Positions 1 through 64,000 of a DNA stretch of 64,000 bases are shown piece after piece (within the stretch, counting starts at the first letter, position 1; every line of letters begins with the position of its first letter). The notes under the pieces were generated by a model that saw only the letters and a list, made by a program, of their open reading frames with translations, searched no databases and was not told where the DNA came from. The DNA comes from Bacteroides ovatus. GTDB taxonomy: Bacteria; Bacteroidota; Bacteroidia; Bacteroidales; Bacteroidaceae. The DNA is taken from positions 1-64,000 of the forward strand of contig NZ_CP012938.1 in the NCBI RefSeq assembly GCF_001314995.1, given 5' to 3'. Position numbers and translations under genes: made by a program.

Positions 1-1
1 A

Positions 2-781
2 CTTTATGGTTATGAATTTGCTATTGCCGGTGAATTATTGAGGGATTATGGAGGATGGGATCGTGCGGACTTCGCAGCGTTCCAGAATTGGTTGCTTAAA
101 GTGTTCTATCCTGCTAATGATGATTTCCTGAAACGTCATCACGATACGAATGCGTTACATTATTGGGCTAACTGGTGTCTTTGTAATATAGCGGCTAAAA
201 TGGCTATCGGCATTGTAACCGATCGTCGTGATATTTATAATGAAGGTATTGCCCATTTGCAGACAGGTGATACAAACGGACGTTTACGTCGTGCTATCTA
301 TCACGATTATGCACCGGACTATAACTTTGCTCAATGGCAGGAAAGTGGACGTGACCAAGGACACACGTTGATGTGTGTCGGATTGATGGGAGTTATTTGT
401 CAGTTGGCATGGAGCCAGGGAGACGATTTCTTTGCTTATGATGATAATCTCTTCCTACGGGCCTGCGAATATGCCGCTTGTTGTAATTACACTAATGAGA
501 CTGTACCATATACTACTTATATATGGCAAAAACAGAGTCAATGGGGATATCCGATTCCGGAAGAACAAACAACACTTGGTGGTGGTAAATGGATCAAACG
601 TGCGATATGGGCGTTGCCTTACTATCATTACAAAGGGATAAAAAACATCTCGGATGATAATCTCAAATATACTAAGATTGCTACCGAATATGTAGGAATA
701 GAAGGCGGCGGCGGTTATTATGATGCTAACTCTGGTGGGTATGATGTACTTGGACTCGGTACATTGATGTATGCACAATAA
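2..781 (+). CDS. Alginate-lyase-superfamily protein, C-terminal part (5' end outside window)
   Basis: The frame is open from base 2, so the real start lies upstream of the window; the TTG at 38 is internal. The visible 259 residues align by eye with three full-length paralogs here (25306, 46150, 62201). Shared blocks are A(A/G)E(I/L)(M/L)R-Y-GW near the start, an N-A-L-HYW-x-NW motif, QxxESGRDQGH, and a C-terminal glycine-rich YDxxxLGxGTLM. This is the alpha/alpha-toroid fold of the alginate lyase superfamily. The HYW and GRDQGH motifs are the likely active-site region, by analogy with NNH-type lyases. Substrate is unknown; a uronic-acid polymer is inferred. The GH28-like gene starts 14 bp downstream, so the two are co-transcribed. 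PL38 is a possible family but I cannot confirm it. Confidence 0.75.
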   Translation, partial: LYGYEFAIAGELLRDYGGWDRADFAAFQNWLLKVFYPANDDFLKRHHDTNALHYWANWCLCNIAAKMAIGIVTDRRDIYNEGIAHLQTGDTNGRLRRAIYHDYAPDYNFAQWQESGRDQGHTLMCVGLMGVICQLAWSQGDDFFAYDDNLFLRACEYAACCNYTNETVPYTTYIWQKQSQWGYPIPEEQTTLGGGKWIKRAIWALPYYHYKGIKNISDDNLKYTKIATEYVGIEGGGGYYDANSGGYDVLGLGTLMYAQ

Positions 782-795
782 ATGAATAATTCAAA

Positions 796-2202
796 ATGAA
801 TAGATTGATACGAATAGCGCTTACATTTTTACTTGTAATGACTTCAGGAGTTATACAGGCAGAAATTGTCATCTATCCGGTGCCACAAGGCATCTACTAT
901 GCCCGTCACAATGACGATTATACAGTAAAAGTACGACAAGTGGGTGAAAAAGATTGGGTAGACCTTTATGAATATAATGTAAAGGTGGATATGGATACCA
1001 AGTCGGATGCAACCATGGTACAGTTTGATTTTTCCGGTAAAGTGGAAGTGCTGGTGCAAAAGAATAACGGGGAACTCCGTTCAGCAGTAGTGCGTCCACT
1101 ATCTAAAGGAATTCAGCCGGAGATAGACGGAAATTTTCTGCTGTTCACATTGGATAAACCACAAAAACTCTCTGTAGAGTTCAACGGTGACCGTTTGAAT
1201 AATCTGCATGTGTTTGCCAATCCGATCATTGAGAATGTGCCTGATAAGAATGATCCGAATGTGATGTATTTTGAGTCCGGTATACACGAACCCACAGATG
1301 TGGCAGGCAAATGCTTCCGTATTCCTTCCAACACGACTGTCTATCTGGAAGGTGGAGCGGTGCTGAAAGGTTGCCTGACTTGCGACAGTGTAGAGAATGT
1401 AAAGATTCTCGGACACGGTATGTTGCTTGAACCGCAGCAGGGAATATCGGTGGCATACTCCAAGAATGTACTGATTGATGGAATTACAGTTGTCAACTCC
1501 CGTCACTATACAGTTTCCGGTGGACAATCACAGGGAATTACTATCAAGAATTTGAAATCATTCAGTTATCAGGGTTGGAGTGATGGATTGGATTTTATGT
1601 CTTGCTCGGATGTAGTGATTGATGATGTTTTTCTTCGTAATTCAGACGACTGTATAGCCATCTATACGCATCGTTGGAATTATTATGGAGATTCTCGTAA
1701 TATCCGTGTACTTAATTCTACACTATGGGCGGATATTGCTCACCCTATCAATATCGGTACGCATGGAAATACGAAAACAGGAGATGAGGTTTTAGAAGAT
1801 ATATTGTTCAAGAATATCGATATCTTGGAACATGATGAGGACGATCGTGATTACCAAGGCTGCATGACTATTAATGTAGGAGATCACAATCTGGCACAAA
1901 ACATCACTTTTGAGGATATTCGTGTGGAACATATCCAGGAAGGACAGTTATTTCATCTTCGGGTGATGTATAACCAAAAATATAACACAGGTCCCGGCAG
2001 AGGTGTCAGAAACATAACGTTCCGTAACATTTCATGTACCGGAAAATATATCAATCCTTCTTTGATGGAAGGTTATGATAAGAATAGGAAGGTTGAGAAT
2101 ATTTTGTTTGAGAACATAATGTTGAACGGCAAACGGATCGCCTCTTTGGAAGAACTGAATATAGATAAAAAAGATTTTGTAGGGAAGATACAGATAAAGT
2201 AG
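796..2202 (+). CDS. GH28-like right-handed beta-helix glycan-active protein
   Basis: A 468-residue protein with a Sec signal peptide (about residues 1-22), an N-terminal beta-sandwich region (about 25-160), then a parallel beta-helix with repeated NI/NV-L-I-x-x-(I/V) coils. The helix resembles polygalacturonase family GH28: WSDGLD (Asp263, Asp266) sits where GH28 has NTD, and NSDDC (Asp284, Asp285) where it has the catalytic Asp pair. HPINIG-HG stands in for the GH28 HG motif. The GH28 RIK motif is not visible. It is therefore probably a secreted or periplasmic hydrolase or related enzyme on a uronate-containing glycan, with an altered subsite. A close paralog lies at 28350. It is 14 bp downstream of the lyase-like gene, in the same operon. 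Confidence 0.7.
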   Translation: MNRLIRIALTFLLVMTSGVIQAEIVIYPVPQGIYYARHNDDYTVKVRQVGEKDWVDLYEYNVKVDMDTKSDATMVQFDFSGKVEVLVQKNNGELRSAVVRPLSKGIQPEIDGNFLLFTLDKPQKLSVEFNGDRLNNLHVFANPIIENVPDKNDPNVMYFESGIHEPTDVAGKCFRIPSNTTVYLEGGAVLKGCLTCDSVENVKILGHGMLLEPQQGISVAYSKNVLIDGITVVNSRHYTVSGGQSQGITIKNLKSFSYQGWSDGLDFMSCSDVVIDDVFLRNSDDCIAIYTHRWNYYGDSRNIRVLNSTLWADIAHPINIGTHGNTKTGDEVLEDILFKNIDILEHDEDDRDYQGCMTINVGDHNLAQNITFEDIRVEHIQEGQLFHLRVMYNQKYNTGPGRGVRNITFRNISCTGKYINPSLMEGYDKNRKVENILFENIMLNGKRIASLEELNIDKKDFVGKIQIK

Positions 2203-2226
2203 CTAACAAATAAAAGATTGTGTTGA

Positions 2227-2318
2227 TTTTACCCTCACACTCTCACCCGGCTCTCAATCCCTTTATCCATCGTACTTTCGTGGGTGAGGGTAAAGGTGAG
2301 GGTAGTGTGAGGGTAAAA
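2227..2318. repeat. Intergenic palindromic element rich in ACCCTCAC/GTGAGGGT
   Basis: TTTTACCCTCACACT (2227-2241) is the exact reverse complement of 2304-2318, and CTCACCC (2242-2248) pairs with GGGTGAG (2282-2288). The right arm carries an extra 15-base stretch. It lies just after the GH28-like stop and could fold as a long hairpin (terminator) or be a dispersed REP-like sequence. The rest of 2203-2488 shows only a short direct repeat of GAGACAGAAT (2448 and 2474). Confidence 0.6.
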
Positions 2319-2488
2319 CTTACTCTCACACTGTCGACGCTTACCAAATGATATAAGTATGCATTGGCATTGAAAGGTTTAGCTATTGAGAGAACAGTCC
2401 GTTGTATTTATTGTATCGGAATTATATGATTATAACTAAAAGCCTAGAGACAGAATGGTTGTTTCTTGTCTTTGAGACAGAATCTTCC

Positions 2489-2516
2489 TGTAGTGTACTG
2501 AATAAGTTGACACTTC
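2489..2516 (+). repeat. IS3-family left terminal inverted repeat
   Basis: Starts TGTAGTGTACTGAAT and ends GTTGACACTTC. It matches the reverse complement of the right end with a few substitutions and two 1-nt gaps. Confidence 0.8.
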
Positions 2517-2533
2517 TCAAATTCGAAATTCAC

Positions 2534-2914
2534 ATGGAAGAATTAAAAAAGAAGTACACTCCTTACACAGAATCTGAACGAATGTCTTATATTCGTGAGT
2601 ATTTATCGACTTCCGAAACGAAGTATCAGTTTGCTAAGCGTACCGGTATTTGCCGACGTCTGCTGATTCTTTGGCTCGAAAAGTATCATATAAATGATAA
2701 AGTTATGAATACAGAACAGCCCTCTTTAAGCAAAGCCTCTGATGAGTCTCTCAATGAACTGGAAAAAGAACTCGCTGCATTGCGTGCCGAAAACCGCAAA
2801 CTTCAGCGTGCCCTTCAGGAGGAAAGTCTTCGTCATGAAGCTTGTGAGGAATTGATTAATCTTGCGGAGTCAACCTATCACATCAAGGTTCGAAAAAACT
2901 CCGATGCCAAGTAA
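2534..2914 (+). CDS. IS3-family transposase OrfA (HTH/leucine-zipper subunit)
   Basis: A 126-residue DNA-binding subunit. An N-terminal helix-turn-helix region (about residues 8-45, around FAKRTGICRRLLILWLEKY) is followed by a leucine-zipper-like coiled coil (LNELEKELAALRAENRKLQ, about 75-105) that in this family dimerises OrfA and OrfAB. An in-frame opening reaches 2402, but the ATG at 2534 is chosen because the upstream codons cross the IS terminal repeat. The gene ends in an A-rich slippery site that puts ribosomes into the orfB frame to make the fused transposase. Confidence 0.88.
   Translation: MEELKKKYTPYTESERMSYIREYLSTSETKYQFAKRTGICRRLLILWLEKYHINDKVMNTEQPSLSKASDESLNELEKELAALRAENRKLQRALQEESLRHEACEELINLAESTYHIKVRKNSDAK
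2893..2899 (+). other. Programmed -1 frameshift heptamer A AAA AAC
   Basis: In the orfA frame the bases split as A, AAA, AAC, the canonical X XXY YYZ slippery heptamer. Slipping back by one enters the orfB frame, which is open from here through 3870, so an OrfAB fusion is made without a separate orfB start. This is typical of IS3-family elements. Confidence 0.8.
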
Positions 2915-2922
2915 TCGACACC

Positions 2923-3870
2923 TTGTCACAGGGGAACTCTGCCCGTCATATGCGCGGCAGTCTGCAGTTCCTCTGTGATTACTTCGGCATAACCAGACAA
3001 GGTTATTATAAGCATGTCAACAGAAAAAAGGAAATAGACATCCTCACATCAAGCATTGTGCTGTATTGTAATGAGTTACGTAAACTTATGCCTAAGGCTG
3101 GTATGCGTGAACTCTATGCATGCTGCCTCCGCAAGTTTGGTGTCAGGATGGTCATTGGGCGTGATCAATGCTATAATATTTTTCGTGCTAATGGCCTGTG
3201 TCAACGTGTCAGGCATGTGAGACCAAAGACAACAAATTCCAATCATAATTATTACATTTATCCGGACTTGCTGAATGTCACTCCTAAATTTGTAGCTGAC
3301 ACATTCGGTTCAATGGTTGTAGCGGACATAACCTATGTTGCCACGTGCCAGGGATGGGCTTACCTGTCCCTTCTTACCGATGCGGGCAGTCGGGCCATAG
3401 TCGGATATGCCCTGTGCAAAACACTCGAAGCGGAAGGTCCTTTAAAGGCACTGAGGATGGCTATGGACTTTTACAACAGATACAATGTTGATTTGAATAA
3501 TCTGATACACCATTCTGACCGGGGAGTGCAATACTGCTCAAACCTGTATGTAGGTATGCTCAAGAAACATCATATTAATATCAGTATGACTCAGTGTGGG
3601 GATCCGCTACATAATGCTCTGGCTGAACGGATGAATAACACGATCAAGAATGGGTGGCTTTTTGACTGTACAGATGACAGCTTTGAACAATTGGATAAAC
3701 GTATAGCCGATGCCATATATGCATACAATTATGTTAGACCGCATCAAGGCATACAAATGAGAACTCCGATGGAATATATTCGTAAATGCAGTGGAAAGGT
3801 AGCTGAAGTCCCGCTCGTCGGGACGGGTGCTCCCGCCCCTATTCTTATGGATTACGCAAGCGAATTTTGA
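2923..3870 (+). CDS. IS3-family transposase OrfB (DDE catalytic domain)
   Basis: About 315 residues with an rve-type integrase core. The DDE triad is visible as VADITYV (first Asp), HHSDRGVQY (second Asp) and ALAERMNNTIK (Glu), followed by the YNYVRPHQGI signature. The nominal start is a TTG codon; the protein is more likely made as OrfAB through the slippery site at 2893. The last codon before the stop and the TGA itself (ending 3870) are supplied by the inserted IS110 element. Joining the flanks across that insertion gives the ending ASEVVN followed by TAA inside the right terminal repeat. Only the last few residues changed, so the protein may still work. Confidence 0.9.
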   Translation: MSQGNSARHMRGSLQFLCDYFGITRQGYYKHVNRKKEIDILTSSIVLYCNELRKLMPKAGMRELYACCLRKFGVRMVIGRDQCYNIFRANGLCQRVRHVRPKTTNSNHNYYIYPDLLNVTPKFVADTFGSMVVADITYVATCQGWAYLSLLTDAGSRAIVGYALCKTLEAEGPLKALRMAMDFYNRYNVDLNNLIHHSDRGVQYCSNLYVGMLKKHHINISMTQCGDPLHNALAERMNNTIKNGWLFDCTDDSFEQLDKRIADAIYAYNYVRPHQGIQMRTPMEYIRKCSGKVAEVPLVGTGAPAPILMDYASEF

Positions 3871-4877
3871 TAATTTCTCGAAAAAAAAGCATCCGTCCTA
3901 ATTACAGCGAACATAATCGTAACTAATTTCGCTCTAACTGCATTCAGAACCGACATCTTATTTTTTCCCTCTTCGACCTTTCTGTCATAATATTTCTTCA
4001 ATGGACTATTTTTCACTTGTGAAACAGATAGTGCCGCCATATGTAGCAAATGCTTGATGCTCTTGTCAGCCCTATTAGATACTCTATTTTTAGAACGTTG
4101 GCTACTTCCTGACACATAGACGAACGGAACAACTCCTGCATGACAGCAAAACTTCCTGGGATCAGTAAAAGAAGTGAAAGCATCTGTTTCCATGATCATC
4201 TTCAGTGCAACACGTTCCCCAACTCCATCCACAGACATGAGTAAATCCATTTGATGAGCAATGACAGGTGCCTGATTTATAAGTTCTTTTATTTCAAGGT
4301 CTATTTGTGCTATGTAATCCGTAAATGTATTGATAATCCCTTCAACTCTATTGCATTTAGCAATATATATTGAGTGTTCCATATAGTCTACCTGATCTTT
4401 TAGCTGGGATTGATATTTAGCCCTATCTGCAACAAGCATACTGCGTTCTGTTGATAAGTTTTTGAGTTTTTGTATTATAAGCTCTGATGCGGTATACGGT
4501 TGTAGGCAATCATTATATCTTTCTGCATACATTGCTATTCGGCAGGCATCTATTTTATCATTTTTGCCACGAGGTATTCCATGACAATATTTTATTTTAG
4601 CTGCATCTTCCAAACATAAGTAGACTCCTATACTTTTTGTTGCACAGACCAAAGGATAGGTATATTGCCCTGTATGTTCCGCACAGACAACCAAACTGTC
4701 CTCAGAGAGGAAAAATTTCTCAAACGTTCTTGTTAACCAAGATTTAATAGAGGATAGATCATTAGGAATAACATCATAAAGGATGTCCTTACCGTTACTC
4801 CTTAAACATAAATCCAATTTTTTCTTACTCACATCAACTCCTAAATAAAAAACTTTCATACTTTTGTTTTTGAACAT
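3852..4877 (-). CDS. IS110-family DEDD transposase/recombinase
   Basis: A 341-residue protein. The N-terminal DEDD (RuvC-like) domain shows YLGVDVSKKKLDL, CAEHTGQY and KNDKIDA. The C-terminal IS116/IS110/IS902 domain shows LMSVDGVGERVALKMI and the serine-bearing segment around YVSGSSQRSKNRVSNRADK. These enzymes move a circular element into a target chosen by a bridge RNA. The upstream noncoding region is about 400 nt and there is nearly none downstream, the IS110-subgroup layout. The stop codon (3852-3854) lies outside the 8-bp repeat that marks the element boundary, so it comes from the target DNA. Confidence 0.9.
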   Translation of the reverse strand: MFKNKSMKVFYLGVDVSKKKLDLCLRSNGKDILYDVIPNDLSSIKSWLTRTFEKFFLSEDSLVVCAEHTGQYTYPLVCATKSIGVYLCLEDAAKIKYCHGIPRGKNDKIDACRIAMYAERYNDCLQPYTASELIIQKLKNLSTERSMLVADRAKYQSQLKDQVDYMEHSIYIAKCNRVEGIINTFTDYIAQIDLEIKELINQAPVIAHQMDLLMSVDGVGERVALKMIMETDAFTSFTDPRKFCCHAGVVPFVYVSGSSQRSKNRVSNRADKSIKHLLHMAALSVSQVKNSPLKKYYDRKVEEGKNKMSVLNAVRAKLVTIMFAVIRTDAFFSRNYQNSLA

Positions 4878-5274
4878 TAAACAAAAAAGAAAGGACCTGA
4901 ACTTGACCTAATAACCTTAAACAGGTTTACTGAAATTCTTATATGGGTTTGAGTTCAAGGAAGGAGCAAAAGGACCGAATAGGGACTTAGACTTGACTTC
5001 TATTGCCGCTGATGGTTTTCCTTTTGCTTTCCTTTCAATATCAATTCAAAGATAAATATTTTGATGCTGCAAATCTAAGGTTGCCGCTAGGGCGATCCCC
5101 GAGCGAAGAGTTTTTGTTATTTAATGAAAGTTTACAGCCCGAAGTCTTGCACTTATAAGAGAAGATACATAATTTTGCAAAATATCTAAAATGACAACTT
5201 ATACAGGAATTACAAAGGGACAAGTAAACTTATTTAGGTTTTAAAAAATATTGAGTAAACTAACTTAGGTATAA
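3857..5274 (-). mobile_element. IS110-family element nested in the IS3 right end
   Basis: CAAGCGAA occurs at 3857-3864 and again at 5275-5282, bracketing a 1418-bp unit that holds the transposase and its long leader. Deleting one copy with the unit restores a continuous IS3 right end and a plausible orfB terminus. The exact crossover dinucleotide inside CAAGCGAA cannot be set from one copy. Confidence 0.75.
4878..5274 (-). ncRNA. Candidate bridge-RNA region of the IS110-family element
   Basis: This is about 400 nt between the recombinase start and the element end, with no convincing gene; a 60-codon opening at 5041-5223 has no family features. In IS110-subgroup elements this position encodes the structured bridge RNA that pairs with target and donor DNA. 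Read on the minus strand, it contains CTTCGCT (5102-5108) and ACTTCG (5139-5144), both present in the target ACTTCGCTTGCG, and GCAAG (5146-5150), the complement of CTTGC across the core. These short matches could be chance. Structure and ends are not established. Confidence 0.35.
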
Positions 5275-5280
5275 CAAGCG

Positions 5281-5309
5281 AAGTTGTCAACTAAATCCAG
5301 TACAGTACA
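5281..5309 (+). repeat. IS3-family right terminal inverted repeat
   Basis: Ends CCAGTACAGTACA. Its reverse complement starts TGTACTGTACTGGAT and matches the left repeat. The IS110-family element abuts its inner side. Confidence 0.8.
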
Positions 5310-5319
5310 TCCTGCTTTA

Positions 5320-5436
5320 GAAACTATAGTTTCCCGCCTTTGGAACTGGAGTTTCGAGCCTTTGGAACTAAAGTTTCAAGACGGGAAACCATCAGTTTCA
5401 ACGCTTGAAACAAAATGTTTCCCGCCTTGAAACAAA
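5320..5436. repeat. Degenerate tandem array, about 22-bp period, palindromic GAAACT/AGTTTC units
   Basis: Five units of 22, 22, 20, 23 and 22 bp start at 5320, 5342, 5364, 5384 and 5407, with a partial sixth at 5429. Each begins G(A/G)AAC or GAAA and most contain GTTTC followed by CGCCTT or GAGCCTT. The units are short imperfect palindromes. The array lies between the IS and the 3' end of uxuA; the remaining bases to 5487 show nothing else. Confidence 0.7.
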
Positions 5437-5487
5437 TAACGAGGTTATTGCTCTGACGAAGCTCTGACTATATCAGTACTGTAATGA

Positions 5488-6675
5488 TTATAATATTATC
5501 TGTCGTCTTTTCTCATCATCTACTACAGCCATCATTCCCTCTACTTGTGCAAGAGCCAGCATACGTCCGTGGAAGGAATATCCCGGATTATAACCTTTAT
5601 CTTCATCTCCCAGCATCATTCGTCCGTGGTCTACACGCATTGGTAATCCCGGATTCTCATTTTCGAAGATACGGATAAGATCAATCAGATGTCCTCTTCC
5701 CGTAAGATGGGAGCTTTCAATGAAGTTTCCACCTTGCATGGCAGCTGTGCTGCGCAGATGTACGAAATGAGTTCTTTTTGCAAATTTCTTAGCCAACTCA
5801 CGTGTATCGTTATGTTCGTCTGCACTCAAAGAGCCTGCACAGAAAGTCAATCCATTATGAGGATTATCTACGGCATTCAGGAACCATTCAATATCATTTT
5901 CATTGGTAACGATACGTGGTAAACCTAATACCTGGAATGGAGGGTCATCCGGATGTACGCACATATTAACTCCATATTCTTCGCATACAGGCATGATTGC
6001 AGATAAGAAATAACGCATATTTTCACGCAAAGCATCCCGGTTTATATCTTTGTACAAAGCAAGTAACCGCTTGAAGATGGAAACCGGATTTTTATCTCCT
6101 TCTTTGATATTGCCATTAACAAAACCTTGAGTCTTGACAATGATCGTATCAATCAAAGCGTCTTTTTCTGCTTCTGTGATAACCTTATCCAACTCGGCAA
6201 CTTTCTGAAGTTCTTCTTCAGTGTAATCTTTTTCAGCTCCTTCACGTTCCAAGATTCGGATATCGAAATAAGCAAAGCGAATACGGTCGTAATAAAGTGA
6301 ACTGGTTCCGTCCGGCCAGGGGTGTTGCAAGTCTGTACGTATCCAGTCGATAACGGGCATGAAATTATAACACACTGTCTTTATGCCGCATTTACCCAAA
6401 TTGGCAAGGCTTACTTTGTAGTTCTCAATCAACTGTTCACGTTCCGCTCCTGCGTATTTGATTGCTTCACATACAGGAAGACTTTCCACTACCGACCAAC
6501 GTAAACCATAAGATTCGATGTATGATTTCAAATCGTTAATAGCTTCTACTGTCCATATTTCACCATTCGGTACATCATGCAGGGCAGTGACAATCCCTTC
6601 TACCCCTATTTGTCGGAGCATCGGCAAGGTTATCTTATCCTTTTTGCCGAACCATCTCCAAGTCTTTTCCATCAT
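5488..6675 (-). CDS. uxuA: Mannonate dehydratase
   Basis: A 395-residue cytosolic TIM-barrel enzyme that dehydrates D-mannonate to 2-keto-3-deoxygluconate in glucuronate catabolism; full length for UxuA. Signature stretches are the N-terminal KTWRWFGKKDKITL, VPNGEIW, YNFMPVIDW, metal-site segments CVHPDDPPF and THFVHLRST, RVDHGRMML and GYNPGYSFHGR. It starts MM; either Met could be used. It lies 35 bp downstream of the SDR oxidoreductase on the same strand, so the two form an operon giving two consecutive steps (fructuronate to mannonate to KDG). Its place beside lyase and GH genes suggests it handles uronates released by the neighbouring glycan loci. Confidence 0.95.
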   Translation of the reverse strand: MMEKTWRWFGKKDKITLPMLRQIGVEGIVTALHDVPNGEIWTVEAINDLKSYIESYGLRWSVVESLPVCEAIKYAGAEREQLIENYKVSLANLGKCGIKTVCYNFMPVIDWIRTDLQHPWPDGTSSLYYDRIRFAYFDIRILEREGAEKDYTEEELQKVAELDKVITEAEKDALIDTIIVKTQGFVNGNIKEGDKNPVSIFKRLLALYKDINRDALRENMRYFLSAIMPVCEEYGVNMCVHPDDPPFQVLGLPRIVTNENDIEWFLNAVDNPHNGLTFCAGSLSADEHNDTRELAKKFAKRTHFVHLRSTAAMQGGNFIESSHLTGRGHLIDLIRIFENENPGLPMRVDHGRMMLGDEDKGYNPGYSFHGRMLALAQVEGMMAVVDDEKRRQIIL

Positions 6676-6710
6676 AGTCTTTCTCTTTATAACAGGCTAT
6701 TATTTATTGC

Positions 6711-7526
6711 TTAAACTCCGCTGAATGCACTGAAACCACCATCAATAGGTAACATTGCTCCGGTTACGAAGCTAGCGGCTTCACTACACAGGAAATGCAC
6801 TGCACCATTCAACTCTTTGATGTCACCGAAACGTTTCATTGGAGTTTTAGCCAATACTTTCTTGCTTCTATCTGTCAGTGTACCATCTGGGTTGATAAGC
6901 ACACGACGATTTTGATCGCCGATGAAGAAACCCGGTGCAATAGCATTTACACGGATACCATCACCGTATTTAAGTGCCATTTCGCTTGCCAGCCATTGAG
7001 TGAAATTGGCTACGGCAGTTTTTGCAGCCGAATATCCCGGTACACGGGTGATAGCGCTGTATGCTGCCATTGAGGATACATTAATGATACATCCTTTGCC
7101 TTGTTTTGCCATTACTTTACCGAATATCATAGACGGATAGACTGTCCCATTCATATTCAGATTAGTCACTTTTTCCCAGCAAGAGATATCCATATCATAG
7201 AAGTGCTGATCTGGCTCAAGAGTAGCTCCCGGCATATTGCCACCGGCAATGTTCAATAGAATATCGATCTGTCCCCATTTGGCTACGACTTCTTCGGCTA
7301 CTTTCTCCAGGCTGGCGATGTCAAGTACATTACCAATGATACCGATTACATCGTCACCGTATTGCTTAAGTTCAGCCACGCGGTTGTCCAGTTGCTCCTG
7401 ACGAATGTCAATAGCTACTACTTTTGCTCCTTGCTGTACAAAGTGTTGGGCAATATTTCCACCCAGTACACCACCTGCTCCGGTAATAACAGCGACTTTA
7501 CCGGCAATACTAAATAATTCGTTCAT
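6711..7526 (-). CDS. SDR-family D-mannonate oxidoreductase (fructuronate reductase-like)
   Basis: A 271-residue short-chain dehydrogenase/reductase. The Rossmann glycine motif is VITGAGGVLGG near residue 14, LLNIAGG is the NNAG equivalent, and the catalytic Ser and YSAAK motif follow in NVSSMAA...YSAAKTAV. The C-terminal GAMLPIDGG is typical of classical SDRs. Coupling to uxuA implies oxidation/reduction between mannonate and fructuronate using NAD(P)H. Sequence alone cannot exclude a related polyol or gluconate substrate. It is transcribed divergently from the AraC gene across a 118-bp intergenic region. Confidence 0.82.
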   Translation of the reverse strand: MNELFSIAGKVAVITGAGGVLGGNIAQHFVQQGAKVVAIDIRQEQLDNRVAELKQYGDDVIGIIGNVLDIASLEKVAEEVVAKWGQIDILLNIAGGNMPGATLEPDQHFYDMDISCWEKVTNLNMNGTVYPSMIFGKVMAKQGKGCIINVSSMAAYSAITRVPGYSAAKTAVANFTQWLASEMALKYGDGIRVNAIAPGFFIGDQNRRVLINPDGTLTDRSKKVLAKTPMKRFGDIKELNGAVHFLCSEAASFVTGAMLPIDGGFSAFSGV

Positions 7527-7555
7527 GGTTCTATCAAATGTTTTTATGATGGATG

Positions 7556-7621
7556 CAAAAATAGCGGGTTTTTACACATGCTATGATGCGTATCTTTGCA
7601 AGATATTTACTTATCTTTGCA
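7556..7621. promoter_or_regulatory. Divergent promoter region between SDR/uxuA and the AraC regulator
   Basis: On the minus strand CAAAAATA (7556-7563) reads as a -7 box TATTTTTG for the SDR-uxuA operon. On the plus strand TATCTTTGCA occurs twice, at 7591-7600 and 7612-7621, a direct repeat 21 bp apart; the second copy is a good TAnnTTTG box for the AraC gene. The repeat may also be a binding site. Confidence 0.5.
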
Positions 7622-7644
7622 AAAGTAGTTTAGAAAGGAGATTT

Positions 7645-8526
7645 ATGAGGAAGATAATGAATGAGAAGTTGACTATTACGACTTCTAATCCCGTCCGTGC
7701 CCGCTTTTATGAATATCCGCGTTTCACGTATCCGTGGCATTTTCATAGTGAGTATGAAATTATTTATGTGGAGAAGGGAGAAGGGGATTGTCTGGTGGGT
7801 GACAGCATTATCTCCTATTCAAAAGGTGATTTGATTCTTTTCGGTTCCGAACTGCCTCATAGTATGCAAAGTCCACCGGACGACGGGGAAGAATCTGATA
7901 ACGAAGAAAAATCCGAACTGAAAGTAAGAGGAGTCAATATTCAGTTTGAAAAAGACTTTATGCATTATTCTATATCTCAATACTCCCAGTTTATTCCTAT
8001 CAGGAATTTATTGGAGGATGCTTGCAGAGGAATTAAATTCACAATTACCCGTTCGGGGAAAATCATTAAGCTATTAAAACAAATACCTTCTGCCAAAGGA
8101 GTAGATCAAATCATCCTGTTGCTTTCACTCCTACAAATGATGGCTACCAGTAATCACAGGAAGTATCTGACTACTTCTCATTATACTCCGTCTCCTTCGA
8201 TTATGCGTAATGAAAGAATGGAAAAAGTGATTGCCTATTTGAATAAACATTATACCGAGTCTATCGGTCTGGATGAAATTGCTTCTTATACAGCGATGAA
8301 CCCTACTGCTTTCTGCCGATACTTTAAAGAAAACACAGGAAAAACATTCAAAGAGTATGTACTTGATATGCGTATCGGATATGCTTGTAAACTATTGAAT
8401 AGTAGTATGATGAATATATCTCAAATCAGTGCTACTTGCGGATTTGAATCACCTGTACATTTTAACCGCATTTTTAAAAGGGTGACAGGAATGACACCTA
8501 CTTTATATAGAGAGCAGATGGAATAA
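7645..8526 (+). CDS. AraC-family transcriptional regulator
   Basis: A 293-residue soluble regulator. The N-terminal cupin-like sensor domain (about 15-130) has WHFHSEYEIIYVEKGEG and a GDLILFGSELPHSM stretch typical of sugar-sensing AraC proteins. The C-terminal double HTH (about 190-290) shows LDEIASYTAMNPTAFCRYFK and ISQISATCGFESPVHFNRIFK. The frame is open from 7405, but ATG 7645 is chosen: it follows AGAAAGGAG closely and the upstream part overlaps the divergent SDR gene. It is likely a regulator of the adjacent uronate operon and/or the GH97 gene 70 bp downstream. Confidence 0.88.
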   Translation: MRKIMNEKLTITTSNPVRARFYEYPRFTYPWHFHSEYEIIYVEKGEGDCLVGDSIISYSKGDLILFGSELPHSMQSPPDDGEESDNEEKSELKVRGVNIQFEKDFMHYSISQYSQFIPIRNLLEDACRGIKFTITRSGKIIKLLKQIPSAKGVDQIILLLSLLQMMATSNHRKYLTTSHYTPSPSIMRNERMEKVIAYLNKHYTESIGLDEIASYTAMNPTAFCRYFKENTGKTFKEYVLDMRIGYACKLLNSSMMNISQISATCGFESPVHFNRIFKRVTGMTPTLYREQME

Positions 8527-8596
8527 GCTTTTCAGGCAATAAACATTTGAGTATAATTTCTTCCTCGTTCGTATATAATAGAAAAGATGAATAAAC

Positions 8597-10549
8597 ATGA
8601 ACGTAAATAGAATGAAGAAAAGAATTTTGCTTTTGTTGTTGGTGATACCGGCATTGGTAAAAGCGCAAGATGTGATGACAGAAACCCGTCAGGAACTGAC
8701 GTCTCCTGATGGAGCTTATCGTTTTACCTTTTATCAACGTGCGGTGGGAGAGGATAATGCACAAATGTATTATACCTTGACTTATAAGAATCGTCCGGTG
8801 ATTGAAGAAAGTAAACTGGGTGTTCTGATTGAAAATCAGTTATTTGAATCGGCGTTGGGTATACCGAATGATACTTGTCATTTTTGGTGTGAGAATCTGA
8901 AGTTGACAGGGACTGAACATCAAAAAACGGACGAAATATGGAAACCTGTATATGGCGAGCGTGCGGAGGTTCGTGATTGCTATAATGAGATGACTTTGAA
9001 GTTCAAGAAAGGGGAAGGAAAAGGCAATCAGGACGGTGGTTATGATAAGCGTAAGAACTACTTTATGAATATCATAGTTCGCGCCTATAATGAAGGAGTT
9101 GCTTTCCGCTATCATTTTCCGGAAATGACAAACGGGCTTTTCTTGCATATTGTCGGTGAGCAGACTAGCTTCACAATGCCTGAAGGAACGATGGCGTATT
9201 ACGAACGTTGGGCGCAAGGACCTTATGAACTTCGTCCGTTGAAAGGATGGGGTAAAGAGGAGAGTGAGCGTCCATTGACATTGAAACTTCCTGATGGATT
9301 ATCAGTAGCTTTGTTGGAAGCAGAAATGGTGGATTATGTTCGTGGTAAATTCCGTTTATCGGCAGAGAAACCTTCCACTTTGGAGACAAGCCTGTATAGT
9401 AGCGTCGATATTATTTCTCCTTACAGTACTCCGTGGCGTGTAATCATGGTTGGCGAACGTCCGGTCGATTTAATTAATAATAATGATCTTGTCTTGAATC
9501 TGAATCCGGCTTGCAAACTGGCTGATACTTCTTGGATCAAACCCGGGAAAGTATTCCGTTCGGGCGACTTGAAACAAGATAGAGTAAAAGCAGCCATTGA
9601 CTTTGCGGCAGAACGTGGTATTCAGTATGTGCACATGGATGCAGGATGGTACGGACCGGAAATGAAAATGAGTTCGGACGCTACTACTGTTTCTCCTGAT
9701 AAAGACCTTGATATACCTGCTTTGTGTAAATATGCCGAATCGAAAGGAATCGGACTTATGGTGTATGTCAATCAGCGCGCATTAGTGCAGCAGTTGGATA
9801 TTCTGTTGCCTTTGTATAAAAAATGGGGATTGAAAGGTATCAAGTTCGGTTTTGTACAGATAGGTAATCAGCGTTGGAGTACCTGGCTGCATGATGCAGT
9901 TCGTCAATGTGGAGAATATGATCTGATGGTAGATATTCATGACGAATATCGTCCGACAGGTTTCAGCCGTACTTATCCTAACCTGATGACGCAGGAAGGT
10001 ATTCGTGGAAATGAAGAAATGCCGGATGCCACACACAATACGACTCTTCCTTTCACCCGCTATCTGGCAGGTGCAGGAGACTATACGCTTTGCTATTTCA
10101 ATAACCGGGTGAAGAATACGAAGGCACATCAGTTGGCGATGGCAGCTGTGTATTACAGTCCTTTGCAATTTATGTTTTGGTATGACAGACCGGAATTCTA
10201 CCAGGGAGAAGAAGAACTGGAATTTTGGAAAGCAATTCCGAGTGTATGGGATGACAGCCGCGCGTTAGATGGAGAGATTGGTGAATATATCGTTCAGGCA
10301 CGTCGTTCGGGGAATGACTGGTTTGTAGGAGCAATGACGAATACGGAAGCCCGCACAATTACATTGACTACGGATTTTCTGGAACCGGGTAAGAAGTATA
10401 TGCTTCACCTGTACGAAGATGATGACAAGCTGAATACACGAACGAAAGTACGTAGTACTCATAAGAAGATAAAAGCCGGAGATAAGCTTGTTTTGAAGCT
10501 AAAAGCGAATGGCGGAGCCGCATTGCATTTTACTCCGCTGAAAAAATGA
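8597..10549 (+). CDS. Glycoside hydrolase family 97 protein
   Basis: A 650-residue secreted enzyme with a signal peptide ending near VKAQ (residue 24). An N-terminal GH97 beta-sandwich (about 28-290), a TIM barrel (about 310-570) and a C-terminal beta-sandwich follow the family order. Recognisable blocks are YVHMDAGWYGPE, DIHDEYRPTGFSRTYPN and LMTQEGIRGNEE. Family members are alpha-glucosidases, alpha-galactosidases or beta-L-arabinopyranosidases. The position that carries the nucleophile Asp in the retaining subgroup (K-x-DF) reads KFGF here, with Gly418. Glu450, Glu467 and Glu473/474 are candidate catalytic or calcium-binding residues. A second in-frame Met at 8612 is an alternative start. 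Confidence 0.88.
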   Translation: MNVNRMKKRILLLLLVIPALVKAQDVMTETRQELTSPDGAYRFTFYQRAVGEDNAQMYYTLTYKNRPVIEESKLGVLIENQLFESALGIPNDTCHFWCENLKLTGTEHQKTDEIWKPVYGERAEVRDCYNEMTLKFKKGEGKGNQDGGYDKRKNYFMNIIVRAYNEGVAFRYHFPEMTNGLFLHIVGEQTSFTMPEGTMAYYERWAQGPYELRPLKGWGKEESERPLTLKLPDGLSVALLEAEMVDYVRGKFRLSAEKPSTLETSLYSSVDIISPYSTPWRVIMVGERPVDLINNNDLVLNLNPACKLADTSWIKPGKVFRSGDLKQDRVKAAIDFAAERGIQYVHMDAGWYGPEMKMSSDATTVSPDKDLDIPALCKYAESKGIGLMVYVNQRALVQQLDILLPLYKKWGLKGIKFGFVQIGNQRWSTWLHDAVRQCGEYDLMVDIHDEYRPTGFSRTYPNLMTQEGIRGNEEMPDATHNTTLPFTRYLAGAGDYTLCYFNNRVKNTKAHQLAMAAVYYSPLQFMFWYDRPEFYQGEEELEFWKAIPSVWDDSRALDGEIGEYIVQARRSGNDWFVGAMTNTEARTITLTTDFLEPGKKYMLHLYEDDDKLNTRTKVRSTHKKIKAGDKLVLKLKANGGAALHFTPLKK

Positions 10550-10610
10550 CTCAAATTATTTTGATGGTCATTGAGTATGTGAAAATGATAAGTAAATGAT
10601 AATTTATTTT

Positions 10611-10711
10611 CAGACAGAAGAACATAAGAACAAAAAATAAAACAGCAGTTCAACAAGCAACAGAAATAATTTTCTAAGCGCAGCCTTTATGTTCTTTTGT
10701 TCTTCTGTCTG
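10611..10711. repeat. 26-bp imperfect inverted repeat between convergent genes
   Basis: CAGACAGAAGAACA(T/A)AAG... at 10611-10636 matches the reverse complement of 10686-10711 at 24 of 26 positions, around a 49-base interior. It sits between the convergent GH97 and aldo/keto reductase genes and could act as a bidirectional terminator or be a small nonautonomous palindromic element. Confidence 0.6.
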
Positions 10712-10757
10712 AATTCAATTCCCATTTGTAGTCTTTATTGGGATTTACTACTTACCA

Positions 10758-11606
10758 CTATTTACCATAATTAATCAACCACTTCACCATCTCCGGATCA
10801 TAGTGGGAGAAAAAGAGCGTTTTAGCTGTATCAAGCGCAGCGATAGCCGCCATATCATCCGGTGTTAACGAAAAATCGAAAACATTGAAATTCTCAATCA
10901 TACGTTCTTTATGAGTCGATTTAGGAATCACGATAATATCGCGTTGAATCAGATAACGCAGTGCGACCTGTGCCACTGATTTGCCATATTCTTTACCGAT
11001 TTCCTGGAGAGTCGGGTTGGTGAAGAAGTCGTTTCGTCCTTCAGCAAACGGTCCCCATGACATAATTTTAGTACCATATTCTTTCATTACTTCCTGCAAC
11101 TTTATCTGTTGGTTGAAAACGTGTGTCTCTACCTGATTGACGGCAGGAGTAATTTCACAGAATTCTGCCAAGTCTATAAAGCGGTCAGGATAGAAGTTGC
11201 TGACACCGATTGCACGGAGTTTACCAGCCTTATATGCTTCCTCCATAGCCCGGTAAGTTCCATAATAATCACCGAATGGCTGATGAATGAGCAGTAAGTC
11301 TATATAATCACTTTTTAATTTGTGAAGTGATTCATCAATAGAAGCTTTAGCTTTTTCGTAACCGGCATTTGAAATCCATACTTTTGTAGTGATGAACAGT
11401 TCCTCGCGTGGCACACCGCATTTGCTGATTGCATTTCCTACACCTTCTTCATTATGATAGGCTTGTGCCGTATCAATAGAACGATAACCCACACTGATTG
11501 CATCTGATACGCAACGTTCACATTCTTCAGGCGTAACCTGATAAACACCATAACCTAAAATAGGCATTTCAATGCCATTGTTCAATTTTACTTTTTCCAT
11601 AATCAA
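10758..11606 (-). CDS. Aldo/keto reductase
   Basis: A 282-residue NADPH-dependent (alpha/beta)8-barrel oxidoreductase, normal family length. The catalytic tetrad is visible: Asp45 and Tyr50 in DTAQAY, Lys75 in TTKVW, His108 in LLLIHQP. GVSNFYPDR and the C-terminal IPKSTHKERMIEN cofactor loop are also present. It probably reduces aldehyde or keto-sugar substrates; the exact substrate is unknown. It is transcribed divergently from the secreted hydrolase gene at 11837, sharing a 230-bp region that contains an inverted repeat. Starting at Met3 is an alternative. Confidence 0.9.
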   Translation of the reverse strand: MIMEKVKLNNGIEMPILGYGVYQVTPEECERCVSDAISVGYRSIDTAQAYHNEEGVGNAISKCGVPREELFITTKVWISNAGYEKAKASIDESLHKLKSDYIDLLLIHQPFGDYYGTYRAMEEAYKAGKLRAIGVSNFYPDRFIDLAEFCEITPAVNQVETHVFNQQIKLQEVMKEYGTKIMSWGPFAEGRNDFFTNPTLQEIGKEYGKSVAQVALRYLIQRDIIVIPKSTHKERMIENFNVFDFSLTPDDMAAIAALDTAKTLFFSHYDPEMVKWLINYGK

Positions 11607-11664
11607 GTATATTATTAAAATAAAAGCGTATTCTAATGTTTTTATTATCTTTATTTCCTCTATA

Positions 11665-11745
11665 CAAAGTTAGTCTGTAAAAGGTAATCTGTTTTTATAT
11701 AGATTACGGGTTTTGCTACCTTTTTTACGGATAACTCTATCTTTG
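11665..11745. promoter_or_regulatory. Divergent promoters with an operator-like inverted repeat
   Basis: The plus-strand promoter has TTTG (11712-11715) and TATCTTTG (11738-11745) 22 bp apart, serving the gene at 11837. The minus-strand -7 box TAACTTTG (reverse of 11665-11672) serves the aldo/keto reductase. Between them GTAATCT (11684-11690) and AGATTAC (11701-11707) form an inverted repeat, and GTAAAAGGTA with TACCTTTTTTAC brackets it. Confidence 0.55.
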
Positions 11746-11836
11746 CATTTAATATCTACTATTATATAGTCGTTTTTTGAGTATTTTGTTCTTCATATTC
11801 GTAGTATAGGAAGTTAAATCAATTAAAAGAAGCATT

Positions 11837-13453
11837 ATGAATAAATATTTTCTTGTTGTATTGTTGTCATTATTCATGCAGGTTGCTAAGGTGGCAGCAG
11901 CCCCCTGGCAGTGGTCCGTAGAAATAAAAGAGCTGATTTCAGAAGAGACAAACGCCCACCCTTCTGCCTATCTATGGATACCGGAAAACTGTAAACAAGT
12001 CCGTGCCGTCATCATCGGGCAACACAATATGACCGAAGAAACAATTTTCGAGCATCCTGAATTTCGGAAGAATATGGGCAAACTGGGAATTGCAGAGATA
12101 TGGATCACTCCCGGAATAGACCAACGCTGGGACGTGACAAAAGGTACCCAACAAATCTTTGAAACAATGATGAAGAACTTGTCTGAAATAAGCGGATATA
12201 CAGAGCTGGAGTTTGCCCCGGTTATACCTATCGGACACTCGGCAATGGCTACTTATCCGTGGAACTTTGCCGCCTGGAATCCTGAACGTACATTGGCCGT
12301 ACTCTCTATTCACGGTGATTCTCCCAGAACTCATTTGACGGGTTACGGGCGTGCGAATTTGGATTGGGGAACCCGTACGATTGAAGGTATCCCCTCATTA
12401 ATGGTAATGGGAGAGGACGAATGGTGGGAAGACCGGTTGATAACCTCTTTCGATTATCGTCGTGAATATCCGAATGCTCCCCTTTCATTTCTTGCTGATG
12501 CAGGACACGGACATTTCGACATATCCGATGAATTGATTGATTATCTTTCCCTCTTTCTGAAAAAGACAGTGGAATATCGGTTGCCGGAGCATTCGTCATT
12601 GGATGCTCCGATTCAGTTAATTCCGGTAGAAGCAAAGAATGGCTGGCTGGCAGACCGTTGGCGAAAGAATGAAAAGCCTACAGCCGAAGCCGCTTCCTAT
12701 GATAAGTATAAAGGAGACAAGAACCATGCGTTTTGGTATTTTGATAAGGAAATGGCAGATGCCACAGAAAAATATTACGCCAATGAGCGTGGAAAGACAG
12801 AGCAGTATATCGGCTTTGAGCAAAAAGGAAAACTGATAACTTTCAATCCGAAATCCCATGTACGTATGTCTCCTTCTTTTCAACCCGAAGCGGACGGAGT
12901 CACTTTCCACCTGAAAGCAGTGTACACAGATACGTTAAGGAACGAATATTCAAAAGAACACAGTACGCATCCCATTCGAATGTCGAGAATTTGCGGTCCG
13001 GTGGAAGTGGTGAATGATACAACTTTTACTGTTCGTTTCTATCGGATGGGATTGGAGAATCCTAAACGTACAGGAGGCATCTGCCTGATGGCTTCCGTAA
13101 AACAGGATCATAAATACCGGAGTGCCGTTCAGCAGGTAGAGATTCGTATTCCTTACCGGAATAAGGAAGGGATACCCCAACGTATAATTTTCCCGAAACT
13201 ATCCGATGTAAAAGCTTCAGTGAAAGAAATAAGTTTAAATGGAACTGCTGACTCCGGTCTTCCGGTTTACTATTATGTAAAAGAAGGTCCGGCAGAGATA
13301 AAGGGAGATAAACTGGTATTGACTAAAATTCCCCCACGTGCAAAATTTCCGGTAAAGGTGACAGTGGTAGCCTGGCAATATGGGCGTAGCGGAGAACCTA
13401 AAGTGCAGACTGCTGAAGCAGTAGAACAGAGCTTTTATATTACTGCCCGTTAG
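11837..13453 (+). CDS. Secreted alpha/beta-hydrolase-fold protein (putative esterase)
   Basis: A 538-residue exported protein with a signal peptide ending near VAAA (residue 22). Residues about 40-255 form an alpha/beta hydrolase: IIGQHNM (oxyanion strand), nucleophile Ser135 in PIGHSAMA, candidate acid Asp194 in MGEDEWW, and His224/226 in AGHGHFD. The C-terminal half (about 270-538) is a beta-rich region of unknown role, ending in a stretch that resembles an Ig-like sandwich. An acyl or methyl esterase acting on a decorated plant glycan is plausible, but the family is not recognised with certainty. The gene stands alone between divergent and convergent neighbours, with its own promoter. Confidence 0.65.
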   Translation: MNKYFLVVLLSLFMQVAKVAAAPWQWSVEIKELISEETNAHPSAYLWIPENCKQVRAVIIGQHNMTEETIFEHPEFRKNMGKLGIAEIWITPGIDQRWDVTKGTQQIFETMMKNLSEISGYTELEFAPVIPIGHSAMATYPWNFAAWNPERTLAVLSIHGDSPRTHLTGYGRANLDWGTRTIEGIPSLMVMGEDEWWEDRLITSFDYRREYPNAPLSFLADAGHGHFDISDELIDYLSLFLKKTVEYRLPEHSSLDAPIQLIPVEAKNGWLADRWRKNEKPTAEAASYDKYKGDKNHAFWYFDKEMADATEKYYANERGKTEQYIGFEQKGKLITFNPKSHVRMSPSFQPEADGVTFHLKAVYTDTLRNEYSKEHSTHPIRMSRICGPVEVVNDTTFTVRFYRMGLENPKRTGGICLMASVKQDHKYRSAVQQVEIRIPYRNKEGIPQRIIFPKLSDVKASVKEISLNGTADSGLPVYYYVKEGPAEIKGDKLVLTKIPPRAKFPVKVTVVAWQYGRSGEPKVQTAEAVEQSFYITAR

Positions 13454-13464
13454 TTTGACAAAGA

Positions 13465-13504
13465 GATTGTCCAAGGAATCAGAGTACTAATTCCTTGAAC
13501 AATC
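13465..13504. terminator. Bidirectional hairpin terminator between convergent genes
   Basis: GATTGTCCAAGGAAT (13465-13479) pairs with ATTCCTTGAACAATC (13490-13504), with one mismatch in a 15-bp stem. It overlaps the stop of the DUF3037 gene and lies just past the secreted hydrolase. Confidence 0.6.
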
Positions 13505-13874
13505 TTTCCAAAGTCTTATCTAAATCAGTAGAAAATCCCGGATGTGGGCGAGATACTTGTATGCAGGAACTTTTTACTGCAGTCAGCCAACGAAACCTGT
13601 CAGGAATATCCATATTGGCTATGGCTCCTCCCTCTTTATTTCCCATGCATATCTTGTCAAAGACCTGTAACCCTTCTTTCAGGCAATTAATATCCAGTTC
13701 GGAAGAAAACAGTTTTAGTTTGTTCTCATCTATCGTATAGAGGGATTTCAGGTATTTGGCTTGTTTGGAAAACAACACAATCCCCATATTGATAAACTCC
13801 TCCCGTTCTACTTTAGGAACGAAACGGATGACTGCGTATTCATATAAGTGCCTTTCTTGCATTATGCGCTTCAT
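13479..13874 (-). CDS. DUF3037 family protein
   Basis: A 131-residue soluble protein. The opening YEYAVIRFVPKVEREEFINMGIVLF is split here as YEYAVIRFVPKV then EREEFINMGIVLF, the hallmark of DUF3037; a conserved DRFRWLTAVKSS follows. Function is unknown. It overlaps the upstream HipA-like gene by 35 nt in another frame, so the two are translationally coupled and very likely act together. No signal peptide or membrane segment. Pairing of DUF3037 with a HipA-type kinase is a known neighbourhood in bacteria, without an assigned role that I can cite. Confidence 0.8.
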   Translation of the reverse strand: MKRIMQERHLYEYAVIRFVPKVEREEFINMGIVLFSKQAKYLKSLYTIDENKLKLFSSELDINCLKEGLQVFDKICMGNKEGGAIANMDIPDRFRWLTAVKSSCIQVSRPHPGFSTDLDKTLERLFKELVL

Positions 13875-14622
13875 TTACAAATGTTTCGGAATGTTTCATC
13901 CTTTCTTCTAAGAATCGAATATAAATGTCTCTCAAATCCTGTGGAGTTTCTGTGCCTTCTGTCCAGTTCAACCAGTCGTCGGGAATAGCATTGACTATCT
14001 CACGGATTTTATCAGAAGTCAATATCTGCTTGAATTCAATATCTACCTCTTCCAGTTTATCGGCAAACGGCAATAATACATGGTCTTTTATCTGTACAAA
14101 AGGAACCAGTGCCTGTTTTTGCCAGTTAGTCCAGGAATGGTGGAAATAAAGGGACGCCCCATGATCTATCAGCCATAGTTCTTTGTGCCATATCAACATA
14201 TTGGTATTTTTAATGGTACGGTCTACGTTAGTCAGCAAGGCATCCAGCCATACTACTTGCGAAGCCGTTTTTCCATCTACTTGATGTACTATCGGATCAA
14301 AAGTCAACGAACCGGAAAGGAAATGCAATCCCATATTCAGTCCTCGACTCCATTGAAGTAAATCCTGTATCTCTTCGTCTGCTTCCGTTCGTCCGAAGGC
14401 CTCGTCCAGATTCAGAAAAACTATTTCGGGGACTCTGAAACCCAGTGCACGGGCTATCTCCCCACCAATCAGTTCGGCAATCAGCGCTTTTGTTCCGTGT
14501 CCTGCCCCTCTGAATTTGACTACATACTTAAATTCATCGTCAGCTTCGGCCAAAGCAGGCAATGAGCCCCCCTCACGCAGAGGAAGAATATATCTTGTAA
14601 CATTTGCCGTACGTAAATCCAT
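13840..14622 (-). CDS. HipA-like kinase-fold protein
   Basis: A 260-residue protein with the kinase-like fold of the HipA family, short form without the N-terminal HipA domain. Visible elements are a candidate ATP-binding Lys (FKYVVKF, Lys36), LIAELIGGEIARALG (helix C region), catalytic-loop NVDRTIKNTN (Asp134, Asn139) and the metal-binding LIDHGAS (Asp153). HipA proteins are Ser/Thr kinases, in classic cases toxins that phosphorylate tRNA synthetase; no HipB-type antitoxin is seen here. It is the first gene of a two-gene operon with DUF3037, divergent from the module A regulator. The target is unknown. Confidence 0.75.
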   Translation of the reverse strand: MDLRTANVTRYILPLREGGSLPALAEADDEFKYVVKFRGAGHGTKALIAELIGGEIARALGFRVPEIVFLNLDEAFGRTEADEEIQDLLQWSRGLNMGLHFLSGSLTFDPIVHQVDGKTASQVVWLDALLTNVDRTIKNTNMLIWHKELWLIDHGASLYFHHSWTNWQKQALVPFVQIKDHVLLPFADKLEEVDIEFKQILTSDKIREIVNAIPDDWLNWTEGTETPQDLRDIYIRFLEERMKHSETFVNEAHNARKALI

Positions 14623-14738
14623 GTAGCTCCTTTCTTTGATTCGGGCAATAAAGATAGGACGTTTTTGTGGAATAGTAGGTGAAATGCTTTTGATTATAAT
14701 AGTTTTTTATGTTTTTCGGTTGAGTATACGTTAGTGTC

Positions 14739-14771
14739 TTTGCGAATATCTTTCATTTTTTACTATCTTTG
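14739..14771 (+). promoter_or_regulatory. Promoter of module A regulator
   Basis: TTTG (14739-14742) and TATCTTTG (14764-14771) are separated by 21 bp, an excellent Bacteroides -33/-7 pair. The start codon lies 32 nt downstream. Confidence 0.7.
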
Positions 14772-14803
14772 TCCTTGAAGTTTGAGAAGAACGGCATCTG
14801 CTT

Positions 14804-17548
14804 ATGAAAAAATATATTCTGCAATTAATCATAGTACTGGTTTTTATACTACTTAAAGTTGAAGGAGTTTATTCTTCTTCTCCTATGAATTATTATAATA
14901 TAACGACTTTTGAGGGACTGCCAAGTAATACAGTAAACGCAATAAAGAAAGATGTATCCGGGTTTATCTGGATTGGAACGAAGGTGGGGTTATGCCGTTT
15001 CGACGGATGTGAGGTGAAAACTTATCCCTTACTGTCAGAAGATGATATTTGGTCGATAGAAGAATTGGATAGCGATACATTGCTGCTTGGTACAGTTTCC
15101 GGACTGAAATACTTTAGTCGTAAGACTAATGTAACGGTAAAACTGGACATTCCATCTGCAATAGTCAAATCAATCTGGAAGATTGCAGACAGCCAATTTC
15201 TTGTGGGAACGGAAGCTGGTCTTTATTTTATAAATAATCATACTCCTCGCCAGATATTTTTAGAAACCGGGCTTTCACCGTGCAATCATATCACGTCTAT
15301 TATTTGTGAGGATAAGAATATATATTGGTTTTCTACCGCCGACGGGTTGGGTAGAATAGATATCCGGACGATGCAACCGGAGATTTACCGGATGCCGGAA
15401 GAGATATCAAACAGCAATTTCTTCATTTGTCTCACGCGTATGGGCAACCATATCTATTTGGGTAGTTTCAATAAAGGAATATTCAGCTTTGATATGTCCG
15501 GAAAGAAATTTGCCAAAGTGAACGGTTTTGAACATAATCTGATAATGACAATAGACGGACAGGATAACCAATTGTTTGTCGGTACAAATGGACAGGGATT
15601 GAAAGTGTTGTCTTTGGAAGATGGAAGTATCGAAGTTATTTCACATAAGGAGAAGGCACGGAATTCTATCAGTTCCAATACAATCACTGCATTTTTATAT
15701 GATAATGGCATTCGTTGGATTGGAACCCAGTTTGGGGGAATCAGTTATACACCTCGTATTGGTGCCAAGTTCTCTTATTACAGTAAAAATGATTTTTACT
15801 CAACTGATTATCGGGTTCGTAGTTTTTATATGTTTCCTAATGGAGACAAGCTGATTGGTACAAGGACAGGGCTTTTCTTTATTTGTGAAAAAACAGGGGA
15901 AATAAGAAGTTATAGTTTGGAGAAAAACTTTTCTAATTTGCGGTCGGACATAGTAGTGTTTATAAATCGGATACAGGACAAAATATTGATAGGTACTTAC
16001 GGTGGAGGGGTGCATGTTTTTGATGAAAAAACATGGTCTTTAAGGGACTTCTCCCATGAAGAGTTGTTTCTGTATGGTTGCATTCTTAATATTGTAGACG
16101 ATGCGAAGGGGAATTTATGGTTTGCTTCTCAAAGTGGACTTTATCAGAGTACCCCTGAAGGACATGTGCTGAAGAAATATGATACGATGAACTCCGTCCT
16201 GACAACAAATGCCATATTATGTTTGTGTGTTGATTCGATGAATCGTCTATGGGTAGGTAGCAAATTCGGTCTGTTTTTATTGGATATTGCTACGGGGAAG
16301 ATGCGTGCGGACTGTTTTAGTGTTCCGATAAAGGCTGAAATTAAGTATATTATGGAGGACTTGCGGAAAGATATGTGGGTTTGTACGGATAATGGTTTGT
16401 ATAAGATAGGGAAGGATTTGGTTGTTCATGAACATTTTACTACTGATAATCTGCTTCCGGATAATCAAGTGCCTTGTATCCTGGAAGATAGTCATGGAAT
16501 TTACTGGATCGCTACACAAAAAGAGATTGTACGTTACAATCCGATAGAAGAACAGCATTATACATATCAGAGACAGGATGGGTTGAGCGGTCTGGAATTT
16601 AATAATAGTGTCTTTGTTTCCAATGACAGTATTATCTGGTGGGCCAATGAAGGCGGGTTAGTCTATACCACAACCGGGAATATTAATACAGAACGTCGTA
16701 TTATAAGTACCCCTATAATAACATCGTATGCTATTTCTAATATAGAATATGACTTTCCGTATATGGACATGTCGAAAGGAATTGAATTGCCTTCTTCTGA
16801 AAATACTCTTCGTTTTAAATTTTCTAATATGGATTATGCGTTGCCTTATGCCAATTTCTATGAGTATAAGTTGGAAGGGTATGATAAGGAATGGTTGAAA
16901 CAGACAGGGATTAATGAAGTTTCTTATAAGGACCTACCAGGAGGACATTATGTCTTCAAGTTGCGTGTCCCGGGCGGTGAAAAACAGATGCAGACTGTGG
17001 ATATCTATGTCCGGAAATCATATACTTTTATGGCAGGCATATTATTGATGGTTCTAATAATAAGTATTCTAGTAATATATTTCTGTTACCGGATATGGAA
17101 ACTTAAAAAGCGGATGACGGATGAGCGGATGATATTAAGTAAGGTTCAGGAGAGAAGTAAAGATAAAAAGGCGGCATTGCCCGAAATGAAAGTGAATGGT
17201 ATCTTGGATAATTTGCTTTCCTATTTGGAACATGAAAAGCCTTATCTGAATCCAAAATTAAGTATTGGGGACGTTGCTGCAAAATTGGACTGTACCGAGA
17301 CAGAGCTTTCTCAATTGCTCAATAACCACATGAATGTGAACTTCTCTAATTTCATTAATGTATATCGTGTCAATGAGATTAAAAAACGTTTAAATCAGGA
17401 AAACCTCTCAAAATATACTTTGAAAGCTTTGTCAGAACAATGTGGCTTTAGTTCTAAGGCTACTTTCTATAGAGTATTCAAGAATGTAACTGGCATGACA
17501 CCACTAGAATATTGTAAGAAACAGAACCTTGTGATAAAAGAAAATTGA
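14804..17548 (+). CDS. Module A membrane-tethered regulator: beta-propeller, Y_Y_Y, TM, AraC HTH
   Basis: A 914-residue protein. Signal/anchor segment 1-25; two-component-regulator propeller repeats (about 30-660) with recurring (G/D)xxWIGT/LWVGS-xxGL motifs; a Y_Y_Y domain (about 665-735, ...YEYKLEGYDKEW); one TM helix (about 742-766); then an AraC-type double HTH (about 806-908) ending LSEQCGFSSKATFYRVFKNVTGMTP. Hybrid two-component systems share the sensor and HTH, but no histidine kinase, receiver or phospho-acceptor domain exists here. The periplasmic sensor is therefore joined directly to DNA binding. It probably senses an imported glycan fragment and activates the sigma operon starting at 17777. 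Divergent from the HipA-like gene, with its own promoter. Confidence 0.88.
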   Translation: MKKYILQLIIVLVFILLKVEGVYSSSPMNYYNITTFEGLPSNTVNAIKKDVSGFIWIGTKVGLCRFDGCEVKTYPLLSEDDIWSIEELDSDTLLLGTVSGLKYFSRKTNVTVKLDIPSAIVKSIWKIADSQFLVGTEAGLYFINNHTPRQIFLETGLSPCNHITSIICEDKNIYWFSTADGLGRIDIRTMQPEIYRMPEEISNSNFFICLTRMGNHIYLGSFNKGIFSFDMSGKKFAKVNGFEHNLIMTIDGQDNQLFVGTNGQGLKVLSLEDGSIEVISHKEKARNSISSNTITAFLYDNGIRWIGTQFGGISYTPRIGAKFSYYSKNDFYSTDYRVRSFYMFPNGDKLIGTRTGLFFICEKTGEIRSYSLEKNFSNLRSDIVVFINRIQDKILIGTYGGGVHVFDEKTWSLRDFSHEELFLYGCILNIVDDAKGNLWFASQSGLYQSTPEGHVLKKYDTMNSVLTTNAILCLCVDSMNRLWVGSKFGLFLLDIATGKMRADCFSVPIKAEIKYIMEDLRKDMWVCTDNGLYKIGKDLVVHEHFTTDNLLPDNQVPCILEDSHGIYWIATQKEIVRYNPIEEQHYTYQRQDGLSGLEFNNSVFVSNDSIIWWANEGGLVYTTTGNINTERRIISTPIITSYAISNIEYDFPYMDMSKGIELPSSENTLRFKFSNMDYALPYANFYEYKLEGYDKEWLKQTGINEVSYKDLPGGHYVFKLRVPGGEKQMQTVDIYVRKSYTFMAGILLMVLIISILVIYFCYRIWKLKKRMTDERMILSKVQERSKDKKAALPEMKVNGILDNLLSYLEHEKPYLNPKLSIGDVAAKLDCTETELSQLLNNHMNVNFSNFINVYRVNEIKKRLNQENLSKYTLKALSEQCGFSSKATFYRVFKNVTGMTPLEYCKKQNLVIKEN

Positions 17549-17560
17549 GTAAAACCTATA

Positions 17561-17579
17561 TTCTCATTTTTTTTGAGAC
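17561..17579. promoter_or_regulatory. Module A operator 1 (TCTCA-N7-TGAGA)
   Basis: TTCTCA, a run of eight T, then GAGAC. The final C is 117 nt before the TAGTTTTG box, the same position as the module B (119) and C (118) operators. The spacer is 7 rather than 10. Confidence 0.65.
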
Positions 17580-17633
17580 AAGTTTTATGACGCTTATCTG
17601 CTTGTATAACAATACTTTATGCTGAAAATGTAA

Positions 17634-17651
17634 TTCTCATTTTAGTTGAGA
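17634..17651. promoter_or_regulatory. Module A operator 2 (TCTCA-N7-TGAGA)
   Basis: TTCTCATTTTAGTTGAGA repeats operator 1 with the same 7-nt spacer, ending 20 nt before the -33 box. No clear second copy is seen in modules B and C. Confidence 0.6.
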
Positions 17652-17670
17652 TAAAACAGCGCTTCTATTG

Positions 17671-17703
17671 TTTGGAAATAGGGTGAGATTGTGTGTAGTT
17701 TTG
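17671..17703 (+). promoter_or_regulatory. Promoter of module A sigma operon
   Basis: TTTG (17671-17674) and TAGTTTTG (17696-17703) with 21-bp spacing. The -7 box continues GCATC, as it also does in module C. Confidence 0.65.
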
Positions 17704-17776
17704 CATCAGACAGGGACAGAAAGCCTTTCGAATAAGGCACGAATCCTTGCTGATGTTTAACTAAATAATCAATATT

Positions 17777-18187
17777 ATGAAGAGCATTTTGGAAGTTATA
17801 ATCCTTTTACTTCTTTCCTTTCTGATAGGAAGTAATAAGTCGGTTGATACTGCTTGTTCATTGCCCGACACCTCTCAATGGAGTGTGGCTAATAGTGATA
17901 TTTGTTTAAAGGTGAATGGAGATTCGATTTTTTGGACTATGAAATCTGATAAAAAGGATATTCCTGCTATCACGGCATCTGCCAGATACAATTTGCTTAC
18001 TTCCGGAAGAATCAGTCTGACGTACAGCTTACCTTTATTATCTCAAGATTTGTCCTATATCTATGGAGAAAGGAATGAGATACTGCATCGTCATATTATC
18101 CATGCATTCTTATGTAAGCAGGAAGATGATAAATTGGTATTTTATTCATCTGCGGGTGATTCTATTGTTTTTTGTCGTAAAAACTAA
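17777..18187 (+). CDS. Small exported protein of unknown function upstream of sigma factor A
   Basis: 136 residues with a hydrophobic N-terminal segment (about 4-20, EVIILLLLSFLIG), a signal peptide or anchor. The rest is a small, probably beta-rich domain with TSQWSVANSDICLKVNGDS and a late KLVFYSSAGDSIVF. I do not recognise a family. It is the first gene after the operators and promoter, and its stop is separated by one base from the start of the ECF sigma gene, so the two are translationally coupled. Modules B and C have no counterpart. Its position would suit a regulator of the sigma factor, but it has no FecR signature; this is inference from position only. Confidence 0.6.
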   Translation: MKSILEVIILLLLSFLIGSNKSVDTACSLPDTSQWSVANSDICLKVNGDSIFWTMKSDKKDIPAITASARYNLLTSGRISLTYSLPLLSQDLSYIYGERNEILHRHIIHAFLCKQEDDKLVFYSSAGDSIVFCRKN

Positions 18188-18188
18188 A

Positions 18189-18719
18189 ATGGAGACGGAA
18201 GATATGCAGACAATGAATTCTACTACAAATCAATTATTGACTGAAACTTACACATCCTTATGTCCCATAATCATTCATTATATAAATCGTAAAATCAATG
18301 ATTATGAATCTGCCAGAGACATGGCGCAGGATGTATTTCTTCGTCTCATGGAATATAAGCAAATACTTCGTAAAGAGACAGTGAGAAGTATGGCGTTCTT
18401 CATAGCTCACAATCTGGTGGTTGATTATTTGCGACGTTATTACAAGAAGCAGGAAATGTCTGCCTATTTCTATGAATATGGCGTGAACATTACTGATGAT
18501 ACAGAGAGCGGGGTGATAGCCAATGACCTGTCGGCACAAGAAAATCTGAAACTACTTCTACTTTCTCCGCAGCGTCGGACAGTTTATATAATGAGTCGTT
18601 TCCAGGGTAAGACAGCACCTGAAATCTCTGAAGAATTGTGCCTTTCGCGACGTACCATAGAGAATCATTTACTGGCTAGCCGTAAAGAGATTCGTGAATA
18701 TATCAAGTCATGTATTTGA
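18189..18719 (+). CDS. ECF-type RNA polymerase sigma factor, module A
   Basis: 176 residues. Region 2 contains ARDMAQDVFLRLMEYKQ and VVDYLRRYYKK; region 4 contains LSPQRRTVYIMSRFQGKTAPEISEELCLSRRTIENHL, split here as LSPQRRTVYIMSRFQ and APEISEELCLSRRTIENHL, the promoter-binding HTH. The frame is open from 18063, but ATG 18189 is chosen because it follows the upstream stop directly and matches the METxDM/MENIDM start of the module B homolog. No anti-sigma gene is adjacent. Expected to direct transcription of the downstream susC operon, or of its own operon; inferred from position, as susC starts 46 nt later. Confidence 0.88.
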   Translation: METEDMQTMNSTTNQLLTETYTSLCPIIIHYINRKINDYESARDMAQDVFLRLMEYKQILRKETVRSMAFFIAHNLVVDYLRRYYKKQEMSAYFYEYGVNITDDTESGVIANDLSAQENLKLLLLSPQRRTVYIMSRFQGKTAPEISEELCLSRRTIENHLLASRKEIREYIKSCI

Positions 18720-18765
18720 GAGTTATACTATATCAACAAAATTGTTAATTTTAAATTTTAAAAAT

Positions 18766-21700
18766 GTGAATAAGAAGTTATTGAAATTTTCATCGAAAAG
18801 AATATTATATTCTGCGATGATGGCTTCCGCTCTATTGGCAGGAAGCCCGTGGACTGCTTTTGCAGACACGGATAATATACTGGAAGTGTTGCAAAACAGT
18901 ACCGTACGAGGTAAAGTTGTCGATGCTAGCGGTGAACCCGTTATCGGTGCCAGTGTTGTGGTGAAAGGCACAACAACAGGAGTGATTACAGACTTGGATG
19001 GAAACTTTATATTGAATAATGTTTCTGAAAAATCAATTCTGGTTATATCTTATGTGGGGTATAAGTCACAGGAGATTGCTGTAAGCGGAAAGTCCGCCAT
19101 AAACGTCACGATGCAGGAAGATAGTGAGATGTTGGACGAAGTCGTTGTTGTGGGGTATGGTGCTATGAAGAAATCTTCATTGACCGGTTCCGTAACAGTT
19201 GTTGATAGCAAAATATTCGAAAATAAAGGAAGTATGTCCAATCCTCTTCAGGCATTGCAAGGACAGGCTCCCGGTGTTCGGATTACACGTTCATCATCAG
19301 CTCCGGGTGAAGAAGGTTGGGGAGTATCCCTTCGTGGTGCAGTTTCCAAAAACACAACAGAACCGTTGCTTATTATAGACGGTGTTCCTTCAGACGCAGT
19401 TTCAGACCTGCAATATCTGAACCCTTCGGATATCGAGACTATGAACTTCTTGAAAGATGCTTCGGCAGCTATCTATGGAGCAAAAGCTGCGGGTGGTGTG
19501 ATTATTGTAACAACCAAAAGACCGCAGGCCGGTAAACTTAAGATAGAGTATAATGGCTCATATACCCGTAAGATGCCGGGACTTCAAGCTGAATTGATGA
19601 GCCTGGATGAGTGGGCTGGTTCATTTCTGCAAGCAATGGAGAATGACGGCCTTGACGATACTTATACATGGTATCGATATGTCAAGTTGATGCAGGCAAA
19701 CAAAGGTGGTTTCATTAATGTACATGACGGGAGCAATCCCAACCCGATTCCAGGTATGGGTGTGAACGATTACGTTTTTCATGATGTCAACTGGACGGAC
19801 GTGATGTGGGGGCCTGCCAATTCTACGCAACACGACTTGAGCTTTTCAGGAGGTAACGAAAAGGTCACTTACCGTTTGTCGGCCGGTTATTTGTTTGATG
19901 ACTCCAACCTGCGTTGGGGGGAAAATAACAATCAACAGTATACTTTCCGTTCGAGTAATGTAATTAAGGCCACTGACCGTTTGACTATCGAGTCTGTCAT
20001 ATCAGCAGTCCGTAAAGAGCAAGTTACTCCTACGCAAATCGGAAGGGCGTTGAATGTTACGACTCCGTTGCCAGGTCGGCCTGTTTCAACTATTGATGGC
20101 AAGCCTTATTTGTGGGGTACCGACTATACAGCCAATTGGTTACTCGAATTAGGTGGTGAGAATAAATTGGTGGTGACAACTTTCAATTTGAATGAAACAT
20201 TAAAGTATCAGTTTACAAAAGAACTGACTGCTTCTGCAACATTCGGATATTCAACGAACAGTGCTATACGTGACGAGAAAATGAAATCTATCCAATGGTA
20301 TCATTATGATGGAACAGTGAATACCTCTACAGCAAATCCCTATCCTACTCAAGCGGAATCAAAATATACTAAACGTGCTTCCCGTACGGATAATTACTCT
20401 GTATCAGGTTATTTGAACTATGCGAAAACGATAGGTAAAAATCACAATATCAATGTAATGGCCGGTATGCAATACGATCGTAGAGATTATGAAATCACCG
20501 GAACGTCTGCCACTGATATCCAGTCGGAACTAGGTATCATTAATGGTAACGGAGTCATTTCTATTGCCGAAGCCAAAAAGAACAGCTATGCGCTCCTTTC
20601 CTATTTCGGACGTTTGAATTATAACTACAACCAAAAGTATCTGATAGAATTTAACGCGCGCTATGATGGTTCTTCAAAGTTTCAACCGGAAAACAGATGG
20701 AAAGGTTTCTATGGTGTTTCAGCAGGTTGGAGAATTACCGAAGAAGCGTTTATGGTGAATATTAAAAAGTATATTGAAGAATTGAAAATTAGGGCTTCTT
20801 ATGGTGAGGTCGGCAACCAAAGCGGTATAGGGCTTTACGACGGGGTGCAACTCTATAACTTCAATACAGCTTCGGGCGCCTATATTGGCGACGGAAAAGT
20901 TTCATATATTGCTGCGGCTAAAGAACTGGTGACAACCAATAGAACTTGGGAAAGAATCAAAAATTATAACGTCGGTTTTGATTTTACAGTACTGAACAGC
21001 CGTTTGACTGGTAGCGTAGACCTCTATATGAAGAAAAACGACAATATGTTGATCGGGTTGCTGTATCCCGGCACCTTGGGTGGCAATGCTCCGGCAAGTA
21101 ACAACGGAAAATTCGAAAGTAAAGGATATGAAGGTATGCTTCGTTGGAGTGACAAAATAGGAGAAGTGAGCTATCATATTGGCGGAACATATACTTACAT
21201 GGAAAATAAGTTGTTGTCAGGAGGTAATGATGTTATCTCTGCCGGTTTCAACAGCACGATAAACGGTTATCCGTTAAACTCTGTTTTCGGTTACCGATAT
21301 GCAGGAAAAATACAGAATGAGGAAGATTTACAGGCATATAAGAACCTGTATTATGGAAACAATACGCTTTCAATGCCCTCGAATTTACGCGTGGGTGACC
21401 ACATGTATGAAGATGTGAATAAGGATGGTAAGCTTACACAGGACGATTTGGTCTTTCTCGGAACAGATGACCCCAAAGTAACTTTTGCCTTTGACCTTGG
21501 ATTGGAATGGAGAGGTTTTGATGTGTCTGCTATTTTTCAAGGTGCGGCACAAAGAACGGTTTGTCGCGATGCAGACTCTTGGAAAGTTCCTTTCAAAGCA
21601 GTGTGGATGAATACGTCAAACCATACGATTGGAAAAGTCTGGAGTCCGGAAAACCCTAATGGCAGATACCCTGCCTATTCAACTAAATCAGAAATCAATA

Positions 21701-21975
21701 ACTGGAATTATATGCCTTCTTCATGGTTTATAGAAGATGGTACATATCTCCGGTTGAAGAATCTGACAGTGGGATATACTATACCAAAAGCCATATTGAC
21801 AAAGATAACCAAGGGTGTACTTGAAAATTTCAGGGTATATGTTACCGGTACGGATATTTGGGAAAACTCAAAAATTAATGATGGCTGGGATCCGGAAGCA
21901 ACCCGCAAGGTAAGTGACAGACAGCGTTATCCATTCACAAGAACATATACTGTTGGTTTAAATGCAACATTCTAA
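18766..21975 (+). CDS. SusC-like TonB-dependent outer-membrane glycan transporter, module A
   Basis: 1069 residues from the GTG at 18766, chosen over an upstream opening because it begins NKKLLKFSSKRIL, matching the module B start. Signal peptide to about FA-DT (residue 33). A carboxypeptidase-regulatory-like domain (VRGKVVDASGEPVIGA...) follows, then a TonB-box-like DEVVVVGYG, the plug (LKDASAAIYGAKAAGGVI) and a 22-strand barrel ending RTYTVGLNATF. No STN domain lies before the plug, so direct FecR-type signalling to a sigma factor is not expected. It forms the lidded import pair with the SusD that follows. Paralogous to the module B and C transporters. Confidence 0.95.
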   Translation: MNKKLLKFSSKRILYSAMMASALLAGSPWTAFADTDNILEVLQNSTVRGKVVDASGEPVIGASVVVKGTTTGVITDLDGNFILNNVSEKSILVISYVGYKSQEIAVSGKSAINVTMQEDSEMLDEVVVVGYGAMKKSSLTGSVTVVDSKIFENKGSMSNPLQALQGQAPGVRITRSSSAPGEEGWGVSLRGAVSKNTTEPLLIIDGVPSDAVSDLQYLNPSDIETMNFLKDASAAIYGAKAAGGVIIVTTKRPQAGKLKIEYNGSYTRKMPGLQAELMSLDEWAGSFLQAMENDGLDDTYTWYRYVKLMQANKGGFINVHDGSNPNPIPGMGVNDYVFHDVNWTDVMWGPANSTQHDLSFSGGNEKVTYRLSAGYLFDDSNLRWGENNNQQYTFRSSNVIKATDRLTIESVISAVRKEQVTPTQIGRALNVTTPLPGRPVSTIDGKPYLWGTDYTANWLLELGGENKLVVTTFNLNETLKYQFTKELTASATFGYSTNSAIRDEKMKSIQWYHYDGTVNTSTANPYPTQAESKYTKRASRTDNYSVSGYLNYAKTIGKNHNINVMAGMQYDRRDYEITGTSATDIQSELGIINGNGVISIAEAKKNSYALLSYFGRLNYNYNQKYLIEFNARYDGSSKFQPENRWKGFYGVSAGWRITEEAFMVNIKKYIEELKIRASYGEVGNQSGIGLYDGVQLYNFNTASGAYIGDGKVSYIAAAKELVTTNRTWERIKNYNVGFDFTVLNSRLTGSVDLYMKKNDNMLIGLLYPGTLGGNAPASNNGKFESKGYEGMLRWSDKIGEVSYHIGGTYTYMENKLLSGGNDVISAGFNSTINGYPLNSVFGYRYAGKIQNEEDLQAYKNLYYGNNTLSMPSNLRVGDHMYEDVNKDGKLTQDDLVFLGTDDPKVTFAFDLGLEWRGFDVSAIFQGAAQRTVCRDADSWKVPFKAVWMNTSNHTIGKVWSPENPNGRYPAYSTKSEINNWNYMPSSWFIEDGTYLRLKNLTVGYTIPKAILTKITKGVLENFRVYVTGTDIWENSKINDGWDPEATRKVSDRQRYPFTRTYTVGLNATF

Positions 21976-21988
21976 TACTATATATAAT

Positions 21989-23743
21989 ATGAAACTATCG
22001 AATTTATATACTACCTTACTTTTTAGTTTGTGTTTGTTGTTCCAGTCATGTCTGGACATGAATCCCGAGGAGCAACTCTCGGATGGCGACATGTGGCAGA
22101 ATCGCGGGCAATTCGAAGCTTTTGCCAAGAATTTCTATGGTTGGACACGCGATTTCGGTGGCTTGGGGGATGCTCACGGTGATGTACAAGCAGACCTGTT
22201 TAGTACAAATCCCAGGAATCTTTTCAGTAATGGAACATCTACCATTCCACTTACCGACAAAAGCTATACAGATGCTTATGCCAATCTTCGTCAAGTAAAT
22301 CTGTTGTTACAAAAGGCAGAATCTTATGCTCTTCCCGAAGAAATTAAGATACCTGTTGGTGAGGCATATTTTTTCAGGGCTTATATCTATTTTGACCTGC
22401 TTCAACGTTTTGGAGGAGTCATTAAGGTGGAAGAACCGTTAGATATCACTTCTCCGGAGCTTTATCGCACTCAAAATACAAGAGAAGAAATTAACGAATT
22501 CATTATCTCCGATTTGAACGAAGCGATAGCGCTTTTGCCGAAGTTTAAGGATATCACTGCTGCAAACGCAGGCACTATTTCACTTGAGGGTGCACAAGCC
22601 TTTTTATCCCGTGTGGGACTTTATGCGGGGACATGGGAAAAATTCCATAATGGTAATGGAAGCAATACGGAATTGTCAAAGAAATGGTTGAAAATAGCAT
22701 ACGAAGCTGCTGATGCAGTTATTGAGTCGAAAACATTCGAACTCTTCAAACCGTCTGATTTGGTTATTGAAGGGGATGAAGGGGCTGCTTACCGTTATTT
22801 GTTTATACTGGAAAATGAGAAATCGAATCCGGCCGGTTTGAACAAAAGTGCAAATAAAGAATATATATTTTCCAGAAGACATGATACGACATTGGCACCT
22901 ATTGGTATCAATATTACCGAAGGTCGTTTTAATAATGCGTTATATGTAACACGTAAATTGGCCAATATGTATCTTCAAAAGAGCACCGGATTGCCGATTG
23001 ATATATCGAAGTGGAATTACGCTACTAAAAATTCGGAGTATTTCGACCGTGACAACCGCATGACAAGCATAATGATGGTAGACGGAGGTTTTTACTTCAG
23101 TAGCAACGGTGGACGTTATCGTAGAACGTGGTTGGGAGATGCAGCTGAAATTAAGGAAGCCGGAGTGACTGCTCACAATGCAGCAGGTGGTACCGGGTAC
23201 CGTTGTCGCAAATGGTGTTCGGAAAGAGAAGTGGAAAACCGGAAGGAAGGATACGACTATCCTATTATTCGTTATGCGGAGGTGCTTTTAAACTATGCAG
23301 AAGCAAAATTTGAATACGATGACAATATCTTGGATCCTGATTTGGACAAATCGTTGAATCTGGTACGTTTGAGAGTTAATCCTACTATGCCTAAATTGTC
23401 TAACGGACTGCTTCGGGGTACAGGTACAAACATGAGAACGGAAATTCGTCGTGAACGTACGGTGGAATTGATTGATGAATGTTTCAGACTGGATGACTTG
23501 AAACGTTGGAAAACAGCAGAAAACGAAATGCCTGAAGATATGTTGGGAATCAAATATACGGGAACCGCTTTTGAAACTTCCGGTTGGGCAGGGGTTGTGA
23601 CGAATACGGAAGGATGCTTGATTTGGGAGAGCGGCAGAAAATGGGACAATAAGCAGTATTTGTATCCTTTCCCGCTGGATCAGTTGCAACTGAATACGAA
23701 CTTGCGGCCCAACTGGCAATCTACAAATCCTTATGTGAAATAA
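21989..23743 (+). CDS. SusD-like surface glycan-binding lipoprotein, module A
   Basis: 584 residues; ATG 21989 gives a compact lipoprotein signal (MKLSNLYTTLLF...LLFQSC), while an in-frame start at 21962 would overlap susC. The lipobox Cys is followed by LDMNPEEQ. TPR-type helices and the conserved SusD blocks are present: AYFFRAYIYFDLLQRFG, EYIFSRRHD, the PIIRYAEVLLNYAEA helix, RRERTVELIDECFRLDDLKRW and the C-terminal YPFPLDQLQLN. It is the lid of the SusC pore, selecting oligosaccharide. Confidence 0.95.
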   Translation: MKLSNLYTTLLFSLCLLFQSCLDMNPEEQLSDGDMWQNRGQFEAFAKNFYGWTRDFGGLGDAHGDVQADLFSTNPRNLFSNGTSTIPLTDKSYTDAYANLRQVNLLLQKAESYALPEEIKIPVGEAYFFRAYIYFDLLQRFGGVIKVEEPLDITSPELYRTQNTREEINEFIISDLNEAIALLPKFKDITAANAGTISLEGAQAFLSRVGLYAGTWEKFHNGNGSNTELSKKWLKIAYEAADAVIESKTFELFKPSDLVIEGDEGAAYRYLFILENEKSNPAGLNKSANKEYIFSRRHDTTLAPIGINITEGRFNNALYVTRKLANMYLQKSTGLPIDISKWNYATKNSEYFDRDNRMTSIMMVDGGFYFSSNGGRYRRTWLGDAAEIKEAGVTAHNAAGGTGYRCRKWCSEREVENRKEGYDYPIIRYAEVLLNYAEAKFEYDDNILDPDLDKSLNLVRLRVNPTMPKLSNGLLRGTGTNMRTEIRRERTVELIDECFRLDDLKRWKTAENEMPEDMLGIKYTGTAFETSGWAGVVTNTEGCLIWESGRKWDNKQYLYPFPLDQLQLNTNLRPNWQSTNPYVK

Positions 23744-23761
23744 TTTTAATGTTATAATTAT

Positions 23762-25285
23762 ATGAAAAGAATATATACATTAAGCAAGACGATGGCTTTC
23801 CTGTTTTCATGCATGGCACTGATAGGAACTGTAATCTCTTGTGCGGACGATTACAATACCGATCCGCTGACTAAAAATACCATTCTATCATCGATAACGA
23901 TTGATGAGAAATATGAAGTCTATACACTGGTAAAGGGCGAAAACTATACTTTGCATTTCTCTACTTTGCCGGAAGATGCGACTAATCCCGGGGTGTCTTG
24001 GGTATCAGGTAACGAAGAGGTGGCTACGGTAGATGCTAACGGTAAGGTGACGGCTGTTGCTGTCGGAACATCGGTTATTACGGCAAAACCAGCTGTCGGA
24101 TATGCAGATGGAGTATCGGCTGCCATAACAATTAGTGTAGTTGAAGAACTTGCGCTTACACAATCGGTTGAGATAACCAATTTGCCTGAAGAGCTTACCA
24201 TGATGGAAACGCAATCGGTTCAGCTCAAAACGAAAACTGTACCGGAGAAACCTAGTTTCTATCTTCTATCGTGGAAAAGTAGCGATGAGAAAGTGGCTAC
24301 GGTTGATGAAAACGGGCGAGTACTGGCTGTGGGAGAAGGAAAAGCGACAATTACTGCAACAACTACAGATGGCACGGATCTGTCCCATTCAGTTGAGGTA
24401 ACGGTAAAACCTGTTATTCACGTGGAAACATTCGAGATGAGTTCTATACATAACAAACTTGCCAAAGGTGAAATATCTGTGTTGAAATACACTGTAACAC
24501 CTGCGGATGCAACTGTATCTGCTTTGGTATGGACTACTTCCGATGCTACAGTCGCTTCCATTGAAAAACGAGTTTTGGGAGAAGAAGAGGTATTCGTCAT
24601 CTTGGGAGGTGTAAATTCTGGTACAGCAACATTAACGGCAAGTATTACCTATGCTGACGGTTCTCCGGGCTTTGAGAAATCATTTGAAGTTTCTGTGGTA
24701 GATGGTAAGATTAATGATGATTTCCTCTTTACGGCAGGATGTTTCGAAGGTGGGGATTATGGAGTATTGGAGAATGGTAGATTAGTGAGGAAGATAGAAA
24801 AAGAAGCCAACGCGAAATGTGAAGCACAGTTCCGTGGAACGATGACTTTCTACCCGTCGAAATATCCTATATATGCAGTGAAGACTTTCTTCGAAGATAG
24901 TCTCGACCCGGCCAAGACTCCCACATTGTTACTTAATATCTGGAACAATAATCCACGAATCAGTATCGGATTCTATGGTGGTACTGCTGCGGGTAATGCA
25001 CAAAATTTATATAAAGTAAGCATGACAAGAACCAGTGATGGCGGATATGTAACTTATGCCGACTTAAGCACCCCCAATATTTTCAAGGGAGCAAATGCCG
25101 ACTTTTTAACAAACGGAGTGCTGAATGACGGAATTACATTAGACCGCTGTGAACACAGGTTCTATGATACTTACTATACTGAAGCTGTAACGGAACCTTT
25201 TGCGCTCGATTGGGTTAAGACCTTCGAATCATTGGAAGCATATAAGGCTTATCTGATAGAGAATGAAGGAGTTGTTTTTGAATAA
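23762..25285 (+). CDS. BIG2/Ig-like surface lipoprotein (SusE/F position), module A
   Basis: 507 residues with a lipoprotein signal (VISCADD), the acidic residues after Cys fitting surface export. Three bacterial Ig-like BIG2 repeats (about 40-320) each show the pattern W-(S/K)S-(D/N)-x-x-(V)ATV(D)-x-(N)G-x-V-x-AV-x-G-x-(A/S)-I-TA. The C-terminal domain (about 325-507) is probably a carbohydrate-binding beta-sandwich ending DWVKTFESLEAYKAYL, a tail shared with modules B and C. Likely a surface glycan-binding protein presenting polymer to the lyase and SusCD. Confidence 0.8.
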   Translation: MKRIYTLSKTMAFLFSCMALIGTVISCADDYNTDPLTKNTILSSITIDEKYEVYTLVKGENYTLHFSTLPEDATNPGVSWVSGNEEVATVDANGKVTAVAVGTSVITAKPAVGYADGVSAAITISVVEELALTQSVEITNLPEELTMMETQSVQLKTKTVPEKPSFYLLSWKSSDEKVATVDENGRVLAVGEGKATITATTTDGTDLSHSVEVTVKPVIHVETFEMSSIHNKLAKGEISVLKYTVTPADATVSALVWTTSDATVASIEKRVLGEEEVFVILGGVNSGTATLTASITYADGSPGFEKSFEVSVVDGKINDDFLFTAGCFEGGDYGVLENGRLVRKIEKEANAKCEAQFRGTMTFYPSKYPIYAVKTFFEDSLDPAKTPTLLLNIWNNNPRISIGFYGGTAAGNAQNLYKVSMTRTSDGGYVTYADLSTPNIFKGANADFLTNGVLNDGITLDRCEHRFYDTYYTEAVTEPFALDWVKTFESLEAYKAYLIENEGVVFE

Positions 25286-25305
25286 TTATTTAAATGAGAT
25301 GAAAT

Positions 25306-26664
25306 ATGAAAAAGAAAATGATAACTCTAGCGATGGTGTTATTTACATTCCTGTCTTGTAGTAATAAGGACTATTTTGATGAGGGGCATGTTGACCTGAC
25401 ACCGGGTTATACAATAGAAGAAGAGGATACTTATAAAGTATACACTTTGAATCATCCCTGTCTGATGCATACCAATGACGATTTCCAATATGTAGTGGGG
25501 AAGATAAAAACAGGTGCTCAACCTTGGGGCGCTGCATGGGAGTTCCTGGAACAGAACCAATACACGCAACTTAACGAAAACTGGACAACTGACGCTCCCG
25601 AGATTCTTTTGAGAAATTCTTCAGGTGGTAACTTTAAAGTTGCCAGAGAACCGGGATTGGCCGCCTATTATTTGGCCTTGCGCTGGAGAATAGCAGAAGG
25701 ACTAGGCGAAGAAGATGCATATAAGTATGCGGATAAGGCTGTGAAGATTCTGGATAACTGGTCGACTGTATGTAAAGCAATTCAAGTGGAGAATACGAAT
25801 GACCATTATGCGTTAGTTACCGGATTTGACGGACATCGGTTTGCACAAGCGGCGGAAGTAATGCGGGATTATCAGCCTTGGGTAGATAATGGAGGATTTT
25901 CTAAGTTCCAGACTTGGTTGAAAAATGTAGTTGCAGGTCCTGCAACCTACTTCATCAGTCAAAAAACAGATCCTTACTGGTCTTGGGGCGGATGGGAAGT
26001 TCCAAACGTGGCAATCATGCTGGCAATAGGTATTGTATGTGATGACCAGGATATGATTAATGAAGCGATAAACTATTATAAACATGGTCCCAGTTCGGGA
26101 TGTATCCAGCACTTGGTGGTAGCACTACATCAAGACCCTGCCGGTCTGGGTGAAGGATATTGCCTTGGACAAGCTGATGAATCGGGTCGCGACCAGGATC
26201 ATGCCGGATTGAGTATGGCTACACTGGCTCCGATGTGTCAGGCTGCGTATAATATCGGAGAAGATTTGTATGGCATCAAAGCAAACGACTCTTTTACGAC
26301 AGAAGACGGACGTGTATATAATCGTTACCCTAAATATGCTGAATATGGGGATGTAAATCTGACTCTTGCATTCTTTGAATATTATGCAAAGTTCAATTGT
26401 GATCCTATTGAAGCTGTAGATATGCCGTTTACCTATTGGGAAACCAGACATGGTCAGCAAAACGAAATTTCATATCAAGGTCGGGGACACTTCTATGCAG
26501 GATATGAAATGATTTATAGTCATTATAAGCATGTAAAAGGAGTGAGTGCTCCCTATTCGAAGAAGTTTGCGGAGAAATATCGTCCGGCTACCAGTATTCA
26601 CCCGTTTGAATATGATAATGATTTTCCCGGAATAGGTACTCTGATGTTCTACAAAGGAGAATGA
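25306..26664 (+). CDS. Alginate-lyase-superfamily lipoprotein, module A
   Basis: 452 residues; lipoprotein signal with lipobox FLSC, then NHPCLMHTNDDFQYVVGKI, the standard start of the fold in these paralogs. GGNFKVAREPGLAAYYLALRW, FAQAAEVMRDYQPW, QADESGRDQDHAGL and the C-terminal PGIGTLMFYKGE all align. Two active-site positions differ from paralogs C and the left-edge copy: HYWxNW is replaced by YWSWGGW, and GRDQGH by GRDQDH. It may therefore have another specificity or only bind. Last gene before a strong terminator, so the susCD operon probably ends here. Confidence 0.75.
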   Translation: MKKKMITLAMVLFTFLSCSNKDYFDEGHVDLTPGYTIEEEDTYKVYTLNHPCLMHTNDDFQYVVGKIKTGAQPWGAAWEFLEQNQYTQLNENWTTDAPEILLRNSSGGNFKVAREPGLAAYYLALRWRIAEGLGEEDAYKYADKAVKILDNWSTVCKAIQVENTNDHYALVTGFDGHRFAQAAEVMRDYQPWVDNGGFSKFQTWLKNVVAGPATYFISQKTDPYWSWGGWEVPNVAIMLAIGIVCDDQDMINEAINYYKHGPSSGCIQHLVVALHQDPAGLGEGYCLGQADESGRDQDHAGLSMATLAPMCQAAYNIGEDLYGIKANDSFTTEDGRVYNRYPKYAEYGDVNLTLAFFEYYAKFNCDPIEAVDMPFTYWETRHGQQNEISYQGRGHFYAGYEMIYSHYKHVKGVSAPYSKKFAEKYRPATSIHPFEYDNDFPGIGTLMFYKGE

Positions 26665-26692
26665 GTTGAGGTAACAAGTTGATAAGATAAAA

Positions 26693-26726
26693 ATAAGAAA
26701 CCGTCTGTAAACGGGCGGTTTCTTAT
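26693..26726 (+). terminator. Intrinsic-type hairpin ending module A susCD operon
   Basis: ATAAGAAACCG (26693-26703) pairs perfectly with CGGTTTCTTAT (26716-26726), with a 12-nt loop. The stem also carries A/T runs, so it may work on both strands. Confidence 0.75.
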
Positions 26727-26745
26727 CCTGATTAGAATAAAGACA

Positions 26746-28176
26746 ATGATGAAATTAAAGACTATAACTGCATTTTTTGCAATAACATGGGCAGTTTCTA
26801 CTACTGTTTCTGCCCAGAAGGTTAGTATATATTCCACCACTTCTACCGAACGTTGGGTAGAGAAAAAACAGACATTGGATAAAAATCCTGCCGGACAGGC
26901 GGATATCTGTGTTTATCCTGACAGTCTGTTACAGAATGTTGTTGGGTTTGGAGGTACTTTTAATGAACTTAGTTGGGATGCCTTGCAATGCTTGTCTCCG
27001 GCAGAACGTGATAAAGTGATGGCAGCCTTGTTCTCGGAAGAGGGTATTCATTTCGCATTAGGACGTACTCCTATTGGTGCCAGTGATTATGCTATGGGAT
27101 ATTATTCTTACAATGACGTAAAGGATGACTATACCATGCGTAACTTTAGTATTGACCGTGATCGCTATATCCTCATTCCTTATATTAAGGAAGCGCTGAA
27201 GCTGCGTCCTGATTTGAAGATGTGGGCCTCTCCTTGGACACCGCCTGCATGGATGAAAGTCAATGAACATTATTCGCAGAAGAGTTCCGGTATTGAAGGG
27301 ACTGAAGTGGGGCACAACCGTCTCGACCCTCATCGCAATCTTATAGGGAATGTTACCGGTTTTAAAATGCAACAGGGGTATCTTCAGGCGTATGCCATTT
27401 ATTTTTCCAAATACGTACAGGCTTACAAGCAGAACGGCATAAACATTCAGATGATTATGCCGCAAAATGAAATCGCATGGACTCCCTGCTGGCCTTCCTG
27501 TACTTGGCGTCCGGAAGACTTGGCTATTTTTGTCAATCAGTATCTTGGGCCCCAGTTTGAAAAAGATTCCATTGATACTGAAATCTGGATGGGAACAGTC
27601 AATTATCCGAATCCGGATTATGTACGCACTTTTTTCAAGCAGAAAGATTCTGATAAATATGTAAAAGGTGTTGGCGTGCAATGGACAGGCATGCGGGCTT
27701 TGCCGGCTGTACATAAAGAATATCCGGATTATTGCTACATGCAGACAGAGAATATGTGTGGTAATTCGGAGAATGACTGGTCTGCTTTGGAAAATACATG
27801 GAATGCTGTAGTTCACTGCTTCAATAATGGTGTTGATTCTTATATTTATTGGAATATGGTATTGAACGAAACCTGTAAGAGTTGGTGGGACTGGGCACAA
27901 AACACTCTTATTATTATTGACAGAAAAACAGGGCAGGTACGCTATACGGATGAATATTATTTGATGAAACATCTTTCCCATTTTGTTCAGCCGGGCAGTC
28001 GTCTGCTGAAAGTGTCAGATGGTAAGAATACGCTTGCTTTCCGTTCGCATGATGGTAAAGTGGTAGTTGTAGCTTACAATCCGGAAGAACAAGAACGCTC
28101 TTGTAGTTTTAAGGTAGGTAGCAAGTATATACGTGTTATATTGAAAGGTAAATCTATTAATACAATTGTCATTTGA
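26746..28176 (+). CDS. Glycoside hydrolase family 30 enzyme
   Basis: 476 residues; signal peptide to about VSAQ (24). A (beta/alpha)8 barrel plus side beta-domain; acid/base Glu242 in MPQNEIAW and nucleophile Glu335 in MQTENMCG, at the usual GH30 spacing. VVGFGGTFNELSWDAL, GRTPIGASDYAMG and WASPWTPPAWMK are typical. GH30 members cut beta-1,6-glucan, beta-1,6-galactan, xylan or glucosylceramide; subfamily and linkage are not settled here. It starts 20 nt after a terminator, so read-through or a nearby promoter must express it. Periplasmic or surface. Confidence 0.9.
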   Translation: MMKLKTITAFFAITWAVSTTVSAQKVSIYSTTSTERWVEKKQTLDKNPAGQADICVYPDSLLQNVVGFGGTFNELSWDALQCLSPAERDKVMAALFSEEGIHFALGRTPIGASDYAMGYYSYNDVKDDYTMRNFSIDRDRYILIPYIKEALKLRPDLKMWASPWTPPAWMKVNEHYSQKSSGIEGTEVGHNRLDPHRNLIGNVTGFKMQQGYLQAYAIYFSKYVQAYKQNGINIQMIMPQNEIAWTPCWPSCTWRPEDLAIFVNQYLGPQFEKDSIDTEIWMGTVNYPNPDYVRTFFKQKDSDKYVKGVGVQWTGMRALPAVHKEYPDYCYMQTENMCGNSENDWSALENTWNAVVHCFNNGVDSYIYWNMVLNETCKSWWDWAQNTLIIIDRKTGQVRYTDEYYLMKHLSHFVQPGSRLLKVSDGKNTLAFRSHDGKVVVVAYNPEEQERSCSFKVGSKYIRVILKGKSINTIVI

Positions 28177-28279
28177 TTATTTTTAGTACTTTCGGATTGA
28201 GTATTTCGGCATATTGCTGCGTATTAAAGAATAAGTACTCATAAAGAATTTACGGTTTTATTTAATAACAATGTTGTTG

Positions 28280-28324
28280 CACTGTCATTTCATAGCCGGA
28301 AAACGTGGCTACGGAATGGCAGTG
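28280..28324 (+). terminator. Strong imperfect hairpin between GH30 and GH28-like genes
   Basis: CACTGTCATTTCATAGCC (28280-28297) pairs with GGCTACGGAATGGCAGTG (28307-28324), three mismatches in 18, followed by TTTTATAAAAAA. It could terminate the GH30 transcript or lie in the leader of the GH28-like gene. Confidence 0.45.
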
Positions 28325-28349
28325 TTTTATAAAAAATGTGTGATTATAT

Positions 28350-29738
28350 ATGAAAAGACAAATTTGCAGTATTTTATTATTCATATTTTGCGTGACATTA
28401 CAGGCGCAGTTGGTGACTTATCCGGAAGGTTTGAAGGCGAATATGCCACATAATGATGATTATACGGTGCGTGTCCGTATTCCGGGAGGTGAATGGGAAG
28501 ATTTGTTTGAATATAATGTACAGGTAGATATGGATGCTGTGCAGAATGCTTCAATGGTTCAGTTTGATATGAATGGAACGGTTGAGGTGATGGTGAAAAA
28601 GAATAATGGAACCGTACGTGAGGTTGATATACGTCCTCTTAGTTGCAACATCCAATACCGGCAGAACAAGAATGTGATTACTTTTATGTTGGACAAGCCT
28701 CAATATCTGTCAGTGGAATTTAATGGGGACAGACTTCATAATCTGCATCTTTTTGCAAATCCGTTGGAAACAGAGGTTTATAAAAAAGCAGAAAAAGGTA
28801 TCATGTATTTCGGACCGGGTGTTCATGCTCCTTTGGATTTGCCAAATAATCTGATACGTGTTCTTGGCAATACTACCGTATATTTGGCTCCGGGTGCAGT
28901 GCTTAAGGCTAAGTTATTAGTTGACGGTGTAGAAAATGTACGTATTATCGGTCGTGGTATATTGGCTCATCCGGTTCGTGGTATCGAAGTGACGAATGCA
29001 AAGAATGTACTCATTGATGGAATTACGGTAGTGAATCCGAATCATTATACGGTGTTTGGTGCAGGAACAAAAGGGTTGACGGTGAAGAATCTGAAATCCT
29101 TTAGCTGTAAGAGTTGGAGTGACGGAATCGACCTGATGTGCTGTCGTGATGTGCTGATTGACAATGTTTTTATGCGTAACAGTGATGATTGCATTGCACT
29201 CTATAATCACCGTTGGAATTGGTGGGGAGGTTCTGGCAATATCACAGTGCAGAATGCTGTTCTTTGGGCGGATATTGCTCATCCGATTAATATCGGTGGA
29301 CATGGAGACCCGGAATCACCGGTAGGCGAAGTAATGGAAAACCTTACTTTCCGGCAGATAGATATTTTGGAACATGATGAGGACGATGTTCCATATCAAG
29401 GGTGTATGGCTATTGATTGCGGTGATAAGAACTTGGTACGTAATGTCTTGTTTGAGGACATTCGTGTAGAGAGTATTCAAGAAGGCAGACTTTTTCATCT
29501 CAATGTGCGTTTCAATGAGAAATATGATAAAGCTCCCGGACGGGGAATTGAAAATGTCACTTTCCGTAATATTACTTATGACGGGCTTGGTGAGAATCCG
29601 TCTCTAATCAAAGGGTTCGACAACAGTCGGAAAGTGAAGAATGTAATCTTTGATAATGTCGTTATTAATGGTCAGAGGATGACGGATCTGAATGGATTTG
29701 TAAAGAACGAATTCGTAGAGGATATACGTGTGCGGTAA
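28350..29738 (+). CDS. GH28-like right-handed beta-helix protein, module A
   Basis: 462 residues; signal peptide to about LQAQ (20). Same two-part structure as the gene at 796: an N-terminal beta-sandwich and a beta-helix with WSDGID (Asp258, Asp261) and NSDDC (Asp279, Asp280) at GH28 active-site positions, HPINIGGHGD, and no RIK motif. The two share long identical blocks such as LFHL, EHDEDD and AKNVLIDGITVVN, so they are recent paralogs from two different loci. Likely a periplasmic exo-enzyme on a uronate- or deoxysugar-containing oligosaccharide; activity unproven. Confidence 0.72.
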   Translation: MKRQICSILLFIFCVTLQAQLVTYPEGLKANMPHNDDYTVRVRIPGGEWEDLFEYNVQVDMDAVQNASMVQFDMNGTVEVMVKKNNGTVREVDIRPLSCNIQYRQNKNVITFMLDKPQYLSVEFNGDRLHNLHLFANPLETEVYKKAEKGIMYFGPGVHAPLDLPNNLIRVLGNTTVYLAPGAVLKAKLLVDGVENVRIIGRGILAHPVRGIEVTNAKNVLIDGITVVNPNHYTVFGAGTKGLTVKNLKSFSCKSWSDGIDLMCCRDVLIDNVFMRNSDDCIALYNHRWNWWGGSGNITVQNAVLWADIAHPINIGGHGDPESPVGEVMENLTFRQIDILEHDEDDVPYQGCMAIDCGDKNLVRNVLFEDIRVESIQEGRLFHLNVRFNEKYDKAPGRGIENVTFRNITYDGLGENPSLIKGFDNSRKVKNVIFDNVVINGQRMTDLNGFVKNEFVEDIRVR

Positions 29739-29782
29739 AATTAGTTTAAATAGTAGCTTTATAGATATTAAATATATAAACA

Positions 29783-31714
29783 ATGATTATGAGTAAGCAG
29801 TTTTTGGTTGCAATCGCATTATTGGCAGTATCGGCTATATCGTCGGCTCAATCCGTGTACCCCGGACAACACCAGGGGAAAATGAAAAAAGAGACAGTAG
29901 CTCCTGTACGGGTGGAAAGTTTTGATTTGAAAGACATCCGTTTATTGCCAAGTCGTTTTCGTGACAATATGTTGCGGGATTCCGCATGGATGACTTCCAT
30001 TGATGTGAATCGCCTGTTGCATAGTTTCCGGACAAATGCCGGAGTCTTTGCCGGTCGTGAAGGCGGGTATATGACAGTGAAGAAACTCGGTGGCTGGGAA
30101 TCCTTGGACTGTGAGCTTCGCGGACATACTACCGGACATTTGCTTTCGGCTTATGCCTTGATATATGCCGCTACCGGAAGTGAGATTTTCAAGCTGAAAG
30201 GGGATAGCCTTGTCAACGGGCTGACTGAAGTTCAGAACGCTTTGAAAGGAGGATATCTAAGTGCTTTTCCCGAAGAATTGATAAACCGTAATATCCGGGG
30301 AAAGAGTGTCTGGGCACCTTGGTACACCTTGCATAAGCTTTATTCCGGTCTGATAGACCAATATCTGTATGCAGATAATCTGCAAGCCTTGAAAGTGGTG
30401 ACTAAAATGGGCGACTGGGCTTATAACAAACTAAAACCGCTCACAGAAGAAACCCGCAAACTTATGATACGTAATGAGTTTGGAGGTATCAATGAGTCAT
30501 TTTACAATTTGTATGCTATCACAGGAGACGAACGTTATCGCTGGCTGGCGGAATATTTCTACCACAATGACGTAATCGACCCATTGAAAGAACTTCGCGA
30601 TGACTTGGGGACTAAACATACGAATACCTTTATCCCGAAAGTCATAGCCGAAGCGCGTAACTACGAGTTAACCCGCAACGAGACAAGCAGGAAACTATCG
30701 GAATTCTTCTGGCACACCATGATTGACCATCATACTTTTGCTCCGGGATGTAGCAGTGACAAAGAACACTACTTTGATCCGAAGAAGTTATCCCAACATC
30801 TGACTGGCTATACCGGAGAAACTTGTTGTACCTATAACATGCTCAAACTTAGCCGCCATCTTTTTTGCTGGACGGGCGATTCATCTATTGCGGATTATTA
30901 TGAAAGGGCATTGTATAATCACATCTTGGGACAACAAGACCCTGAAACAGGTATGGTAGCTTATTTTCTGCCTTTGCTTTCCGGGGCTCATAAACTGTAT
31001 AGCACAAAAGAGAACTCTTTTTGGTGTTGTGTCGGCAGCGGATTCGAAAATCATGCTAAATACGGAGAAGCCATCTACTACCATAACAATCAGGGAATAT
31101 ATGTAAATCTATTTATCCCTTCACAGGTAACCTGGAAAGAAAAAGGACTGACAATCCGTCAAGAAACGGAATTCCCACAGGAAGAAACAACGCGTTTCAC
31201 TCTCCGGACAGAAAATCCTGTTCGTACCACCATTTATCTGCGCTATCCTTCGTGGAGCAAGGATGTAAAAGTGTTGGTAAATGGTAAGAAAATATCTGTG
31301 AAACAGAAACCTGGTTCTTATATTGTCATTACCCGTGAATGGAAAGATGGCGACCAAATCTCGGCTACTTATCCGATGCAAATCAAACTGGAGGCTACCC
31401 CGGATAACCCGGATAAGGCAGCCCTGTTATATGGCCCGTTGGTATTGGCGGGAGAACGGGGAACTGAAGGTATGCAAGCCCCTGCTCCTTTCTCAAATCC
31501 TGCTCTTTATAATGATTATTATACCTATAATTTTCATGTCCCAGCACATTTGCGTACCTCTTTGAAACTAGATAAGAAACACCCTGAACGTGCTTTGCAA
31601 CGTGTAGGAAGTGATTTGAAGTTTACGACAGAACAAGGAGATGTGATTCGTCCGCTATACGATTTGCATCGTCAGCGCTATGTCGTATATTGGGATTTAC
31701 AATCAGAAAAATAG
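29783..31714 (+). CDS. GH127/GH146-type beta-L-arabinofuranosidase (DUF1680)
   Basis: 643 residues; signal peptide to about SSAQ (23). An (alpha/alpha)6 barrel with C-terminal beta-domains. The zinc/cysteine-nucleophile site of this clan is complete: Glu346 and Cys348 in TGETCCTYNM, Cys415 and Cys416 in FWCCVGSGFENH. In the family the Cys acts as nucleophile to release beta-L-arabinofuranose. Other blocks are GHTTGHLLSAYAL, WAPWYTLHKLYSGLIDQY and FGGINESFYNLY. It argues for an arabinose-bearing substrate. Closely spaced with the next two genes, hence one operon. Confidence 0.9.
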   Translation: MIMSKQFLVAIALLAVSAISSAQSVYPGQHQGKMKKETVAPVRVESFDLKDIRLLPSRFRDNMLRDSAWMTSIDVNRLLHSFRTNAGVFAGREGGYMTVKKLGGWESLDCELRGHTTGHLLSAYALIYAATGSEIFKLKGDSLVNGLTEVQNALKGGYLSAFPEELINRNIRGKSVWAPWYTLHKLYSGLIDQYLYADNLQALKVVTKMGDWAYNKLKPLTEETRKLMIRNEFGGINESFYNLYAITGDERYRWLAEYFYHNDVIDPLKELRDDLGTKHTNTFIPKVIAEARNYELTRNETSRKLSEFFWHTMIDHHTFAPGCSSDKEHYFDPKKLSQHLTGYTGETCCTYNMLKLSRHLFCWTGDSSIADYYERALYNHILGQQDPETGMVAYFLPLLSGAHKLYSTKENSFWCCVGSGFENHAKYGEAIYYHNNQGIYVNLFIPSQVTWKEKGLTIRQETEFPQEETTRFTLRTENPVRTTIYLRYPSWSKDVKVLVNGKKISVKQKPGSYIVITREWKDGDQISATYPMQIKLEATPDNPDKAALLYGPLVLAGERGTEGMQAPAPFSNPALYNDYYTYNFHVPAHLRTSLKLDKKHPERALQRVGSDLKFTTEQGDVIRPLYDLHRQRYVVYWDLQSEK

Positions 31715-31729
31715 ATAGTAAACAACGAA

Positions 31730-33655
31730 ATGAAGAATCGTTTATTAATTGCCGCTTTTGTAAGTATCTGCTTTTTGTCCGGTTCTTGCAAAATATCATC
31801 CGGTCAGGGAAAACAGTATGACTTCTCTTCTTTGGATTCTGTTATCCAAGGATGGGTAGACAAGGGATATTACCCCGGAGCATCCATTTGTGTAGTGAAG
31901 AATGATACCGTCATTTTTCAGAAGAACTATCGGGATTATACACCCGATACAAAAGTATATGTCGCTTCTGCCGGAAAATGGGTAGCGGCTGCTGTCATAG
32001 GCGCGGTGGTAGACCGTACTGATTTGGGATGGGATGATCCGGTAGAAAAATGGTTGCCGGAATTTAAAGACGATGCTAAAGGTAAGATTCTTCTCCGGCA
32101 ATTATTATCCCATACATCAGGAGTACGTCCATATCTTCCCGAGCCTCGTGTAGATAACTATAATCATTTGGATTCGGCAGTCACTGAAATTCTTCCTTTG
32201 GATACAGTCTTTACTCCCGGCACTCGTTTTGAATATGGTGGACTTGCCATGCAAATTGCCGGAAGAATGGCAGAAGTGGCGATGGGAAAGGAGTTTGAAA
32301 CGCTTTTTCAGGAACTGCTGGCACAACCTTTGGAAATGAAGAACTCTCATTTTACCCCAATCAACACGGACGGCGGACATGCACCCATGTTAGGGGGCGG
32401 ACTGTGTACTACAATGAATGATTATCTTCACTTCCTGTCCATGATTTATCACGATGGAATGTATAATGGCAAGCAAATTATATCAGCAGAAACTGTGAAA
32501 GAAATGCAGGCCGACCAAGTGAAAGGCGCCATAATCCCTTCAAATAACTCGGATAATTATGTAGCGAAAGGACTGGGACAATCCCACAATGGAATCTATG
32601 GATTAGGAGAATGGCGTGAATTAATAGATAAAAAGACAGGCGAAGCTTATCAGATTAGTTCACCGGGATGGGCCGGTGCTTATCCGTGGATAAATAAACA
32701 CGATAAAGTTTACGGGTTCTTCATTTCTCATGTAACAGGTTCTTCTGCTAAAGAAGACGGTTTCTCTTCTTTCTTTGGCAGCCCTGTCATTTCACGGACC
32801 GTTTCGGAAATACTGAAAGGGAAGCCATTGGTTGTCAAACAAGGACGTATCAATGTAGGAAATGGCTCTCTATACTATGAGGAAGCCGGTCAGGGTGAAC
32901 CGATCATCTTTGTACACGGTCATTCGCTTGACCATCGTATGTGGGATGAGCAATTTTCTGTGTTTGCGAAAAAGTATCATGTCATTCGCTATGATTTAAG
33001 AGGATACGGCACTTCTTCTTCCCAAACAGAAGATTATCAATTTATGCATGTTGAAGATCTGGTTACTTTAATGGACTCTTTGCACATCAAGAAAGCGCAT
33101 ATTGTCGGGCTTTCTTTGGGCGGGTTCATTACTGCTGATATGTTGGCGTATTTCCCAGACCGGATGTTATCGGCTTTTTTAGCCAGTGGAAACATCCGGA
33201 AATCGAAGGGTCCTAGTGAGCCGATGACTAAAGAAGAAGCAAAGGTGCGTGATGAAGAAATAGCTGCCCTGAAACAGAAAGGAGTGGAAGTGATGAAGAA
33301 AGAGTGGTTTGAAGGATTAATGAAATCCGGTGGTAGCCAGCGTGAACGGATGCGTGTGCCTTTGTGGCAGATGATTGACGAATGGGATGCATGGCAACCG
33401 CTGCACAAAGAAGTACGGGTAGTAGCAGGGCTGGATGCTATTGAAGAATTGAAGAAGAGTCACCCTGCCGTACCTGCTTTAATTGTAGAAGGTCATTCTT
33501 CTGATAACAAATTTTCAAAAAATCCTCCCATATTGGAATATCTACCTAATGGAAAGCTGAAAATCATAGAGGATTGCGGGCACATGATGAATATGGAGCG
33601 ACCGGAGGAATTCAATGCAGCTTTAGAAGAATTTTTAATCAATATTGAACAGTAA
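31730..33655 (+). CDS. Two-domain secreted hydrolase: class C beta-lactamase-type serine hydrolase fused to alpha/beta hydrolase
   Basis: 641 residues, lipoprotein-like signal (FLSGSC, Cys20). Domain 1 (about 30-365) is a penicillin-binding/beta-lactamase-like serine hydrolase with SxxK (Ser80, Lys83 in ASAGK) and Tyr169 in FEYGG. Domain 2 (about 370-641) is an alpha/beta hydrolase with VHGHSLDHRMWD, nucleophile Ser462 in GLSLGGF and His618 in CGHMM. Both active sites look intact, so it may remove two kinds of ester group from a decorated glycan. No frameshift or stop separates them. Flanked tightly by GH127/146 (16 bp) and heparinase-like (22 bp) genes. Confidence 0.82.
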   Translation: MKNRLLIAAFVSICFLSGSCKISSGQGKQYDFSSLDSVIQGWVDKGYYPGASICVVKNDTVIFQKNYRDYTPDTKVYVASAGKWVAAAVIGAVVDRTDLGWDDPVEKWLPEFKDDAKGKILLRQLLSHTSGVRPYLPEPRVDNYNHLDSAVTEILPLDTVFTPGTRFEYGGLAMQIAGRMAEVAMGKEFETLFQELLAQPLEMKNSHFTPINTDGGHAPMLGGGLCTTMNDYLHFLSMIYHDGMYNGKQIISAETVKEMQADQVKGAIIPSNNSDNYVAKGLGQSHNGIYGLGEWRELIDKKTGEAYQISSPGWAGAYPWINKHDKVYGFFISHVTGSSAKEDGFSSFFGSPVISRTVSEILKGKPLVVKQGRINVGNGSLYYEEAGQGEPIIFVHGHSLDHRMWDEQFSVFAKKYHVIRYDLRGYGTSSSQTEDYQFMHVEDLVTLMDSLHIKKAHIVGLSLGGFITADMLAYFPDRMLSAFLASGNIRKSKGPSEPMTKEEAKVRDEEIAALKQKGVEVMKKEWFEGLMKSGGSQRERMRVPLWQMIDEWDAWQPLHKEVRVVAGLDAIEELKKSHPAVPALIVEGHSSDNKFSKNPPILEYLPNGKLKIIEDCGHMMNMERPEEFNAALEEFLINIEQ

Positions 33656-33676
33656 AATGAAAAAGCAATAAATATC

Positions 33677-35944
33677 ATGAAACAAATAGTTCTATGCCTG
33701 ATCGGAATATTATTTGCATCGTTTGTATCTGCACAAAAGATAAATCATCCTTCCCTTTTGTACACCCCTCAACGTATTCAGCAGGTAAAACAACGTATGC
33801 AGAATGAACCGAAATTGCGGGAAGCCTGGGAGGATATTCAGAAAACCGCCGATGAAGCCTTACAAAAGAAAGATTTCAATCGGTTGGATTATTTGTCGTT
33901 GGCCTATCTGATGACGGATAATAAAGAGTATGCAAATATAATCAAAGAGATTCTTTTGAAAGCTGTGGAAGCCGAATCCTGGGGAGATATGGAAATGATG
34001 GCACGTATTCCAGTCTGGCGTTCGCAACTGGGCATGGCGCATAAGAGCTTCCTTTCTGCCATAGGATATGATGCGGCTTATAACATAATGTCTTCTTCGG
34101 AAAGAAAAAAGATTGCTGAAGGATTGAAACGATTGGCTGTAGAGCCAGCCTTGGGCGACTGGCTGTTGGAACCTGCCCGAATCCATTCTTTGAACTCTAT
34201 GGGACACAACTGGTGGACTTCCTGTGTATGCCAGGGTGGAATATTAGCATTAAGCCTGCAGAATGAACTTCCCGAAGTAAAAGATTGGGTGGAGCAACTT
34301 CATGAATCACTTCCCGAATGGTTTGACTTTGCAGGCGATGCCTTGCAACAGAAAGCAAAGAGTTTTGATGAGGCCGGAGGAATGTATGAAAGTCTGAATT
34401 ATGCAAACTTTGGTATTCAGGAAGCTCTATTGTTTCGAATCGCTTGGATAAACACTCATCCGGGACAAAATCCCGGCGATATACCCCAATTAGCAAAACT
34501 TCCGAACTACTTTTCTCAAGTATGCTATCCTCGTACAGGTATGCTGTATAGTTTGAATTTTGGTGATAGTCATAAGAACGTATCAGCAGAATCCAGTATG
34601 ATGTTATTGTATGCTTTGGGACTGAAAGACCCGACTATTCTGTGGTATATAGCCCAAGTAGAGCAAGGACAGCATCGCGATGGATTCTTCCTGAATCGTC
34701 CGATGGGCTTTCTCTATACCCCTGATTTGAGTAAAGCTCCCGTAACTCCCGATTTGAAAACCTCACAGCTATTCTCGGATTTCGGTTGGGCCACCATGCG
34801 TACTTCTTGGGAGAAGGATGCTACGATGCTTGCTGTGAAAAGCGGTCATACGTGGAATCATTCCCATGCGGATGCCAACTCCTTTATTGTATTTCATAAA
34901 GGCGTTGATATTATCAAGGATGGAGGAAACTGCTGGTATCCCAATCCTGCCTATCGCAACTATTTTTTTCAAAGCCAGGCACATAATGTAGTCCTGTTCA
35001 ACGGGGAGGGGCAACCTCGTGAACAACAGTATAGCGGCTCTACTTTGCGAGGAAATCTTTATCATCTCTTGGATGCGGGTAATGTGAAATATGTTTTGGC
35101 CAATGGAACAGGTCCTGTCTCTAATAATTTCAGCCGTAACTTCCGTCATTTCCTGTGGATGGATAATGTGATTTATATGATCGATGATTTGAAGACACAT
35201 AAGGTAGGACAGTTCGAATGGTTATGGCATACCAATGGAACTTATAAGAAATCGGGCATTGACGTGAATGTGATAAACGGAAATTCTTCAGTAGTCATCC
35301 GTCCTTTATATCCCCGCATGCTGGCTAAGTCCGATTTTGTGCACGACTATCCCGAAGATTTATATTGGGAAGAAATAGAAGCTCCTACGGAAGATTTGAA
35401 AGGAACCGAAAAATATTATTCATTCCATTTACCAGCCGAGGTGAACCGTGTGAAAGGACTTACAGCTATTATTCTGAAAGACGCTCCCGATGAAAAAGAC
35501 CTGCCTCAAATGGAAAGACGTGAAGGGCAGGACTGGATAGGGCTTCGTATCCGTCATAAAGGTAAAATTACCGATTTATATATCAACCAACTGGCGGACG
35601 GAAGATTAATGCACAGTAATTCATGGATTATGCCCGACGGCTGGATGACAGATGCTTATATGTTTGCAGTTTCTTACCCAGAAGGTACTGAAGCAAAGAA
35701 CGCTAAGGACTTCTTTATTGCTTATGGAAGTGCATTGAGACGGGGTAATGAAACTTACTTTTCATCATTGGCTAAGCTGTTCGTTATTCAGAAAGCAGAA
35801 GATAAGAAACTTGATCTTTGGATAAACGGACAGCCGAAGATAAATACCACCTTTAGAAGCACAAAGAAGCCTGTGTCTGTAGAAGTGAATGATAAGAAAA
35901 TCCCGGTAGTTTATCAGAAATCACAGATAAAGGTGAAACTGTAA
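33677..35944 (+). CDS. Heparinase II/III-family polysaccharide lyase-like protein
   Basis: 755 residues; signal peptide to about VSAQ (20). An N-terminal (alpha/alpha) toroid (about 25-370) with NSMGHNWWTSCVCQGG and FDEAGGMYESLNYANFG carries the candidate catalytic His/Tyr. A central/C-terminal beta-sandwich has HTWNHSHADANSF (His395, His397), the hallmark of heparinase II/III proteins. The family cleaves uronic-acid polysaccharides by beta-elimination, including heparin, alginate oligomers and others; the substrate is not given by sequence. Final gene of the module A enzyme string; its product would feed uronate to uxuA. Confidence 0.85.
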   Translation: MKQIVLCLIGILFASFVSAQKINHPSLLYTPQRIQQVKQRMQNEPKLREAWEDIQKTADEALQKKDFNRLDYLSLAYLMTDNKEYANIIKEILLKAVEAESWGDMEMMARIPVWRSQLGMAHKSFLSAIGYDAAYNIMSSSERKKIAEGLKRLAVEPALGDWLLEPARIHSLNSMGHNWWTSCVCQGGILALSLQNELPEVKDWVEQLHESLPEWFDFAGDALQQKAKSFDEAGGMYESLNYANFGIQEALLFRIAWINTHPGQNPGDIPQLAKLPNYFSQVCYPRTGMLYSLNFGDSHKNVSAESSMMLLYALGLKDPTILWYIAQVEQGQHRDGFFLNRPMGFLYTPDLSKAPVTPDLKTSQLFSDFGWATMRTSWEKDATMLAVKSGHTWNHSHADANSFIVFHKGVDIIKDGGNCWYPNPAYRNYFFQSQAHNVVLFNGEGQPREQQYSGSTLRGNLYHLLDAGNVKYVLANGTGPVSNNFSRNFRHFLWMDNVIYMIDDLKTHKVGQFEWLWHTNGTYKKSGIDVNVINGNSSVVIRPLYPRMLAKSDFVHDYPEDLYWEEIEAPTEDLKGTEKYYSFHLPAEVNRVKGLTAIILKDAPDEKDLPQMERREGQDWIGLRIRHKGKITDLYINQLADGRLMHSNSWIMPDGWMTDAYMFAVSYPEGTEAKNAKDFFIAYGSALRRGNETYFSSLAKLFVIQKAEDKKLDLWINGQPKINTTFRSTKKPVSVEVNDKKIPVVYQKSQIKVKL

Positions 35945-35959
35945 ATTATGTATATCCAG

Positions 35960-35977
35960 GATAGATTCTATCTTTTT
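35960..35977 (+). terminator. Short hairpin with T-run after heparinase-like gene
   Basis: GATAG-ATT-CTATC followed by TTTTT, 15 nt after the stop. The stem is only 5 bp, so it is a weak candidate. Confidence 0.35.
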
Positions 35978-36003
35978 AAAGAGAGTAAGTTCCTTGTTTT
36001 TTG

Positions 36004-36046
36004 TGCAAACCTATATAAAATCCGAGATATTTTATGTAGGTTTGCA
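36004..36046. promoter_or_regulatory. 18-bp inverted repeat overlapping the -7 box of regulator B
   Basis: TGCAAACCTATATAAAAT (36004-36021) matches the reverse complement of 36029-36046 with one mismatch, around a 7-nt loop. The right arm contains TAGGTTTG (36037-36044), a TAnnTTTG -7 box 28 nt before the regulator start. It may be an autoregulatory operator or a 5' stem-loop. Confidence 0.6.
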
Positions 36047-36071
36047 TTGTTTCATTAAATATGAATCCTCT

Positions 36072-38849
36072 ATGCATAATCTAATACGACATATAGTAAA
36101 GGCTTTGACTACTCTTTGTCTGCTACTCATAAATATACCTATTTATCCGATTTCTTACTCTTTCCGCAGCATTTCCGAAACAGACGGACTTTCCGACCTG
36201 ATGGTCAGTTCTTTTTATAAAGATTCATTAGGCTATATTTGGATTGGCACGGCAAGTTCTGTTGAACGTTTTGACGGAGTCCATTTGAAACATTATCCCA
36301 TATTAGGGAATAATGAAAAACTAAAATGGGTGAATGTAATAACAGAGACGACTGGTAATAGGATATGGATAGGGAATGATATGGGATTGTGGACGGTTCA
36401 TAAGGAAACAGAAAAACTGGAACCCTTTAGTCCGGAGACTATTAATTGTGGTGTTCGTGCCCTTTTACCAACTCGGGATGGAGGATTGTATATAGGTAGT
36501 GAAAAAGGATTATTTATCTATCGAAATAATCAATTGGAGCGACTGGCAGTAAGTTCCGACATCTTATCGGCAGAAAATTTCATCGTTGCATTGAATTTGG
36601 ATGAAAATGGAGCTTTATGGATTCTTACCAAAGGTGGATTACATTCCATGAATATTTCAAACCGGAAAATAACCTCTTATCCATACAAGCAGGGATTCTC
36701 CTATAGAAATATGACACGTATCGGCAAAAAGCTTTATTTAGGAACAATGGATCATGGGTTGCTATGTTTTGATATCTCGACGGGTGAATTTAAAGAAAAT
36801 ATTATTGACTTGGGTTGTAATGTTATCATGTCTCTCTCCAGTGATGAAAAGAATTTGTTGTATATAGGCACTGATGGAAACGGGGTACATTTTGTTTCTG
36901 CGAATAATATGAAGATTGTTCGTTCCTTTTGTTACGAATCGGGAAATAAACAGGCGATCCGTTCCAATTCTGTCTATGCATTATTGGTTGATAGGGAAGG
37001 AGTGATTTGGATTGGTTTTTATCAGTTAGGCTTGGATTATACACTATATCAGAGCGGGTTATTTTCTACCTATGCCTATCTTCCTTATTTCGACTCAAAA
37101 GAGATGCCTGTTCGTGCAATAGCTGTTTCGAAAGACGAGAAACTGATAGGTTCGCGCAATGGACTTTTCTATATAGATGAAAAGAAACAGCGGTTTAAAA
37201 GTTTTAAGGTTCCCGAATTACGTTCCAATATGATTTTGTGTATTTATGCTTTTGAAGGAAAGTATTACATAGGTACTTATGGTGGCGGTATATATATCCT
37301 CAATCCTTCCACGTTGACTTTATCTGATTTTGAAACAGCAGACTTAAAATCAACTCCATTCCTGAAAGGACATGTGTTTTGCATAAAATCGGATGATGAA
37401 GGAAGTTTGTGGATGGCGACGTCTATGGGACTTTACTGTTATAGAGATGGAAAGCAAATCCGGCATTATACTACTGAAAATTCGAAATTACCGGGAGAGA
37501 ATGTCTATGATATATGTTTTGATTCCACTCGTAAAGGATGGATTTGTACAGAGAACGGTTTATGCATTTGGGATCCATCAACCAATAGTTTGAAGTCGGA
37601 TATGTTTCCTGAAGGGTTTATTCATAAAGATAAAATCCGGACAGTATACGAAGATTCTAATCATGAGCTTTATTTCCTTCCGGATAAAGGTGCAATTTTT
37701 ATATCTGATTTGTCGATGAATCATTTTCGGAGAATGCAGTCGGGCACTCCTTTGGATGGAAAGGATGCAATGTTTATTATAGAAGATCATGAAGGTTGGT
37801 TGTGGATTGGTACTAATTTGGGCTTATATCGTTATGATAAGAAAGGTAATTTTATTCCCTATAATTTCGTAGATGGCTTGCCCAGTTCTATATTTATTAC
37901 TTGTTTCCCTGTGATAGATGAAGAGGGTACGATGTGGTTCGGCAATTCGAAAGGTATGATTTATCTGACCTCGGAACAAAATGGCAGAAAAGCAAAATGG
38001 CATTATCCGGTTGCTATTACCGATGTATTAGTGAATGGAAAGCAATCGGTTTATGCTAAGATGAGTAGAGAAAATAACGTGTATAAAATAAAATTGGAAG
38101 CAGATCAGCGTAATTTGACAATCCGTTTCTCTGGGTTCACTTATTCGGAGCCTGCATATATGTCTTATAAATGTAAGATGGAAGGAATAGATAGCGACTG
38201 GCAATTATTGAGTGGACAATCTGAAATAACGTATTATGACTTATTATCCGGCAATTATCAGTTTAGAATTCATCGGGTGGATGATCCGGAGTCGGAAATT
38301 TGCCTGATGGTGACTATTGCTCCTCGTTTCAATGCTGTTATGTGGAGTGTGACTGTTTTAGTGATATTGATAATAACCTTGGCTTATATATATTATCGCC
38401 GGAGAATGAAACGAAACAACCTAATTCAGTCGAAGGAAAAACAGCAACCGGTAATAGAAGAAAAATATAGAAAGAGTAATGTGACTGAAGAAGAATGTAG
38501 GCGCTTGGCTGGCGAACTGGAACTTCTGATGCAAAGGGATCGACTATATGTTAATCCCAATCTGAAAATAGCAGACTTGGCTGCAATATTGAATGTTTCC
38601 ACTTATACATTATCCTATTTATTCAATCAATATTTGGATAAAAACTATTATGACTATTTGAATGACTATCGCATAGAGGAGTTTAAGCGTTTGGTTGATA
38701 AAGATGAATATTCTAAATATACGTTGACAGCTTTAGCCGAACTATGTGGTTTTAGTTCGCGTACTTCCTTCTTTCGTTATTTTAAAAAGGTTATTGGAAT
38801 TACTCCGAATGAATATATTCGAAGTATCGGAAAGACCAATGAAGAATAA
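36072..38849 (+). CDS. Module B membrane-tethered regulator: beta-propeller, Y_Y_Y, TM, AraC HTH
   Basis: 925 residues from ATG 36072, chosen over an upstream opening because the signal segment HNLIRHIVKALTTLCLLL then sits at the N-terminus and the -7 box lies ahead of it. Propeller repeats with WIGT/LYIGS motifs run to about 670; Y_Y_Y about 680-745 (SYKCKMEGIDSDWQ); TM about 753-778; AraC double HTH about 816-918 with TLSYLFNQYL and LAELCGFSSRTSFFRYFKK. No kinase or receiver domain. Its recognition helices nearly match those of regulator C, as do the two operators. Expected to bind the inverted repeat at 38901 and activate the sigma gene. Confidence 0.88.
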   Translation: MHNLIRHIVKALTTLCLLLINIPIYPISYSFRSISETDGLSDLMVSSFYKDSLGYIWIGTASSVERFDGVHLKHYPILGNNEKLKWVNVITETTGNRIWIGNDMGLWTVHKETEKLEPFSPETINCGVRALLPTRDGGLYIGSEKGLFIYRNNQLERLAVSSDILSAENFIVALNLDENGALWILTKGGLHSMNISNRKITSYPYKQGFSYRNMTRIGKKLYLGTMDHGLLCFDISTGEFKENIIDLGCNVIMSLSSDEKNLLYIGTDGNGVHFVSANNMKIVRSFCYESGNKQAIRSNSVYALLVDREGVIWIGFYQLGLDYTLYQSGLFSTYAYLPYFDSKEMPVRAIAVSKDEKLIGSRNGLFYIDEKKQRFKSFKVPELRSNMILCIYAFEGKYYIGTYGGGIYILNPSTLTLSDFETADLKSTPFLKGHVFCIKSDDEGSLWMATSMGLYCYRDGKQIRHYTTENSKLPGENVYDICFDSTRKGWICTENGLCIWDPSTNSLKSDMFPEGFIHKDKIRTVYEDSNHELYFLPDKGAIFISDLSMNHFRRMQSGTPLDGKDAMFIIEDHEGWLWIGTNLGLYRYDKKGNFIPYNFVDGLPSSIFITCFPVIDEEGTMWFGNSKGMIYLTSEQNGRKAKWHYPVAITDVLVNGKQSVYAKMSRENNVYKIKLEADQRNLTIRFSGFTYSEPAYMSYKCKMEGIDSDWQLLSGQSEITYYDLLSGNYQFRIHRVDDPESEICLMVTIAPRFNAVMWSVTVLVILIITLAYIYYRRRMKRNNLIQSKEKQQPVIEEKYRKSNVTEEECRRLAGELELLMQRDRLYVNPNLKIADLAAILNVSTYTLSYLFNQYLDKNYYDYLNDYRIEEFKRLVDKDEYSKYTLTALAELCGFSSRTSFFRYFKKVIGITPNEYIRSIGKTNEE

Positions 38850-38900
38850 TATACTTATGTACCTTTCATTTTAAACTTTAGATTGATAAATACCTCTTTA

Positions 38901-38926
38901 GAGTCTCAAATAATAAATTGAGACTC
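38901..38926. promoter_or_regulatory. Module B operator (GAGTCTCA-N10-TGAGACTC)
   Basis: A perfect 8-bp inverted repeat with an A/T spacer of 10. It matches the module C operator at 23 of 26 positions and sits 155 nt before the sigma start codon, the same distance as in C. Confidence 0.75.
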
Positions 38927-39042
38927 TATGAAATTGAGAGTTAACTGTCTGATAATTAGAATGTGTGTTGATCGCTTGCTCTCCGCCAATAGGACGGAAT
39001 TTATCTCTTTCTTTTTGAATATCCGTTTTCATATTTACCTTC

Positions 39043-39050
39043 TATATTTG
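39043..39050 (+). promoter_or_regulatory. -7 box of module B sigma gene (TATATTTG)
   Basis: Matches TAnnTTTG, with CTATATTTGC shared with module C. No TTTG lies at the expected -33 position, which suggests an activator-dependent promoter. The start codon is 30 nt downstream. Confidence 0.55.
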
Positions 39051-39080
39051 CCAACGTAATGATAAACAAAAATCTAAGCA

Positions 39081-39596
39081 ATGGAAAATATAGATATGTC
39101 ATCCGTACAGTTGATTACTGATTCTTATCAGAATTATCATCGTTCCGTTTACTTGTATATCTTATATAAGATAGGAAAAGATGAAGACGCGAAAGATCTG
39201 GCTCAAGATGTATTTTTACGTTTGATGGATTATAAGCAAATGTTGCGACCGGAAACAATAAAGTACTTTATTTTCTCTATTTGCCGGAATTTGGTTATTG
39301 ATTATTTGCGTCGTCATTATAAAATGCAGGAAATTACATCCTATTTTTTAGATCAGCTTCCTACCTTTATTAATGAGGTAGAGAGCCAGATAATCGCTAA
39401 TGATTTATCTGTGTGTGAGCAGAAGAGAGTTCTCCGGCTGCCTGCGCAACGAAGAAAGATTTATGTAATGAGTCGCTTCAAGCATATATCGTCAGCGGAT
39501 ATTTCCGCTTGTCTCGGATTATCTGTCCGTACTGTAGAAAATCATTTGTTTATCAGTCGGAAAGAAATCCGTGAATATATCCAACAGTGTATCTAA
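39081..39596 (+). CDS. ECF-type RNA polymerase sigma factor, module B
   Basis: 171 residues; region 2 with AKDLAQDVFLRLMDYKQ and VIDYLRRHYKM, region 4 with LPAQRRKIYVMSRFKHISSA and ADISACLGLSVRTVENHLF. It starts MENIDM, like METEDM in module A. No anti-sigma gene or small exported partner is adjacent. susC begins 44 nt downstream, so the sigma gene probably heads the operon and drives or boosts it. Closely related to the other two sigma factors here. Confidence 0.9.
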   Translation: MENIDMSSVQLITDSYQNYHRSVYLYILYKIGKDEDAKDLAQDVFLRLMDYKQMLRPETIKYFIFSICRNLVIDYLRRHYKMQEITSYFLDQLPTFINEVESQIIANDLSVCEQKRVLRLPAQRRKIYVMSRFKHISSADISACLGLSVRTVENHLFISRKEIREYIQQCI

Positions 39597-39640
39597 TATT
39601 AGAATAAATAGTATAAATGTTAGTTTTAAATTTTATGTAT

Positions 39641-42600
39641 ATGAAAAAAAGTCTCTTCAGATTTTCATCGAGAAGGATTCTATTCTCCACGGTGATAGCC
39701 TCTGCTCTTATAGCAGGTGGCTCGCAGGCTGTCTTTGCAGATGCCGGGGAAGTGCAAGTCGTATTGCAGACTGGTACAATTAAAGGTAAAATCGTGGATT
39801 CCAATGGCGAGCCCGTTATCGGTGCTAATGTTATGGTAAAAGGCACCACCAATGGCTGTATGACTGACATTGACGGAAACTTCTCATTGAAAGATGCCAA
39901 AGGAACTTTGGTTATCTCATATATCGGTTACAAAACGGAAGAAGTTCAAGTGAAAGGCCATGAAACCAGTTTGAAGATTGTATTGAAAGAAGACTCTGAA
40001 CTACTCCTGGAAGTTGTAGTGGTGGGATACGGCAGTATGAAGAAAGAGTCGTTGACAGGCTCGGTAACAGTGGTCGACCAAAAACTTTTTAAAGACAAAG
40101 GTACGGTATCCAATCCGCTTTCGGCCATGCAAGGTCAGGTGCCGGGTTTACGCATCACCCGCTCGTCGGCTGCTCCCGGTGAAGAGGGATGGGGTGTCTC
40201 AATCCGTGGTTCTGTATCGAAGAACAAGGTAGAACCTCTCTTGATTATTGACGGTGTACCTGCCAGTGGTGTGAGTGAGATAGCTCAACTCAATGCCGAT
40301 GACATCGAAACCATTAACTTCCTGAAAGATGCTTCGGCTGCCATTTATGGTGCAAAAGCGGCAGGTGGTGTGATTTTGGTAACTACCAAACGTCCCGATG
40401 CCGGCAGAACCAAGGTGGAATATAGTGGTTCGGTTACACGTAAAATTGTGGGTTTGCAGCCCCGCATGATGAGTATGGACGAATGGACGGATGGTGTGCT
40501 CCAAGCCCGCTTGAATGACGGCTATGGCGAAGACGACAACTGGGTGCGCTATGCCCGTTTGGCTAAAGCGATGAAGGGGAGTTGGATTAATCTGCATGGT
40601 GGAAATAATCCCGATGAAGATCCCATTCCGGGAGGATTCCGCGGTGTGGCCGACTTTGTGTTTCATGATATGAACTGGACTGATGTGCTGTGGGGGAACG
40701 CTACTTCTACCCAACATAACCTCAGCATAAGCGGAGGTTCGGAGAAATCGACCTACCGGCTCTCGCTTGGTTATTTGAATGACCAAGGGACGCTGCAATG
40801 GGGGAACAACTCGAACGAACGCTATAACGTACGTTTATTCAACAGCTTCAAGATAAACGACCGTATCAGCTTGGAAAGCAATATGTCAGCCAGTCGTCAG
40901 CATCAGGTGGCTCCTACACAGATTGGTAGTATATTAGGCAGTAGCATACCGCAGCCAGGGTTACCGGTTTCGACCATCGATGGCAAACCGTATGCGTGGG
41001 GAGGCATTCATACTCCCAACTGGTCGGCCGAGTTGGGAGGTGACAACAAACTTGTAGTGACCACTATGAATGTGAACGAGATTTTGAAAGTGAACATATT
41101 GGATGGCCTTGATTTTCAAGGTACTTTGGGGTACTCAACGAACAATGCGGCCCGTGACGAACAGTATCTTTCAATTGATTGGTATCAATACGATGGCACA
41201 CCGATTCAAAACGAGAACTCTCCCTATCCTGCAAAAGAAAAATCATCGTATACTAAAAGCTCTGCACGTACCGATAATTACACGGCATCAGCTTTTCTCA
41301 CTTATAAGAAATTATTTGATGAGGCTCACGACATATCGCTTATGGGAGGTGTGCAATATGACTATGCCGCTTACGATTATAGCGGTACCAAAGCAATGGA
41401 CGTGGAAGCGGCAATCGAATCGCTTAACGGTAAAGGACAAATCTACATAGACAAGGTAGACCGTTGGGAGGAAGCTATTCTCTCTTATTTCGGTCGCTTG
41501 AATTACAACTATAAGTCAAGATATATGGTAGAAGTGAATGCTCGCTACGACGGCTCTTCGAAATTCTTGCCCAAGAATCGCTGGAACTTCTTCTGGGGCG
41601 CATCAGCCGGATGGCGTATCACTGAAGAGAAATTCATGGAGAACTTGCGTGACTATGTGAATGAACTGAAACTACGTGCCTCATATGGTGAGGTAGGTAA
41701 CCAAAATGGTATCGGACGCTATGACGGCATCCAACTTTACAACTACAAATCGAACAGCGGTGCTTTGTTGGGCAACTCGAAAGGAACCTATGTGGAATCT
41801 GCCGGACTGGTGAGCACTGTGCGTACTTGGGAACGTATTTACAACTATAACTTGGGTATTGACTTCGGATTCTTCAACAATCGCTTTACGGGTACGTTCG
41901 AGATCTTTAAAAAGAAAAACGATAATATGTTGGTTTCGCGTCTGCATCCCGGTGTTCTGGGCGGAACTGCTCCCAGTACGAATAGTGGTAAGTTTGAAGC
42001 CAATGGTTACGATGTTAGTTTGACTTGGCATGATAAGATAGGCAGTTTCAACTACCATGTTGGCGGTACGTTAACCTATATGACCAATAAACTCGTTGAT
42101 GGAGGTAACATCGTGGTGAGCGCAGGTTATAACGAAGCTGTGAATGGCTATCCGCTCAATTCGGTATTTGGCTACCGCTATGTGGGCAAGGTACAAAACC
42201 AAGACCAACTGGACTATTACGTGGACAAATATGTGGGCAGCAACTCTATCGCCCTGCCTGCCAACTTGCGTTTGGGCGACCACATGTATGAAGATGTGAA
42301 CAAAGACGGTAAACTGACACAAGATGACCTTGTATTTCTCGGTTCCGACGACCCCAAATATTCGTTCTCGTTTAATTTCGGATGCGAGTGGAAAGGATTC
42401 GATTTCAATACCGTATTCCAAGGTGTGGGCAAGCGTACCATCTATCGTGAAATCGACTCTTGGAAAGTGCCTTTCAAGGCTATTTGGCTGAACACTACCA
42501 ACCAGTCGGTGGGTAATGTATGGAGTCCTGAAACTCCCAATAACCATTTTCCTACTTATTCAAACAGTAATGACATCAATAATTACAACTACATTCCCTC

Positions 42601-42850
42601 TACCTGGTCGGCCGATAACGGAGCTTACCTGCGTCTCAAAGAGATTGTACTTGGTTACACATTGCCAAAGGCATGGATGAATAAGAGCGGTTTCATCAGC
42701 AACTTGCGTATTTATGTATCGGGCGCCGATTTATGGGAAAAATCGTATATCACCGATGGTTGGGATCCCGAAGCCACCCGTAAGGTGGAAAACAAGCAAC
42801 GCTATCCGTTTAACCGCACCGTGACTTTCGGTGTGAATGCCACATTCTAA
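39641..42850 (+). CDS. SusC-like TonB-dependent outer-membrane glycan transporter, module B
   Basis: 1069 residues from ATG 39641, the third of three close Met codons, chosen to match module A (KKSLFRFSSRRILF). Signal to about VFA-DA; regulatory-like domain IKGKIVDSNGEPVIGANV; EVVVVGYG; plug LKDASAAIYGAKAAGGV; barrel to the terminal VNATF. Same length as module A SusC and strongly similar along its length. Codon use is richer in G/C than in the regulator and sigma genes ahead of it. Confidence 0.95.
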   Translation: MKKSLFRFSSRRILFSTVIASALIAGGSQAVFADAGEVQVVLQTGTIKGKIVDSNGEPVIGANVMVKGTTNGCMTDIDGNFSLKDAKGTLVISYIGYKTEEVQVKGHETSLKIVLKEDSELLLEVVVVGYGSMKKESLTGSVTVVDQKLFKDKGTVSNPLSAMQGQVPGLRITRSSAAPGEEGWGVSIRGSVSKNKVEPLLIIDGVPASGVSEIAQLNADDIETINFLKDASAAIYGAKAAGGVILVTTKRPDAGRTKVEYSGSVTRKIVGLQPRMMSMDEWTDGVLQARLNDGYGEDDNWVRYARLAKAMKGSWINLHGGNNPDEDPIPGGFRGVADFVFHDMNWTDVLWGNATSTQHNLSISGGSEKSTYRLSLGYLNDQGTLQWGNNSNERYNVRLFNSFKINDRISLESNMSASRQHQVAPTQIGSILGSSIPQPGLPVSTIDGKPYAWGGIHTPNWSAELGGDNKLVVTTMNVNEILKVNILDGLDFQGTLGYSTNNAARDEQYLSIDWYQYDGTPIQNENSPYPAKEKSSYTKSSARTDNYTASAFLTYKKLFDEAHDISLMGGVQYDYAAYDYSGTKAMDVEAAIESLNGKGQIYIDKVDRWEEAILSYFGRLNYNYKSRYMVEVNARYDGSSKFLPKNRWNFFWGASAGWRITEEKFMENLRDYVNELKLRASYGEVGNQNGIGRYDGIQLYNYKSNSGALLGNSKGTYVESAGLVSTVRTWERIYNYNLGIDFGFFNNRFTGTFEIFKKKNDNMLVSRLHPGVLGGTAPSTNSGKFEANGYDVSLTWHDKIGSFNYHVGGTLTYMTNKLVDGGNIVVSAGYNEAVNGYPLNSVFGYRYVGKVQNQDQLDYYVDKYVGSNSIALPANLRLGDHMYEDVNKDGKLTQDDLVFLGSDDPKYSFSFNFGCEWKGFDFNTVFQGVGKRTIYREIDSWKVPFKAIWLNTTNQSVGNVWSPETPNNHFPTYSNSNDINNYNYIPSTWSADNGAYLRLKEIVLGYTLPKAWMNKSGFISNLRIYVSGADLWEKSYITDGWDPEATRKVENKQRYPFNRTVTFGVNATF

Positions 42851-42865
42851 TTTTTATTCTTAATA

Positions 42866-44599
42866 TTGAAGATAACAATGAAAAAAATAGTATATATTTT
42901 AGGAATTATTTGCGCCATGACCATGCAGTCGTGTTTAGACCTTGAGCCCAAGACGCAATTGGCGGATACCAACTATTGGAAGTCGCCCGAACACTTCAAA
43001 CTTTTTGCCACCCAGTTCTATGGCTGGTCGGCCGACTTTCGATGGCTCGACGACAGTCAGCACGCCGATATTCGCTCGGATTTGTTTGCCGGCAGCACGG
43101 TGAACATCTATAGTAACGGAACGAACAGCATTCCGTCATCCGACAAGCATTATGCCGACAATTACAATCGTATTCGCCAAGTCAACACCTTGTTGCAACA
43201 GGCTGATGCGTATGAACAACAAGCCGACATTGCCATTTCAGTGGGGGAAGCCCGTTTCTTCCGTGCTTATTGTTACTTCGAGTTATTGCAGGCTTACGGT
43301 GACCTTATCATAGCCCGCACGCCGCTCGACATCGACTCGCCTGAGATGCAGAAGGCTCGCAATCCGCGTACCGAGGTGGCTGACTTCATCATTGACGACT
43401 TGAAAGAAGCCGCTAAACTATTGCCCGTTGATAAGGCTATCAGCAGCAGCGATGAAGGTCGCCTTTCCAGCGAAGCCGCTTTGGCGTTTCTTTCGCGTGT
43501 AGCCCTTTACGAAGGTACATGGGAGAAATTTCATAATGGCGGTCAAAATACCGAACGTACAAAAGATTTGCTCAATACCGCAGCACAGGCGGCTCATGAT
43601 GTAATGGCGGGCGGAGCATTCGAGCTTTTTGCTCCTCAAGAATTGGGAACGGAAGCCTACAAGTATCTCTTTATCTTGGAGAATGAAAAGTCAAACCCTG
43701 CCAATATCAATAAAACAGGTAATAAAGAGTATATCTTTACCCGCCGCCACGACCCTGTTATCAATTCTATTGGTTTCAACATTACACAAGGGCGTTTGGG
43801 CAATGCCTTGTACGTTACTCGCAAAATGGCTAATATGTATCTGCAAAGCAATGGGTTACCCATCAATCCCCAAACGTGGAATTACACGAAAGTGGATGAT
43901 GAATATAAAAATCGCGACAACCGCATGAACAATCAGCTTATGGTGCCCGGACAGACTTATTGGGGTACAAATGGCGGACGCATTGATTGGAGCGGCGATG
44001 CTGCCGAAATAGCCAATGCCTCGCATAGGAACTTCATGCCTCAAACCGGTACGGGCTACTTTCCCCACAAGTGGTGCAGCGAACGTGACGGAGTGCCCAC
44101 CGGTATGGAAGCTTACGACTTCCCCGTCATCCGCTATGCCGAGGTGCTGCTGAACTATGCCGAAGCTGTGTTTGAACGCGATGGACAAATATCAGATGAA
44201 GACTTGGCTATCAGCTTGAACTTGACACGTAAACGCATTAACCCCGAAATGCCTGACTTGACTAACGACTTTGTCACGGCAAATAATTTGGATATGCGCA
44301 CAGAGATTCGTCGTGAGCGTACCATCGAGTTTTTCGATGAGAATTTCCGCATTGATGATCTGAAGCGTTGGAAGACGGCCGAAGACGAAATGCCGATGAA
44401 TCTCACCGGTGTGAAGTGGAAAGATACTGATTTTGAAAGCAGATGGCCCGATGCTTCTTTTAAAGACAAAGATGGTGAAGGCTGCATTATTCACGAAAAA
44501 GGACGCAACTGGCACGAAAAGCATTACTTGTTGCCGCTGCCCACTGACCAACTCAAGCTGAACTCCAACTTGAAACAAAATCCGGGTTGGAACCAATAA
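42866..44599 (+). CDS. SusD-like surface glycan-binding lipoprotein, module B
   Basis: 577 residues; lipoprotein signal KKIVYILGIICAMTMQSC then LDLEPKTQ. Conserved SusD blocks: GEARFFRAYCYFELLQAYG, NKEYIFTRRHD, FPVIRYAEVLLNYAEA, RRERTIEFFDENFRIDDLKRW and LLPLPTDQLKLNSN. Met5 (42878) is an alternative start. Lid of the SusC pore. GC content is high by eye: 43021-43080 holds 37 G/C of 60, against 23 of 60 at 59041-59100 in the module C homolog. Confidence 0.95.
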   Translation: MKITMKKIVYILGIICAMTMQSCLDLEPKTQLADTNYWKSPEHFKLFATQFYGWSADFRWLDDSQHADIRSDLFAGSTVNIYSNGTNSIPSSDKHYADNYNRIRQVNTLLQQADAYEQQADIAISVGEARFFRAYCYFELLQAYGDLIIARTPLDIDSPEMQKARNPRTEVADFIIDDLKEAAKLLPVDKAISSSDEGRLSSEAALAFLSRVALYEGTWEKFHNGGQNTERTKDLLNTAAQAAHDVMAGGAFELFAPQELGTEAYKYLFILENEKSNPANINKTGNKEYIFTRRHDPVINSIGFNITQGRLGNALYVTRKMANMYLQSNGLPINPQTWNYTKVDDEYKNRDNRMNNQLMVPGQTYWGTNGGRIDWSGDAAEIANASHRNFMPQTGTGYFPHKWCSERDGVPTGMEAYDFPVIRYAEVLLNYAEAVFERDGQISDEDLAISLNLTRKRINPEMPDLTNDFVTANNLDMRTEIRRERTIEFFDENFRIDDLKRWKTAEDEMPMNLTGVKWKDTDFESRWPDASFKDKDGEGCIIHEKGRNWHEKHYLLPLPTDQLKLNSNLKQNPGWNQ

Positions 44600-44633
44600 T
44601 CCATTCATTATTCATTTATAAAGTAATCGAATT

Positions 44634-46097
44634 ATGACATACAAAAACATACTTCAAAAGGGTGCATTTGCAACACTGTTGGCGGGTGCCTTGGTGGTGA
44701 CCGTTTCGTGCAACGATGACGATGTATCCCCCGTTTTAGAAGAGAGAGTGCTCGTTAAGGAAATCAACCTTGAGGTGACTCCCGAACTGCCTCTGCTGAT
44801 AGGCACTGATACTTTGATAAAATATACCGTAGGCCCGGATGAGGCTTTCAACAAAGAGGTGGTATGGAAATCGACTGTGCCCGATGTGGCTACCGTAGAT
44901 GCCGAAGGACGCATCACTGCAGTGAAGGCCGGTAATACGGTCATTTCGGCCAAACCGGTTGTAGGCTATTCTGCCACTTCGACCATCAATGTGAAGGTGG
45001 TAAACGAAATCATTCACATCACTGATATCAGTCTTACTAATGAAGAGCTTGAAGTGTTTGTTACCTCGACTCTGCCGCTCATTTGGCAGACTACTCCGGT
45101 CGATCCCACTTACCCCGGAGTGATTTGGAAAAGCCTTACTCCCGATAAAGCCACCGTCAATGAAAAAGGCGAGGTGAAAGGTGTGGCCGAAGGAACGGCA
45201 CGCATACAAGTCACCGCTACTGACGACAAACATTTCACAAAAGTGTTTGAGATTAAGGTGAAGCCTATTATTTATATCGAAAGTATGGAATTCGTGAAGG
45301 ATACCGATAAGCTGGCTTTAGGCGAAACCTATACTCCGCAGATGAATGTAACGCCGGCAGACGCTACGCTGTCGTACATCGCATGGGAAAGCAGCAAGCC
45401 CGATGTTGTAGAGATTGACGAAAAAGGCCGGTTTGTGGCGAAGGCTTACGGCAATGCCGTGATTACTGCTTTGGCAGACTATGGCGACGGTAAACCTATC
45501 AAAGCTACGATGAGTATCAATGTGAGTGAGGGATTGATGAACGACCAATTTACCATTGAGAACATCTGGCAACCATTCGGCAATTTCAATCATCGAGAAT
45601 TTGAATGGATGGAGAACGACGGAGTACTTCGCATATTACCCGGTGACGATAAGGCTTACAAGGCTGTGCGCATTTGTCGTACCGGAGGATTTGGGTTCAA
45701 CGTAACCAACTATCCCATCTTGGCCTTTAAAGTGAAATTCCCCGAAAATGTGTTCGAAGCATCAACAAGCATAGAGTGGTATCTCGACATTTGGGGTGGA
45801 AGCGGCATTACCGTAGCCGGTAAATATGGCGAAGATACCGATAAAGGAAAAAACGCCATGACTGTGGCAGATTGTGGCGAATACAAAGTATTCTACGCCG
45901 ACTTTACGAAGAAATTCCTCGGCAAGAATCAACAGTATATGCCTACTGCATTGACGAAGTACGACACGGTGGAACTTCAATTTTGGAAAATATGGTATGA
46001 AGCCAGCGAAACTGGCAGTATCTATGTGGATTGGGTGAAGACCTTCGAATCGGAACAGGAACTGAAAGATTTGATTAAAGCTGAAAAAGCCGAATAA
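44634..46097 (+). CDS. BIG2/Ig-like surface lipoprotein (SusE/F position), module B
   Basis: 487 residues; lipoprotein signal ending VTVSC followed by NDDD, an acidic surface-export type sequence. BIG2 repeats (about 40-300) with VVWKSTVPDVATVDAEGRI, VIWKSLTPDKATVNEKGEV and IAWESSKPDVVEIDEKGRF. The C-terminal domain (about 305-487) ends YVDWVKTFESEQELKDLI, as in the A and C homologs, and is probably a glycan-binding beta-sandwich. Surface glycan binding is inferred from position after SusD. Confidence 0.8.
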   Translation: MTYKNILQKGAFATLLAGALVVTVSCNDDDVSPVLEERVLVKEINLEVTPELPLLIGTDTLIKYTVGPDEAFNKEVVWKSTVPDVATVDAEGRITAVKAGNTVISAKPVVGYSATSTINVKVVNEIIHITDISLTNEELEVFVTSTLPLIWQTTPVDPTYPGVIWKSLTPDKATVNEKGEVKGVAEGTARIQVTATDDKHFTKVFEIKVKPIIYIESMEFVKDTDKLALGETYTPQMNVTPADATLSYIAWESSKPDVVEIDEKGRFVAKAYGNAVITALADYGDGKPIKATMSINVSEGLMNDQFTIENIWQPFGNFNHREFEWMENDGVLRILPGDDKAYKAVRICRTGGFGFNVTNYPILAFKVKFPENVFEASTSIEWYLDIWGGSGITVAGKYGEDTDKGKNAMTVADCGEYKVFYADFTKKFLGKNQQYMPTALTKYDTVELQFWKIWYEASETGSIYVDWVKTFESEQELKDLIKAEKAE

Positions 46098-46149
46098 TGG
46101 TAGCCGACTTCTCAGAAACTGATTGAATAACAAAATGAATATTGAATAT

Positions 46150-47415
46150 ATGAAAAATTTGATTTATACCTTCGTGGGCAGCATGGCACTTGTGTTGCTG
46201 ACCGGCTGTAGTGCTGAGTTCGAGAACGGAACTCCCGAACCATGGCAACGCGAAATCAACCCCAATGAAAATTATGAGTACACCATCAAGCACCCTTGTC
46301 TGGTGAACACCGAAGCCGATTTTGAACGTGCACGCCGTAAAGTGAATGAAGGCGCCGAACCTTGGATTAGTGGTTGGCAAAAATTGTGCGACAGCCGATT
46401 TGCCCAACTGAATTATAACTCAAATCCGCAAGAAGAAATTGTGCGCCACTCAAAAGGCGGAAACTTCAATACGGCTGCTTTTGATGCCGGTGCCGCTTAT
46501 CAGTTGGCTTTACGCTGGAAAATTTCGGGAGATGAAGATTATGCGAAAGCGGCTATTAAAATTCTGAACGGATGGGCTAAAACTTGTAAAGGGGTGAACT
46601 ATAAAACGTGGCCTGACGACAGCCATCGCCTGCTTGCTGCCGGATTTATCGGTTACCAGTTTGCTGCTCCCGCTGAACTGATGCGCGACTACGAAGGCTG
46701 GAAAACCGAGGATTTCGAAATCTTCAAGAAATGGATAGATAAAACTTTCTATCCTATCTGCGACGATTTCTTAGATAACCACTTTAACTCTTCAGCCATT
46801 GCAGGTTGGATGAGTTGGGATCTGCCCGCCATGCTCACCATTCTTTCTATCGGCGTGCTGAATGATGACGATGCTAAGATTAAACAAGCCCTGGAGTTTT
46901 TCTACCACGGAAAAGGTATGGGCTGTATCGAGTGGTCGGTGAGAGGTATGCACGAAGACCCGGAAGGAAAAGTGAAAGGCAGACATTTGGCACAGAGCCA
47001 GGAGATGGGACGCGACCAGGGGCACGCCACTCTCAATGTCGGTTTGCACGCTTACTTCTGCCGTACGGCTTATAACATGGGTATCGACCTTTTTGCCTAC
47101 AACGACAACATTGTTCTCGACCTCTGCGAATATACGGCTAAGTATAACTTGACTTCGGCTGAAGATGTAGAAATGCCTTTCGAACCTTACTATCACCCCA
47201 AATATGGTTGGCACGAGAAGGTGTCGGCCGAGGCTAAGGGGCGTGCCCGTCCGGGATGGGAACTCCTCTACAACCATTATGCCAAGGTGAAAGGTATGAA
47301 TGCACCCTATTCTCAAGCCTTTGCCGAAAAGGAACGCCCCGAAGGATATGGTGAGCGTGGAACTGCTGAAGCCGGCGATTTGGGATTTGGGACATTATTA
47401 TATACTGAAGAATAA
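46150..47415 (+). CDS. Alginate-lyase-superfamily lipoprotein, module B
   Basis: 421 residues from ATG 46150, which gives a clean lipoprotein signal (LVLLTGC); the opening at 46123 adds nine poorly fitting residues. KHPCLVNTEADFERARRKV starts the domain; GAAYQLALRWKIS, FAAPAELMRDYEGW and QSQEMGRDQGHATL follow, ending LGFGTLLYTEE. The HYWxNW motif of paralog C is replaced by IAGWMSW, so the putative catalytic His is absent, while GRDQGH is kept. A strong hairpin follows 22 nt after the stop. Confidence 0.75.
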   Translation: MKNLIYTFVGSMALVLLTGCSAEFENGTPEPWQREINPNENYEYTIKHPCLVNTEADFERARRKVNEGAEPWISGWQKLCDSRFAQLNYNSNPQEEIVRHSKGGNFNTAAFDAGAAYQLALRWKISGDEDYAKAAIKILNGWAKTCKGVNYKTWPDDSHRLLAAGFIGYQFAAPAELMRDYEGWKTEDFEIFKKWIDKTFYPICDDFLDNHFNSSAIAGWMSWDLPAMLTILSIGVLNDDDAKIKQALEFFYHGKGMGCIEWSVRGMHEDPEGKVKGRHLAQSQEMGRDQGHATLNVGLHAYFCRTAYNMGIDLFAYNDNIVLDLCEYTAKYNLTSAEDVEMPFEPYYHPKYGWHEKVSAEAKGRARPGWELLYNHYAKVKGMNAPYSQAFAEKERPEGYGERGTAEAGDLGFGTLLYTEE

Positions 47416-47437
47416 CTTTTGAGTTTTCCGGCTGATT

Positions 47438-47474
47438 TCAAGGAGTTAAGAGGTTAGACTTCTTAACTCCTTGA
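47438..47474 (+). terminator. 14-bp perfect hairpin after module B lyase-like gene
   Basis: TCAAGGAGTTAAGA (47438-47451) and TCTTAACTCCTTGA (47461-47474) with a 9-nt loop. No long T-run follows, so it could also be a leader or processing structure for the GH2 gene. Confidence 0.6.
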
Positions 47475-47487
47475 TACTACTCTGTGA

Positions 47488-50649
<3,162 letters not shown>

Positions 50650-50665
50650 TAAATAATTAGAATAG

Positions 50666-50812
50666 CATAGAGATAATGGAAATGTGATTGATAAGTATTG
50701 CGCTATGGGTTCTCCACATTCTCCTAATCGGGAAGAGACAGAACTACTGAAACGGGAAGGATGGAGTACGGCAAAAGAAATGATTATAGTCTTTTTTACT
50801 GTTAAAATCTAA
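50666..50812 (+). pseudogene. C-terminal relic resembling a GH39-type glycosidase
   Basis: An open frame without its own start reads NVIDKYCAMGSPHSPNREE then TELLKREGW. The pattern N-V-x(5-7)-MG(S/A)P-x-x-P-x-x-x-(Q/E) is the end of GH39 xylosidase-like proteins. Only about 48 codons remain, ending in an unrelated tail. No upstream part is present, so it is a decayed fragment. Assignment is by motif memory only. Confidence 0.35.
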
Positions 50813-50850
50813 CGCCAGGTTGCATAATTGTACAACTTGGCGTATATTTG
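50813..50850. promoter_or_regulatory. Operator and promoter of HigBA-type toxin-antitoxin remnant
   Basis: CGCCAGGTTG (50813-50822) and CAACTTGGCG (50833-50842) form a 10-bp inverted repeat with one mismatch, directly before TATATTTG (50843-50850). It is a typical autoregulatory operator site for an XRE antitoxin. Confidence 0.6.
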
Positions 50851-50854
50851 TAAT

Positions 50855-50985
50855 ATGAAACGTAAGATTATGTCTTATTCAATGGCTTTCAGAAAAAGAG
50901 TCAGAAGACACCATCAGGAGAGATAGAAAAGGCGTTAAAAATAAAGGAGGCTTATTATGGAGACAAACAATCATCAAATCGTTGA
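50855..50985 (+). pseudogene. HigB-type (Gp49-like) toxin, internally deleted
   Basis: ATG 50855 begins MKRKIMSYS, like HigB/Gp49-family toxins. After about 26 bases the remaining sequence, in another frame from 50881, reads NGFQKKSQKTPSGEIEKAL then KIKEAYYGDKQSS, the C-terminus of this family, and stops at 50983-50985. About 60-70 middle codons are missing and the two ends are out of frame, so no toxin is made. Its C-terminal remnant overlaps the antitoxin start by 29 nt, the usual overlap of intact pairs. Confidence 0.75.
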
Positions 50986-51259
50986 TTACAGTGCTGTGTT
51001 AGAAGCACAGTATGGAGCACTGGGCACTCCTGAACGTGCGAAGTTTGACGAAGAAGCTTATGCTTTTTATACGAGTCAAATACTTTTGGATGCGCGAAAG
51101 AATGCCAGATTGACGCAGGAAGAGCTTGCAAAACGTATCGGTGCCAACAAATCATACATCTCACGCATTGAGAAAGGCATTACAGTTCCGAGTGTTGCTA
51201 CTTTCTATCGTATCATAAATGCTTTAGGATTAACGATTGAGCTTAAACCTGCTTTATGA
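50957..51259 (+). CDS. XRE-family antitoxin (HigA-like), now without a functional toxin
   Basis: 100 residues. The N-terminal part (1-40, ...YGALGTPERAKFDEEAYAFY) is the antitoxin-type extension. An XRE helix-turn-helix (about 46-98) has ARLTQEELAKRIGANKSYIS, RIEKG and PSVATFYRIINALG. Such proteins bind their own operator, here the inverted repeat at 50813, and neutralise HigB-type RNases. The toxin gene ahead is broken, so this is an orphan antitoxin or a retained regulator. A good terminator follows. Confidence 0.85.
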   Translation: METNNHQIVDYSAVLEAQYGALGTPERAKFDEEAYAFYTSQILLDARKNARLTQEELAKRIGANKSYISRIEKGITVPSVATFYRIINALGLTIELKPAL

Positions 51260-51281
51260 TTTAGGTTATTTTGCAATAATA

Positions 51282-51317
51282 AAAAGTCCCATTCCATTTA
51301 TTTGGTTCGGGACTTTT
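51282..51317 (+). terminator. Intrinsic terminator of antitoxin gene
   Basis: AAAAGTCCC (51282-51290) pairs with GGGACTTTT (51309-51317), followed by GTTTTTATTT. Confidence 0.75.
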
Positions 51318-51352
51318 GTTTTTATTTGGATTGTATTGAGTAAATTATTTAC

Positions 51353-51406
51353 CCCCTTCGTATTTAGTTATGTACATATAGAGAATACGAAGGGGCTACT
51401 TTTTTA
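51353..51406 (+). terminator. Second hairpin with T-run upstream of regulator C
   Basis: CCCCTTCGTATT (51353-51364) pairs with AATACGAAGGGG (51384-51395), a 12-bp perfect stem, followed by CTACTTTTTT. It may be a second terminator; a 5' attenuator of regulator C is possible. A TATGTTTG -7 box for the regulator follows at 51440-51447, without a clear -33 box. Confidence 0.55.
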
Positions 51407-51480
51407 AAAAAGGAATGTGCTCTTTTGGAGATTTTTATGTATGTTTGTCACATGTTTAATATGAAAGGAAGCAGTTGTAA

Positions 51481-54312
51481 GTGAAGAACACGATTAAATA
51501 TCTGATTCTTATATTAATATATTTGGCTTGTGGGGGTAATCTACAAGCCCAAAACTATACATTCCGTAATGTCGTCATGTCCGACGGGCTATCCGGACTG
51601 TTGGTGAATGCCATTTATAAAGATTCCGAAGGTTTTGTATGGTTGGGGACGGATAATTGCCTCGACCGTTTTGATGGTGTGAAAGTGCGCCATTTTGAAT
51701 TCCGTGGCATTGAGTCGGGAAGAAAGAAACGGGTAAACAGTGTTACGGAAACATCCAATAAACAACTTTGGGTGGGAAACGGAATCGGGCTTTGGCGGTT
51801 GAATCGCCCAAACAGCCAATTGGAAAGGATTGTCCCCGAAAAGATAGACTTTGCCGTCAATACGTTACTGGCCGATGGAGATATTCTTTATATCGGCACA
51901 GAGAAAGGCTTATTCATTCATAAAGACGGTCAGTTGCTTCAAGTCTTGACAGACCGGAATATGCTTGCCGCCTGTAACAGAATCATGGATATTTGTCTGA
52001 ATGAAGATAAAACGGTATTATGGTTGGCCACGGTACAGGGATTGTTCTCTTATTCACTGAAAGACGGCAAGATTGATTCCTGGCATTTTCAGGAGAATGT
52101 GCCCGAAGCCGATTATTTCCGTTGCCTTACTCGTATCGGCGAAACGCTCTATCTCGGTACAATGAGCCAAGGTGTAGTACGTTTCGATATAAAGAAGGAA
52201 TCATTCTCTCATGCGGTATCTTTGGGGTGCGATGTCATTTCCGATATTTCCAGCGATGGTAAAGGGACTGTGTATATAGCTACTGACGGCAATGGCGTAC
52301 ACTTCCTTTCACACAAAGACCAACAAGTGACACGTCGTTTTTACCATGATGTCAATGATAAGGAAGGAATTCGCAGTAATTCTATTTATTCCTTACTTAT
52401 AGATGATAGAGGTGCCGTCTGGGTGGGGCATTTTCAGGCAGGACTGGATTATTCACTCTATCAGAACGGCCTTTTCCGTACGTATGATTATCCACCTTTG
52501 TTTAATTCGGCCAATCTTTCCATCCGTTCTTTTGTAAACAAAGGGCAAGAGAAGGTCATCGGTTCGCGTGACGGCTTGTTTTATATAAACGAAGCTACCG
52601 GAGTAGTGAAGAGTTTTGTAAAACCCGTCTTGACCTCGGATTTGATACTGACAATCTGCTTCTATCAAGGAGAATATTACATCGGTACGTATGGTGGCGG
52701 TATGATGGTATTGAATCCGGAAACGCTGTCTCTGAAATATTTTGCCCAAGGTGATACGGAGCTTTTCCAGAAAGGACATATCTTCTGTGTGAAACCGGAT
52801 GCCAAAGGAAATCTTTGGATAGGTACTTCGCAAGGGCTGTTCAGCTATAACGGACAGACAAAGCAGATAAAGAGCTTCACCAGTGCCAACTCCCAACTGC
52901 CGGAAGGCAATGTGTATGAAGTCAGTTTTGACTCTACCGGCAAAGGATGGATTGCTACCGAAACCGGTATGTGTATTTACGACCCGGCTTCCCAAAGTTT
53001 GCGTTCCAATGTCTTTCCCGAAGGATTCGTGAATAAAGATAAGGTTCGTACTATCTACGAAGATGCTGAACACAACCTCTATTTTATCCGTGAGAAAGGA
53101 AGCCTGTTTACATCCACTTTAACGATGGACCGTTTCCAGAACCGCTCTATCTTTTCTACTCTTCCGGACAACTCGCTAATGTCTGTTATAGAAGATAACC
53201 AAGGCTGGTTGTGGGTGGCTTGCAATGACGGGTTATTGCGTATCAAAGAAGAGGGAGAGGAATATGATGCTTTCACTTTCAATGATGGAGTGCCGGGACC
53301 AACTTTTACGAATGGAGCTGCTTATAAAGATGAAAAAGGACTATTGTGGTTTGGTAACACTAAAGGACTGATTTATGTCGATCCGAAACGTGTGGACGAG
53401 GTGCGTGGCAAGGTCCGTTCGATCGTATTTACTGACATATTAGCTAATGGTGTCCCTTTTACCAGCTCCTCTTTGAAATACAATCAGAATAATTTGACTT
53501 TCTGTTTCACAGACTTTGCTTATGGTCTCCCATCTGCCTTACTATATGAATATCGACTGGAAGGAGTGGACAAGGACTGGAAATTATTGGCTGCACAGAA
53601 CGAAGTTTCTTATTACGGACTTTCTTCCGGGACTTATACTTTTCGTGTACGTCTTCCGGGAAATGAGCAATCCGAAGCTAGCTGTCAAGTGACGGTATGC
53701 CCTATGATACCTTGGTGGGGATGGGGACTTTCCGTTTTATTAATCGTAGGAATTATAGCCTTTATACGGTATTATGTCTGGAAACGTATGCGTCGTTTGC
53801 TTGTTTCTTCTGCTTCGCCGGTTGTGGTATCATCAGCAGAGGAGGAGATACAACAAAGAGAACAGTCTGTAGAACAACATCCGGAAGTAAATTCAGAACA
53901 ACAACCTTCCGTTGTTGAAGAGAAATATAAGACCAATAGACTGACCGAAGAGGAATGTAAAGAACTTCATAAAAAACTGGTGGCTTATGTGGAGAAAGAA
54001 AGGCCATATATCAATCCCGATTTGAAGATGGGTGACCTGGCTTCTGCATTGGATACTTCTTCACATTCATTATCGTATCTTTTGAACCAGTATCTTAATC
54101 AGTCCTACTATGATTTTATCAACGAATATCGCGTTACCCAATTCAAAAAGATGGTAGCGGATAGCCAATATTCCCGCTATACTTTGACTGCACTGGCAGA
54201 ACTTTGTGGATTCAGTTCGCGTGCCTCCTTCTTCCGCTCATTCAAAAAGAGTACGGGAGTTACTCCGAATGAATACATCCGTAGTATCGGCGGAACAGCC
54301 AAAGAAGAGTAA
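51481..54312 (+). CDS. Module C membrane-tethered regulator: beta-propeller, Y_Y_Y, TM, AraC HTH
   Basis: 943 residues from a GTG start preceded by GAAAGGAAG; the signal peptide KNTIKYLILILIYLACGG follows at once. Propeller repeats (FVWLGTDN, LYIGTEKGL, LWIGTSQGLF and others) to about 660; Y_Y_Y about 670-735 (YEYRLEGVDKDWK); TM about 744-768; a Gln/Glu-rich linker about 780-815; AraC double HTH about 836-940 with SLSYLLNQYL and LAELCGFSSRASFFRSFKK. No histidine kinase or receiver. A likely activator of the sigma gene at 55016 through the operator at 54836. Confidence 0.88.
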   Translation: MKNTIKYLILILIYLACGGNLQAQNYTFRNVVMSDGLSGLLVNAIYKDSEGFVWLGTDNCLDRFDGVKVRHFEFRGIESGRKKRVNSVTETSNKQLWVGNGIGLWRLNRPNSQLERIVPEKIDFAVNTLLADGDILYIGTEKGLFIHKDGQLLQVLTDRNMLAACNRIMDICLNEDKTVLWLATVQGLFSYSLKDGKIDSWHFQENVPEADYFRCLTRIGETLYLGTMSQGVVRFDIKKESFSHAVSLGCDVISDISSDGKGTVYIATDGNGVHFLSHKDQQVTRRFYHDVNDKEGIRSNSIYSLLIDDRGAVWVGHFQAGLDYSLYQNGLFRTYDYPPLFNSANLSIRSFVNKGQEKVIGSRDGLFYINEATGVVKSFVKPVLTSDLILTICFYQGEYYIGTYGGGMMVLNPETLSLKYFAQGDTELFQKGHIFCVKPDAKGNLWIGTSQGLFSYNGQTKQIKSFTSANSQLPEGNVYEVSFDSTGKGWIATETGMCIYDPASQSLRSNVFPEGFVNKDKVRTIYEDAEHNLYFIREKGSLFTSTLTMDRFQNRSIFSTLPDNSLMSVIEDNQGWLWVACNDGLLRIKEEGEEYDAFTFNDGVPGPTFTNGAAYKDEKGLLWFGNTKGLIYVDPKRVDEVRGKVRSIVFTDILANGVPFTSSSLKYNQNNLTFCFTDFAYGLPSALLYEYRLEGVDKDWKLLAAQNEVSYYGLSSGTYTFRVRLPGNEQSEASCQVTVCPMIPWWGWGLSVLLIVGIIAFIRYYVWKRMRRLLVSSASPVVVSSAEEEIQQREQSVEQHPEVNSEQQPSVVEEKYKTNRLTEEECKELHKKLVAYVEKERPYINPDLKMGDLASALDTSSHSLSYLLNQYLNQSYYDFINEYRVTQFKKMVADSQYSRYTLTALAELCGFSSRASFFRSFKKSTGVTPNEYIRSIGGTAKEE

Positions 54313-54540
54313 CTTTCCGACTTATTATCCCTGAAATCTATTTTGCATCCATATTACCTTCACCCTTCACTTCTCCCTGTTCATCGGGGTTAGAGGGTGA
54401 ACCCTGCCCTTTCACTTGGTGAACCCCTTCTCTTTTATTCTTTTCCTATTTCCAATCTGTTATTAGATAAGTTCTTCTTCTCCCTATCTAAACTTCCTTT
54501 TCCTTAATTGCAAAGTTGTTTTTTATAGGAAGCAAACTTT

Positions 54541-54690
54541 AAATGCAAGTTTTGTTTTTATAATCAAAGCTTGCATTTATAAAAACAAAACTTGCATTTA
54601 TATAATCAGAACTTTCATTTATAGTTTATCATTAACCAAAAGCAACTTTGCAACAAGGGCAAAACAAGTTTATCATTAATGAAAAGGAAC
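54541..54690. repeat. A/T-rich array with about 22-bp period upstream of sigma factor C
   Basis: Units with (C)TTGCATTTATA or CTTTCATTTATA recur about every 22 bp near 54570, 54591 and 54612, preceded by an inverted copy (AAATGCAAG, 54541). AGTTTATCATTAA then recurs at 54623 and 54667, exactly 44 bp apart. The surrounding gap 54313-54835 holds no gene; TTCACCC-TTCAC (54359) and GTGAAGGGGGTGAA (54774) form loose outer inverted tracts. Confidence 0.6.
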
Positions 54691-54835
54691 TTATCTCTTA
54701 ATGTCCTGCATCATCATTAGCCTGAATGTAAGATGAAGGAAAGGCCAAAATGGTGAAGAAAGGGAGTAAAGAGGTGAAGGGGGTGAAAGCAAATGGGTAT
54801 AAGGAGAGCGAAAATACATTGTTTTTTAGTAAATA

Positions 54836-54861
54836 GAGTATCAAATTATAAAATGAGACTC
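54836..54861. promoter_or_regulatory. Module C operator (GAGTATCA-N10-TGAGACTC)
   Basis: An inverted repeat with one mismatch and a 10-nt A/T spacer, 23 of 26 identical to module B. It lies 155 nt before the sigma start codon. Confidence 0.75.
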
Positions 54862-54976
54862 TGTTTGTTGTGAATGTAACTTCTTGATATATAATGATAT
54901 ATATGCAAATAAGTCTATCTGGATTCTTGGAGATTACTCTGTCCTGTTTTCGAGCTGTTATATCCAAAATCACCTC

Positions 54977-54984
54977 TATATTTG
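54977..54984 (+). promoter_or_regulatory. -7 box of module C sigma gene (TATATTTG)
   Basis: CTATATTTGC as in module B, 31 nt before the start codon; the -33 position has no TTTG. The TTTGCATC continuation is shared with module A. Confidence 0.55.
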
Positions 54985-55015
54985 CATCGTGATCAAAACC
55001 GAAAAAGATAGTATT

Positions 55016-55531
55016 ATGGAGACAACAGCTAACACTTCCGACAACATTATCACCCGTTCTTATGAAGAATATTATCAGGTGATTCTTACCTATATTACTT
55101 ATCGTATCACTCATCGCTACGAAGCGGAGGATCTAACCCAGGATGTATTTGTACGTCTGCTGGACTACAAGCAAATGCTCCGTCCGGACACAGTGAAATA
55201 TTTCTTGTTCACCATTGCCCGCAATATCGTAATCGACTATATCCGTCGTTATTATAAGAAACAGGAGATAGACAGCTACATCTATGATACTATGTCCACT
55301 TCTACCAATGAAACCGAAGAAAAAATTATCGGTGATGATTTAATGACAATGGAACGGACCCGCTTGGCTGCTATGCCCGAACAACGTCGGTTAATTTATA
55401 CATTGAACCGCTTCGAAAATAAAACGTCTCCGGAAATCGCAAATGAACTGAATTTAAGTTGCAGGACGGTGGAAAACCATCTGTTTCTGGGACGTCGTGA
55501 AATGCGCGAGTTTTTCCGGAATTGTATATAA
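55016..55531 (+). CDS. ECF-type RNA polymerase sigma factor, module C
   Basis: 171 residues from ATG 55016; the longer opening at 54884 is rejected because it would include the promoter box and lengthen the protein beyond its paralogs. Region 2 shows AEDLTQDVFVRLLDYKQ and VIDYIRRYYKKQ; region 4 shows MPEQRRLIYTLNRFENKTSP and EIANELNLSCRTVENHLF. Same length as the module B sigma factor. No anti-sigma gene nearby; susC starts 132 nt downstream. Confidence 0.9.
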   Translation: METTANTSDNIITRSYEEYYQVILTYITYRITHRYEAEDLTQDVFVRLLDYKQMLRPDTVKYFLFTIARNIVIDYIRRYYKKQEIDSYIYDTMSTSTNETEEKIIGDDLMTMERTRLAAMPEQRRLIYTLNRFENKTSPEIANELNLSCRTVENHLFLGRREMREFFRNCI

Positions 55532-55663
55532 TCTTATTCATTAATAAATAACCCTTTGTGCTTATGGAAAAGGAGTCAGAATTTACAAAGAGGTACTTGT
55601 ATGCCTCACCTTATTTTAGAGAACAAAAATTTAATACTATTTTTAAACCTCAAATTTAATTTT

Positions 55664-58600
55664 ATGAAACGAAGAGGATTAATATTTAATTCGCGGCCTA
55701 ACAAAACAGCGGTGTTTGCGTTAGGATTAATGCTGGGACTTTGTCCTGTTTCAAAGGCGTGGGCCGATACAAACATGAAAGATAGTCAAGTAGTGGCACA
55801 GGCTCAAAAGAAAGTGAAAGGTCAAGTCGTTGATGCAATAGGCGAACCATTGATTGGTGTGAATATTACTGTAATAGGAGGAACAGAAGGAACTATTACG
55901 GATATTGACGGAAATTATACGATTGGTGTACCTGCTGGAGCTAAGTTGAAATTCAGCTATATTGGTTATAAGGATCAAATTATAGATGTGGCTGCGCAAA
56001 CTGTGATAAATGTAAAATTGCAGGAAGATAGCGAAGTGTTGGACGAAGTTGTGGTAGTGGGATACGGTTCACAAAAAAAGGAGACATTGACTGGTGCTGT
56101 AACAGTGGTATCTGATAAAATGTTGAAGAATAAAGGAACGATGTCAAGTCCGTTACAGGCAATGCAAGGTCAGGTTCCGGGTGTTACGATCACTCGCAAT
56201 TCGGCAGCTCCGGGAGATGAGAGCTGGGGCTTGAAATTGCGTGGTTCTGTTTCTGCAAATAATGCGGAGCCATTGATCGTTATTGACGGAGTTGCTTATG
56301 ATGGTGTAAATGCACTGCGTAATATTAACCCTTCCGATATTCAGTCTATCAATTTTCTGAAAGATGCATCGGCTGCTATTTATGGTTCCCGGGCTGCAGG
56401 TGGTGTGGTATTGGTAACCACTAAGCAGGCAAAGGAAGGAAAAGCGAGAATAGAATATAGCGGTTCATACACTTACAAGATGGTGGGATTGCAGCCGGAG
56501 CTGATGACTATGAACGAGTGGGCAAATGCAGTGTTACAGACTTGTCAGAACGATGGTCAGCCGGATTCTTACTCATGGGTGAAATATGCGAAAATGGCAT
56601 TGGCTAATGAAGGTAAATACATTGATTTGGATCACAGTGCAAATCCTTTTGCTCCCAGCTATTCAGATGTAATGGATTTCGTGTTCATGGATACCAACTG
56701 GCAAGACGTGTTGTTCGGCAATTCTTATTCTACGCAACATGACTTAGCTGTTTCCGGAGGTACAGAAAAGAATTTATATCGCTTGTCCGTAGGGTATATG
56801 TATGATGACAGTAACTTGAAGTGGGGAAATAATAACAATCAGCGTTTCAATCTTCGTTTGACTAATAAACTGAAAGTCTTTGATAACTTTTCTATTGAAT
56901 CTGTGATAGCCTATAACCGCCAGGATCAGGTGGCTCCTTCACAACTGAATAGAACATTGACTTCCAGTTATCCGCAACCGGGACTTCCGGCTTCTACGAT
57001 TGATGGAAAACCTTATTCGTGGGGAACTTGGTTGTCACCGATTTGGTTTGCCGAACTGGGTGGAGATAATAAACTGAAAGTATCTGAAATTAATATCAGT
57101 GAGAAATTCACTTACAATATTAATAAACATCTGGATGTAGTAGCAAATCTCGGTTATAACTCCGGAGTAGCTTCACGTGATATAAAGAAGATGGCTATTA
57201 CTTCTTATAATTATGCGGGAACCAAGATAAACACCAAGGCCGACGGTTACAAACAGGAAGAGTCGTCTTACGAGAAAACAAGTTCACGTACAGACTTCTA
57301 TTCTATGGCAGGTTATGTTGATTATCACAATACATTTGCGCAGCATCATAATGTAAGTGCAATGGTTGGTACTCAATATGAATTGAAAGAATATGATTAT
57401 TTTGGTGTATCGGTGAAAGATATACAGAACTCGTTGGAAACTGTAAATGGGGCAGGTCTGGTAAATCTGACAGATAAACATGGTACGAAGTGGCATGAGG
57501 CTGTGATGTCCTACTATTCTCGTTTAAATTATAACTATAAGTCAAAATACTTATTGGAAGTAAATATGCGTTATGATGGTTCTTCCAAGTTTAAACCGGA
57601 AAATCGCTGGGACTTCTTTTATGGAATATCCGGTGGATGGCGTATTACGGAAGAGGCGTTTATGAAGAACATCAAATGGTTGAACGATTTGAAAATCCGT
57701 CTTTCTTATGGTGAAGTTGGTAACCAGAGTGGTATTGATCGATATGATGGTACACAATTCTATAAATTTGAATCTCAAAGCGGAGCTTATATCGGTCCTA
57801 ACAAAGGCACTATCATAGATACGAATGGTAAAATCGCTTCTCTGGGACGTGAATGGGAACGCATTAAGAACTATAATTTAGGATTGGATTTTTCCTTGTT
57901 CAATTCCCGTCTGACAGGTACTGCCGAAGTATACATGAAACGTAATGATAATATGTTGATTAATGTTTCTTATCCGGGAGTTCTGGGTGATAACGCAGGT
58001 ATGTCAAACAATGGAAAATTCAGATCACATGGATGGGAAGTCATGGTAAACTGGTCTGATAAGATTGGAAAAGACTTCACTTATCATGTAGGAGGTACTT
58101 ATTCTTTTAATACGAATAAACTGACGGATATTGGTGCAGTTTCAGTTCTGAAATCCGGTTTTGTTGATAAACAGCAAGGTTATCCGTTGAATAGTATTTT
58201 TGGTTTGCGTTATGCCGGCAAAGCACAGACAGAAGAAGAACGTCAAAAATATCTATATCGCTTCCTGACTGGTAATACTATCGGACTGACAGAACAAAAC
58301 TTCCGTTTGGGAGATAATATGTATGCTGACGTAAATAATGACGGCAAACTGGATCAGAATGATATTGTTTATTTAGGTACAGATGATCCGAAAATCTCTT
58401 TCTCTTTTAATGTAGGAGCAGAATGGAAGGGATTTGATTTATCATTGGTTTTCCAGGGTGCTGCTCAACGTACAATCTTCCGTACGGGAGATAATAATGG
58501 TAATGAGATTTGGCGTATACCGATGAAAGCATTATATCTGAACACTTCGAATCAATCGGTAGGTAACACGTGGAGTCCGGAGAACCGGGGTGCTTATTAT

Positions 58601-58900
58601 CCGACATATAGTAATAAGAATGAAATCAATGACTACAACTATCAGGCTTCTTCCTGGTCAGTGGAAGATGGTTCTTACATTCGTCTGAAAAATGTGACAT
58701 TGGGATATAATGTACCTTCTGCCTTTTTAGCTAAAACGAAGGCTATTAGCTCTTGTCGTGTATATGTAGCAGGTGCTGATCTTTGGGAATATTCTAAAAT
58801 TAACGACGGATGGGATCCGGAGGCTAGCCGTAAGGTATCAGCAGCAGGACGTTTCCCCTTTGTCCGTACAGTGACTTTCGGATTAAATCTAACTTTTTAA
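55664..58900 (+). CDS. SusC-like TonB-dependent outer-membrane glycan transporter, module C
   Basis: 1078 residues from ATG 55664, chosen because the upstream opening from 55556 adds 36 residues that are not signal-like. Signal to about KAWA-DT; regulatory-like domain VKGQVVDAIGEPLIGVNI; DEVVVVGYG; plug LKDASAAIYGSRAAGGV; barrel to the terminal LNLTF. No STN domain. Stop and the next start are 3 bp apart, so it is coupled to SusD. More A/T-rich than the module B homolog. Confidence 0.95.
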   Translation: MKRRGLIFNSRPNKTAVFALGLMLGLCPVSKAWADTNMKDSQVVAQAQKKVKGQVVDAIGEPLIGVNITVIGGTEGTITDIDGNYTIGVPAGAKLKFSYIGYKDQIIDVAAQTVINVKLQEDSEVLDEVVVVGYGSQKKETLTGAVTVVSDKMLKNKGTMSSPLQAMQGQVPGVTITRNSAAPGDESWGLKLRGSVSANNAEPLIVIDGVAYDGVNALRNINPSDIQSINFLKDASAAIYGSRAAGGVVLVTTKQAKEGKARIEYSGSYTYKMVGLQPELMTMNEWANAVLQTCQNDGQPDSYSWVKYAKMALANEGKYIDLDHSANPFAPSYSDVMDFVFMDTNWQDVLFGNSYSTQHDLAVSGGTEKNLYRLSVGYMYDDSNLKWGNNNNQRFNLRLTNKLKVFDNFSIESVIAYNRQDQVAPSQLNRTLTSSYPQPGLPASTIDGKPYSWGTWLSPIWFAELGGDNKLKVSEINISEKFTYNINKHLDVVANLGYNSGVASRDIKKMAITSYNYAGTKINTKADGYKQEESSYEKTSSRTDFYSMAGYVDYHNTFAQHHNVSAMVGTQYELKEYDYFGVSVKDIQNSLETVNGAGLVNLTDKHGTKWHEAVMSYYSRLNYNYKSKYLLEVNMRYDGSSKFKPENRWDFFYGISGGWRITEEAFMKNIKWLNDLKIRLSYGEVGNQSGIDRYDGTQFYKFESQSGAYIGPNKGTIIDTNGKIASLGREWERIKNYNLGLDFSLFNSRLTGTAEVYMKRNDNMLINVSYPGVLGDNAGMSNNGKFRSHGWEVMVNWSDKIGKDFTYHVGGTYSFNTNKLTDIGAVSVLKSGFVDKQQGYPLNSIFGLRYAGKAQTEEERQKYLYRFLTGNTIGLTEQNFRLGDNMYADVNNDGKLDQNDIVYLGTDDPKISFSFNVGAEWKGFDLSLVFQGAAQRTIFRTGDNNGNEIWRIPMKALYLNTSNQSVGNTWSPENRGAYYPTYSNKNEINDYNYQASSWSVEDGSYIRLKNVTLGYNVPSAFLAKTKAISSCRVYVAGADLWEYSKINDGWDPEASRKVSAAGRFPFVRTVTFGLNLTF

Positions 58901-58903
58901 TGT

Positions 58904-60637
58904 ATGAAGAATATGAAACTATATAAGAAAGCTCTTTTAATTTTATCGCTTGGTCTGACACTGAATTCGTGTCTGGATCTTGATCCGCAGGACCAACTGG
59001 CAGATGGCAACTTATGGGGGGCAGCAGATGATTTTAAATATTTTGCAACTAATTTCTATGGTTGGACCCGTGATTTCAAGTCTGTTATTTCTGATGGTGC
59101 ACATTCTGACTGGCGTTCGGACTTGATGACTTCCAGTTCTGTAAATATGTACAGTAATGGTAGTAATCCGATTCCTACTTCAGACGGTAACTATACGAGT
59201 AATTATGCCCATATCCGCCGTTGCAATTTGTTGCTGCAAAAAGCAGCGTCTTTTTCCGGTAACGGTGATATCAGCCGCTATGTAGCGGAAGCCAAGTTTT
59301 TCCGTGCTTATTCTTACTTTGATTTGGTGCAATTGTTTGGCAATGTGATTATCACTAAAGAACCGTTGGATATTACTTCACCCGAGTTACGCATGAGCCG
59401 CAATGACCGTAGCGAAGTGATTGACTTCGTGATTCAGGATTTGAAGGATGCGGCTGAAGTATTGCCGGAAACAATTACGACAGACGATGAAGGGCGTATT
59501 TCAAAATGGGGAGCTTATGCATTCCTTTCACGTGTCGCTTTATATGAAGGCACATGGCAACAAAACCGCAATAATGAAGAACGTGGCAAAGCATTGTTGA
59601 GTATTGCAGCGGATGCGGCGAAAAAAGTTATCGACAGTAAGCAATTCGAGCTATTCAAACCGGCAGCATTGGGAGAGATGGCTTATAAATACCTGTTCAT
59701 TTTAGAGAATGTACAGTCTAATCCTGCGAATCTGACTAAGAGTGCCAATAAAGAATATATATTCTATCGTCGTCATGATGAAACGATTGCTCCGATCGGG
59801 ACTAATATCACACATGGTTGTGTAGCGAACGTGCAATATATTAATCGTAAATTTGTGAATATGTATCTTTGTAGCAATGGGCTACCTATTGACCATGCCA
59901 AGAGTGCTGACGTCTTTAAAGGTTATGGAGGTCTGACTACGGAATTTGAAAATCGTGATAATCGCATGAAGAACTGTCTTCTGGCTCATGGCACTAAATA
60001 TTGGGATAACGACAAACCGCGTATTGATTGGAAAGGTATGGATGGGGAAGATGCGGCCAATGCCATTACATGTAATGTATTCCAAGGTTCCGGTTATCAA
60101 AACCAAAAATGGGGTACGGAACGTAAGGTGGCCGATACATTTGAAGGTTACGACTTCCCGATTATTCGTTATGCAGAAGTTTTATTGAATTATGCCGAAG
60201 CTATGTATGAGTTGGGAACCACCGGCAAAGCTTTGGATGATGCCTTGAATATCTCGTTGAATTTGGTTCGTCTTCGTGTAAACCCGGATATGCCTAAACT
60301 GACTACGTCTTTTGCTTCAGAAAACAGTTTGAATATGCGAGAAGAGATCCGTCGTGAACGTACCATCGAATTGTACAATGAAGGTTTCCGAGTTGATGAT
60401 TTGAAACGTTGGAATACTGCTATTGTAGAGATGCCTAAACCTATTCTAGGAGTGAAATGGACAGGAACTGATTTTGCGACTTCATGGGCTGGCGCTTCTA
60501 ATATGGCAAAAGATTCCGATGGCTGTTTGATCTTGGAAAATAGTCGGCGCTGGGGTAGTAAAAATGACCTGTATCCGCTTCCGGTAGATCAGTGTCAGTT
60601 GAATCCGAACTTGGGACAGAATCCGGGATGGCAATAA
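58904..60637 (+). CDS. SusD-like surface glycan-binding lipoprotein, module C
   Basis: 577 residues; lipoprotein signal KLYKKALLILSLGLTLNSC then LDLDPQDQ. Blocks AEAKFFRAYSYFDLVQLFG, NKEYIFYRRHD, FPIIRYAEVLLNYAEA, RRERTIELYNEGFRVDDLKRW and YPLPVDQCQLNPN identify the family. Met4 (58913) is an alternative start. Works as lid of the adjacent SusC. Confidence 0.95.
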   Translation: MKNMKLYKKALLILSLGLTLNSCLDLDPQDQLADGNLWGAADDFKYFATNFYGWTRDFKSVISDGAHSDWRSDLMTSSSVNMYSNGSNPIPTSDGNYTSNYAHIRRCNLLLQKAASFSGNGDISRYVAEAKFFRAYSYFDLVQLFGNVIITKEPLDITSPELRMSRNDRSEVIDFVIQDLKDAAEVLPETITTDDEGRISKWGAYAFLSRVALYEGTWQQNRNNEERGKALLSIAADAAKKVIDSKQFELFKPAALGEMAYKYLFILENVQSNPANLTKSANKEYIFYRRHDETIAPIGTNITHGCVANVQYINRKFVNMYLCSNGLPIDHAKSADVFKGYGGLTTEFENRDNRMKNCLLAHGTKYWDNDKPRIDWKGMDGEDAANAITCNVFQGSGYQNQKWGTERKVADTFEGYDFPIIRYAEVLLNYAEAMYELGTTGKALDDALNISLNLVRLRVNPDMPKLTTSFASENSLNMREEIRRERTIELYNEGFRVDDLKRWNTAIVEMPKPILGVKWTGTDFATSWAGASNMAKDSDGCLILENSRRWGSKNDLYPLPVDQCQLNPNLGQNPGWQ

Positions 60638-60668
60638 TCAAGTCTGAATAACTTAAAGAATAAGAATC

Positions 60669-62195
60669 ATGAAAAGAGATTATATAAAATATTTTGTTGG
60701 ACTGGCGGCTTGTTCGTTTTTAGGTCTGACTTCATGTGATGATGATAAGGATTTAGGAGGAAAGATGGACGAAATGATTACAGTGTCCACCATTACTCTT
60801 AACGAAACTCAATATGATGCAGGGAATAAAACAATTTGTCTGCTGAAGAACAAAGAACTGCAACTCTCTTGGAGTATTGCACCTGAAAATGCAACCGATG
60901 CTAATGTGCAATGGACTTCGTCGGATGAATCTATTGTTGCTGTTACACGGGAAGGTAAGGTCGTGACTAAGGATAAAGCAGGAAAAGCTATTATTACATT
61001 AACGCCGGAAATCGGTTTCGGTCCGGAAGCTACGATCGTAACCAGAACTGTTGAGGTCTTGGAGGAATATACCTACATGTCATCTATTAATATAAAGAAC
61101 GAACCAGTGGAAGAGATTGCAGCTGGGGATGAATATCAGTTGGAAGTTGTGTCAGAACCGTCAAATGTTACATTTAAACGATATAAGTGGGCAAGCAGTA
61201 ATCCGGAGGTAGCTATCGTAGATGAAAAGACGGGATTGGTAACTGGAATCAGTAAAGGTAATGCAACTATTACGGTGACTGCTGATGATTTTAGTTCGAC
61301 TCCTGTATTTGCAAGTTGCAACATAGGAGTTAAAATAGTGACTCCAATTACTGGAATGACATTTACTGAAGATAAAGAACTCAATCAATTAGGATACGGA
61401 CAGGAATACCAGATCAAATATACATTGGATCCTGTAGATGCTACTGCATCTTTACTGACTTGGACAAGTGATAACCCTGATATGATTAGTGTAGATAAAA
61501 CAGGAAAATTGAAAGTACATACTACTAAGGCCGCTTCTGCTGTGATAACAGCTTCTTATGGCCCTGTTGTACAAAATGTAACTGTCACAGTTGCCGATGG
61601 ACGTTTCTGGTATTCATTAGGTAATGGTTTGGGTAATGGACTGGATAATAATTGGTATTTGGATGGCAACAATGCGTCTGTTGTTTCATCTGATGGAAAT
61701 AAGACCACTGTTCAGATGGGCTCCGGATACCGTGGTGACTTATGGCTTGCAAGAAGTGGTAAAGGAAAAATTGTAAATGTAACTCCTGCTGATTATAGAT
61801 ATTTTGCCATTAAGGTAGGATTTAAATCTCAATTGGTTCCAGGAAAGAACAAACCCAATGGTTGTATTAAATTAGAGATCTTTGATGATGGTATTAAGAA
61901 AATCGGTCCTGAATATTTTGGAACAGGCGGAGATGCTAATAATAGATACGAGATTCTGGGTGCAAGTGAGATTTCGACTACGGAGCCAAATGTCTTGTAT
62001 TACGACTTACAGTCAAAATATAAAACTGTGACTCCTACAGATTGGAATCAGGTCTTTGATTTGTCGCAATGTAAGTTTGTAATTGCTGATTTCCCGGAAA
62101 CAGCTCAGACTTATGATCTTTACTGGATTCGTTCTTTCAAATCCATAGAGGAACTTCAAGCTTTTGTAGATAGTGAAAACAATACTAACGAATAA
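60669..62195 (+). CDS. BIG2/Ig-like surface lipoprotein (SusE/F position), module C
   Basis: 508 residues; lipobox LGLTSC followed by DDDKDL, matching the acidic surface-export type. BIG2 repeats (about 40-310) with VQWTSSDESIVAVTREGKV, KWASSNPEVAIVDEKTG and LTWTSDNPDMISVDKTGKL. The C-terminal domain (about 315-508) opens with FWYSLGNGLGNGLDNNWYL and ends YWIRSFKSIEELQAFV, the counterpart of WVKTFES-x-E-x-(Y/L)K in A and B. Probable surface glycan-binding protein. Confidence 0.8.
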   Translation: MKRDYIKYFVGLAACSFLGLTSCDDDKDLGGKMDEMITVSTITLNETQYDAGNKTICLLKNKELQLSWSIAPENATDANVQWTSSDESIVAVTREGKVVTKDKAGKAIITLTPEIGFGPEATIVTRTVEVLEEYTYMSSINIKNEPVEEIAAGDEYQLEVVSEPSNVTFKRYKWASSNPEVAIVDEKTGLVTGISKGNATITVTADDFSSTPVFASCNIGVKIVTPITGMTFTEDKELNQLGYGQEYQIKYTLDPVDATASLLTWTSDNPDMISVDKTGKLKVHTTKAASAVITASYGPVVQNVTVTVADGRFWYSLGNGLGNGLDNNWYLDGNNASVVSSDGNKTTVQMGSGYRGDLWLARSGKGKIVNVTPADYRYFAIKVGFKSQLVPGKNKPNGCIKLEIFDDGIKKIGPEYFGTGGDANNRYEILGASEISTTEPNVLYYDLQSKYKTVTPTDWNQVFDLSQCKFVIADFPETAQTYDLYWIRSFKSIEELQAFVDSENNTNE

Positions 62196-62200
62196 CTACC

Positions 62201-63604
62201 ATGAATAAGATGAAATTATATACAATAATAGGAGCAGGGCTTTTTGCCCTGACTTCTACCACGCTTTTAGCATGTAGCGAAATAGAAGACGGCTCTAATG
62301 ATATGAGTAGTTGGCCGGAAGTGAAGGATTATGTTACGACTTTGGAGCATCCTTGTATGCTTCATACAGAAACGGATTTTGAGTTTGTAAAAGGAAAAGT
62401 GCAAGCCGGTGCGCAACCTTGGAAAAATGCGTTCGATCATTTAAGTCGTGGTGGGAATAGCTTGTCACAATCAAATTATAAGGCTTCTCCGGTGAAATTA
62501 TTGGCGCGTCTCGATCAAAATAATTGGGCAGGCAAATATCCCAATGACTGGAATAACTACACGAAGTTGATGAAGGACGCTGCCGCAGCCTATCAATTGG
62601 CCCTTCGATGGAAATTGTCGGAGACTGACGGTGCACAGTATGCAGATGCTGCTGTTGCTATTTTGAATGACTGGGCTAAAACATGTACAGGATTTATCGT
62701 GAATGATAAAGGTGAATTTATAGATCCGAACGAGTTCTTGATTTTTATTCAGGTACATCAAATAGCAAATGCAGCGGAGATTATGCGTTCTTATTCAGGA
62801 TGGCAGGAGGCTGATTTCGTTAAGTTTAAGGCATGGATTGCAGATGTCTTTTATCCTCATATCACAAAATTCCTGTCTACGCACAATGGAAATGAATGTG
62901 CGCTTCATTATTGGCTCAATTGGGATTTATCTGCGATGACAGCTTTACTTTCTATCGGTATTTTGGCGGATGATAACTTTAAAATCAATGAAGCTATCCA
63001 ATATTTCAAATTCGGTATTGGTTCGGGAAATATAGGAAATGGCGTTCCTTTCATACATTTAGATCTGGATAGTAATGAAATGCTGGGACAATGTCAGGAA
63101 TCAGGCCGTGATCAGGGACATGCTACCTTGTGTGTCAGTCTGCTGGGTGCTTTCTGTCAGATGGCAAAGAATGTAGGTGAAGACCTTTTCATCTTTGATG
63201 ACGGACGTGCATTGGCTATGTGTGAATATGTAGCTAAATACAATATCGGTAGTGCTGAAACCGGTAGTTCAAGTGCCAGTTGGAAGATGACCGGTTTCAG
63301 ATATACAGATAATGATCTGCCTTATACTACTTATACAAATTGTAGTGGAAGCTGGGATACCATTTCTGCACAGGAAAGAAGAGAGGGAAAGGATTCACGT
63401 GGTGAAGTGCGTCCTGCGTGGGAGCTGGTGAATCGTTTGGCGCAGGATTATGGTAAATCAAGCATCTATGCTAAGATGTGGGTTGATAAAATGCGTGAGA
63501 ATGCGTCTCGTGGCAATTCTGATGGTGGAGCAGGTGACTATGGACCTAATAGCGGTGGTTATGACCAATTAGGTTTCGGAACCCTGATGTTTGCAAAAGA
63601 GTAA
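62201..63604 (+). CDS. Alginate-lyase-superfamily lipoprotein, module C
   Basis: 467 residues; lipobox TTLLAC. EHPCMLHTETDFEFVKGKV opens the domain; AAAYQLALRWKLS, IANAAEIMRSYSGW, ALHYWLNWDLSAM (His236), QCQESGRDQGHATL and GGYDQLGFGTLMFAKE follow. It keeps both the HYWxNW and GRDQGH motifs, as does the left-edge copy, so it is the best candidate here for an active uronan lyase. Met4 is an alternative start. Followed by a strong terminator. Confidence 0.8.
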   Translation: MNKMKLYTIIGAGLFALTSTTLLACSEIEDGSNDMSSWPEVKDYVTTLEHPCMLHTETDFEFVKGKVQAGAQPWKNAFDHLSRGGNSLSQSNYKASPVKLLARLDQNNWAGKYPNDWNNYTKLMKDAAAAYQLALRWKLSETDGAQYADAAVAILNDWAKTCTGFIVNDKGEFIDPNEFLIFIQVHQIANAAEIMRSYSGWQEADFVKFKAWIADVFYPHITKFLSTHNGNECALHYWLNWDLSAMTALLSIGILADDNFKINEAIQYFKFGIGSGNIGNGVPFIHLDLDSNEMLGQCQESGRDQGHATLCVSLLGAFCQMAKNVGEDLFIFDDGRALAMCEYVAKYNIGSAETGSSSASWKMTGFRYTDNDLPYTTYTNCSGSWDTISAQERREGKDSRGEVRPAWELVNRLAQDYGKSSIYAKMWVDKMRENASRGNSDGGAGDYGPNSGGYDQLGFGTLMFAKE

Positions 63605-63670
63605 AGAAAAAGCTGTTGGTAATATAGCATGATTGTTTTACAATAATCTTGGATAAATAGAAAAAAGTTG

Positions 63671-63702
63671 GAAAGGGATTAGGTATTTACCTAATCCCTT
63701 TC
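63671..63702 (+). terminator. Strong hairpin terminator ending module C susCD operon
   Basis: GAAAGGGATTAGGTA (63671-63685) and TACCTAATCCCTTTC (63688-63702), a perfect 15-bp stem with a 2-nt loop. The rest of the gap to 63856 shows no clear promoter. Confidence 0.75.
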
Positions 63703-63856
63703 GTATATATAAGTAAATAGGTCAGTAAATAGATTGTTTTGAAATCAGAGATGATAGGATTCAGTTTTAAAAGTGCTTGGTTTTTATATAAGGTAGAAAG
63801 AACCTGTTTTTAGGAATAACGAATCTAGTTTTGAATGAAATTGATTAGTAAGGTAT

Positions 63857-64000
63857 ATGCGTAAAAAGATTCTGTTTTTAGCAGGAATGATGGCTTGCAG
63901 TTCATTGGCAGGCGCACAAGAAATTTCTAAGACCTGGGTGGCTGATAAGGGGAATGGAACTTATCAGAACCCGGTTCTTCATGCTGACTATTCAGACCCG
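63857..64000 (+). CDS. GH43-family enzyme, N-terminal fragment (continues past window)
   Basis: 48 codons are visible. The signal peptide is RKKILFLAGMMACSSLAGAQ; the mature start has GTYQNPVLHADYSDP, the first strand of the five-bladed GH43 propeller, whose Asp in ADYSDPD is the general base. GH43 enzymes are mostly arabinofuranosidases, xylosidases or exo-galactanases. It is the first enzyme gene after the module C terminator. Confidence 0.8.
   Translation, partial: MRKKILFLAGMMACSSLAGAQEISKTWVADKGNGTYQNPVLHADYSDP

Follow-up and report, generated by a model that had tools for sequence, protein, structure and literature searches.

The window analysed here, the whole 64,000-nucleotide stretch of Bacteroides ovatus DNA, holds three regulator modules (A, B and C), in each of which a long regulator gene is followed on the forward strand by an ECF-type sigma gene. 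The regulators are encoded at 14804..17548 (A, 914 aa), 35994..38849 (B, 951 aa) and 51481..54312 (C, 943 aa), and B and C have the same domains: a Reg_prop beta-propeller, Y_Y_Y and an AraC HTH (...SSRASFFRSFKK in regulator C), while regulator A, likewise kinase-less, has a divergent HTH (SSKATFYRVFKN). A Pfam scan of the three proteins returned Reg_prop, Y_Y_Y, AraC HTH and otherwise only weak propeller-like matches; HTH_18 and HTH_AraC both exceed their curated cut-offs in all three, so the HTH is of AraC type, and the same scan found no histidine kinase or receiver domain (HisKA, HATPase, Response_reg) in any of them. By eye, a single hydrophobic, presumably transmembrane (TM), stretch precedes the HTH in each. 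The sigma genes lie at 18189..18719 (A), 39081..39596 (B) and 55016..55531 (C). Sigma C exceeds the curated cut-off of 126.4 for Sig70_bacteroi1 (TIGR02985) with 130.2 bits, whereas sigma B, for which this is also the nearest model, and sigma A stay under it at 114.1 and 91.2. We place the start of sigma B at ATG 39081 and that of sigma C at ATG 55016, which is retained in aligned orthologs; the TTG of a longer ORF was not taken as the start. Modules B and C share the order regulator, ECF-type sigma, susC, susD-like gene (called by eye) and more genes. Modules A and B each encode a confirmed Big_2 protein, and B in addition a confirmed alginate-lyase-like one. Module A has an extra 136-aa ORF without a Pfam match (17777-18187) between its promoter and sigma A, and two relatives (L166 and L172) have a gap of comparable length there. 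In two other relatives (L161 and L178) the regulator frame looks broken, and the sigma gene and operator are retained.

Between regulator and sigma gene in modules B and C lies an inverted repeat that we call op1. In module B it occupies 38901..38926 (GAGTCTCA-N10-TGAGACTC; full site GAGTCTCAAATAATAAATTGAGACTC), centred 129 bp upstream of the -7 promoter box TATATTTG at 39043..39050 on the forward strand, and in module C 54836..54861 (GAGTATCA-N10-TGAGACTC; full site GAGTATCAAATTATAAAATGAGACTC), centred 128 bp upstream of the same box TATATTTG at 54977..54984, also forward. A first-pass annotation of this DNA had reported both sites, and its positions, the identity of 23 of 26 bases and the 155 nt from the end of the repeat to either sigma ATG are all correct. 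The 119 and 118 nt that it counted from TGAGAC to CTATATTTGC should read 117 and 116 nt of intervening DNA, and the arms in module B reach further, to 11 perfect pairs (38899-38909/38918-38928).

This repeat is genuine, and chance does not account for it. The exact pattern GAGTnTCA-N10-TGAGACTC occurs at only two places in the 6.47-Mb genome of this strain, before sigma B and sigma C. The next-best places have two mismatches, and with up to three mismatches the pattern gives 29 forward and 48 reverse matches against 42 and 40 for a reversed-pattern control. Random placement, which would have told against an operator, is likewise contradicted across the genus, where every one of the 16 exact places in 149 genomes (own genome included, drawn from a larger group) lies upstream of a homologous sigma gene. 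Allowing one mismatch gives 37 distinct places in these genomes, against 6 control matches (counted per strand); of the 21 one-mismatch places, 18 of which were examined, 10 lie upstream of a homologous sigma gene and 8 elsewhere, the latter with spacers that are mostly less AT-rich. Of 23 sigma loci, the window's two included, 11 have op1 at a distance of exactly 155 from the sigma start, and in the others this distance ranges over 147-194. The spacing of op1 is constant to the promoter box, rather than to the ATG.

The DNA around op1 had been described as otherwise dissimilar between the two modules, and in it two further conserved elements stand at fixed positions, one of them weakly in module B. 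The central dyad is a 25-bp element with the consensus TAA-N4-YTGATwATCAR-N4-TTA, found 87-89 bp upstream of the box; in module B it lies at 38942..38966 (14/17 consensus bases, centre 89 bp upstream) and in module C at 54877..54901 (13/17, centre 88 bp upstream). The other element, op2, is a second, weaker inverted repeat, AGTCTnn-N10-TGAGATT, whose centre is 53 bp upstream of the box in 24 loci and 52 bp in one. Module C has it at 54912..54935 as AGTCTAT-N10-GGAGATT (10/14 half-site bases, centre at 53 bp). The corresponding position in module B, 38978..39001, is weak, with 7/14 half-site bases, and a block CCAATAGG..GAAT..ATC at this position is conserved in four aligned loci of the B subgroup.

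These elements were counted in loci collected by homolog searches with sigma B and sigma C as queries, through overlapping sets of 149 genus, 398 family and 295 order genomes. Collapsing them at 75% identity over at least 110 bp reduced 80 usable upstream loci to 49 representatives, 44 of which have a TAnnTTTG box 28-80 nt ahead of the ATG; the remaining five comprise L155 and L187 together with three loci of the module A kind (L166, L169 and L172). When we set eight of these 44 aside, motif inspection had already shown that the sites were missing from them; 36 remained. Of the eight, four (L175, L190, L196 and L201) lie downstream of full hybrid two-component system (HTCS) genes, and at the other four (L176, L182, L185 and L195) no regulator of the kind studied here was recognised upstream. 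The HTCS comparator genes show HisKA, HATPase_c and Response_reg; of the kinase-less regulators, the domain scan covered A, B and C, and those of relatives were judged by length and similarity. Among the relatives, Phocaeicola vulgatus ATCC 8482 carries such a regulator together with a sigma gene at its locus L052. With thresholds of at least 11/14 half-site bases for op1 (spacers of 8, 10 or 20), at least 9/14 for op2 and at least 11/17 for the dyad, the 36 non-redundant loci yielded op1 in 35, the dyad in 35 and op2 in 25, all three occurring together in 25; at one locus (L141) none of the three fits in the scan. The eight set-aside loci gave no op1, no op2 and one dyad (L195), and the same scan before 37 other TAnnTTTG boxes on the forward strand of the window gave none, none and one. 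For all 44 boxed representatives the totals are 35 (op1), 36 (dyad) and 25 (op2). In 27 of the 35 loci with op1, its distance upstream from the box is 126-129 bp.

At 53 bp the mean op2 score over the 36 loci is 9.17, whereas 500 dinucleotide shuffles gave a mean of 4.27, with an sd of 0.27 and a maximum of 5.14. An independent search of the 149 genus genomes with GTCT-N12-TGAGAT-N42-TAnnTTTG, which combines op2 with the box, returned 58 places with at most one mismatch, compared with 16 matches for the control. Every one of the 21 exact places belongs to such a sigma locus, among them a new one cut by a contig end (L275), and of the 37 one-mismatch places, 11 of which were examined, 10 are at sigma loci by coordinates and 1 is before susC. 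Lengthening the spacer by a single base left 2 exact places, against 21. Among the 25 loci that have both operators, the op1-op2 distance is 73-76 bp in 17, 65 bp in three (about one helical turn less, with the dyad still at -88), 61-62 bp in three loci of the D class described below, and 70 and 81 bp in two loci read with a 20-bp op1 spacer, of which L173 can also be read with N10. Wherever op1 stands at 129, the dyad is at -89 (8/8 loci) and op2, if present, remains at 53. As far as sequence can indicate, this spacing pattern behaves as protein on DNA. A weak op2 (5-7/14) is found in all four representatives with an RT-type HTH, module B included, and a weak op2 (6-8/14) in 3 of 20 with an RA-type HTH. 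Module B, where op1 and the dyad are strong and op2 is weak, suggests that a degenerate op2 is tolerated.

The mean dyad score at -88 is 5.5 standard deviations over that at other positions, and decoy positions gave a mean of 2.7 and a maximum of 15 hits among the 36 loci, though most of the loci counted had also supplied the consensus. Module A, which was not used for the consensus, is for this reason the fairer test, and its dyad (17595..17619) has 13/17 consensus bases and a centre 89 bp upstream of the box. The dyad probably binds a separate factor, which may perhaps bend the DNA and so let op1 and op2 act together. A Crp site was considered and rejected, as the published motif wwwTATGTTnTAnAACATAwww does not match. 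Another candidate is IHF, because WATCARNNNNTTR, which we take to agree with its consensus, is found on both strands of the dyad; we know of no established IHF specificity for Bacteroides, and IHF at this site is therefore a guess. Across the own genome, at loci such as L232-L246, the dyad pattern is frequent: with at most two mismatches it matches 105 times per strand, the control 19 times. Two repeated families swell this number, with 11 and 6 near-identical copies among the one-mismatch matches listed. At the 15 genomic dyad loci checked, which represent about five distinct sequences, neither strand shows a TAnnTTTG box in the 140 bp downstream, and Rfam gave no match in six of them.

The operator is also found beyond modules B and C, to which it had first been assigned; both of those sites are real, and module A repeats the arrangement, with spacers of 7 bp. 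There op1 is TTCTCA-N7-TGAGAC at 17561..17579, centred 126 bp upstream of the box, and op2 is TTCTCA-N7-TGAGAT at 17634..17652, centred at 53 bp, which gives an op1-op2 distance of 73 bp; the -7 box itself (TAGTTTTG, 17696..17703, forward strand) precedes both the 136-aa ORF and sigma A. Module A is outside the 36-locus statistics and fits the 53 and 89 positions. Its relatives L166 and L172 have a similar layout with changed half-sites. In a further class, D, whose HTH carries KSKASFFRAFKK, op1 is GTATCAC-N6-GTGATAC and op2 is TATCn-N10-nGATA. The half-site at op2 follows the HTH: D-type HTHs go with TGATA (T as the fourth base of the right half) in 7/7 loci, and B/C-type HTHs go with TGAGA (G as the fourth base) in 33 of the 34 loci with a scorable op2, 11 B/C loci with a weak op2 having been left unclassed. 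In one of the seven D-type loci, L163, regulator (L202) and sigma gene are about 6 kb apart, and the HTH is of the D type, in agreement with the operator type. The half-sites of op1 follow the HTH loosely, with B/C-type regulators behind TATCA/TGATA arms at L125-L132 and L177; L191 also has such arms at op1, and its contig (L058) carries a GSRASFFR regulator. As regulators B and C share both HTH type and operator, cross-talk between modules B and C is likely.

Starting from the observed sequence elements, their geometry, their conservation and their association with one regulator class, we propose that op1 is the distal, best-conserved operator of a three-element activator promoter read by the kinase-less tethered regulator, a reading to which we would give a probability of roughly 0.75. 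Four observations argue for an operator: the sequence of op1 is kept while its flanks diverge, the op1-op2 distance shifts by about one helical turn in some loci, the half-site type at op2 tracks that of the HTH, and the repeat is missing before same-family sigma genes that stand downstream of full HTCS genes. The first-pass annotation had taken op1 as the binding site of the tethered regulators; its operator-like behaviour stands, and what had been missed is that op1 would be just the distal member of a promoter that also comprises op2 and the dyad. The regulator probably amounts to an HTCS in one-component form, with a periplasmic propeller/Y_Y_Y sensor, one TM segment and a cytoplasmic AraC HTH, that would sense an oligosaccharide outside. 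Ligand would bring two AraC domains together, and the resulting dimer would occupy an inverted repeat. The better conserved op1 would serve to load the regulator, and op2, in most loci, would adjoin RNA polymerase and provide the activator contact there. With a third protein at the dyad bending or bridging the DNA, the sigma-susC-susD operon could be turned on at a distance. Such a three-site promoter would probably let a membrane-anchored sugar sensor of these gut bacteria switch on a sugar-uptake operon without a phosphate relay.

It is also conceivable that another factor, an HTCS or an unlinked regulator, binds these sites and that the adjacent kinase-less protein acts elsewhere. The loose relation between op1 arms and HTH type leaves room for this, as do a full promoter beside an HTCS gene (G035, discussed below) and two loci, L203 and L209, at which the fetched DNA shows the operator and no close relative of the regulator (L204 is truncated by a contig end). 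We consider it unlikely, since the half-site type at op2 does track HTH type, and L175, L190, L196 and L201, downstream of full HTCS genes, are without op1 and op2. The own genome has a fifth such locus, L155, again behind a full HTCS gene; its sigma gene lacks a nearby box, and inspection revealed no convincing op1 or op2 there. Published HTCS motifs, moreover, consist of direct repeats whose tandem sites are separated by about 21 bp (PMC3878776). Op1 could also act at the RNA level, as a terminator of the regulator gene or as its leader-RNA hairpin: the inverted repeat is nearly perfect and lies 3' of the regulator stop codon, some 50 nt away in module B. In module C, however, it is more than 500 nt past that stop, no T-run follows it, it stands upstream of the promoter box, its spacer variants and shifts of about one turn suit DNA geometry better than a hairpin, and Rfam has no match in the window at the gathering threshold. 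On T-run, position, spacing and Rfam we rejected a terminator or riboswitch, and regard any such hairpin as very improbable.

The same sites could in principle serve the opposite sign of regulation, with op1 and op2 as a repressor pair that holds a silencing loop until sugar releases the regulator. Sequence data do not fix the sign, and paired operators about 75 bp apart are also the layout of a repression loop. On the other side, with a transcript start expected about 12 nt beyond the first base of the -7 box, op2 is at about -65, a usual place for an activator that contacts polymerase. SusR activates its operons (PMC3878776), and their glycan turns HTCS-linked PULs on (PMC3243724); we think repression improbable, and favour activation through a three-element promoter.

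The regulators resemble several known systems in part. With the HTCS of Bacteroides they share the periplasmic propeller and Y_Y_Y sensor, the C-terminal AraC HTH and the setting in susC/susD loci, and the PDB entries that match them best in sequence, 3v9f and 4a2l, bear the name two-component hybrid sensor. HTCS, unlike regulators A, B and C, have HisKA, HATPase and receiver in the same polypeptide, and their predicted motifs are direct repeats (PMC3878776), whereas op1 and op2 are inverted repeats; both the kinase-receiver part and the operator type thus place our regulators outside the HTCS. SusR is described in the same paper as a single membrane protein that joins a periplasmic sensor to a cytoplasmic DNA-binding domain and activates the sus operons, an organisation that our regulators share. 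Its DNA-binding domain is said there to have no significant similarity to other known factors and its motif to be a direct repeat, in contrast to the clear AraC HTH and the inverted repeats found here, so that neither a SusR-type C-terminal domain nor a SusR-type motif is present. CadC/ToxR-type proteins also combine sensor, TM helix and DNA-binding domain in one protein, and in E. coli CadC is a precedent for the use of two sites with help from looping (PMC5430869). The likeness is in mode of action only, as CadC has an OmpR-like winged HTH and the regulators here have an AraC HTH instead, with unrelated sensors. Finally, the ECF sigma/anti-sigma pairs of PULs likewise have an ECF-type sigma gene beside susC, but judged by neighbouring genes sigma B and sigma C are flanked by regulator and susC, not by an anti-sigma gene, and sigma control here appears to be at transcription of the sigma gene, unlike in those pairs.

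The operator would control the operon headed by the sigma gene. A regulator-to-sigma cascade, as had been proposed, is not borne out in that form: no sigma-dependent promoter was identified in the region inspected for one, upstream of regulator C, susC directly follows sigma, and in another genome (G035, locus L210, contig 23) a full promoter stands directly before susC, with no sigma gene, beside a genuine HTCS gene. This promoter has op1 at 128, a dyad of 16/17 at -88 and op2 at 53, and being complete without sigma it argues against sigma as an obligatory step. G035 is ambiguous as to which protein acts there; a putative regulator with a B/C-type HTH is about 14 kb off on the same contig (L141).

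We find it tempting to speculate, with rather less than even confidence, that an enhancer-like promoter of this kind is widespread in Bacteroidales, with two operators one DNA loop apart, a bend or bridge site between them and a membrane-resident regulator. If so, promoter DNA would be brought to the membrane and folded there, in a phosphorylation-free alternative to HTCS in which op1 could move only by about whole helical turns. We found no earlier description of this promoter, or of an operator for kinase-less regulators, in our searches of the open-licence literature. For propeller-AraC regulators that resemble HTCS without the kinase, the half-sites provide a testable operator code, and the geometry of 53, 88 and 128 would allow a search for targets in any genome without expression data. 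The question of a membrane-anchored sensor that activates a Bacteroides promoter may thereby be reduced to simple reporter experiments.

The region upstream of regulator C differs from the promoters above. Autoregulation of regulator C through op1 and op2 was considered and rejected, since by eye this region has neither in eight aligned loci, the window included, and a sigma-dependent promoter motif was not found in it. It does have an inverted repeat of its own at 51350-51398, TACCCCCTTCGTATT / AATACGAAGGGGCTA, with TGAGTAAAT in this repeat region conserved across eight aligned loci. A TATGTTTG-type box accompanies the repeat, which looks like a control element of the regulator gene itself, unlike op1 and op2. 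At the other end of the gene, between regulator C and op1, a perfect 24-nt inverted repeat with a 13-nt loop (54540-54600) is possibly the terminator of regulator C.
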